A stretch of DNA of 34,083 nucleotides from Cyclobacteriaceae bacterium (GTDB lineage Bacteria; Bacteroidota; Bacteroidia; Cytophagales; Cyclobacteriaceae), in contig JALONI010000024.1 in assembly GCA_025455015.1 (NCBI GenBank), positions 1 to 34,083 on the forward strand, given 5' to 3'. Below, piece by piece: positions 1 to 34,083 of this stretch; position 1 is the first letter of the stretch, and each line of letters begins with the position of its first letter. A model generated the notes under the pieces. That model ran no database searches. It had not been told where the DNA came from and saw only the letters and a program-made list of their open reading frames with translations. Both the position numbers and the translations under genes were made by a program.

Positions 1-166
1 GGTTGTGCCACTGCGTGTCTTCCACTTTTTCGCCCTTGGCGTTTTTGTACGTGTCGGTGGTGGCCAGCGAGAAGGCGGCTTTTTTCTTGTCCTCGCCAAA
101 AATTTTCACTTCGGGGTCTTTGCCCAGGCGGCCGATCAGTTGTACGGAGTTTCTCAGACTTTTCAT
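1..166 (-). CDS. ssb: Single-stranded DNA-binding protein, N-terminal part (cut by window edge)
   Basis: The reverse strand reads M-K-S-L-R-N-S-V-Q-L-I-G-R-L-G-K-D-P-E-V from an ATG at 164-166, and continues with F-S-L-A-T-T-D-T-Y and E-D-T-Q-W-H-N. This is the N-terminal OB-fold strand pattern of bacterial SSB, with the typical V-x-L-I-G-R-L-G-x-D-P-E-V start and the T-x-W-H segment. Only 55 complete codons are inside the window; the rest lies beyond position 1. SSB coats single-stranded DNA during replication, repair and recombination as a tetramer, and its acidic C-terminal tail (not visible here) recruits partners. No Shine-Dalgarno sequence is evident. The family call is firm; whether this is the main chromosomal ssb or a mobile-element paralogue cannot be judged from the fragment. 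Confidence 0.9.
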   Translation of the reverse strand, partial: MKSLRNSVQLIGRLGKDPEVKIFGEDKKKAAFSLATTDTYKNAKGEKVEDTQWHN

Positions 167-610
167 GATTGTATTGGTTTTAGTTGAACATACGCCTCGG
201 GGGAGGCATGGCTTTTTTGACCGATGCCGTGGCAAAGCTCAGCCCGGGCCGGGGTGGGAGTCGTATGTTATCCGGTTACTTCCGATTTTAGCTGCGTGTA
301 CCCGTTTGCCTACGGATAAACCGCCCTGAAGTCTCTAAAAATGCGGTTTTGAAAACCGTCCGGGAAAACTTATTTTCGTTGGGAGAATGGGGGAGTTGCA
401 GGTATATGCGAGTGTAGCAACAGGGCTCGGAAATTTATGTTAAAAAAAAACATACAACAATTTTCTAACAAAGATTTCCCACGGGGACAATTGATCGGCC
501 TCACAGACGACTTGGACTTTGAATAATTTTAATGTGGGACAGATCAAAAAAATTAATGCGGCCGACCCTTCGCTTTTTTAAAAAGATTCTCCCCCGAATT
601 GCCCCGCGCA

Positions 611-691
611 TTTGGCACATGCCATAGCCCTGGCTACTGGCAGGCAGGCGCGCAAACCCACCGCACAACCAAAGCTATGGCAAGAGCCAAA
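611..691. repeat. 18-bp imperfect inverted repeat with 45-nt spacer
   Basis: Positions 611-628 and the reverse complement of 674-691 match at 15 of 18 bases; the three mismatches are together in the middle, and the inner 9 bases (TGCCATAGC) are perfect. The spacer contains the short direct repeat GGCAGGCAGG. It could fold as a stem-loop or be a dispersed REP/MITE-like element. It lies in the gene-poor stretch 167-1135. Apart from this repeat, the 726-750 palindrome, the antirepressor remnant and the terminator, I see nothing in that stretch. Confidence 0.5.
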
Positions 692-723
692 TCCCCACCG
701 CACCCCTCTGTACTAACCCCCTA

Positions 724-906
724 TTAGTTGTACGAAATTATCGTACAACTGAAATTGACGAAAGTAAGGCTGTTGCGCAACAAAGTGGAACGATTGCGGG
801 AAATGCAAGGAAGCAAATTGGGGCCAAGACAAGTAAAAAGATAGTGAGCAAGTTGAACGCCAAGAATATTGCAGAAGGTAAACCGAAAAGGAAGAAACTA
901 ACGTAA
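724..906 (+). pseudogene. 3' remnant of a Bro-N/DinD-like antirepressor gene
   Basis: The frame ending at TAA 904-906 reads T-T-E-I-D-E-S-K-A-V-A-Q-Q-S-G-T-I-A-G-N-A, then R-K-Q-I-G-A-K-T-S-K-K-I-V-S-K-L-N-A-K-N, and a basic tail. The pattern G-x-I-A-G-N-A-R-K-x-(I/L)-x-x-K-T-x-K-x-(I/V)-V-S is typical of the C-terminal end of prophage Bro-N antirepressors and DinD-like proteins. No start codon or N-terminal domain precedes it, so only about 50 codons of the 3' end survive. The intact terminator just after the stop supports a real former gene end on this strand. Family recall is by eye and moderately sure. Confidence 0.5.
726..750. repeat. Perfect 10-bp palindrome (possible operator)
   Basis: AGTTGTACGA at 726-735 and its exact reverse complement at 741-750 are separated by AATTA. 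An odd-length, AT-centred dyad of this size is what dimeric HTH repressors bind. It lies inside the open frame of the antirepressor-like remnant (724-906), so it may instead be where two pieces of DNA were joined. The symmetry is seen directly; an operator role is inference. Confidence 0.5.
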
Positions 907-926
907 ATTTTTTAAACTATTATTTC

Positions 927-955
927 AAGCCCTGAAACAGGGCTTTTTGTTTTTA
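927..955 (+). terminator. Rho-independent terminator after the antirepressor remnant
   Basis: AAGCCCTG (927-934), loop AAA, and CAGGGCTT (938-945) form a perfect 8-bp stem followed by a T-rich tract broken once by G. It lies 21 nt after the stop codon at 904-906. Confidence 0.8.
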
Positions 956-1135
956 CAACTTCACGGTTCAAAGGAAAACGTATGATCGGGCCTCTTTTGC
1001 CAAGGTTCATTATTGAAGATAAGAAAGGAAGGAGAATTCAGTTTTTGTACGTTCTGTAACACAGGGCAAATGGGGTCGCTTCAAACCGGCATCGTTAATC
1101 CGGTTATTGCTATGGCGCCCATCGGAAAGGTTCGG

Positions 1136-4100
1136 TCACCGCGCCAGCACCACCCGAAACACTTCGCCCCGGTCGGTTTGAATCACGTACGTGCCGTTGG
1201 TGAGGTGGGCGGGTAGTGTCACCGTGTCCACCGCGTCAGCCGACTGCCACAACACCAGGCCCCAGGCTGTCGAGAGCCGCACCTTCCGTTGCTTGGTCAA
1301 ATGCACTACCTCGATAGCCGGGTTGGGGTAGACATGCAGGATTTCTTCATCCACGGTGGCGAACACTACTTCGGAGAACTCCTCTGCGCCATCGTCATCG
1401 ACCATCTGCAATCGGTAATACCATTTGCCGGGGGGCGGGTTCACATCGATAAACCGGTACGACAACGGTGTTAGCGAGAAGCCTGCCGCGGCCACACGGC
1501 CGATGGTTTGAAACGTGGTACCCGTGGCACTGCGCTGCACGTTAAAGTGATCGCTGCGCACTTCCGAGGCGGTGCGCCACCGCACGTGTATGCCTTCGCG
1601 CTCGCGCTGCGCCTCCAGCATCACCAACTCCACGGGCAGCGGATTGGAGAAGGTAGTGGAGCCCAGTGCAAACGGGCTGAACGAAGCGAGTCGGTCGGCC
1701 GAGGTGACGGTGCCCGCGCTGGAAGCCCCGCTGAAGTCACCCTGCCCATGACTTACCCATTGCGTGCCGTTCCAGCGCGCCACGTGCAAGGTGGTGGGGT
1801 CCGTCACATACGGTGCAGCGCAGTCGGCCGCACGCCAATGGAGGGTGACAAACACGTCCGAACTCCCGGCCGTGCGGTCGAGTGTCCAGTACTCGCAGCG
1901 GCTGACGGTGACCAATGGCTCGGCATAGGTGGCCGCTTCACCAAAGGGCTGGGCTGCGCGCACAAAGCGGGCGGTGAACACATCGGTCGGCAAGGCCGGA
2001 TCGCTGATGGCTAGCGGTCGGTACACGCCTCCGTCACCTACAGGAAAGGTGAAACCCTGGTTTCCCTGTTTTTCTACGGGGCCTTCGACATAACTGACGT
2101 CAGAAGCACCCGTTGCGGTGGCGCCATTCAAGAGGCGAAGCGGATGCGTATCGCTGGCGCGGATGATGCCGCGCGTGAGCGTGAGGGCGGTAGCCACGGA
2201 AAAGGGCGTACTCAGTTTGATGATGCCCGCACCTTTGTCGACCTCCAAACGGTGAAGCGTGAGGCGCCCCGAGCCGGTGCCCAGGATGTCCTGGTCAGCC
2301 GCACCTTCGAAGCGCACGAGTCCTTCCGTGGGCGAAGTGCCCATCACCACATCGGTATTGCTGTCAACGGTCAGCGATCCGCGAAAGCGACACGTGCCCG
2401 CGGCACACGGCTGCAACACGCCTGTTTCATTGGCGAAGGATGCGAGGCGGTGAAAGACATTTTCGGCCAGTTGGAATGTGCCCGAAGCAGAGGTGTTGCG
2501 CACAAACACGCTGTCTTGAAAGTTGGATGATGAAACCAAAAGATCGCCCGGGCCTGTTCGGGTAAGGTCGGTACGCCTGGCAAAAGCACCGGTAATGGTA
2601 CTGGTTGAGGCGCCTGTCAAACTCATGGTGACGCGTTCGTTGAATTGATTTCCGCTGCCGGAGAGCAGGGTGGGTAGGGTAAGCCGGAAGCGGGTGTTGA
2701 ACGTGCAGTTGGTGAGGCTGAGCGTAAGCGAGCCGGAAAGCGTTCGGTTGACGTTATTTAGTCGCCCGTGAGCGATTAGGTTCTTGAGGACCACGTTGCC
2801 CACGGAGGTGTCTGTAATTTCCATGCGCGCGGTGGCTTCGAGGGTGGCGGTGCCGCCAGCCGCTCCGGTGCTGATGGTGCCGTTCTGAAAGTTGGCGAAC
2901 TCCACATAGTTTAAGAAGACGGTGCTGCCCTCGGAGGCGAGGTTGATGGAACCGGTGGACTGATTGTAGACATAGAAATTTCCATGACGGTTGGTACCGC
3001 GGCCGGTGATGGTGCCCGCGTTGTTGGTGTTGCCAAGATTTATAGAGCCCGGGGCATCGATGGCTTGAAGGGTGAGCAAGCCGGAGCCGCTGCGTAAGAT
3101 GCTGCACGTCCACAGCGGATCGAACGTGCCGGAGATGACGCTGGCCTCGCTGCCGGTAAGCTCAAGCAGAAAATCGTTGTTAAAGCGGTTGCCGCTGCCG
3201 CAGTTTAAAACAGGCAGCGTAAGCCAGAAGCGATTATTAAACGTGCAGTTCGTGAGGCTGACCGCAAGCGAGCCGGTGAGCGTTCGGTTGATTGGGTTGA
3301 TCGATCCGTTGGCAATAAAGTTGTTGAGGGCGATGGTGCCCACGGAGGTGTCTGTGATTTGCATGCGCGCGGTGGCTTCGAGGGTAGCGGTACCGCCAGC
3401 TGCTCCGGTGCTGATTGTGCCGTTCTGAAAGTTGGCGAACTCCACATAGTTTAAGAAGACGGTGCTGCCCTCTGAGGCGAGGTTGATGGACGCGGTGGCG
3501 AGGTTGTAGACATAGAAGTTTCCATGGCGGTTAGTGCCGCGGCCAGTAATGGTGCCCGCATCGTTGGTGTTGTTGAGGTTTACAAAGCCTGGGGCATCTA
3601 TGGATTGAAGGGTGAGTGATCCGGAGCCGCTGCGCAAGATGCTGCACGTCCACAGCGGATCGAACGTGCCGGAGATGACGCTGGCCTCGCTGCCGGTAAG
3701 CTCGACCAGAAACTCGCTGTTGAAGCGGTTACCGCTGCCGCAGTTTAAAACAGGCAGCGTAAGCCAGAAGCGATTGTTAAACGTGCAGTTCGTGAGGCTG
3801 AGTGCAAGCGAGCCGGTGAGCGTTCGGTTGATTGGGTTGATCGATCCGTTGGCAACCAAGTTGTTGAGGGCGATGGTGCCTATGGAGGTGTCCGTGATTT
3901 GCATGCGCGCGGTGGCTTCGAGGGTGGCGGTGCCGCCAGCCGCTCCGGTGCTGATGGTGCCGGTCTGAAAGTTGGCGAACTCCACGTAGTTTAAAAAGAC
4001 GGTGCTGCCCTCTGAGGCGAGGTTGATGGACGCTGTGGCGAGGTTGTAAACATAGAAGTTTCCATGGCGGTTAGTGCCGCGGCCAGTGATGGTGCCCGCG

Positions 4101-5254
4101 TTGTTGGTGTTGTTGAGGTTTACAAAGCCCGGGGCATCCATAGCTTGAAGGGTGAGTGATCCGGAGCCGCTGCGCAAGATGCTGCACGTCCACAGCGGAT
4201 CGAACGTGCCGGAGATGACGCTGGCCTCGCTGCCAGTAAGTTCAACCAGAAACTCGTTGTTAAAGCGGTTGCCGCTGCCGCAGACAAGGCCTGGCAGCGA
4301 CAGGTCGAGCGAGCGGTTGAAAACACATTGACTTAGGATTAACCGGGTTGTTCCCGTCAACGTGGTACCCGAGGCGGCAAACCATCCCTCGGCTGTGAGA
4401 CGAGAGATGTCGAATGTGCCCAGGCCGGTGTCGGTCATCTCTACGCGAGCGGTGGTGGCGGCCGTTGCAGTGCCTCCGCCTGCGCCCAGGCTGATGGTGC
4501 TGTTTTGCAGATTTTGGAGGGAGACATCGTTCACAAACGTGCTTGGCCCGCCTGCATAGGCCAGTTGCATGGGCGAGAGCGCATCGTTGATGAAAAACGT
4601 ACTCCCGTTATACGTTTCGGTTCCCTGGCTCCGCACCTCGCCCGCGTTGTTTTGGTTTCGGATGGTGATAGCCTGATAGGAGTTTGAGTCGAAGATAAGG
4701 TTGCCCAAACCGGTGCGTGTAAATCGGGCGATGGCGGTAAATACCGTTGCCGTGACGGAGCTCAGGGCTGTGCCGGTAACGGTCAGCGATACATTTTGCA
4801 ACGTGCTGTTTGCCAGTTGGAGGTTGTCTGCGACACCCATCAAAGCAATGGCCAGGTCCGAGGTTTGAATCAGAACGTCACCCCCCTGCATGTAAACCAC
4901 TCCGTTTTGCATGGGTGTTTGTCGGTTGGTCAGCACGGTGGTGTTCAGCGTGTCGCCATTCAGGTCGATGAGGCCTGTATAGCCGGTGTCGAAGAGCAAT
5001 AAACGAATCGTTACGTCAGCGATGTCTACTGTGCAGACGGCTGGACCTTGTGCATCAAAGATGGCGTCATCGCCCGGGCCGGGCACACCGGCCCCGCCAC
5101 TGCCCCCGCTGGTGAGCGCCCAGTTTTGCGGATCGCTCCAATTACCCGCGGCCGTTTGCCCCACCCAATAATAGGGCACGGCCCAACTGTGCAGTGCAAA
5201 AAAGAAGATTAAACCGACCAACCATAGCCTTTTGAAAACAAGACACTCTTTCAT
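1136..5254 (-). CDS. Large secreted repeat protein with type IX secretion sorting domain
   Basis: 1372 aa. The N-terminus has a signal peptide (basic start, hydrophobic W-L-V-G-L-I-F-F-F-A-L, A-x-A-like end near residue 25). It is followed by Y-Y-W-V-G-Q-T-A-A-G-N-W-S-D-P-x-N-W, a common opening of Bacteroidota surface proteins. The central part is rich in T, S, N and G and looks like a parallel beta-helix. It contains three near-identical 180-residue repeats (about residues 324-863) and weaker copies on both sides. Residues from about 1190 have the family's L-P-V-E-L...W-x-T-A-S-E...F-x-V-x-R-S pattern and an F-x-D-x-x-P-P-x-G-x-x-Y-Y-R-L segment. The C-terminus begins V-Y-P-N-P-A and ends in short beta strands with G-T-Y-V-I-Q-T, a T9SS type A (Por) sorting domain. 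It is probably exported through the Sec and T9SS machineries and anchored or released outside the cell, perhaps as an adhesin; no enzyme motif is seen. It is monocistronic, with an ATG start. Confidence 0.85.
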   Translation of the reverse strand: MKECLVFKRLWLVGLIFFFALHSWAVPYYWVGQTAAGNWSDPQNWALTSGGSGGAGVPGPGDDAIFDAQGPAVCTVDIADVTIRLLLFDTGYTGLIDLNGDTLNTTVLTNRQTPMQNGVVYMQGGDVLIQTSDLAIALMGVADNLQLANSTLQNVSLTVTGTALSSVTATVFTAIARFTRTGLGNLIFDSNSYQAITIRNQNNAGEVRSQGTETYNGSTFFINDALSPMQLAYAGGPSTFVNDVSLQNLQNSTISLGAGGGTATAATTARVEMTDTGLGTFDISRLTAEGWFAASGTTLTGTTRLILSQCVFNRSLDLSLPGLVCGSGNRFNNEFLVELTGSEASVISGTFDPLWTCSILRSGSGSLTLQAMDAPGFVNLNNTNNAGTITGRGTNRHGNFYVYNLATASINLASEGSTVFLNYVEFANFQTGTISTGAAGGTATLEATARMQITDTSIGTIALNNLVANGSINPINRTLTGSLALSLTNCTFNNRFWLTLPVLNCGSGNRFNSEFLVELTGSEASVISGTFDPLWTCSILRSGSGSLTLQSIDAPGFVNLNNTNDAGTITGRGTNRHGNFYVYNLATASINLASEGSTVFLNYVEFANFQNGTISTGAAGGTATLEATARMQITDTSVGTIALNNFIANGSINPINRTLTGSLAVSLTNCTFNNRFWLTLPVLNCGSGNRFNNDFLLELTGSEASVISGTFDPLWTCSILRSGSGLLTLQAIDAPGSINLGNTNNAGTITGRGTNRHGNFYVYNQSTGSINLASEGSTVFLNYVEFANFQNGTISTGAAGGTATLEATARMEITDTSVGNVVLKNLIAHGRLNNVNRTLSGSLTLSLTNCTFNTRFRLTLPTLLSGSGNQFNERVTMSLTGASTSTITGAFARRTDLTRTGPGDLLVSSSNFQDSVFVRNTSASGTFQLAENVFHRLASFANETGVLQPCAAGTCRFRGSLTVDSNTDVVMGTSPTEGLVRFEGAADQDILGTGSGRLTLHRLEVDKGAGIIKLSTPFSVATALTLTRGIIRASDTHPLRLLNGATATGASDVSYVEGPVEKQGNQGFTFPVGDGGVYRPLAISDPALPTDVFTARFVRAAQPFGEAATYAEPLVTVSRCEYWTLDRTAGSSDVFVTLHWRAADCAAPYVTDPTTLHVARWNGTQWVSHGQGDFSGASSAGTVTSADRLASFSPFALGSTTFSNPLPVELVMLEAQREREGIHVRWRTASEVRSDHFNVQRSATGTTFQTIGRVAAAGFSLTPLSYRFIDVNPPPGKWYYRLQMVDDDGAEEFSEVVFATVDEEILHVYPNPAIEVVHLTKQRKVRLSTAWGLVLWQSADAVDTVTLPAHLTNGTYVIQTDRGEVFRVVLAR
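2664..4283. repeat. Three tandem 540-bp near-identical repeats inside the T9SS protein gene
   Basis: The marker CCGCTGCCG recurs at about 4272, 3732, 3192 and (diverged) 2652, exactly 540 bp apart. The block GGATCGAACGTGCCGGAGAT recurs at 3117, 3657 and 4197. The unit is 180 codons, so copy number can change without breaking the frame. Third-position differences are few, suggesting recent duplication or ongoing gene conversion. Confidence 0.9.
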
Positions 5255-5813
5255 GAAGGCCTGCGATATCAGAAATGTGATAGACGTGACTCAAAGGTGC
5301 TGGCTTTCGCGCGGGAATACCTCCCCTAAAAAGAGGATTTTGGCGTGTAGAGGGTTGACGCATGAGCCCCATCGCGGACGCTGAAGGAAGGAAGCCATCA
5401 GTTTACGCTGTCGCGTGCCCCCCACGCGGGGCTTCACTACCGAAGGGGAACTCCGGAAGCACCGTTGGTATTAACTCCTTGCGACCGTTGTCCCAGTATT
5501 TACCTGGAGTGCGTGGCGGTCAAACCCTAACTCTGTTATTGTTCTTGCGTCCTGGCCAGTCAGCAAAAGGTTTCGTCATTCCATGGTTGACCTGCGCCCC
5601 AAGCATACGTTTATCATCACACCGTTTGAGGCAGACTATCTTTCAAAAGAAAGAATACGCAGGGTTTGCCTAAACACGTTTATCCGGAAATACCTGCCCC
5701 GCCTCGGATAGCAGGCTGGTCAAACTCAATGCCTTTCTCTATCTTTCGACTTCAATTTTTTTCTTATCCCCGAGTCCAAAACATATCGCGATGAAGCCAC
5801 GCTGGTAGCTGCG
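5255..5813. other. Divergent intergenic region without a recognisable gene
   Basis: 559 bp separate the minus-strand T9SS protein gene from the plus-strand sigma factor gene. It must hold the promoters of both. I see a short GC hairpin near 5413-5427 but no convincing gene, riboswitch class or promoter box. An open frame at 5362-5673 has no family features and an arginine/leucine/proline-rich composition typical of chance frames. Confidence 0.5.
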
Positions 5814-6329
5814 TTGAAAAACAAGGACACTAAGGCGCTGGACTATCTATATGATCACTACGCGGCTGCGCTCTACGGCTCGGTGGTGCGGATTGTCAAA
5901 AACGAAGACATTGCCAGCGAGGTGCTGCAAGACGTGTTTCTGAAGATATGGGAGCGGATCGGCAGCTATGATCCCGGCAAGGGACGTCTGTTTACCTGGA
6001 TGATCAACGTGGCGCGCAACCATGCCATCGACAAAACGCGCTCGCGCGAAGTGATCAAAAGCCGGAAAACCGATGACATCGATTTGCTCGTACATAAAAT
6101 TGATCGCACCGAAACGGGGGAAACCCATACCGATACGATTGGACTGACCGAGGTGCTGAACCGCCTTACGCCCGACCAACGGTTTGTGGTAGACTATCTC
6201 TATCTGAAAGGCTATACGCACACGGAGCTGGCCGAGGAGTTTAACATACCCCTGGGTACCGTCAAAACCCGGCTGCGCGCGGCCATGATGGAATTGCGAA
6301 GCTTATTGAACGTAGAAGACAAAGAGTGA
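5814..6329 (+). CDS. ECF-subfamily RNA polymerase sigma factor
   Basis: 171 aa from a TTG at 5814. Region 2 is clear: L-D-Y-L-Y-D-H-Y-A-A-A-L-Y-G, then V-L-Q-D-V-F-L-K-I-W and S-Y-D-P-G-K-G-R-L-F-T-W-M, which binds core polymerase and the -10 element. Region 4 near residues 115-165 has L-T-P-D-Q-R, G-Y-T-H-T-E-L-A-E-E, and I-P-L-G-T-V-K-T-R-L-R-A, the -35-binding helix-turn-helix. The next gene encodes its likely anti-sigma factor and overlaps by four bases, the usual co-transcribed pair. The start is uncertain: the frame is open back to a TAG at 5709-5711 and lacks an ATG, while an ATG at 5729 lies in another frame separated by a run of seven T. The N-terminus may be a few residues longer than annotated. 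Confidence 0.9.
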   Translation: MKNKDTKALDYLYDHYAAALYGSVVRIVKNEDIASEVLQDVFLKIWERIGSYDPGKGRLFTWMINVARNHAIDKTRSREVIKSRKTDDIDLLVHKIDRTETGETHTDTIGLTEVLNRLTPDQRFVVDYLYLKGYTHTELAEEFNIPLGTVKTRLRAAMMELRSLLNVEDKE

Positions 6330-7114
6330 ACGTACAAGAGTACATAGCGAGTGGAGTGTTGGAAGTCTATGCCTTGGGCGACTTACCCGCGCACGAACGT
6401 GCCCAGGTAGAGGAGAACATTGTACGCTATCCGGCTTTGCGCGAAGAACTGGCCCGCATTGAATGGACGCAAGCCGCGCTGCTGAAGCAGGCATCGATCG
6501 CGCCTCCGGCAGCGGTAAAGCAACACCTGATGCAACGACTGGCCCCCCCTGCGCGCGAAGGCCAAACCGTAGGCTGGGTGCCTGCCTACTGGCGCTTGGC
6601 TGCGGCCGCGTCCATCGTGTTGGCCGTGGTGGCCGGCTACCTGGCCTTCTATTACAGGGCCCAATGGGTGCGCTCGCAGGTGGCCTTGAACGAATATATG
6701 GCGCAAAACCAGCAAATGGCGCAGAACTATAACACCGTAAACGAACGGTTGGACAAACTGCAGGCCGATCTGGCCATCATCGAAAATACCCAGTTCACCA
6801 AGGTGGTGATGACGGGTACACAAAACGATCCGCAGGCACAGGCCTCGGTGTATTGGAACAAAACCACCGAAGAAGTGTACGTCAGCATTCAGTCGCTGAA
6901 AGGCATCGCCCGGGAAAATCAATATCAGTTGTGGGCGTTGGTAGACGGCAAGCCGGTGGATGCGGGGGTCTTTGATGGCGGCTTCACCGGGCTGCTCAAG
7001 CTCAAAAACGTGAAGGGCGCACAGGCCTTTGCCATTACGGTGGAGACACGGGGCGGAGTGGCTTCACCCACCCTCTCGGCCATGCAGGTGATTGGCGCAC
7101 TGCCCCGCGGGTAG
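6326..7114 (+). CDS. Anti-sigma factor, RskA C-terminal family
   Basis: 262 aa. Its GTG start (6326) overlaps the sigma factor stop in GTGA, so the two are translationally coupled. Residues 1-80 form a cytosolic helical zinc-less anti-sigma-like region (Y-I-A-S-G-V-L-E-V-Y-A-L-G-D-L then E-R-A-Q-V-E at the family position). One membrane helix follows (about residues 93-110, L-A-A-A-A-S-I-V-L-A-V-V-A-G-Y-L). Next comes a coiled-coil-prone stretch rich in N and Q (about 115-155). The C-terminal RskA domain has A-S-V-Y-W-N, Y-Q-L-W-A-L-V-D-G-K-P-V-D-A-G and F-A-I-T-V-E-T-R-G-G. It would hold the sigma factor at the inner membrane until a periplasmic signal triggers release. Homologues in this phylum commonly pair with this sigma group. 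The trigger is unknown. Confidence 0.88.
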   Translation: MNVQEYIASGVLEVYALGDLPAHERAQVEENIVRYPALREELARIEWTQAALLKQASIAPPAAVKQHLMQRLAPPAREGQTVGWVPAYWRLAAAASIVLAVVAGYLAFYYRAQWVRSQVALNEYMAQNQQMAQNYNTVNERLDKLQADLAIIENTQFTKVVMTGTQNDPQAQASVYWNKTTEEVYVSIQSLKGIARENQYQLWALVDGKPVDAGVFDGGFTGLLKLKNVKGAQAFAITVETRGGVASPTLSAMQVIGALPRG

Positions 7115-7276
7115 CCTGCATAGTTACTTTGCGGTCGTTTTTTGGATATACGGGAACTTGTTCTTATCGGTTTTGGTAGTAGTTCACCGGCCCGGGCCGA
7201 CCGTTGGGCTGGAAAAAGATCGATTGGGAGGCATATACGGCTACTTTACGGGTATCAACTGTTCAAGCTATGCCCT

Positions 7277-7393
7277 ATGAAAATGTTACCGGTTCGTTTT
7301 TATCATCAGCGTGCGCGTATCTTCGCGGTCTTGCTGGTGGTCAGTTTGGTGGTTTATTTCTTAATTAAATACAGCAGGGCAGCCCTCGAATGA
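7277..7393 (+). CDS. Tiny single-pass membrane protein, first of a tandem pair
   Basis: 38 aa from the ATG at 7277. It has a basic N-terminal segment with P-V-R-F-Y-H-Q-R-A-R-I-F, then one hydrophobic helix (A-V-L-L-V-V-S-L-V-V-Y-F-L-I), then a short K-Y-S-R tail. The stop overlaps the start of the next small gene in ATGA. The next product shares P-V-(R/K)-x-Y-x-x-R-A-R-(I/V)-F followed by a membrane helix, so the two appear to be paralogues. No family is recognised. An upstream ATG at 7142 in frame would add 45 residues that look like chance coding. Confidence 0.5.
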   Translation: MKMLPVRFYHQRARIFAVLLVVSLVVYFLIKYSRAALE

Positions 7394-7521
7394 CGCAACG
7401 AAAAAAAACCATGATGCCCGTGAAAGGCTATTTCGTCCGCGCACGCGTGTTTGGCTGGATCATGTTGACCCTCCTGGTCGGCTATGGACTGTACATCGCC
7501 TATCGCTATTTCACTGACTGA
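7390..7521 (+). CDS. Tiny single-pass membrane protein, second of a tandem pair
   Basis: 43 aa; start ATG at 7390 overlaps the previous stop. The sequence runs M-T-Q-R-K-K-T-M-M-P-V-K-G-Y-F-V-R-A-R-V, then F-G-W-I-M-L-T-L-L-V-G-Y-G-L-Y-I-A, one membrane span, ending Y-R-Y-F-T-D. It aligns without gaps to the preceding 38-aa product over P-V-x-x-Y-x-x-R-A-R-x-F and the helix. Translation could also begin at the internal ATG pair (codons 8-9), making the two products nearly equal in length. The similarity and the coupled start argue for real genes. Function unknown. Confidence 0.5.
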   Translation: MTQRKKTMMPVKGYFVRARVFGWIMLTLLVGYGLYIAYRYFTD

Positions 7522-7608
7522 GGGCATCGTATCTCTTTGATTTAGTCGGTTTCGTTTCGGCCGTGCGCTCTTCGCAGGTGTTGGCATTCCTTTTTATCTT
7601 TCGGGCAT

Positions 7609-8823
7609 ATGGTAAAAACCACGGTGTTTTTCTTTTTGGCCCTGTTGGGCAGCAGCCCGATAGGGGCACAAGCCACCCTGCTTCGCGAAGGCAAACAGTT
7701 GTTGGATCAAAAAAAATACCCTGAGGCCGAGCAGAAGTTTTCGCAGGCGCTGGCCACGGGCTACGACTCGGCCGAAGTGTACTTGAGGCGTGGGCTGGCG
7801 CGGCTGAAGCAAAAGAAATTTTCAGACGCAGGCGTGGATTTGGAAACGTACCGGCAGCGCAAAGGCGAAAGCTCGGTGGCATTGCTCTATGGGCTGGCGG
7901 TGGTGCGGTGGGAAGAAAAGCAGACCGATGCGGCTTTTTATTTTTTCAGACAGGCGCATGCCAAGGGGGCCGCTTTTGAGCCCGTTGACCTGTATCGCCT
8001 GGGGCTTATGTATGCGCAACGAGCGTATGACAACGAAGCCATCGAACTGCTCACAAAAGCCGAAAGAACCGGCACCAAAACCCCGGAGTTGTACGAGGCC
8101 CGTGGCCGCGCAAACTACCGTCAAAAGCAATATGAAAAAGCCGTGGCTGATCTGGCGCCCTTCCTGGCGGCCAAACCAGACGATGTTGTAGCAAATGAAT
8201 GCATGGGCCTTTCGTTGGCGCGGCTACAAAAACGAACGGAAGCGCTTCCTTTTTTGACCCGCGCAGCGGCCCAGCGCTCCGCACAACCCGAAGTGTATTT
8301 CTATCTCGGTGAGCAGGCGCTTGCCAACCAGCAACCGGCCCGGGCCATCGCGTGCTTTGCCAAAGCCGATTCGTTGGGTTTTCAAAACACACGTTTCCAC
8401 ACCGCCCGCGGCCACGCGTGGTTTATGATGGACAGCCTGGCCGCGGCCCTGCGCGAATTCGACAAAGCCTTGAAATGGGATCAAACCCACGGGCCGGCCT
8501 TGGCTGCGCGTGCCAACGTCTATTTCAGGCAGGAAAAATGGGCGCGGGTGATTACAGATGTGGCACTGGCCGAGGCTTTGAATGCCGCCCAGCCGGCAGA
8601 CCTTGAGCGCTGCGCGCAGGCATGGGCCGGGTTAGGCGATTACCCGCAGGCCATCGCTTGGTTGAGTAAAGTACTGGCAAAACAGAATCAGGCCGCCTAC
8701 CTGGTGCAGCGGGGCCAGTGGTGGCTGCGTGTGAACGAAAAGGCAAAAGCCTGCTCGGATTTTGCGGCCGCTCAAAAGTTGGGGATGCCGGTGGATGAGG
8801 AACTGAAAAAAATCTGCCGCTGA
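7609..8823 (+). CDS. Exported tetratricopeptide-repeat protein
   Basis: 404 aa. A signal peptide (V-K-T-T-V-F-F-F-L-A-L-L-G-S-S-P-I-G-A-Q-A, cleavage near residue 20) predicts periplasmic or surface location. The rest is a solenoid of about ten 34-residue TPR units. Clear units are G-K-Q-L-L-D-Q-K-K-Y-P-E-A-E-Q-K-F-S-Q-A-L, R-G-R-A-N-Y-R-Q-K-Q-Y-E-K-A-V-A-D-L, and Y-L-G-E-Q-A-L-A-N-Q-Q-P-A-R-A-I-A-C-F. No catalytic domain is joined to it, so it probably acts as a protein-protein scaffold. The gene is 87 bp after the small membrane pair and 37 bp before the hydrolase gene, all on the same strand, so co-transcription is plausible but not shown. Confidence 0.85.
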   Translation: MVKTTVFFFLALLGSSPIGAQATLLREGKQLLDQKKYPEAEQKFSQALATGYDSAEVYLRRGLARLKQKKFSDAGVDLETYRQRKGESSVALLYGLAVVRWEEKQTDAAFYFFRQAHAKGAAFEPVDLYRLGLMYAQRAYDNEAIELLTKAERTGTKTPELYEARGRANYRQKQYEKAVADLAPFLAAKPDDVVANECMGLSLARLQKRTEALPFLTRAAAQRSAQPEVYFYLGEQALANQQPARAIACFAKADSLGFQNTRFHTARGHAWFMMDSLAAALREFDKALKWDQTHGPALAARANVYFRQEKWARVITDVALAEALNAAQPADLERCAQAWAGLGDYPQAIAWLSKVLAKQNQAAYLVQRGQWWLRVNEKAKACSDFAAAQKLGMPVDEELKKICR

Positions 8824-8860
8824 CAGCCCTCTGCGCTTCCTCGCCAGCGCACTCAAAGAG

Positions 8861-9802
8861 ATGAAAAAGATTTTGCTATATGGTGTAGGCATCGTTTTGG
8901 TTTTTGTGCTCTGGGTGGTGGTGCGCTATTGGAAGAGCGACCTCCCGCTGGACGAGCTTAAAGCGAAATATGCCCCACCGCCCTCGCGCTTTGTACGCGT
9001 GCAGGGCATGGATGTTCACTACCGCGATGAAGGGAGCGCACGCGATTCGGTGCCCGTGGTTTTGTTGCACGGAACCGGATCCAGTTTGCACACCTGGGAA
9101 CCGTGCGTTCAGCAGTTGAAAGACGACTATCGCGTAGTCACGTTGGATTTGCCCGGCTATGGCCTCACCGGTCCCCATCCGCAGCGCGTGTATTCACCCG
9201 ATTTTTATGTGGGCTTTGTGGCCGACTTCCTGCGCGCGCTTCGCATTCGCACCTGCATCATCGGGGGCAATTCGTTGGGCGGTGGCATTGCGTGGCAGTT
9301 TGCCCATGCCCACCCCACAAGCGTTGCCAAGCTCATCCTGTTGGATGCAGGCGGGTATCCCACCGTATCCCACCGTAAGCCGATCGCCTTTTCGCTGGCG
9401 CAAACACCCCTCATCAAACATGCCTTGAAACGCATTACGCCTTATCCCCTGGCGGTGAAGAGTATCCGAAATGTGTACGCCCAGCCGGAGCGCGTTACCG
9501 ATTCCGTGGTCAGGCGCCACTATGAACTTTTTCTGCGCGAGGGAAACCGTCAGGCGTTTATCGACCGGATGGAATACGTTCCCTATCCGGATAATGCATC
9601 CCGCATCCGAGCGCTTCACGTGCCTACGTTGATTGTGTGGGGAGCGGAGGACCGCCTGATACCCATCGAAAATGCGTATCGCTTTCAAGCGGATTTGCCC
9701 AACGACACGCTGGTGATCATCCCCGGTGTGGGGCATGTGCCCATGGAGGAAGACCCTGCCGCCACCGTCAAAGCGATGCGCTTGTTTCTGGGCACGAAGT
9801 AA
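8861..9802 (+). CDS. Membrane-anchored alpha/beta-fold hydrolase
   Basis: 313 aa. An N-terminal membrane helix (residues 4-22, I-L-L-Y-G-V-G-I-V-L-V-F-V-L-W-V-V) works as an anchor. The alpha/beta hydrolase core has the oxyanion motif L-L-H-G-T-G-S-S (residues 68-75), D-L-P-G-Y-G-L-T-G (96-104), the nucleophile elbow G-G-N-S-L-G-G-G with Ser138, the acid Asp264 in W-G-A-E-D-R-L-I-P, and His292 in G-V-G-H-V-P-M-E-E-D-P. The triad is complete, so it should be active as an esterase, lipase or similar C-C or C-O hydrolase; the substrate cannot be told from sequence. A lid region rich in basic residues lies at 170-230. The downstream deoC gene begins 37 bp later on the same strand. Confidence 0.87.
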   Translation: MKKILLYGVGIVLVFVLWVVVRYWKSDLPLDELKAKYAPPPSRFVRVQGMDVHYRDEGSARDSVPVVLLHGTGSSLHTWEPCVQQLKDDYRVVTLDLPGYGLTGPHPQRVYSPDFYVGFVADFLRALRIRTCIIGGNSLGGGIAWQFAHAHPTSVAKLILLDAGGYPTVSHRKPIAFSLAQTPLIKHALKRITPYPLAVKSIRNVYAQPERVTDSVVRRHYELFLREGNRQAFIDRMEYVPYPDNASRIRALHVPTLIVWGAEDRLIPIENAYRFQADLPNDTLVIIPGVGHVPMEEDPAATVKAMRLFLGTK

Positions 9803-9839
9803 ACACAAACCCGGTCGGTATATTTGATTTTTCATCTCC

Positions 9840-10505
9840 ATGCAACTCGCTTCTTACATTGAACACACCAACCTGAGTCCCACGCTCACCGTGTACGACA
9901 TCGACCGACTCGTGGAAGAGGCCAGGCACCATCGGTTCCTGGGCGTGTGTGTGCCGCCCTTTTGGGTCAAGCGGGCCCAGCGCGAAATAGGCCCTTCACC
10001 CATCACATTGGTGACCGTGGCCGGATTCCCCCTGGGCTATTCCATGACCGAGACCAAGTTGGACGAAATCAAGCGTGCCCTCGACAACGGAGCACAGGAG
10101 ATTGACGTGGTGTGGAATATTTCCAGCTTCAAAACCGGGTATCCGTGGACAAAAGTGGAGATCGCCAAGTGTGCCAAGCTGGTACACGACCAACAACGCA
10201 TGCTCAAAGTCATCCTCGAGACCGCCCACCTCACCCACGATGAGATACGCCTGGGGTGCAAGCTTTGTGCCGATGCCGGTGCCGACTTTGTCAAAACGTC
10301 CACCGGATTTGCCCACGCGGGTGCCACGGTGGAGCACGTGCGGTTAATGCGCGCATCGGTGCCTCCGTCAGTTGGTGTGAAAGCATCGGGCGGCATCAAA
10401 ACAGCCGCGCAGGCGGTGGCGCTCATCGAAGCCGGGGCCGACCGACTGGGTACGTCTTCCGGAGTTAATATCGTAACTTCGCCCACACGAAATCCCAACC
10501 CATGA
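9840..10505 (+). CDS. deoC: Deoxyribose-phosphate aldolase
   Basis: 221 aa, the usual short bacterial DeoC length. It cleaves 2-deoxyribose 5-phosphate to glyceraldehyde 3-phosphate and acetaldehyde, a step in deoxynucleoside salvage. It has I-E-H-T-N-L-S-P-T at the start, E-I-D-V-V-W-N-I with Asp89, the Schiff-base lysine Lys152 in F-V-K-T-S-T-G-F, and the proton-relay Lys181 in G-V-K-A-S-G-G-I-K-T; these match Asp102, Lys167 and Lys201 of the E. coli enzyme. The C-terminal G-A-D-R-L-G-T-S-S-G is the phosphate-binding end. The last bases overlap the next gene in ATGA, so an aldehyde dehydrogenase is translationally coupled to it. Confidence 0.95.
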   Translation: MQLASYIEHTNLSPTLTVYDIDRLVEEARHHRFLGVCVPPFWVKRAQREIGPSPITLVTVAGFPLGYSMTETKLDEIKRALDNGAQEIDVVWNISSFKTGYPWTKVEIAKCAKLVHDQQRMLKVILETAHLTHDEIRLGCKLCADAGADFVKTSTGFAHAGATVEHVRLMRASVPPSVGVKASGGIKTAAQAVALIEAGADRLGTSSGVNIVTSPTRNPNP

Positions 10506-12121
10506 CCGATTTTCTGAACGACTTGTTTCCGGAGGAGTCAGCCATTCCTGCCCACGCGCAAATCCCGGCACGCATTGATCAACGCGAGTACTTGGTGGGA
10601 GGCGCGTTGGTCACCTGGCCGGGCGACCAAGCCCCGGTGCTGAGTCCGGTGTTTCTCAAAACAAAAAACGGATCAGAACAAAAAGTACTCGGAAGCACAC
10701 CGTTGCTCACATCTAAGGAAGCGCTCGAAGCCATGGAGGCGGCCGTAAAGGCGTATGACCTCGGGCACGGGGTGTGGCCTATGATGACGGTGGCCGAGCG
10801 CATTGGCCACGTGGAAATTTTTTTGGAGAAGATGCGCGCCAAGCGAGCGGAGGTGGTAAACCTGCTGATGTGGGAGATAGGCAAAACGCAAAAGGATTCG
10901 GAAAGGGAGTTTGATCGCACGTGCGACTACATCGTTGACACCATCAACGCCCTGAAAGAGTTGGATCGCAACTCAGCGCGCTTTGTGCAAGAGCAGGGCA
11001 TCATGGCGCAGATCAGGCGCGTGCCGTTGGGAGTGGCCTTGTGCATGGGGCCTTACAACTACCCGCTGAACGAAACGTTCAGTACGCTCTTCCCCGCCTT
11101 GATTTTGGGCAATACGGTGGTGTTTAAGCCGGCTAAGTACGGGGTGTTGCTCATCCGCCCGTTGTTGGAGGCTTTTCGCGATAGTTTTCCGCCTGGCGTT
11201 ATCAACGTGATTTATGGAAGGGGCCGCGAAACGGTGGGGGCCTTGATGGAATCCGGAAAGATTGATGTGTTTGCATTTATAGGCACCAACAAAGGAGCCA
11301 ACGACCTCAAGCGCCTTCACCCCAAGCCGCACCGCTTGAAAGCTATTTTGGGATTGGATGCCAAAAATCCCGCCATCGTGTTGCCCGATGCAGACTTGGC
11401 CAATGCCGTGAGCGAATGTGTGTTGGGCTCGTTGTCGTTTAACGGGCAGCGCTGCACAGCTTTGAAAATACTGTATGTGCATGCGAGTCGGGTAGAAGAG
11501 TTTAACAAGCGCTTTTGTGCCGAGGTAGCAAAACTAAAACCCGGTATGCCGTGGGAACCGGGTGTGGGGTTGACCCCCTTGCCCGAGCCGGGTAAAACCG
11601 ACTACCTGAAAGCCCTGGTGGCGGATGCAGAGAAACATGGCGCCCGCGTGATCAATGAAAACGGGGGCGTGTCGCATCAGACGTTTTTCTATCCGGCCGT
11701 GCTCTTTCCGGTCAACAATAAAATGAGGGTGTATGTGGAAGAGCAGTTTGGCCCCCTGGTGCCGATTGTTCCGTATGAAAATGTATCGGAGGCCATCGAC
11801 TATGTGGTGAATTCCAATTTTGGACAGCAAGTCAGCATTTTTGGAAAGGACTCCCGGCAACTGGCGAAACTGATCGATGCCTTTTCAAGTCAGGTTGGGC
11901 GCATCAACATCAACACCCAATGCCAGCGCGGGCCCGATACCTTTCCGTTTAACGGGCGCAAAGACTCAGCCGAAGGGACGCTTTCGGTAGCCGATGCGCT
12001 GCGCGTGTTTTCGATCCGCACGTTGGTGGCGGCCAAGATCACCGAGGGAAATAAGCAAATCATCGGCACCATCATCCGCAACCGCGAGAGTTCATTTTTG
12101 AGTACCGATTATATCTTCTAG
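10502..12121 (+). CDS. GapN-like (non-phosphorylating, NADP-dependent) glyceraldehyde-3-phosphate dehydrogenase
   Basis: 539 aa, aldehyde dehydrogenase superfamily, closest by motif to the GapN/ALDH11 group: C-M-G-P-Y-N-Y-P-L-N-E-T-F, L-I-L-G-N-T-V-V-F-K-P, and F-N-G-Q-R-C-T-A-L-K with nucleophile Cys318. Asn186 and Lys209 occupy the oxyanion and cofactor positions, and E-E-Q-F-G-P-L-V-P closes the site. GapN oxidises glyceraldehyde 3-phosphate to 3-phosphoglycerate with NADP. The overlap with deoC, whose product is that aldehyde, supports the role; the co-product acetaldehyde is an alternative substrate. The usual L-E-L-G-G-K motif reads L-G-L-D-A-K (residues 283-288), so the general-base Glu appears to be Gly284. 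The N-terminus is about 40 residues longer than a typical GapN. Confidence 0.8.
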   Translation: MTDFLNDLFPEESAIPAHAQIPARIDQREYLVGGALVTWPGDQAPVLSPVFLKTKNGSEQKVLGSTPLLTSKEALEAMEAAVKAYDLGHGVWPMMTVAERIGHVEIFLEKMRAKRAEVVNLLMWEIGKTQKDSEREFDRTCDYIVDTINALKELDRNSARFVQEQGIMAQIRRVPLGVALCMGPYNYPLNETFSTLFPALILGNTVVFKPAKYGVLLIRPLLEAFRDSFPPGVINVIYGRGRETVGALMESGKIDVFAFIGTNKGANDLKRLHPKPHRLKAILGLDAKNPAIVLPDADLANAVSECVLGSLSFNGQRCTALKILYVHASRVEEFNKRFCAEVAKLKPGMPWEPGVGLTPLPEPGKTDYLKALVADAEKHGARVINENGGVSHQTFFYPAVLFPVNNKMRVYVEEQFGPLVPIVPYENVSEAIDYVVNSNFGQQVSIFGKDSRQLAKLIDAFSSQVGRININTQCQRGPDTFPFNGRKDSAEGTLSVADALRVFSIRTLVAAKITEGNKQIIGTIIRNRESSFLSTDYIF

Positions 12122-12184
12122 CGGGCGCAAGCTTTCCTGCGGGAAGAAAAAACGCCAAAATTCGGCTGAGAATGCATTTTTGAA

Positions 12185-12221
12185 TTTGACAAATCCGGAA
12201 TCTAATTCCGGATTTGTCAAA
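12185..12221. repeat. Perfect 17-bp palindrome upstream of the ATPase remnant
   Basis: TTTGACAAATCCGGAAT at 12185-12201 and its exact reverse complement at 12205-12221 flank the trinucleotide CTA. It lies between the convergent gapN and ilvA genes, and no T-tract follows on either strand, so it is not a classic terminator, though it could still fold. It ends one base before the AAA_14-like frame and may have been that gene's operator or promoter element. Confidence 0.75.
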
Positions 12222-12359
12222 ATTGCTCTCGTCCGCCACGCCTCCAAGAAGCTAAGACAACTGGCCGCCAAGTTTCCCGTGGTGGGCATACTTGGCCCCG
12301 GGCAGTCGGGCAAGACTATGCTGGGCCAAACATCTTTTTCCCCGAAAGCCCTGCGTTAG
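12222..12359 (+). pseudogene. 5' remnant of an AAA_14-type (DUF4143) P-loop ATPase gene
   Basis: The frame 12222-12359 reads ...S-K-K-L-R-Q-L-A-A-K-F-P-V-V-G-I-L-G-P, then G-Q-S-G-K-T-M-L-G-Q, and stops after S-P-K-A-L-R. This is the opening of the AAA_14 family, which usually starts with about 20 residues, K-x-P-V-V-x-(I/L)-x-G-P-R-Q-S-G-K-T, and continues for some 380 residues with a DUF4143 domain. Here the Arg of the Walker A motif is Gly, no ATG is present, and the frame ends about 14 residues after the P-loop. It is a decayed 5' end of a gene, with the rest deleted. Family recognition is good for the P-loop block. Confidence 0.65.
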
Positions 12360-12377
12360 CTTTAAAAACGGGTAGCG

Positions 12378-13625
12378 CTATACCAGGTACTCAAACAAGT
12401 TCTCGTTTGGATTGATTTCTGTGTAGTTCAGTTTGTAGTGCTGCATACGGCCGAGCAGCGCTTCGTAGTCTTCGCGGGCTTTCAACTCAATGCCAATCAG
12501 CGCAGGGCCGCTCTCTTTGTTGTGTTTTTGGATAAACTCAAACCGGACAATGTCATCGGTGGGCCCCAGGATGAAGTTGACAAACTCTTTTAAGGCCCCG
12601 GGGCGTTGTGCAAAGCGCACAATGAAATAGTGTTTGAGCCCTTCGTACAACAAGGAACGCTCTTTGATTTCCTGCATGCGGTCGATGTCGTTGTTGCCAC
12701 CGCTGAGTATGCACACGACCTTTTTGCCTTTAATCACCTCCGCATATTGGTCCAGGGCGGCAATGGTGAGCGCGCCTGCGGGTTCCGCTACAATGGCATC
12801 TTCGTTGTACAATTGCAAGATGGTAGAACTTACTTTTCCTTCCGGCACCAATAACATGTCGGCCAGCGTGTCTTTGCAAATCTGGAAGGTAAGATCGCCT
12901 ACTTTTTTGACCGAGGCACCATCCACAAATCGCTGAATGCTGTCCAGCATAACCGGTTTGCCCGCTTTGAGTGCTTCTTTCATGGAAGGCGCGCCTTGCG
13001 GCTCCACCCCGATGATTTTGGTGTGAGGCGAGTAGGTCTTGAAATAGTGGGCCACGCCCGCGCACAGACCGCCACCGCCTACCGGAACGAAGACAAAATC
13101 AATATCGGATTGCTCCTCCAGTATTTCTTTAGCCACGGTGCCCTGCCCTTCAATGGTTTTCCAATGGTCGAACGGGGGAACAAAGACCCGGTTATGCTCC
13201 TCGCAAAACCGAAGCGCATGATCCTGGCATTCATCAAACGTATCGCCAATCAGCACGATCTCAATCAAGCCATTGCCAAACATTTTCACCTGATTGATTT
13301 TTTGTTTGGGCGTAATGGCGGGCATGTAGATGACGCCCCGGATGTGGAGCAACTTGCACGAGAGCGCCACCCCCTGCGCGTGGTTTCCCGCGCTGGCACA
13401 CACCACCCCCTTATTTCGCTGCTCGGCCGAGAGGCTTTGAATCAAATTGTACGCCCCGCGGATTTTGTATGACCGCACCACCTGCAAATCTTCGCGTTTC
13501 AAAAACACCTCGGCCCTCCACCGCGCGGATAGCTTGTGGTGAAATTGCAACGGAGTTTTGAGCACGATGTTTTTTAACACCAAGTGCGCCCGGTGAATGT
13601 CGATATCCGGTGTGAGGGTTACCAT
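12378..13625 (-). CDS. ilvA: Threonine ammonia-lyase (threonine dehydratase), biosynthetic
   Basis: 415 aa. It deaminates threonine to 2-oxobutyrate, the first committed step to isoleucine. The PLP lysine is Lys54 in R-S-Y-K-I-R-G-A, the phosphate loop is G-G-G-G-L (183-187), and S-A-G-N-H-A-Q-G-V-A is at 78-87. Residues 330-415 make one ACT-type regulatory domain (H-Y-F-I-V-R-F-A-Q-R-P-G-A-L), so this is the shorter form with a single regulatory domain rather than the two of E. coli IlvA; feedback control by isoleucine is expected but not visible in sequence. Last gene of the ilv operon, 67 bp after ilvC; a repeat-rich spacer separates them. Confidence 0.95.
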   Translation of the reverse strand: MVTLTPDIDIHRAHLVLKNIVLKTPLQFHHKLSARWRAEVFLKREDLQVVRSYKIRGAYNLIQSLSAEQRNKGVVCASAGNHAQGVALSCKLLHIRGVIYMPAITPKQKINQVKMFGNGLIEIVLIGDTFDECQDHALRFCEEHNRVFVPPFDHWKTIEGQGTVAKEILEEQSDIDFVFVPVGGGGLCAGVAHYFKTYSPHTKIIGVEPQGAPSMKEALKAGKPVMLDSIQRFVDGASVKKVGDLTFQICKDTLADMLLVPEGKVSSTILQLYNEDAIVAEPAGALTIAALDQYAEVIKGKKVVCILSGGNNDIDRMQEIKERSLLYEGLKHYFIVRFAQRPGALKEFVNFILGPTDDIVRFEFIQKHNKESGPALIGIELKAREDYEALLGRMQHYKLNYTEINPNENLFEYLV

Positions 13626-13634
13626 TTTTTAAAC

Positions 13635-13693
13635 GTAGGCAGTAGGCAAATGGCAATAGGCCATATTGCCCCTTGCCTACTGCATTTGCCTAC
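13635..13693. repeat. Imperfect inverted/direct repeats between ilvC and ilvA
   Basis: The ilvC-ilvA spacer is built from short units: GTAGGCAGTAGGCAAA at 13635-13650 and TTGCCTACTGC plus TTTGCCTAC on the other side, with GGCAATAGGCC near the centre. The two sides can pair partially into a stem. It could weakly attenuate read-through into ilvA, or be a dispersed intergenic repeat. Only the symmetry is seen. Confidence 0.5.
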
Positions 13694-14763
13694 TAGTTAA
13701 TCATGCTCGCTTCCACCTTCTCCTTCTCGGGTCTTAACGCGCGCACGGCAGCACCGGCTTGCCACAACTCGCTTTCGCGAAGTTCTTTCAACTCTTCGGC
13801 CAGCTTTTCGCGGTAGTCGGGTTTGCTGCACGTCTCGATTGTTCGCTTCGCTTCTGCCCCGCTGGCCACGCTTTCGTACAGTTCTTTAAACACGGGCAAC
13901 GTAGCGGCTTTGAATTTCTTTTTCCAATCCAACGCCCCGCGTTGTGCCGTGGTGGAGCAGTTGGCATACATCCAATCCATGCCGTTCTCGGCCACCAGGG
14001 GCATCAGGCTTTGGGTAAGTTCTTCCACGGTTTCGTTGAAGGCCTCAGAGGGCGAGTGGCCTTTGGATCGCAGCACTTCATACTGCGCTTCAAAGATGCC
14101 GGCAATGGCGCCCATGAGCGTGCCGCGTTCGCCTGTCAGGTCGCTGTACACTTCTTTTTTGAAGTCTGTTTCGAACAGATAGCCCGAGCCCACGCCAATG
14201 CCCAAGGCAATGGCGCGTATTTTGGCTTGGCCTGTGGCATCCTGAAATACGGCATAGCTGGAGTTGATGCCCTTGCCCTGTAAAAATAGTCTGCGCACAG
14301 ACGTGCCCGAGCCTTTCGGGGCGGCCAAAATCACGTCTACATCAGCCGGGGGGATAATGCCCGTTTGCTCTTTGAATGTGATACCAAAGCCGTGTGAAAA
14401 ATAGAGTGCTTTGCCTTTGGTGAGGTAAGGCTTGATAACCGGCCATGTCTCAATCTGGCCGGCATCGCTCATCAAAAACTGGATGATGGTTCCGCGCTTG
14501 GCGGCCTCGGCAATGTCAAACAGCGTTTCACCCGGCACCCAGCCGTGGGCCATGGCTTTGTCCCATGTTTTGGTGCCCTGGCGTTGCCCCACAATGATGG
14601 AGAAGCCATTGTCGCGCAGGTTCAATGCCTGGGCCGGCCCTTGCACGCCATAGCCTATGATGGCGATGGTTTCGTTTCGCAACACGTCCAATGCTTTGTT
14701 CATCGGGAATTCCTCGCGGGTCACCACTTCTTCAAAGGTGCCGCCAAAATTGATCTTTGCCAT
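13693..14763 (-). CDS. ilvC: Ketol-acid reductoisomerase, class I
   Basis: 356 aa. It converts 2-acetolactate and 2-aceto-2-hydroxybutyrate to the dihydroxy acids using NADPH and Mg2+. The Rossmann N-domain has I-A-I-I-G-Y-G-V-Q-G-P-A-Q-A and V-G-Q-R-Q-G-T-K-T-W, a phosphate-binding loop with R and T that fits NADPH preference. The knotted C-domain has S-D-L-T-G-E-R-G and E-x-L-T-Q-S-L, which supply the metal-binding acids, and the Y-A-N-C-S-T-T-A-Q-R-G block. The length and one knotted domain fit class I. Start ATG at 14763; 47 bp after ilvN. Confidence 0.95.
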   Translation of the reverse strand: MAKINFGGTFEEVVTREEFPMNKALDVLRNETIAIIGYGVQGPAQALNLRDNGFSIIVGQRQGTKTWDKAMAHGWVPGETLFDIAEAAKRGTIIQFLMSDAGQIETWPVIKPYLTKGKALYFSHGFGITFKEQTGIIPPADVDVILAAPKGSGTSVRRLFLQGKGINSSYAVFQDATGQAKIRAIALGIGVGSGYLFETDFKKEVYSDLTGERGTLMGAIAGIFEAQYEVLRSKGHSPSEAFNETVEELTQSLMPLVAENGMDWMYANCSTTAQRGALDWKKKFKAATLPVFKELYESVASGAEAKRTIETCSKPDYREKLAEELKELRESELWQAGAAVRALRPEKEKVEASMIN

Positions 14764-14810
14764 GGTATTGATTTTAGATGTTAATTTTTGAATCTCGGAT
14801 GGTTAAGTTG

Positions 14811-15101
14811 TCAGTCCACGTCCACGATGCGCTCGCTCATGTCAAAGTACACGTGGCTGCCGCTAAAGATTTTTACTTCTTCTACTTCGATAAGTTTTTC
14901 CAGTTGCAGGCGTACTTTCTCAACCAAATCAGGGGTGGTGAAAACGAGCATGACCACGCCCCCGCGTTTAAAATCCTCTTCGTTTTCGTGGGCCATCAGT
15001 TTTTTGATGCGCACGCGCCTGCGGTTGAGCACGTTGATGATGCGGTTCAACACCGAAAAATTATTGTCGGCCAGCAACGTCAGGGTGAATTCTTCTTTCA
15101 T
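14811..15101 (-). CDS. ilvN: Acetolactate synthase small (regulatory) subunit, short form
   Basis: 96 aa, a single ACT domain (E-E-F-T-L-T-L-L-A-D-N, F-S-V-L-N-R-I-I-N-V-L-N-R-R-R-V, ending in D-V-D). The start ATG at 15101 overlaps the ilvB stop in ATGA; a longer upstream in-frame reading would run inside ilvB and does not resemble the family. The subunit normally activates IlvB and confers valine feedback control. At 96 residues it lacks the C-terminal half found in typical IlvH/IlvN (about 160 residues or more) and resembles the short IlvM type of E. coli (about 87 residues). Confidence 0.9.
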   Translation of the reverse strand: MKEEFTLTLLADNNFSVLNRIINVLNRRRVRIKKLMAHENEEDFKRGGVVMLVFTTPDLVEKVRLQLEKLIEVEEVKIFSGSHVYFDMSERIVDVD

Positions 15102-16864
15102 GACGCGCGGTTTTTTTGAGGTATTTCCAAAATCACCTCCGCTACGCCTGCCCCCGCGGGTACCATCGGGAATACATTGTCTTCTTTTTCGACCACCACC
15201 TCCAGGAAGTAAGCAGAGGCTGCGTCCAGCATGTTCTCCAAAGCCGCTTTCAAGTCCTTTTGGTGCGTGACCTTGTCGGCACGGATGTGATACGCCTCCG
15301 CGATTTTGATGAAGTCGGGGTTGCGCATTTCGGTAAACGAATAGCGCTTGCCGTGGAACAGTTGCTGCCACTGCCGTACCATTCCCAAAAAATTGTTGTT
15401 CAGCACCAATATCTTCACGGGGATTTCATACTCCATGATGGTGCCCAACTCCTGGATGGTCATTTGATAGCCACCATCGCCAATGATGGCAATGACCTGC
15501 TTGTCGGGTGCGGCTACTTTGGCCCCGAGTGCCGCGGGCAGCGCAAAGCCCATGGTGCCCGCACCGCCCGAGGTGATGCTGGTGCGTGGATTTTTGTATT
15601 GGTAGTAGCGTGAAGTCACCATTTGATGTTGGCCCACATCGGTTACCACCACGGCCTTGCCTTGTGTGAGCTCGGATAGCATGTAGACCACCTCTGCCAT
15701 CTTCAGGCTGTTGGTGTTGCTGATTTCTTTCTCCACCACTTTCTCAAACTCTTCCTGATTGAGCCGCGTAAAGCTGGCAATCCAGTCGGGATAGCGATTG
15801 GCAGAACACAACGGTGTCAGCGCGGTCAACGCTTCTTTGGCATCGGCATGGATGGCCACCTCAGCCCGGATGATTTTGTTGATCTCGGCTTTATCCAACT
15901 CCACATGGATCACCTTGGCTTGTTTGGCGTATTTGCTCACGTTGCCCGTCACGCGATCGTCAAAGCGCATGCCCACCGCAATGAGCACATCGCATTCGTT
16001 GGTGTTGATGTTGGGGCCATAGTTGCCGTGCATGCCCAGGTAGCCTACGTAGTTGGGGTGGTCGGTAGGAAACGCCCCAAGCCCCAACAGCGTGCTTGCC
16101 ACGGGAATGCCCGTTTTCTCAGAAAAGGCAATCAGCTCTTGTGTGGCGTTGGCCAACAATACTCCTTGCCCGGCCAGTAAATAGGGGCGTTTGGCTTGGT
16201 TGATGAGCGTGGCGGCTGCCTGCACATCTGCCATTGACAAAACCGGCTTGGGTTGGTAAGTGCGAACGTGGGTACATGGCACGTACGGCTCTTCTTCGAT
16301 CAGTTCGTTCTGTGCATTTTTTGTGATGTCCACCAGCACGGGCCCGGGCCGGCCGCTGGCAGCAATGTAAAAGGCTTTGGCAATGGCCGGGGCAATGTCC
16401 TTGGCTTCGGTGACTTGCACATTCCACTTGGTGACGGGCAGCGTGGTGTTGATAACGTCTGTTTCCTGAAAGGCATCGGTACCCAGCAAATGGGCAAATA
16501 CCTGACCGGTGATGCACACCACGGGGGTTGAGTCGATCAAGGCATCGGCCAGCCCGGTGACCAGGTTGGTGGCACCTGGCCCGGAGGTGGCAAACACCAC
16601 ACCTGTCTTTCCGGACACCCGTGCATAGCCTTGGGCCGCATGGATGGCCCCTTGCTCATGCCGCACTAAAAAGTGTTTGAGTTTGTCGGCATACGAATAC
16701 AGCGCATCGTACACGGGCATAATGGCACCACCGGGGTAGCCGAAGATGTGCTCCACGTTTTCTTCCACCAGGCAACGGAGCAATAATTCCGACCCCGTGA
16801 TTTTCACGGCAGCCTTCATCGCCACCTCTTCTCGTTTTTCAATCTCGGTTGCTACCATTGTCAT
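15098..16864 (-). CDS. ilvB: Acetolactate synthase large (catalytic) subunit
   Basis: 588 aa from ATG 16864 (an alternative ATG at 16858 differs by two residues, and M16 opens the conserved part). It condenses pyruvate with pyruvate or 2-oxobutyrate using TPP, Mg2+ and FAD. The N-domain has F-G-Y-P-G-G-A-I-M-P and the catalytic glutamate in V-R-H-E-Q-G-A-I-H-A-A-Q-G-Y-A-R. The central domain has the FAD region G-M-H-G-N-Y and M-R-F-D-D-R-V-T-G. The C-domain has the TPP motif G-D-G-G-Y-Q-M-T-I-Q-E-L followed by N-N-N-F-L-G-M-V-R-Q-W-Q. A complete enzyme. Located 70 bp after ilvD, overlapping ilvN. Confidence 0.96.
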   Translation of the reverse strand: MTMVATEIEKREEVAMKAAVKITGSELLLRCLVEENVEHIFGYPGGAIMPVYDALYSYADKLKHFLVRHEQGAIHAAQGYARVSGKTGVVFATSGPGATNLVTGLADALIDSTPVVCITGQVFAHLLGTDAFQETDVINTTLPVTKWNVQVTEAKDIAPAIAKAFYIAASGRPGPVLVDITKNAQNELIEEEPYVPCTHVRTYQPKPVLSMADVQAAATLINQAKRPYLLAGQGVLLANATQELIAFSEKTGIPVASTLLGLGAFPTDHPNYVGYLGMHGNYGPNINTNECDVLIAVGMRFDDRVTGNVSKYAKQAKVIHVELDKAEINKIIRAEVAIHADAKEALTALTPLCSANRYPDWIASFTRLNQEEFEKVVEKEISNTNSLKMAEVVYMLSELTQGKAVVVTDVGQHQMVTSRYYQYKNPRTSITSGGAGTMGFALPAALGAKVAAPDKQVIAIIGDGGYQMTIQELGTIMEYEIPVKILVLNNNFLGMVRQWQQLFHGKRYSFTEMRNPDFIKIAEAYHIRADKVTHQKDLKAALENMLDAASAYFLEVVVEKEDNVFPMVPAGAGVAEVILEIPQKNRAS

Positions 16865-16884
16865 TTTGTTTTTATTCTTTTCAT

Positions 16885-16908
16885 CCTCCGAAGCGTTAGC
16901 GAAGGAGG
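16885..16908. repeat. Short repeat-like stem in the ilvD-ilvB spacer
   Basis: CCTCC (16885-16889) and GGAGG (16904-16908) flank a 14-base core, in the only sizeable gap inside the ilvD-ilvB junction. The whole element is similar to small dispersed intergenic repeats seen in many genomes. It could also place a hairpin ahead of ilvB translation. Confidence 0.35.
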
Positions 16909-16934
16909 GCCGTCCACGGGGCCCCTGGTCAACG

Positions 16935-18608
16935 TCAGTCCTCGTCCGTCACGCATCCTTCAGCCGCGGTTTTCACCAGCTTCGCGTACTTGTACAAGAT
17001 GCCGTGGTTTACGCGCAGCGGCTTGGGTTTGTATTGCGATCTGCGAATCGCCAGTGTCTTTTCATCCACCAGCAGATTGATTTGGTGTTTTTTTACATCA
17101 ATCTCGATCCAGTCACCGTCTTCTACCAAGGCCAGTAGCCCCCCGTCAAACGCTTCGGGTGTGATGTGGCCGATGACGAAGCCATGTGAGCCTCCGCTGA
17201 AACGACCATCGGTGATGAGGGCCACACTTTTGCCCAGGCCGGAGCCCATGATGAGCGAAGTGGGCTTCAACATCTCGGGCATGCCGGGGGCTCCCTTGGG
17301 CCCCACGTAGCGGATTACCACCACATCGCCCTCGTTGATTTTTCCTGACTGGATGCCATCCACCAACTCAAATTCACCATTGAACACGCGGGCCGTTCCT
17401 TTGAATCGCTCCCCTTCTTTTCCGGTTATCTTGGCCACCGATCCTTTTTCGGCCAGGTTGCCGTACAGAATCTGAAGATGGCCTGTTTTCTTTAACGCGC
17501 GCTCTACGGGTACCATCACGTCTTGCTTTTCAAAGTCCAGGTCGTGGGCGGGCGCGATATTTTCCGCCACCGTTTTTCCGGTCACCGTCAGGCAGTCGCC
17601 ATGCAGATATCCTTTTTGCCACAGGTACTTCATCACGGCCGGCACGCCACCGATTTTGTGTACCGCTTCCATCAGGTATTTGCCACTGGGTTTCAGGTCG
17701 CCCAGCAGCGGGGTCTTGTCTGAAATCCGCTGGAAGTCGTCTTGTGTCAAAGACAAGCCCACACTTTTGGCCATGGCGATGAGGTGCAACACGGCATTGG
17801 TGGACCCTCCCAGTACCATCACGAGCGTAATGGCATTTTCAAATGCCTGGCGCGTCATGATGTCGCGCGGCTTGATGTCTTTTTCCAGCAGCAGCCGAAT
17901 GGCTTTGCCGGCTTCGACACACTCGTTCGATTTTTCCTGGCTCAACGCAGGGTTGGACGAAGAGTAGGGCAACGCCATGCCCAGGGCCTCGATGGCCGAA
18001 GCCATGGTATTGGCCGTGTACATGCCCCCACACGCGCCCGCACCCGGACAAGAGTTTTGAATGATGCCCTTGAAGTCCTCTTCGGAAAGCTGGCCTTTGA
18101 TTTTTTCGCCCAGGGCCTCAAACGCTGAGATGATGTTCAGTTCTTTGCCCTTGTAATGTCCACCGGCAATGGTGCCTCCGTACACCATGATGGCCGGCCG
18201 ATTCAGCCTTCCCATCGCAATCAACGACCCGGGCATGTTTTTGTCGCACCCCACCACGGCAATGAGGCCGTCATAATATTGGGCTCCGCATACGGTTTCA
18301 ATCGAATCGGCAATGACATCGCGGCTCACCAGCGAGTAGCGCATTCCTTCCGTGCCGTTGGCGATGCCATCGCTGACGCCAATGGTGTGAAACACCAGCC
18401 CCACCAGCTCTTGGTCCCACACGGCCTGCTTCACTTCGCGCGCCAGATCGTTCAAATGCATGTTGCACGTGTTGCCATCAAAGCCGGTGCTCACAATGCC
18501 AACTTGTGCTTTTTTTAAATCCTGCTCTGACAGCCCTATGCCGTATAGCATCGCTTGCGAAGCAGGCAGTGTCGGGTCTTGGGTAATGGTGCGGCTGTAT
18601 TTGTTCAT
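16935..18608 (-). CDS. ilvD: Dihydroxy-acid dehydratase
   Basis: 557 aa. It dehydrates 2,3-dihydroxy-3-methylvalerate and dihydroxyisovalerate to the 2-oxo acids, using a [2Fe-2S] or [4Fe-4S] cluster and Mg2+. Cluster and metal residues are visible: Cys48 in D-G-N-T-C-N-M-H, Cys121 in [10 protein letters not shown], and the [16 protein letters not shown] block near residue 187-202. The C-part has [16 protein letters not shown]. The start is taken at ATG 18608 (M-N-K-Y-S-R); a TTG two codons upstream is less likely. It lies 16 bp after ilvE, so the two are surely co-transcribed. Confidence 0.95.
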
Positions 18609-18624
18609 GGTCAAAACCGGGCGG

Positions 18625-19512
18625 TTATACGATCACGTAGCTGTAACTCTTGTCCAGCACAATACACTGGTAGGCTTCCTGCACCACTGCACCCAGCGAT
18701 GACTTCCAGGGTTTGCGGAACGGCTGGCCTTCCACCGATTGAATGCTGATGACTTCGGCAGCCGTGCCGCAGAAAAAGGCACTGTCTGCATCGAATAGGT
18801 CCTCTACCCGAAAGAGGCGTTCCTCCACCGGAATTTCCAACTCGTGACAAATTTCCAAGACCGTGGCTCGGGTAATGCCGGGTAAAATATTTCCCAACGG
18901 GGGGGTGTAGAGCACTCCGTCTTTCTCAAAAAAGAAGTTGGCACCGGGCCCCTCGGCCACATAGCCTTTGGCATCCAGCATGAGGGCCTCGTCAAAGCCG
19001 CGCTCGCGGGCCTCGGTGGTAGCCAAAATCGAGTTGACGTAATGACCGCACACTTTGGCCTCCACATGCACCGACTTAGGATTGGGCCGCTGATAGGAAG
19101 ACACGCACACGCGCAAGGGTTGATCCCCCAGGTATTTGCCCCATTCCCAGGCAGCGATCATCACCGATACCTCTTTGGGCGCAGTCAACGACATGTTGGG
19201 GCTTGCATACACCAACGGCCGCACGTACGCATTGGTGAGCTTGTTTCGCTCCAGTACCTGGTAGCTGATCTGAGTCAACTCTTCCGCGGTGTAGTGAAAG
19301 GGTATGTTGATGAGGGCACAGCTTTTGCGCAACCGTTCAAAATGCTCGTGGGCCTTGAATATCTTAACACCATTGATGGTTTGGTAGGCCCGGATGCCCT
19401 CAAACGTGCCGTAACCATAATGCAGGGTTTGGCTGAACAGGTCAATGCGCGCGTCTTTGGCTTTTACGAATTTTCCATCGAGGAAGAGTACCGTTTGGTC
19501 GTTGTAGTACAT
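18625..19512 (-). CDS. ilvE: Branched-chain amino acid aminotransferase
   Basis: 295 aa, fold-type IV PLP aminotransferase that transfers the amino group between glutamate and the branched-chain 2-oxo acids. The PLP lysine is Lys153 in [14 protein letters not shown]. Further marks are [14 protein letters not shown] near 30-43 and [22 protein letters not shown] at 172-194. First structural gene of the operon, start ATG at 19512. It sits just downstream of an attenuator terminator (19562-19587) and leader peptide (19613-19717), so expression should follow branched-chain amino acid supply. Confidence 0.95.
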
Positions 19513-19561
19513 GGTTTTTTTTTGAACAATCGTTAGTTGGTTACCAAGGCCATAAAATAAA

Positions 19562-19587
19562 ACCGTCCCGCGGGTGGGCGGGACGGT
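19562..19587 (-). terminator. Attenuator terminator of the ilv operon
   Basis: On the minus strand ACCGTCCCGC, loop CCACCC, GCGGGACGGT form a perfect 10-bp GC-rich stem followed directly by TTTATTTTAT. It lies 25 nt after the leader peptide stop and 49 nt before the ilvE start, where a transcription attenuator must be. No gene other than the leader ends before it, so its likely role is conditional termination. Confidence 0.85.
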
Positions 19588-19634
19588 CTTTTGTTTCTTT
19601 TGCTCAACAACGTCACCAGCCCCGTTTATGCGGG
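19580..19634 (-). promoter_or_regulatory. Antiterminator and pause-hairpin region of the ilv leader
   Basis: On the transcript, GGGGCUGGU (19623-19615, the last leader codons and stop) can pair with ACCGUCCC (19587-19580), the 5' arm of the terminator: eight pairs, one G-U, and one bulged U. The same GGGG can instead pair with CCCG of codons 28-29 (19634-19631) in a small hairpin. The structures exclude each other, as in classical attenuators. A ribosome stalled at the Leu/Ile/Val codons would cover CCCG and favour the antiterminator, while one at the stop codon would cover GGGGCUGGU and let the terminator form. Pairing is read by eye, without energy calculation. Confidence 0.65.
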
Positions 19635-19717
19635 AGTAGAATGACGCTGATAATCACAAGCACGCGACTGATCGAAATCAGACTCGTGTTTAAAAATGAC
19701 TCGCTGAAAAACTTCAT
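19613..19717 (-). CDS. ilv operon leader peptide (attenuation control)
   Basis: 34 codons from ATG 19717 to TGA 19613. Codons 13-28 read L-I-S-I-S-R-V-L-V-I-I-S-V-I-L-L: 12 of 16 are Leu, Ile or Val, the amino acids that depend on the operon behind it. The peptide ends P-H-K-R-G-W. It precedes a strong terminator and ilvE, and it lies in its own gap between glmM and ilvE, so no other gene explains it. Such peptides are translated as sensors and have no further function. The stretch of branched-chain codons is far beyond chance, and the stop lies in the antiterminator arm as expected. Confidence 0.85.
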   Translation of the reverse strand: MKFFSESFLNTSLISISRVLVIISVILLPHKRGW

Positions 19718-19830
19718 GACTCTTTTTTCTCTTGTGCGCTTACAAGATTGCAGAATTTATTCTGTTCCAACAACGGGCAGCGCACAAAAAATTTTGGATA
19801 GACATGAACGGTTGTTAGCCAAAACACTTG
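19718..19830 (-). promoter_or_regulatory. Probable ilv promoter region
   Basis: The 113-bp gap between the glmM stop and the leader ATG must hold the ilv promoter unless transcription reads through from the upstream genes. On the minus strand TTTG near 19789 is followed by TAAATTCT near 19758, loosely like the Bacteroidota -33 TTTG and -7 TAnnTTTG boxes with a long spacer. TTGTGCGC/GCGCACAA (19732-19739 and 19780-19787) and CAGAAT-AA-ATTCTG (19751-19764) are inverted repeats around it. Confidence 0.3.
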
Positions 19831-21216
19831 TTAGGAAGCCAGGCTTTTGATGTCATCCATGATTCGCTGTGCCAACGCGTTGGCCTTTTTCTCGTTTTGC
19901 GACTCGGCATAAATGCGGATGATGGGCTCGGTGTTGGACTTACGCAGGTGAACCCATTCTCTGGCGGACTCAAAGTCGATTTTCACACCGTCAGCGGTGT
20001 TGATTTTTTCGTGTGCGTACCGGGCCTTCACTTTTTCCAAAATACCGTCCACGTCCAGCCCGGGGGTTAGTTCGATCTTGTTTTTCGAGATGAAGTAGGA
20101 GGGATAGCGGGCACGCAGGGCCGAGGCTTTCAGCTTGGATTTGGCCAGGTGCGAAAGAAACAGGGCGATGCCGATCAGCGCATCGCGCCCGTAGTGAAAG
20201 TCGGGCACAATGATGCCCCCATTACCTTCGCCACCAATCACGGCCTTGGTTTCTTTCATGGCCGTCACCACATTTACCTCACCCACGGCCGCTGCCGTGT
20301 AGGTGCCCTTGGCCTTTTCGGTGATGTCGCGCAGGGCGCGCGTGGATGACAAGTTGGATACGGTGTTGCCCTTTCGTTTGGACAATAGATAGTCGGCCAC
20401 CGCCACCAGCGTATACTCTTCGCCAAACGGCTTGCCATCTTCCTGGATCAACGCCAGCCGGTCCACGTCCGGATCAACCACAATGCCCAAGTCACACCTC
20501 TCTTTTTTTACTTTTTTGGCGATGGCGGTCAAGTGCTCGGGCAGCGGTTCGGGGTTGTGGGGGAAGTACCCCGTTGGGTCGCAATACAACTCCACTACCT
20601 TTTTTACGCCCAGGGCCTTTAGCAACTTGGGCACGGCCACGCCACCGGTGGAGTTGACCGCATCCACCGCGATTTTGAATTTTGCTTTCTTGATCGCCTT
20701 TACATCCACCCACTTGTATTGCAAAATCAGGTCGATGTGTTTTTGAATGTATTTGTCTTTTTTTGTGTAGCTGCCCAGCGCCTCCACCTCGCTGAAAACA
20801 AAATCCTCGGCTTGTGCCCGCCTCAGTACTTCGGCTCCATCCGCAGCCGATATGAACTCTCCCTTTTCGTTCAACAGCTTGAGTGCATTCCACGGCATGG
20901 GGTTGTGGCTGGCGGTGAGGATGATGCCTCCGTGGGCTTTTTCCCATGTCACGGCCAGTTCTACCGTGGGGGTGGTGGACAAGCCCAGGTCGATGACGTT
21001 CAGCCCCAGGCTTTGCAGGGTGGCGGCCACCAGTTGGCTCACCGTTTCGCCCGACAATCGAGCATCGCGGCCGATCACGATTTTTTTGCCTTTTCGGGAT
21101 TGCACCCAGCTACCAAAAGCCGCAGCAAACTTTACCACGTCTACAGGGGTGAGGTTATCACCTGGTTTTCCGCCAATCGTTCCGCGGATGCCGGAGATGG
21201 ATTTGATCAGTGTCAC
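19831..21216 (-). CDS. glmM: Phosphoglucosamine mutase / phosphohexomutase family
   Basis: 461 aa from a GTG at 21216, chosen because it directly precedes the conserved opening T-L-I-K-S-I-S-G-I-R-G-T; the upstream 19 codons have no family features. It has the phosphoserine loop L-T-A-S-H-N-P (Ser103), the metal loop D-P-D-V-D-R (248-253), the sugar loop G-E-G-N-G-G, and the phosphate loop R-K-S-N-T-E-P-I-I-R. The reaction is glucosamine 6-phosphate to glucosamine 1-phosphate for peptidoglycan and LPS precursors, with phosphoglucomutase or phosphomannomutase activity possible. The W-N-A-L-K in place of Y-N-G after the serine loop is the form usual for GlmM-like enzymes of this phylum. 26 bp after aguA on the same strand. 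Confidence 0.88.
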   Translation of the reverse strand: MTLIKSISGIRGTIGGKPGDNLTPVDVVKFAAAFGSWVQSRKGKKIVIGRDARLSGETVSQLVAATLQSLGLNVIDLGLSTTPTVELAVTWEKAHGGIILTASHNPMPWNALKLLNEKGEFISAADGAEVLRRAQAEDFVFSEVEALGSYTKKDKYIQKHIDLILQYKWVDVKAIKKAKFKIAVDAVNSTGGVAVPKLLKALGVKKVVELYCDPTGYFPHNPEPLPEHLTAIAKKVKKERCDLGIVVDPDVDRLALIQEDGKPFGEEYTLVAVADYLLSKRKGNTVSNLSSTRALRDITEKAKGTYTAAAVGEVNVVTAMKETKAVIGGEGNGGIIVPDFHYGRDALIGIALFLSHLAKSKLKASALRARYPSYFISKNKIELTPGLDVDGILEKVKARYAHEKINTADGVKIDFESAREWVHLRKSNTEPIIRIYAESQNEKKANALAQRIMDDIKSLAS

Positions 21217-21242
21217 AGTATGCAAAGTTAAACGATACTTGA

Positions 21243-22316
21243 TTAAACGGCCGGCTCCTGCTGGCTGAGGCAATGAAACGACCCCAACCCCCAGATGATA
21301 TCGGTAGAGTCAATGCCTACTACTTTTCGGTCGGGGAAGCAATCTTGCAAAATGCCGAGTGCCTTGTCATCGTTGCGATCGCGGAAGGTGGGTACCACCA
21401 CATGCTTGTTGGCAATGTAGAAGTTGGCGTACGAGGCCGGCAGCCGCTGTCCTTCGTATTCCACGGGCGAAGGCATCGGAAGTTCTACGATGTTCAATGG
21501 CCGTCCGTTTTCGAGGCGCAGGGAGTGCAGTTCTTTGAGATTTTCCTTCAACAAGTGGTAGTTCGCGTCATGCGCGTGGTCTTCCACGAGGGTGACTACC
21601 GTGTCGGCATTCACAAAGCGGGTCAGGTCGTCAATGTGGCCATCGGTATCATCGCCCACAATGCCATCGCCCAGCCAAAGAATATGGTCTACCCCATAAA
21701 ACCGGATCAGGTATTCTTCAATTTGTTTTTGGCTCAGGTGCGGATTGCGGTTGGGGTTCAGCAAACAGGCACGGGTGGTGAGCAGCGTTCCCTTGCCGTT
21801 GAATTCCACCGAGCCGCCTTCCATGACGATGCCGGGATGCACAACGGGCCATCCAAAATGGTGGGCGATCAAGGTAGGGATGACATCGTCCAGGTCGTAG
21901 GGAGGATATTTGCCGCCCCAGGCATTGTAGCCCCAGTCGACAATCATTTTTTTCTTTTCGGTGCGGTGAATCAGAAAGGCCGGGCCGTGATCGCGGCACC
22001 ACGCATCGTTGGTGGGGTGGAAATAGAATTCGACTTTGGAGAGATCTGCTCCGGCTTTGGCCAGGTGGTTCGTGGCTTTTTGTTTCATCGGTTCATCGGC
22101 CACATTGATGCGCACGATTTCGCCTTCGGCCACGTACTTGACAAACTCCGCATAACGCGGGTAGATGGTTTCAATTTTTCCCGGCCAGGAAGCTTCCTTG
22201 TGCGGCCAGCTCAGCCACGTAGCTTCGTGAGGGGCAAATTCAGCGGGGAAGTAGTAGCCTGACTGCTTGGGAGAGTCCGTAAGTCCGAAAGACGGAAAGT
22301 TGGATAACTGATTCAT
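21243..22316 (-). CDS. aguA: Agmatine deiminase
   Basis: 357 aa. It hydrolyses agmatine to N-carbamoylputrescine and ammonia, the second step of the arginine-decarboxylase route to putrescine. Of the guanidine-modifying superfamily, it has W-L-S-W-P at 34-38, W-C-R-D-H-G-P near 106-112, M-E-G-G-S-V-E-F near 165-172, D-T-D-G-H-I-D-D with His227, and the catalytic Cys349 in G-L-G-S-F-H-C-L-S-Q-Q-E-P. The start ATG at 22316 overlaps the stop of the preceding four-helix-bundle gene; the frame extends upstream inside that gene but has no family similarity there. It shares a strand with aguB, whose product acts next. Confidence 0.95.
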   Translation of the reverse strand: MNQLSNFPSFGLTDSPKQSGYYFPAEFAPHEATWLSWPHKEASWPGKIETIYPRYAEFVKYVAEGEIVRINVADEPMKQKATNHLAKAGADLSKVEFYFHPTNDAWCRDHGPAFLIHRTEKKKMIVDWGYNAWGGKYPPYDLDDVIPTLIAHHFGWPVVHPGIVMEGGSVEFNGKGTLLTTRACLLNPNRNPHLSQKQIEEYLIRFYGVDHILWLGDGIVGDDTDGHIDDLTRFVNADTVVTLVEDHAHDANYHLLKENLKELHSLRLENGRPLNIVELPMPSPVEYEGQRLPASYANFYIANKHVVVPTFRDRNDDKALGILQDCFPDRKVVGIDSTDIIWGLGSFHCLSQQEPAV

Positions 22317-22666
22317 TGGAGTGTTTTTCGAAGGGAAACAATCATCACCAGTATTTCTTCGCATCGTTGATAAATATTCGAGAAGTCTTCTTGTGTGATA
22401 ATATTTCTTTTTTGGGCGAGATAGATGCAACTGACTACTTCGATGTTCGATCGTAGGGCAATCCCCAAGAAGCGATTAAACTCGCGGTTTGTCTGGCCGG
22501 TCGAGCCTTCGGCAATGTTTAGCGAGACCGAGTCGGCTGCGCGTTTTAGTTGAGAGGTCAAAATGTAAAGTTCGTCCTTTGGAAATTTTTTGGTGACTTC
22601 ATGCACCGTGGCCGATAGCTCCACGGCCTTTTGCCAGACGATCAATTTTTCAAACTTAAACGCCAT
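22313..22666 (-). CDS. Four-helix bundle protein (23S rRNA intervening-sequence family)
   Basis: 117 aa, the usual length of this family (TIGR02436-type): F-E-K-L-I-V-W-Q-K-A-V-E-L, F-P-K-D-E-L-Y-I-L-T-S-Q-L-K-R-A-A-D-S-V, S-L-N-I-A-E-G-S-T, and a helix with A-L-R-S-N-I-E-V-V. The founding members are coded by insertions in 23S rRNA genes, but most family members are free-standing genes of unknown function in Bacteroidota. It sits between aguB and aguA, 32 bp after aguB, and overlaps aguA in ATGA, so the three are co-transcribed. Any role in polyamine synthesis is unproven. Confidence 0.9.
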   Translation of the reverse strand: MAFKFEKLIVWQKAVELSATVHEVTKKFPKDELYILTSQLKRAADSVSLNIAEGSTGQTNREFNRFLGIALRSNIEVVSCIYLAQKRNIITQEDFSNIYQRCEEILVMIVSLRKTLQ

Positions 22667-22698
22667 CGCTTCGGACTTTCGGACGAGAGACTTCCGGA

Positions 22699-23577
22699 CT
22701 ACTCGTCAATAAACCTTTTCGTGATCGGCTGATAGGAGTCAATTCGTCTGTCGCGCAGGAAGGGCCAGTGCGTGCGGTAGCTGTCGGTGCGGCCCAGGTC
22801 TATTTCTTGCACGTGCACTTCTTCCTTGTCGTGAGGAGCCAGGTACAGCACGCGGCCGAGGGGGTTGCTGATGAACGAGCCGCCCCAAAACTTCATGGCC
22901 CCGTTTTGTTCCAAGCCCACGCGGTTTACGCTCACCACATGCAGGCCGTTGGCCACGGCATGGCTGCGCTGAATGGTTTGCCAGGCGTTGTACTGTTCGC
23001 TGTTGGTGGCGTCATCTTGCGAGGTAGCCCAGCCAATGGCGGTCGGGTAAAACAACAGCTCGGCCCCCATCAGTGCGGTGATGCGTGCGGCTTCCGGATA
23101 CCATTGGTCCCAGCAAATAAGCACGCCCACGGTGGCAAACTTGGTTTTGAATACCTTGTAACCCAGGTCACCGGGGGTGAAGTAAAATTTTTCGTAGTAG
23201 GCCGGATCGTCCGGGATGTGCATTTTTCGATACTTGCCCAGATACGCCCCATCCGCATCGAGCACGGCTGTGGTGTTATGATAGAGTCCTTCGGTACGTT
23301 TTTCGAAAAGCGATGCGATGATCACTACGCCCAATTCGTTGGCCACTTTTGAAAGCGCCTCGGTGGTGGGGCCGGGTATGGGCTCTGCCAACTGGAAGTT
23401 GTCGTAGTCTTCCACATCGCAGAAGTACAGCGAGGTAAACAGCTCTTGCAGGCATACGATCTGAGCGCCTTGCGTGGCTGCTTGGCGTATGCGTTCGGTG
23501 GCTTTCGCTACGTTTTCACGGGGCGAGGCGGTGCAGCTCATTTGCACCGTTCCTATTTTCACCAGTTTCTTTGACAC
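22699..23577 (-). CDS. aguB: N-carbamoylputrescine amidase
   Basis: 292 aa nitrilase-superfamily C-N hydrolase that releases putrescine from N-carbamoylputrescine. The Glu-Lys-Cys triad is Glu45 (L-Q-E-L-F), Lys118 (Y-R-K-M-H-I-P-D-D) and Cys155 (I-C-W-D-Q-W-Y-P-E-A-A-R). The family marks Y-E-K-F-Y-F-T-P-G-D and W-P-F-L-R-D-R-R-I-D are present. The start is taken at GTG 23577; an ATG at codon 13 would cut off conserved sequence. With aguA two genes downstream it makes a complete agmatine-to-putrescine module; no arginine decarboxylase gene is in the window. Confidence 0.95.
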   Translation of the reverse strand: MSKKLVKIGTVQMSCTASPRENVAKATERIRQAATQGAQIVCLQELFTSLYFCDVEDYDNFQLAEPIPGPTTEALSKVANELGVVIIASLFEKRTEGLYHNTTAVLDADGAYLGKYRKMHIPDDPAYYEKFYFTPGDLGYKVFKTKFATVGVLICWDQWYPEAARITALMGAELLFYPTAIGWATSQDDATNSEQYNAWQTIQRSHAVANGLHVVSVNRVGLEQNGAMKFWGGSFISNPLGRVLYLAPHDKEEVHVQEIDLGRTDSYRTHWPFLRDRRIDSYQPITKRFIDE

Positions 23578-23644
23578 GGTTGTAAAAATTGAGCCGCAAA
23601 ATTAACGCATTTGCCACGAAGGGCTTTAAAAAATTTTGCCGTCA

Positions 23645-24304
23645 TCAGTGGGGCTTTCGCGCGCGCACCATTTCGCGTTTTCCGGGTGGGCCGGGCAGCG
23701 CCTCCACCACCATGCCTGCCGTTCGCAAGTCGCGCTTCAGTTGCCCCTTGGCACAGTAGGTGACAAACACGCCCCCGGGCACGAGTGCCTGCACCATTTT
23801 TTCGATCACCGGCAGTTGCCACAACTCGGGTTGCCTGTTGGGGGCAAACGCATCAAAATAGATGACATCGTAAGCGGCCGCGTCAACGTTTTCATCCAGC
23901 ACCGAGGCCCGCCATTTGTAAAGTGTCATGCGGTCATCCAGCGGGTGCCAGGCGTTCCAGGGGCTTTCGTGAAGGGCATGGAAGAGGTGTGTGTCGGTCC
24001 CCGCCACGTAGTTGAGGGCTCCCCAAATCTCCCGGGGCAGAGGGTAGGTTTCCAGCGCAGTATAACGAATGGTTTGGCCGGTCATTAGCGCATGTTGCCA
24101 AGTAAGCCAGGCATTGAGGCCCGTGCCAAAGCCGACTTCGAGAATGGAGAGCGAAGCTGTTGAAACCGGTGCCAGGCCGTGTTGAATGAATACGTGGAGC
24201 GATTCCTGCCGGGCCCCGTGTCGCGAGTGGTATGTTTCGCCAAGCGAGGTGTGGAGGAGCGAATGGGAGCCATCTGCGGTGGTGATCAGCGCTACGTCAG
24301 GCAT
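23645..24304 (-). CDS. mnmD: tRNA 5-methylaminomethyl-2-thiouridine methyltransferase (MnmD-like)
   Basis: 219 aa. It completes the mnm5s2U34 wobble modification by methylating the aminomethyl group with SAM. It has Y-H-S-R-H-G-A-x-Q-E-S-x-H-V-F-I near the start, the SAM loop L-E-V-G-F-G-T-G-L-N-A at about 54-64, Y-F-D-A-F-A-P-N-R-Q-P-E-L-W at about 148-161, and the C-terminal V-E-A-L-P-G-P-P-G-K-R-E-M. It is the stand-alone MnmD without the MnmC1 oxidase domain, the usual form outside Proteobacteria. It has the same strand as aguB but is 67 bp upstream of it. Confidence 0.92.
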   Translation of the reverse strand: MPDVALITTADGSHSLLHTSLGETYHSRHGARQESLHVFIQHGLAPVSTASLSILEVGFGTGLNAWLTWQHALMTGQTIRYTALETYPLPREIWGALNYVAGTDTHLFHALHESPWNAWHPLDDRMTLYKWRASVLDENVDAAAYDVIYFDAFAPNRQPELWQLPVIEKMVQALVPGGVFVTYCAKGQLKRDLRTAGMVVEALPGPPGKREMVRARKPH

Positions 24305-24435
24305 AGAGGAGTGTGTCTCTTGTTTTTTGGCGGGGCGATATGTGTGCTTCCTGGCTCATGCTAACCAGTCAAAGAACATCGGTAAATCGTGGATGCCGTT
24401 TGACACGCGGGTGTGTTTTCTCCAAGATACATCAA

Positions 24436-24921
24436 TCAGGGCATGCGCACGATCAAACACACCGCCATGGCATTGACGCCCTCTTCGCGGCCCACGTAGC
24501 CCAACTTCTCATTGGTGGTGGCTTTGATGGAAAGGTCATCTTCGGAGATATCCATCAGCGGGGCCAGCACGGATTTCATGGCGGGTATGTGCGGGTTCAC
24601 TTTGGGTTTTTCAAGGCAGAGGGTACAATCCACATTTTCGATGCGCCACCCCTTTTCGTGAAGCAGCCGCGTCACTTCTTTCAAAAAAAACTTGCTGTCC
24701 ATGCCTTTCCATCGGCTATCCGTGTTGGCAAAATGGAAACCGATGTCGCGCAGGTTGGCTGCGCCCAGCAGGGCATCGCAAATGGCGTGGATGAGCACGT
24801 CTGCATCGCTGTGGCCCACTGCGCCCTTGGGGGCACCGGGCAACTCCATGCCACCCAGAAAGAACGGCCGCCCCGGTTCCAGTTCGTGTACGTCAAAACC
24901 CAGTCCTACGCGTAACTTCAT
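24436..24921 (-). CDS. ispF: 2-C-methyl-D-erythritol 2,4-cyclodiphosphate synthase
   Basis: 161 aa, standard length. It forms the cyclic diphosphate in the non-mevalonate isoprenoid pathway as a homotrimer with zinc. It has G-F-D-V-H (Asp10, His12), G-H-S-D-A-D-V-L-I-H-A-I-C-D-A-L-L-G-A with His45, D-I-G-x-H-F near 59, and the C-terminal I-K-A-T-T-N-E-K-L-G-Y-V-G-R-E-E-G. Start ATG 24921. It diverges from the histidine kinase gene across about 113 bp and is followed by a 131-bp gap before mnmD in which I see no gene. Confidence 0.96.
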   Translation of the reverse strand: MKLRVGLGFDVHELEPGRPFFLGGMELPGAPKGAVGHSDADVLIHAICDALLGAANLRDIGFHFANTDSRWKGMDSKFFLKEVTRLLHEKGWRIENVDCTLCLEKPKVNPHIPAMKSVLAPLMDISEDDLSIKATTNEKLGYVGREEGVNAMAVCLIVRMP

Positions 24922-25034
24922 TCAGTATTTTTTTGGTCAGGCAAATGTCGCGAATAGCGCGCAAACCCGAATACCTTTTGGCGGGGTACCGGGAAATTGA
25001 TTGCTTTCCGTTAATATTGAACCACGGTACGCCC

Positions 25035-26747
25035 ATGGCCAGTCTGTTGCGCAATTTTTTGTTGGGCCGCGCGCACATCCCCTCGCGAAAGGACTACAAA
25101 TTCGCGATGCTGCGCGGTCAATTTGCCTTGATCATTTCGTTCGTGGGCCTGATGTACATCTACCTGGATTATTCCATCGGGGTACACGTTTTTTATGCCT
25201 ACTATGCTGCGCTCACCCTGTTGGGGCTGGTGACCATCTGGCTCAACCGGCAGGGCTTTTACCGCGTGGCCACGGTTTTCATGGTGGTGATGGTGAACGG
25301 GCTGGTGTTCATTTTTGCGGATAGCGATCATCCCTACGGAGGTGTGTTTCTGTATTTTATCCCTTGCGCGCTTATTGGGTTGATTTTATTTGGTTACAAC
25401 GAGCGTGCGTGGGGCCTGGCATTTTGCGCCCTCACCTTCGTGCTGGCGTTGCTGGCCTTTCACTTTGATTTTCAGTTGGTGCCACCGCCCGTCTATTTGG
25501 AAGATACCTTCCGGGCGGCCTTTCGGATTAACTTAGTCGTGAGCATGTCTGTCAGCAGTTTTGTGGTTTACTTCTTGTTGAAGCGCAATCACGAATCGGA
25601 AAGCTCCCTGTTGGCCAGCGAGCAGCAATTGCTGGAGGTAACACGCGGCCTGAAGAAAAGCGAAGAGCGTTTTCAACTGGCGGTTGAGGGCACGCGGGCG
25701 GGTATTTACGAGTGGCGGTTTCAAACGCAGGAGATTTTTGTGTCGGCCACTTACAAGAATCTGCTTGGGTATGCCGAAAACGAACTGCAAGACCTTTCGG
25801 TGCAAAAGTATTTGCGCGAGATGATCCACCCGGCCGATGCGGAGCGCATGCACTTAAATATGGACGATCCCGGCCATCTTTCCTCGCCCTACCAGACCGA
25901 GTTGCGGTTGAAAACCAAGGACGGCCGGTACAAGTGGTTTTTGGACAGCGGGGTGGTTCAGGTAGATGCCTACCATCAGGTGCAGATGATTGTCGGGTCC
26001 ATCATCGACATTGACGAACGCAAAAAGGCAGAGGAAGAGATCAACCTCAAAAACCGGCAGTTGGCCAAGACCAACGAAGAACTGGATCGGTTTGTGTACA
26101 GCGCCAGCCATGACATGCGCGCACCCCTGGCTTCGCTGCTGGGCTTGATTCACCTGAGCGAAAAGACCCACGCACCGGAGGAGCTGCACCTGTACATGGG
26201 CATGATGAAGGAACGCATCAAAACCATGGAGGGGTTTATCAAAGAGGTGACCGACTACTCGCGCAATACGCGGTTGAGTTTAACGGTAACCGAAGTGGCC
26301 GTGCGGCCGCTGCTGGAAGAGATCGCACGCAACCTGGCCTATGCCGTTGATCAGCGCAAGGTCACGTTGCGCTACGAAGTGGAGCCATCGTTGAAGGTGA
26401 TCACCGATGTAAACCGGCTGCGGGTGGTGTTGAACAACCTCGTATCCAACGCCTACAAATACCACGATGCTGCGAAGGGCGAGCGGTTCATCCGCCTGAG
26501 CGGTTTCCGCCAGGAAAAGACGGTGTTCATCACCGTGGAAGACAACGGCCTGGGCATTGAGGCCGAGCACCTCCATCGCGTATTTGACATGTTCTACCGG
26601 GCGTCCGTAAAATCAGAGGGTTCGGGCTTGGGATTATACATTGTCAAGGAAACGCTGCAGAAGCTGGGCGGAGATATCTCCGTTACCTCGCGCGTGGGCG
26701 AGGGCACCGCGTTCACGTTTTCGGTGCCCGATCAGCCGTTGGCGTGA
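25035..26747 (+). CDS. Membrane PAS-domain sensor histidine kinase
   Basis: 570 aa from ATG 25035 (an in-frame ATG at 24933 would add 34 residues without family features). About six hydrophobic helices fill residues 25-185. A PAS domain follows (about 210-335; E-R-F-Q-L-A-V-E-G-T-R-A-G, L-L-G-Y, K-D-G-R-Y-K-W-F-L-D-S-G). The HisKA box S-A-S-H-D-M-R-A-P-L-A-S gives the phospho-accepting His359. The catalytic domain has N-boxes (L-N-N-L-V-S-N-A-Y-K-Y), D-N-G-L-G-I and G-S-G-L-G-L-Y-I-V-K-E. It would sense through membrane and PAS regions and phosphorylate a response regulator; no regulator gene is adjacent, so it is an orphan here. Its 3' end overlaps the convergent M16 gene by 16 bp. Confidence 0.93.
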   Translation: MASLLRNFLLGRAHIPSRKDYKFAMLRGQFALIISFVGLMYIYLDYSIGVHVFYAYYAALTLLGLVTIWLNRQGFYRVATVFMVVMVNGLVFIFADSDHPYGGVFLYFIPCALIGLILFGYNERAWGLAFCALTFVLALLAFHFDFQLVPPPVYLEDTFRAAFRINLVVSMSVSSFVVYFLLKRNHESESSLLASEQQLLEVTRGLKKSEERFQLAVEGTRAGIYEWRFQTQEIFVSATYKNLLGYAENELQDLSVQKYLREMIHPADAERMHLNMDDPGHLSSPYQTELRLKTKDGRYKWFLDSGVVQVDAYHQVQMIVGSIIDIDERKKAEEEINLKNRQLAKTNEELDRFVYSASHDMRAPLASLLGLIHLSEKTHAPEELHLYMGMMKERIKTMEGFIKEVTDYSRNTRLSLTVTEVAVRPLLEEIARNLAYAVDQRKVTLRYEVEPSLKVITDVNRLRVVLNNLVSNAYKYHDAAKGERFIRLSGFRQEKTVFITVEDNGLGIEAEHLHRVFDMFYRASVKSEGSGLGLYIVKETLQKLGGDISVTSRVGEGTAFTFSVPDQPLA

Positions 26748-27970
26748 TAGTACAATACGCTTGCGTTCTCCTCGCGCAATATCTGGCGCGCCACGGTCTG
26801 AAGCTGTTCGGCCGTCACCTGCCGGATGCGCGCCCCCTCTTCGTTTACCAAATGCGCATCACCCGATAAGGCGGCAAAGGCCAGGTTCATGGCGCGGTTT
26901 AAAACATCCACTTCGCCAAAGGCAAGGGAAGCTTCCGCTTGGTTTTTTACTTTTTCCAACTCCGTGGCCTCAACGGGCGAGTGGATGAGTTCTTGGAGCA
27001 CCCGATCCACCTCTTCTTCGGCCTGCGCCAACGCAATACCCTGTTTCACACGGCCGCTGACCACGAACATTCCCGGGTCGATGGTGCCCGTGACAAACGA
27101 AGAAATGGACGTGAAAATTTCCTTTTCCTGCACGAGCTGTTGATACAGGCGGCTGGACTGCCCCCGGCTCAACACATCGCTGAGTAAGTCCGTGGCGTAG
27201 TAATCGCTATCAAAGCGTCCACCCATGTGCCAGGTTTTGTACAGGGCGTTGGCGGGCACACGCGCGTGCACGTGTTGCACCCGTTTTTGTGTTTGCTTCG
27301 GTTCTTGCGGCAAGGTGCGCGTTCGATCCCGCCCTTTGGGTATGGGCCCAAACCATTTTTGAGCCAGGTGTTTCACCTGCGCCACCGTGACATGGCCCGC
27401 CACCACCACAATGGCGTTGTTGGGTACATAATGGGTATAAAAAAATTGGCTTACATCGTCCAGCGTGGCATTTTCAATGTGGCTGATCTCCTTGCCGATG
27501 GTCGCCCACTGGTAGGGGTGTGTTTGATAGGCCAAGGGCCGCAGCTTGAGCCACACATCGCCATAGGGCTGATTGAGATACCGTTGTTTGAATTCTTCAA
27601 TGTCCACTTTGCGTTGCACCTCCAATACCTGTGGGTCGAACGACAACCCGAGCATGCGGTCGCTCTCCAGCCAAAAGCCCGTTTCGATGTTGGCCGCGGG
27701 CACACTCAGGTAGTAGTTGGTAATGTCCGTGCTGGTAAAGGCGTTGTTTTCACCGCCTACCAATTGAAGGGCTTCATCGTAGTTGGGAATGTTTTTGGAG
27801 CCCCCAAACATCAAATGCTCAAACAGGTGGGCAAACCCGGTTTTGTGCGAGGCTTCATCGCGCGAGCCCACATCGTACAAAACATTGAGCACCGCAATTT
27901 GAACCGAAGGGTCTTCGTGCACCAGCACACGCAAACCGTTTTCGAGCGAGAATTCCGTAAAGGAGATCAT
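26732..27970 (-). CDS. M16-family zinc peptidase
   Basis: 412 aa from ATG 27970 (M-I-S-F-T-E-F-S-L-E-N-G-L-R-V-L-V-H-E-D). An ATG at 28006 gives 12 extra residues but is less like the family opening. The zinc motif is intact: H-L-F-E-H inside G-F-A-H-L-F-E-H-L-M-F-G-G-S, and the distal metal ligand is in V-D-I-E-E-F-K-Q-R. The second half is the non-catalytic M16_C domain. Such short M16 proteins cleave peptides either alone or in pairs with an inactive partner; none is adjacent. No signal peptide is seen, so location is unclear. It shares a 140-bp divergent promoter region with the BCKDH E1 gene. Confidence 0.92.
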   Translation of the reverse strand: MISFTEFSLENGLRVLVHEDPSVQIAVLNVLYDVGSRDEASHKTGFAHLFEHLMFGGSKNIPNYDEALQLVGGENNAFTSTDITNYYLSVPAANIETGFWLESDRMLGLSFDPQVLEVQRKVDIEEFKQRYLNQPYGDVWLKLRPLAYQTHPYQWATIGKEISHIENATLDDVSQFFYTHYVPNNAIVVVAGHVTVAQVKHLAQKWFGPIPKGRDRTRTLPQEPKQTQKRVQHVHARVPANALYKTWHMGGRFDSDYYATDLLSDVLSRGQSSRLYQQLVQEKEIFTSISSFVTGTIDPGMFVVSGRVKQGIALAQAEEEVDRVLQELIHSPVEATELEKVKNQAEASLAFGEVDVLNRAMNLAFAALSGDAHLVNEEGARIRQVTAEQLQTVARQILREENASVLYYHANG

Positions 27971-28110
27971 AAGCACAACCGGGTACGGCTGGCGAAATAG
28001 AATCATTTCTTTTTGGTTGACCAGACACGTGGCGCAAAAGTAAAAAATTGCCGTGTTTCAAAGGAGTTTTCCGGGCACTACTTACCTTTCGGTCGATAAC
28101 CTGCCCGGGC

Positions 28111-30090
28111 ATGAAATTCGATCGTAAAAAATACCCCGACTCCACCCTCCTTCAGTTGTACCAAGCCTTGCTCAAACCGCGTATGATCGAGGAGAAAATG
28201 CTCATTTTGTTGCGACAAAATAGAATCAGCAAGTGGTTCAGCGGCATTGGGCAAGAAGCCATCTCCGTAGGGTTGACGCAAGCACTGGAGCCGGATGAAT
28301 ATATCCTGCCCATGCACCGAAACCTGGGGGTGTTCACGGGCCGCAACATGCCCTTTGCCCGGTTGTTTGCCCAGTGGCAAGGCACGCCCATGGGCTACAC
28401 CAAAGGCCGCGATCGCTCCTTTCACTTTGGCAGCCCCGAACACCACATCGTGGGCATGATTTCGCATTTGGGCCCGCAAAACGGTGTTGCCGATGGCATC
28501 GCGCTGGCATGCCAACTGGCGGGCGAAAAGAAAGTGACGGCCGTGTTCAATGGCGATGGCGGCACCAGCCAGGGCGACTTTCACGAGGCGGTGAACGTGG
28601 CTGCCGTCTGGGATCTGCCCGTGATCTTTGTCATTGAAAACAATGGCTACGGGCTCTCTACCCCCAGCCGCGAACAATTTCGTTGCAAGCAGTTTATTGA
28701 CAAAGCCATCGGGTATGGCATGGAAGGGATTCAGGTAGACGGCAACAACGTGCTCGAAGTGTACGACACGGTGAAGACCGTGGCCGCCTCGATGCGCAAA
28801 AAGCCACGCCCCCTATTGTTGGAATGCCTCACGTTTCGCATGCGCGGCCACGAGGAAGCCAGCGGCACCAAATACGTGCCCCAAAAACTCATGGATGAGT
28901 GGGCAAAGAAAGACCCGCTCGCCAACTACGAAGCCTATCTGCTGAAGCAAGGCATACTCGATGAAAAAGCCATTGATTCGCTGCGAAAAAAAATCAAGGC
29001 CGAAATTGAGCACGGCTTGGCGGTGGCTTTTGAAGAAACGCATCCCCAAGCAGACACCGAAACGGAACTGCGCGATGTGTACGCCCCGTTTGTGCAAACG
29101 GTCACCCCGCCCGCGTCAGCGAAAAAATCCGAGAAACGCTTTATCGATGCCATCAGCGATGGGTTACGCCAGGGCATGGAGAAGCATCCGAACCTGGTGC
29201 TGATGGGGCAAGACATTGCCGATTATGGAGGGGTGTTCAAAATTACCGAAGGCTTTGTGGAAAAATTTGGCAAAGCACGCGTGCGCAATACCCCCTTATG
29301 CGAGTCGGCCATCGTAGGCTCCGGGCTGGGGCTGTCCATCAAAGGCATGAAAGCCATGGTGGAAATGCAGTTTGCCGATTTCGTGACCGAAGGATTCAAC
29401 CAGATCGTAAACAACTTGGCCAAAGTACATTGGCGCTGGGGCCAGCCGGCCGATGTGGTGGTGCGCATGCCCACCGGGGCCGGCACCGCTGCCGGGCCGT
29501 TTCATTCACAGAGCAATGAAGCCTGGTTTTTTCACACGCCCGGGTTGAAGATTGTGTATCCCTCCAATCCGTATGATGCCAAAGGACTGTTGACGGCCGC
29601 CCTCGAAGACCCAAACCCATACTTGTACTTTGAGCATAAGTTGCTGTATCGCTCCATCAGATCAACCATTCCCGATGACTATTACACGGTTGAGATCGGC
29701 AAGGCAGCACTCGTGAGCGAAGGATCAGACGTTTCCATCATCACCTATGGTATGGGTGTCCATTGGGCCAAAGAAGTAATGCAGTCGATGCCCGAGCGAA
29801 CGGCCGACATCCTGGATTTACGCACGCTGTTGCCGTGGGATCAAGAAGCGGTGGCAGCCACTGTAAAAAAAACCAACCGCGTGTTGATTCTGCACGAAGA
29901 CACGCTGACAGGCGGCATCGGGGGCGAGATAGCCGCGTGGATCACCGAACATTGTTTTGAGCATCTGGATGCTCCCGTGCTGCGCGTGGCCAGTTTGGAC
30001 ACGGCCATCCCGTTTGCGCCCACGCTGGAACGTAATTTTTTGCCGCTGGGAAGAATCAAAGGAGCCATCGAAAAACTACTAAGCTACTAA
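28111..30090 (+). CDS. Fused E1 alpha-beta of branched-chain 2-oxoacid dehydrogenase
   Basis: 659 aa, start ATG 28111. The alpha half (residues 1 to about 335) has the TPP motif G-D-G-G-T-S-Q-G-D-F (148-157) ... I-E-N-N-G-Y-G-L (175-182) and M-H-R-N near 68, with the C-terminal R-M-R-G-H. The beta half (from about 341) has G-Q-D-I-A-D-Y-G-G-V-F, P-L-C-E-S-A-I-V-G, E-M-Q-F-A-D-F-V-T-E-G-F-N-Q and P-T-G-A-G-T-A-A-G-P-F-H-S-Q. It oxidatively decarboxylates branched-chain 2-oxo acids (or pyruvate) and passes the acyl group to a lipoyl E2. In Bacteroidota it commonly supplies iso-branched fatty acid primers. Fusion of alpha and beta is known for this phylum. E2 and E3 are not in the window. Confidence 0.93.
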   Translation: MKFDRKKYPDSTLLQLYQALLKPRMIEEKMLILLRQNRISKWFSGIGQEAISVGLTQALEPDEYILPMHRNLGVFTGRNMPFARLFAQWQGTPMGYTKGRDRSFHFGSPEHHIVGMISHLGPQNGVADGIALACQLAGEKKVTAVFNGDGGTSQGDFHEAVNVAAVWDLPVIFVIENNGYGLSTPSREQFRCKQFIDKAIGYGMEGIQVDGNNVLEVYDTVKTVAASMRKKPRPLLLECLTFRMRGHEEASGTKYVPQKLMDEWAKKDPLANYEAYLLKQGILDEKAIDSLRKKIKAEIEHGLAVAFEETHPQADTETELRDVYAPFVQTVTPPASAKKSEKRFIDAISDGLRQGMEKHPNLVLMGQDIADYGGVFKITEGFVEKFGKARVRNTPLCESAIVGSGLGLSIKGMKAMVEMQFADFVTEGFNQIVNNLAKVHWRWGQPADVVVRMPTGAGTAAGPFHSQSNEAWFFHTPGLKIVYPSNPYDAKGLLTAALEDPNPYLYFEHKLLYRSIRSTIPDDYYTVEIGKAALVSEGSDVSIITYGMGVHWAKEVMQSMPERTADILDLRTLLPWDQEAVAATVKKTNRVLILHEDTLTGGIGGEIAAWITEHCFEHLDAPVLRVASLDTAIPFAPTLERNFLPLGRIKGAIEKLLSY

Positions 30091-30550
30091 CGGGGTATGC
30101 CGGGCAGGTAGCCAGCACAAAATTTTTTGTGCGAGTTGTTCTGACGTATCGAACCACCGGATGCACCATGCCGGAATATGGATGAAAGTAGTTGCTACGT
30201 TCTCCAGACGTGAACGTATTGTTACTACAGCGGTGGTGGGGTGGTTTTCTTTTTTTGAAGTGTTTGGCGAAAACAAGATCACCCGAGGGACGATTGAATT
30301 TGGCTTTGGCGACCCCAGTATCACCACATACACATACGAATACAATAGCCAAGGCTATCCCGTTTCGATTACCCAACGCGAAACAGGTGGGGGGGTCTTC
30401 TACCAGCCGCTTCACCAACCATTGCCGCTAGCCCTGTTCCTTCCGCGCCCGGCTGCCCCGGCACCTGGCGAAGCACAGGCGGTAATGCCCGCTGACCATT
30501 TTTTTGCCGGAGTCAAAATCCGTTATCTTTATCAAATTTTCCGCATCTGC
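30091..30550 (+). pseudogene. Gap with a probable lipoprotein-gene remnant before the Arg-rich protein
   Basis: The 460-bp region lacks a complete gene. The frame passing through it (30161 on) reads E-F-G-F-G-D-P-S-I-T-T-Y-T-Y-E-Y-N-S-Q-G near 30297-30360, followed by Y-P-V-S-I-T-Q-R-E. This Y-T-Y-E-Y-N-x-x-G-Y-P pattern is typical of the C-terminal region of Bacteroidota lipoproteins with RHS-like or DUF4595-like repeats. No stop or lipoprotein start is associated, so it is a decayed piece. A palindrome GCACAAAA-TT-TTTTGTGC lies at 30115-30132, just after the E1 gene. Confidence 0.35.
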
Positions 30551-32980
30551 ATGCGCAAACAATCCCGTTTTTGGGCTCACGTATTTTTGCTCACGGTAGC
30601 TGTTTTGATACTGCTGTCGGCCGATGCGTATGCCCAGCGCGTGCAAACCCGCAAGCCCACAGGCCGGGGCACGAAAGCCACCGGCAAAGATGTGGCGGGG
30701 CGTAAGTTGCGCACCCGCGATCAATCTTCGGCCAGGCGGGCGGTGTACTCCGTGCCACAGACCTATTCCGGAAAAAAAGTGCGAGGCCAAACCGTGCGCC
30801 CTGTCCGCAGTGCCGTGGTGCGCTCCTCCAGCACGCGCACCTGGAAACAGAGCAACACCCGTGCGCGCGCAGTGGCGCGCCCCGCGGTATCACGTTCGCG
30901 CACACGGGTTTATCCGGCCCGCGGCCCGTATGTTAACAATGCCTCGCGTTCACCACGTGTTTACCGGAGTCCGTATTCCAACAAGAAGCAGGTGGCGCGA
31001 TTTGGCAGACCCAGTTCGGCCCCGCGCATCCAATCGGGCGGAGCAGCCGCGCCCCGCTCGTCCTCCCGGGCCTTTGTGGGGCGCAGCAAACGAAATGTGT
31101 ACGTGGGCCGCGCGCAGCGCCCCATTCGTGGTTCCGGCCGCGACATTGCCGGGCGCCCCTTGCGTACGCGCGATGCCCGCAGCACGCGCGGGCAGATACT
31201 GCCGGCACCCAACCCGTACGTGGGGCGAAAAGAAAAAAAAGAGGGCGGCTATTCCGGCACGTACCGCTCGGGCTATAACTCATCTACCCCGCAGCGCGAA
31301 CGCGCCTGGCGTGGCGATGTGGCCGGCCGGCCGCTGCGCGAAAACCGCACCACACGAAAAGTACAGGCCGGCAAATTTTATTTCAAGCGCAACCTATCGG
31401 TGTCAGGCCAGCAACGGCAGCGCTCGTTGCCGGGCACCGGCTTCCGGTCGGCCTCGCGCCCGGTGCGGGCGGGCGGTGCGCCCCTGCCGGGGCGTACACC
31501 GGGCATAGGTGCGCGCGGCCTTGCAAACGTGCTGAGCAAAAGGGGCATTCGGCCGACCAAGGGCGGGGGTGGAAGCATCAGCGCACGAAGGCCGCGTATC
31601 AGCGCACCTGTGCCCGTACGCACGGGGGCACCCGGGTCGGAACGGGTGGGCACCTATCGCGGAAGCATAAAACGCAGCGAGCTGACGGGCCGAGGAACGC
31701 AGGGGCTGAATTATTCGGGCAACATGCGCGCCAGTCGTAGCAACCGTCAGTCGGCATCGTCCGCTCGGGTCAGCTCTTACCGCGGCAGCCGCACCAGTGG
31801 CTTTTCGGTGATTGGTGCCCAAGGCCTCAACTATTCGGGTAACATCCGCGCCAAGCGAAAACCCAGCGGGGGTGGCGGCAGCATCAGTGGTGCTGTGCGC
31901 AGCAACGCGCGCCTGCCACAGAAACAATACAACGCACCCCGCGTGGGTTTGTATAGCGGCAGCTTTCGCGCAAGCCGGCCCGCCCGGGGAGGCGGAAGCA
32001 TCAGCAACCAAGCCCGCAGCAACGAACGGCTGCCGCAAAAAATTTACAACGCTCCGCGCGTGGGCACGTACGCGGGCAACTACCGGGCGAGCCGTTCGGC
32101 CGGTCCCGACAGGCGCATCAGCAACTACCGTGGCAATCTCCGTTGGAATCAGCAGTATGGCATCGGCAGTCAGGGACTGAACTACCAGGGCGACCGGAAG
32201 GTTGCGCAACTGGATCGGAAAAAGGCCACGCGCATATCGCAGTGGAAGGGCGGTTGGGGGATGTTTGAGTTGAAGCCTTCGATGAGTGAACAGGGCGTTA
32301 CCACCCGGGGCGACATCCGCTTGTCGCGATTCAAACGCAACTACCGGCAAAGCCCGTATGCAGACGAGCGATCGTTGAAGAAACGGAGCCCGAGTGAGCA
32401 AGTATTTGCTACGGACGGATTGCAAGCCCCCGTGCGCCAGCGCGACTATGAAAAGAAACCGCGGGCAGCCAAAAATGCCCTGGCTGGCATCAAGCCTTCC
32501 AAAACTTCCGTCAAGGCAAGCGAATACATCGGCAACATGAAAATCACGTGGGATATCGGACGCAACCCGTTGAGTGCCAAAAAAGCTTTGCCCGGCAGAG
32601 AACCCTCGCGCAGCCTGACGCGTGCCGCTTCCTACGCCAGGGGTGTGCGCTTGACGCATTCCTATCGCCACAATCCCAACAGCAGCAAGAAAGCCTTAAA
32701 GGTCATTTATCCCGGCAAGGATTACCTGCGCATTGGCGATTACCAGGGCAACATCCGCGTGAACCGCGTCACCGGCAAAAAATTTCATCCAGACGCGCAG
32801 TTCGCCCACGGCCGTGTGTACAACCAGGATGGCGAGCGCACCACGATGACCCAGTTGCGCTTATTTTGGGCGAAGCTTTTCCGCAAACAGGCCATCCAAC
32901 CCAACACCGTAAAGGAAAAAGAGCGCAAACCGCGTTACGACAAACGCGAAAAGGAACTTTGGAAAGTCCTTTACCATTAA
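30551..32980 (+). CDS. Exported arginine-rich repetitive protein, function unknown
   Basis: 809 aa from ATG 30551. The signal peptide runs M-R-K-Q-S-R-F-W-A-H-V-F-L-L-T-V-A-V-L-I and on through L-L-S-A-D-A-Y-A, cleavage near residue 27. The mature part is very rich in R, S, G and Y, has no cysteine, and is strongly basic. Three repeat types occur: (1) N-terminal G-(K/R)-D-(V/I)-A-G-R-x-L-R-T-R-D (three copies); (2) 39-residue units G-G-G-S-I-S...N-x-R-L-P-Q-K-x-Y-N-A-P-R-V-G with Y-x-G-x-x-R-A-S-R; (3) C-terminal 36-residue units Y-x-G-N-(M/I)-(K/R)-(I/V)-x...H-P or N-P-x-x-x-x-x-A. The repeated Y-x-G-N-x-R-x-x-R phrase looks like short beta hairpins. No enzyme motif. It could be a surface or periplasmic protein binding acidic polymers; that is speculation. 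No T9SS sorting domain is seen. The YtxJ gene begins 7 bp after the stop. Confidence 0.8.
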   Translation: MRKQSRFWAHVFLLTVAVLILLSADAYAQRVQTRKPTGRGTKATGKDVAGRKLRTRDQSSARRAVYSVPQTYSGKKVRGQTVRPVRSAVVRSSSTRTWKQSNTRARAVARPAVSRSRTRVYPARGPYVNNASRSPRVYRSPYSNKKQVARFGRPSSAPRIQSGGAAAPRSSSRAFVGRSKRNVYVGRAQRPIRGSGRDIAGRPLRTRDARSTRGQILPAPNPYVGRKEKKEGGYSGTYRSGYNSSTPQRERAWRGDVAGRPLRENRTTRKVQAGKFYFKRNLSVSGQQRQRSLPGTGFRSASRPVRAGGAPLPGRTPGIGARGLANVLSKRGIRPTKGGGGSISARRPRISAPVPVRTGAPGSERVGTYRGSIKRSELTGRGTQGLNYSGNMRASRSNRQSASSARVSSYRGSRTSGFSVIGAQGLNYSGNIRAKRKPSGGGGSISGAVRSNARLPQKQYNAPRVGLYSGSFRASRPARGGGSISNQARSNERLPQKIYNAPRVGTYAGNYRASRSAGPDRRISNYRGNLRWNQQYGIGSQGLNYQGDRKVAQLDRKKATRISQWKGGWGMFELKPSMSEQGVTTRGDIRLSRFKRNYRQSPYADERSLKKRSPSEQVFATDGLQAPVRQRDYEKKPRAAKNALAGIKPSKTSVKASEYIGNMKITWDIGRNPLSAKKALPGREPSRSLTRAASYARGVRLTHSYRHNPNSSKKALKVIYPGKDYLRIGDYQGNIRVNRVTGKKFHPDAQFAHGRVYNQDGERTTMTQLRLFWAKLFRKQAIQPNTVKEKERKPRYDKREKELWKVLYH

Positions 32981-32987
32981 GGGAGGT

Positions 32988-33332
32988 ATGGAATGGATTG
33001 AGCTGACACACCCGCAACAACTGCAAGAGGTCATCGAGGTTTCACAAACGGAGCCTGTTTTTATCTTTAAACACAGCACCACGTGCAGCATCAGCCGCAT
33101 GGCCTTGGATCGGTTGGATCGGCAGTGGAAGCCGCTCGCAGAGGCACCCGGCAAGGGCTACTTTTTGGACCTGCTCGCCCACCGGCCCATCTCCAACCAA
33201 ATTGCCGACTTGTTTGGTGTGCGCCATGAGTCACCACAAGTATTGGTGATCAAAAACGGAAAAGCTGTTTATCACGAGTCGCACTACGGCATTAGCTACC
33301 CATCGTTACGGGCCGCGCTGGTCAAAAATTGA
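32988..33332 (+). CDS. ytxJ: Bacillithiol-system redox protein, YtxJ/BrxC family
   Basis: 114 aa, thioredoxin-like fold. The active site is F-K-H-S-T-T-C-S-I-S with a single Cys33, and the family marks D-L-L-A-H-R-P-I-S-N, H-E-S-P-Q and S-H-Y-G-I are present. The family (YtxJ, BrxC) reduces mixed disulfides formed with bacillithiol after oxidative stress. GGGAGG is 2-7 bp before the ATG, one of the few Shine-Dalgarno-like sites in this window, though very close. The gene follows the Arg-rich protein gene by 7 bp and converges on the OsmC-family gene with an 11-bp overlap at the 3' ends. Confidence 0.9.
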   Translation: MEWIELTHPQQLQEVIEVSQTEPVFIFKHSTTCSISRMALDRLDRQWKPLAEAPGKGYFLDLLAHRPISNQIADLFGVRHESPQVLVIKNGKAVYHESHYGISYPSLRAALVKN

Positions 33333-33735
33333 ACACCACCGTTTGCTTCACACTGTCGTGAAGGCTGAGGGCCACCGGGCAGGTAAGCGCGGCTTGTCTA
33401 AGCTTTTGTTTTTGAACATCCGAGGCGACCAGCGTTGGGTGCGAGAAAACGATTTGGATTTCGGCAATCTTACGCGGGTTGGCCGCCATGATTTTGACCA
33501 CCGTGGCGGTGAGGCCTTCCAACACCATGCCCTCGCGTGTTGCCACAATGCCCATGATGGTGATCATACAACTGCTGAGTGCAGCCGACACCAGGTCGGT
33601 GGGGCTGAAGGCTTCGCCTTTCCCGTGGTTGTCGATAGGGGCATCGGTGATTACTTCCTGACCGGAAGCCAGGTGGGTAAGCCGGGTGCGGAGATGGCCC
33701 TCGTAGAGGGCGGTGGCCATGGCAGTGGTGGACAT
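33322..33735 (-). CDS. OsmC-family peroxiredoxin-like protein
   Basis: 137 aa. OsmC/Ohr-family proteins reduce organic hydroperoxides with two cysteines: Cys56 in A-A-L-S-S-C-M-I-T-I and Cys119 in A-L-T-C-P-V-A are at the right places. Other marks are S-P-T-D-L-V-S-A-A and H-P-T-L. The overall sequence is more like the YhfA/OsmC subgroup than Ohr. Start ATG 33735; an ATG five codons later is possible. It converges with the thiol-redox gene ytxJ and is divergent from the next gene (58 bp). Oxidative-stress function of both neighbours is compatible but not shown to be joint. Confidence 0.9.
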   Translation of the reverse strand: MSTTAMATALYEGHLRTRLTHLASGQEVITDAPIDNHGKGEAFSPTDLVSAALSSCMITIMGIVATREGMVLEGLTATVVKIMAANPRKIAEIQIVFSHPTLVASDVQKQKLRQAALTCPVALSLHDSVKQTVVFNF

Positions 33736-33792
33736 AACAGAAATAAAATTTTTTCGTTGTTCTGATTAAAGCCTAAATTTAACTTTTCGTTG

Positions 33793-34083
33793 ATGGAACC
33801 GATGAAGGTGCGCGTGATTTTGCTTGTCTGGCTGCTGGCCACCGTGCGGCTGTGCGCGTGGGCGCAAACGCAGGATAGCTACGATTACCAATCGGAGTTT
33901 ATCTGGGGAATCAACAAGAACTCTTCGGGTGGGCTCATTGGCGGGTTTGTGTTCAAGAAGGCGCGCAAGCTTTCCGAGCGGATGTTCGAAACGTACGGAT
34001 TGGAGGTCATGCACGTAAAAAATCCGCAAGAGGTACGCAGGCCCTCTGTGTTTGGAAATTTTTACATTTTCGGCAAACTCAAT
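33793..34083 (+). CDS. N-terminal part of an exported protein (cut by window edge)
   Basis: 97 codons from ATG 33793 to the end of the window without a stop (an ATG at 33802 is an equally good start). It begins with a signal peptide V-I-L-L-V-W-L-L-A-T-V-R-L-C-A-W-A, cleavage near residue 24 before Q-T-Q-D. The mature part has Y-Q-S-E-F-I-W-G-I-N-K-N-S-S-G-G-L-I-G-G and F-V-F-K-K-A-R-K-L-S-E-R-M, then V-K-N-P-Q-E-V-R and F-G-N-F-Y-I-F-G-K. This alternation of aromatic and small residues looks like the first strands of an outer-membrane beta-barrel, in line with other Bacteroidota proteins of this start. Family not named. Confidence 0.8.
   Translation, partial: MEPMKVRVILLVWLLATVRLCAWAQTQDSYDYQSEFIWGINKNSSGGLIGGFVFKKARKLSERMFETYGLEVMHVKNPQEVRRPSVFGNFYIFGKLN

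Follow-up and report, generated by a model that had tools for sequence, protein, structure and literature searches.

A predicted ribosome-mediated attenuator before the branched-chain amino-acid operon of a Cyclobacteriaceae bacterium, shared by its genus and flanked by operator-like palindromes

The 34,083-nucleotide stretch of Cyclobacteriaceae DNA analyzed here (hereafter the window) very probably carries, judging from its sequence and that of its relatives, a classical ribosome-mediated transcription attenuator before the operon ilvE-D-B-N-C-A. As an attenuator it is ordinary in kind and of a type common in Bacteroidota. To this the present analysis adds palindromic sites, which lie on both sides of the attenuator and which the initial annotation did not contain.

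All the elements of the locus lie on the minus strand and succeed one another in the following order: the end of an upstream gene (19831), two palindromic sites, a promoter-like site, the leader ORF, the terminator, a third palindrome and ilvE. The last of these, encoding the branched-chain transaminase (18625..19512; NCBIfam TIGR01122, 292 bits, cut-off 245.55), is followed by: ilvD (16935..18614; TIGR00110, 721 bits); ilvB for the acetolactate synthase large subunit (15098..16864; TIGR00118, 715 bits); a probable ilvN/ilvH for the small subunit (ORF at 14811..15371, identified by reading alone, the true start being within the ORF); ilvC (13693..14763; TIGR00465, 320 bits); and ilvA for threonine ammonia-lyase (12378..13625; TIGR02079, 637 bits). 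Reading alone identifies the gene upstream (19831-21273) as phosphomannomutase-like; it is co-directional with ilv and ends about 240 nt ahead of the terminator. Bacteroidota promoters have a -33 element with the consensus TTG, and the best promoter-like site of a heuristic scan, predicted 5' of the leader at 19743..19773, takes the form TTG-N20-CAATCTTG, with the TTG at 19773-19771, a 20-bp spacer and the -7 element at 19750-19743. For the latter, the pertinent passage of a transcriptome study gives the Bacteroidota consensus as TAnnTTTG (PMC9723704).

Direct reading bears out the leader ORF proposed in the initial annotation, a minus-strand frame of 34 codons at 19613..19717 (MKFFSESFLNTSLISISRVLVIISVILLPHKRGW), of which codons 13-28 comprise 12 Leu, Ile or Val in 16. 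When the 200 nt preceding the terminator are shuffled with dinucleotides preserved, 300 times as for every locus, this figure is never reached. Codons 28-29 are CTC CCG, and the stop codon TGA (19615-19613) comes directly after CGGGGCUGG; it lies, as had been claimed, within segment 2, and its U is paired in the antiterminator fold. The best 16-codon stretches of the 31 same-genus leaders hold 7 to 12 branched-chain codons, as against at least nine in 148 of 9300 shuffles and at least 11 in 7 of 9300, and for three leaders taken singly, L004, L023 and L027, shuffling equals the count 16, 26 and 21 times in 300, respectively. These shuffles and the counterparts in relatives together rule out a chance ORF.

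Three RNA structures compete in this region. The 3:4 intrinsic terminator with its T-rich tail occupies 19552..19590 of the minus strand; in its core stem (19562-19587) the 10 base pairs originally described are present, with ACCGTCCCGC at 19587-19578 facing GCGGGACGGT at 19571-19562 and the T-rich tail coming after, and the fold gives a stem of 13 pairs when A-U and G-U pairs are counted. The start of ilvE at 19512, placed 49 nt after 19562, also reads as reported. The 2:3 antiterminator (19579..19624, minus strand; folding z of -1.76 in the window) consists of an outer helix, CGGGGC-GGU (19624-19615) with ACC-GUCCCG (19587-19579), and an inner helix, UUGUU:AACAA (19610-19606 with 19595-19591). 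It contains the anticipated pairing of segment 2 with the 5' arm of the terminator, GGGGC-U-GGU with ACC-GUCCC and one bulged U, which the fold lengthens by one pair (CGGGGC:GUCCCG) and by the inner helix. The third structure had been described as an alternative pairing of GGGG with CCCG; that pairing exists, but the 1:2 hairpin, or anti-antiterminator (19608..19649, minus strand; folding z of -2.68), is bigger, also joining CAGCGUCA with UGACGUUG beside the CUCCCG/CGGGG part. The leader as a whole folds with z = -4.4, which none of 200 shuffles equaled. The antiterminator excludes the terminator and the 1:2 hairpin excludes the antiterminator, so that the mutual exclusion asserted at the outset is upheld by the folds and by compensatory changes.

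These changes, which had been proposed as a check, occur in all three structures in an alignment of 31 homologous same-genus leaders, that of the window and 30 relatives; from the 39 order-level loci it omits four without a similar leader (L032, L047, L050 and L055) and four with unrelated leaders (L048, L049, L051 and L052). Recurrent in the 31 are the leader with its stop within segment 2 and each of the three RNA structures. Across these loci the antiterminator has a mean folding z of -3.20, negative in 30 of 31 and weak in L018 (-0.56) and L053 (-0.93), and the 1:2 hairpin a mean of -1.31, negative in 26. In the terminator, 99.4% of alignment cells are paired, against 30-57% in slid controls; three pairs in 13 cells are changed on both sides, the mean of shuffled alignments being 3.3 cells, and the pair types, 7 in all, do not outnumber those of shuffles (7.6). 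The antiterminator, in which CGGGGC-GU aligns as pairing with AC-GCCCCG, has 91.9% of cells paired, against 90.3% in shuffled and 29-56% in slid versions, with double-sided changes at three pairs and in five cells, where shuffles average 0.9 cells; its inner helix differs among species, being GAUAUU:GAUAUU in several and UUGUU:AACAA in the window. For the 1:2 hairpin the figures are 83.1% against 36-59% in slid controls, with double-sided changes at six pairs and in 15 cells, where shuffles average 7.1 cells; the number of pairs does not set this structure apart, since its slid versions reach 4-6. Related sequences may exceed shuffles, and the shuffle comparisons of alignments are to be read with that proviso. 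In all three structures the covariation score and the share of cells paired are lower for the slid controls.

The attenuator reading is carried by this anatomy, conservation and covariation, to which the stalling and read-through known of ribosomes at E. coli attenuators would be added by analogy. Transcription probably begins about 20 nt 5' of the leader gene. With Leu-, Ile- and Val-tRNAs charged, the ribosome would reach the stop codon within segment 2 (CGGGGCUGGUGA), and since the TGA directly follows CGGGGCUGG a ribosome terminating there should mask this segment; segments 3 and 4 would then form the terminator, and transcription would stop ahead of ilvE. If any of the three amino acids is short, the ribosome would stall in codons 13-28, and segment 2, left uncovered, would pair with the terminator's 5' arm, whereupon transcription would continue into ilvEDBNCA. 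If the leader remains untranslated, the 1:2 hairpin would be expected to form and the terminator to win. T-box or riboswitch control was set aside, a search of the window against Rfam having returned no match at gathering score.

Other loci were surveyed with a detector that takes at least eight Leu, Ile or Val per 16 codons and a terminator 5-70 nt past the stop. Relatives mostly retain the branched-chain codons together with the stem, in agreement with the initial annotation: the detector was positive at 34 of 39 order-level ilvE loci, the window's included, and in 3 of 1560 shuffled controls; the five loci without a detected leader are L004, L032, L047, L050 and L055. In a class-level sample of 149 genomes, the 30 ilvD or ilvE loci examined (E <= 1e-100) gave 17 positives, the own locus among them, against 7 of 1200 shuffles; five (L148-L151 and L153) are doubtful, either as poor fits or as the ends of longer ORFs situated upstream, and without them the count is 12 of 30. 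At two loci, L156 and L162, there are by eye apparently two leader-plus-terminator units in tandem before one ilv operon. Among ilvE loci of public genomes (the best 80 of 186 matches), a leader and terminator were found at 69, a count that has no shuffled control, includes genomes of the earlier sample (L220 is the contig of G007) and takes in two doubtful cases with a gap of 50 nt (L243 and L244); three loci carry titles of other phyla (L262, L289 and L298), and without these it is 68 of 77. The public locus L219 (84% IlvE identity) was missed by the detector, and has by eye a leader ending in LVLRNLLILPPAG and an imperfect terminator; L231 has a terminator and a poor leader. The loci L238-L280, mostly from Flavobacteriia, show Ile-dominated ilvE leaders such as MKNLSIIPSIIIVNVIITSARGML, often 200-360 nt before ilvE, which suggests an intervening gene or a second element. 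Given so wide a detection, the attenuator of the window belongs to a group that is widespread and has been little described.

The attenuator is bracketed by operator-like sites of the form CTAAC-N4-GTT, found by motif search on the minus strand. One lies between the terminator and the ilvE start (19525..19536; central GATT) and a second 5' of the putative promoter (19807..19818; central AACC), both conserved in position, and a third overlaps the stop codon of the upstream gene (19823..19834; central AAGT). The motif CTAACNNNNGTT occurs three times in the 34-kb window, always in the ilv control region, with 0.5 expected and three reached in 1 of 100 shuffles. A site starts 14-29 bp before ilvE at 32 of 32 same-genus loci (the 31 aligned ones and L047, the other seven order-level loci being left out), and L047 (G016) keeps it ahead of ilvE with no recognizable leader. 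A further site starts 277-322 bp before ilvE at 26 of the 31 same-genus loci with enough sequence. By the promoter heuristic, this upstream site lies 45-49 bp before the -33 element at 19 of 31 loci; the spacing is 35, 38, 7, 7 and 138 in five others, and seven have none. In the same best 80 of 186 public-genome matches the near-start site is seen at 18 loci, all of close relatives. Helical phasing as a sign of DNA looping was considered and left unused, as the 26 site pairs give R = 0.39 for all four periods, uncorrected for relatedness.

Genome-wide, AACTAACGATTGTT occurs exactly twice in the 3.4-Mb genome, ahead of ilvE and ahead of leuC. All 14 exact copies of CCTAACATTCGTTA are at ilvE, and of 32 exact copies of AAACTAACGATTGTT 18 are at ilvE, 13 at leuC (judged in relatives by reading-frame start) and one elsewhere (G025:C83), this search having yielded 60 for the motif against 43 for its reversed control. 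The exact motif is found in 6 of 118 family genomes, of which G000, the own genome, and G201 are of the same genus and the other four may be chance. Looser matching is uninformative: with two mismatches the motif gives 14 against 17 for the reversed control, in a further search with mismatches allowed 49 against 113 (rows summed), and the bare palindrome gives two places in the own genome, both strands being counted, where reversed controls give 3 and 3, and 12 matches at 11 places in relatives against 57. The evidence of the motif is thus the place of its exact copies, as bare palindromes and inexact matches are not enriched. Lrp was dropped as a candidate owner: an Lrp/AsnC-like gene lies about 400 bp from a two-mismatch site (L042), which is no evidence, such sites being no commoner than the reversed control.

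Of the 11 palindrome places in relatives, six are before a second branched-chain transaminase gene, two between a TetR-family gene and paaA, and three elsewhere. In the own genome, the perfect palindrome CTAACAATTGTTAG stands before the second transaminase gene (L044 1503-1516, G000:C115:11718; TIGR01123, 332 bits), and CTAAC-N4-GTTAG with a variable center precedes this gene in 6 of 12 relatives searched; the other full palindrome of the own genome (C66:11221) is at an unrelated gene. As to leuC, its 15 control regions (L002 at about 1350-1547 in G000:C12, L116-L121 and L123-L130) show a terminator, by eye before the site and with a poor T-tail in L123, together with PaaR-like sites; they were picked by motif, so that their near-start sites are not independent evidence. 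The own region (L002) has a candidate leader with 8 Leu in 28 codons and a TTG start, and none of the other 14 surpasses the 7 Leu in 32 codons of L124. We do not claim leader-peptide attenuation at leu, a good Leu-rich ORF being present in the own genome's region only. The leuC regions of seven relatives share a strongly conserved stretch (GATTACCCAATAACCTAACCTAAACCT; CCAATAACCTAACCTAAACCT) ahead of the terminator, with neither a long ORF nor a Leu-rich leader ORF.

The sites resemble operators of PaaR of Thermus thermophilus (TTHA0973), a repressor of phenylacetate degradation that responds to phenylacetyl-CoA. Its operator is given as AACnAACGTTnGTT (PMC6651687, PMC9493321), and the ilvE site, AACTAACGATTGTT, agrees with this at 11 of the 12 bases specified and with an older form, CNAACGNNCGTTNG, at 8 of 10; a native site, AACGGCCGTTAGTT (PMC6651687), includes AACGGCCGTTAG, the very site found before paaA in the own genome. 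PaaR too is of the TetR family, with its gene adjoining phenylacetate genes. The targets named for it in the pertinent passages are phenylacetate genes, with no branched-chain target among them. The own genome encodes a TetR-family protein (G000:C151:10234-10815) followed by paaA (TIGR02156, 316 bits, cut-off 280), with one site 109 bp 5' of the TetR gene and the other between the two genes; a palindrome is likewise placed between a TetR-family gene and paaA in G007 and in G028 (PaaA 450 bits). Against NCBIfam the TetR protein gave only sub-cut-off matches (FadR-like, 52.6 bits, cut-off 200), and the PDB chains that match it best are regulators of the TetR family, some of them FadR-like.

At 30 TetR loci, from 40 genomes matched, 14 have a site at most 260 bp 3' of the TetR gene; a paaA-like start is 3' of it at 15, 13 of these with a site. 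Among the same loci, a site at most 200 bp 5' of the gene is seen at the own locus only. In two genomes a one-mismatch copy of the motif (G012:C83:166017 and G011:C144:18552) is situated some 258 bp upstream of the TetR gene, apparently inside a neighboring gene. All 36 same-genus genomes are positive for the TetR orthologue (G003 with a fragment only), as are 4 of 22 other genomes of the order, and two class-level genomes have distant matches (35 and 27%). Motif matches adjoin the orthologue in two of the four other families that have one, about 25 bp away in G041 and 39 bp in G046; they lie elsewhere in G044, and G047 has none. Within the family, G201 and G071 combine an ilv site, by eye, with the TetR gene (84 and 77%), and G145 and G174 have neither a site before ilvD by eye nor a TetR gene at E 1e-15.

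Hence, from the likeness of the sites to the PaaR operator and from the TetR/paaA neighborhood, we suggest that they may be operators of a PaaR-like repressor. It is an even question, on this reading of the sequences, whether such a TetR protein provides a second layer of control by binding the sites that flank the promoter-attenuator segment; the wider proposal, that a PaaR-type regulator was recruited in this genus to branched-chain synthesis and binds ilv, leu and second-transaminase operators, we likewise hold at about one chance in two. On the PaaR-type reading, a protein on the DNA about 75 bp 5' of the predicted start would be combined with a ribosome-sensing RNA switch, the DNA site directly past the terminator might serve as a roadblock or a looping partner, and one control region would read both acyl-CoA state and tRNA charging. 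Only slightly less probable than an even bet is that the CTAAC-N4-GTT sites serve some other regulator, or act as signals in RNA or for translation: there could be TetR paralogues with similar specificity, at leuC the site directly adjoins the start codon, inexact copies are no commoner than reversed controls, and G046 and G047 have the TetR gene yet, by eye, no strict ilvE site. Set against this are the half-sites, which are fixed around a variable 4-bp center as in a DNA palindrome, the striking placement of the exact copies at ilvE and leuC, and the sites between the TetR gene and paaA and beside the distant orthologues in G041 and G046.

The steadiness of the ilvE-adjacent site also bears on the attenuator. 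It exceeds that of the leader, the site being kept even at the leaderless same-genus locus, and G007, one of the window's two closest relatives (L004 = L220, 83% IlvE identity), has 7 branched-chain codons in 16 and an antiterminator that, with z of +1.15, is no better than shuffles. These observations would fit an attenuator decaying in the lineage, with a DNA-binding regulator now in control and the RNA element becoming a relic; we consider this unlikely for the window, in which all three structures and the 12 of 16 codons are intact. More improbable still is that the leader peptide acts otherwise, whether through reinitiation or translational coupling at ilvE or by sensing a small molecule in the ribosome while nascent. 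Its tail is strongly alike across much of the genus (VIILRKPGL or VIILRKPGW), which can be explained by its overlap with the RNA helices, and outside the genus tails differ (LLPIVG, IPLRG, ITSARGML) while the branched-chain codons persist; further, leader genes near a gene may boost its expression via reinitiation, but the stop lies 100 nt from ilvE, as against a Bacteroidetes peak of 11-14 bp in the pertinent passage of PMC4833913. That the terminator merely ends transcription of the co-directional upstream gene, the small ORF being incidental, is scarcely credible, since at 28 further ilvE loci inspected (L015 with 228 nt upstream only) that gene was not found upstream while leader and terminator persist, whence the terminator belongs to ilv, and since relatives share both the ORF and covarying alternative helices.

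The attenuator of the window is like that of E. coli ilvGMEDA (ilvL) in its multivalent Leu/Ile/Val leader, its mutually exclusive structures and its terminator before the first structural gene, features well known from that system; it is unlike it in sequence, phylum, the order ilvE-D-B-N-C-A and the flanking operator-like palindromes. Bacteroidota also possess the Bacteroid-trp motif, an attenuator and likewise an RNA element of this phylum, with a name pointing to an amino-acid operon; the window, by contrast, has no Rfam match. The attenuation survey of Lopatovskaya et al. (2010) may list Bacteroidota cases. The relevant entry of PMC2864571 presents the Bacteroid-trp motif (RF01692) as a candidate cis-regulatory RNA of Bacteroidetes. 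For Flavobacterium psychrophilum, of the same phylum, the pertinent passage of its transcriptome paper proposes the same kind of mechanism, leader-peptide attenuation before amino-acid operons, naming neither ilv nor covariation (PMC9723704); its ilvE (L274) has the leader MRKFNIIPSIIIAIVIITTAKGML, different from that of the window, and a terminator. For Corynebacterium ilvBNC, of another phylum and another operon order, a leader ORF or hairpins are reported to have been proposed before the branched-chain operon (PMC10272879, PMC11857589). Titles and abstract openings of open-licence papers yielded neither an ilv attenuator described for Cytophagales nor a link of PaaR to branched-chain synthesis.

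The window thus adds for Bacteroidota a branched-chain attenuator described in its anatomy and supported by covariation; judging from the survey, leader-peptide attenuation of ilvE-led operons is probably common in this phylum and not a proteobacterial specialty. Should the flanking sites prove to be operators of the PaaR type, a regulator of the catabolism of aromatics and acyl-CoA would in addition be coupled to amino-acid synthesis.
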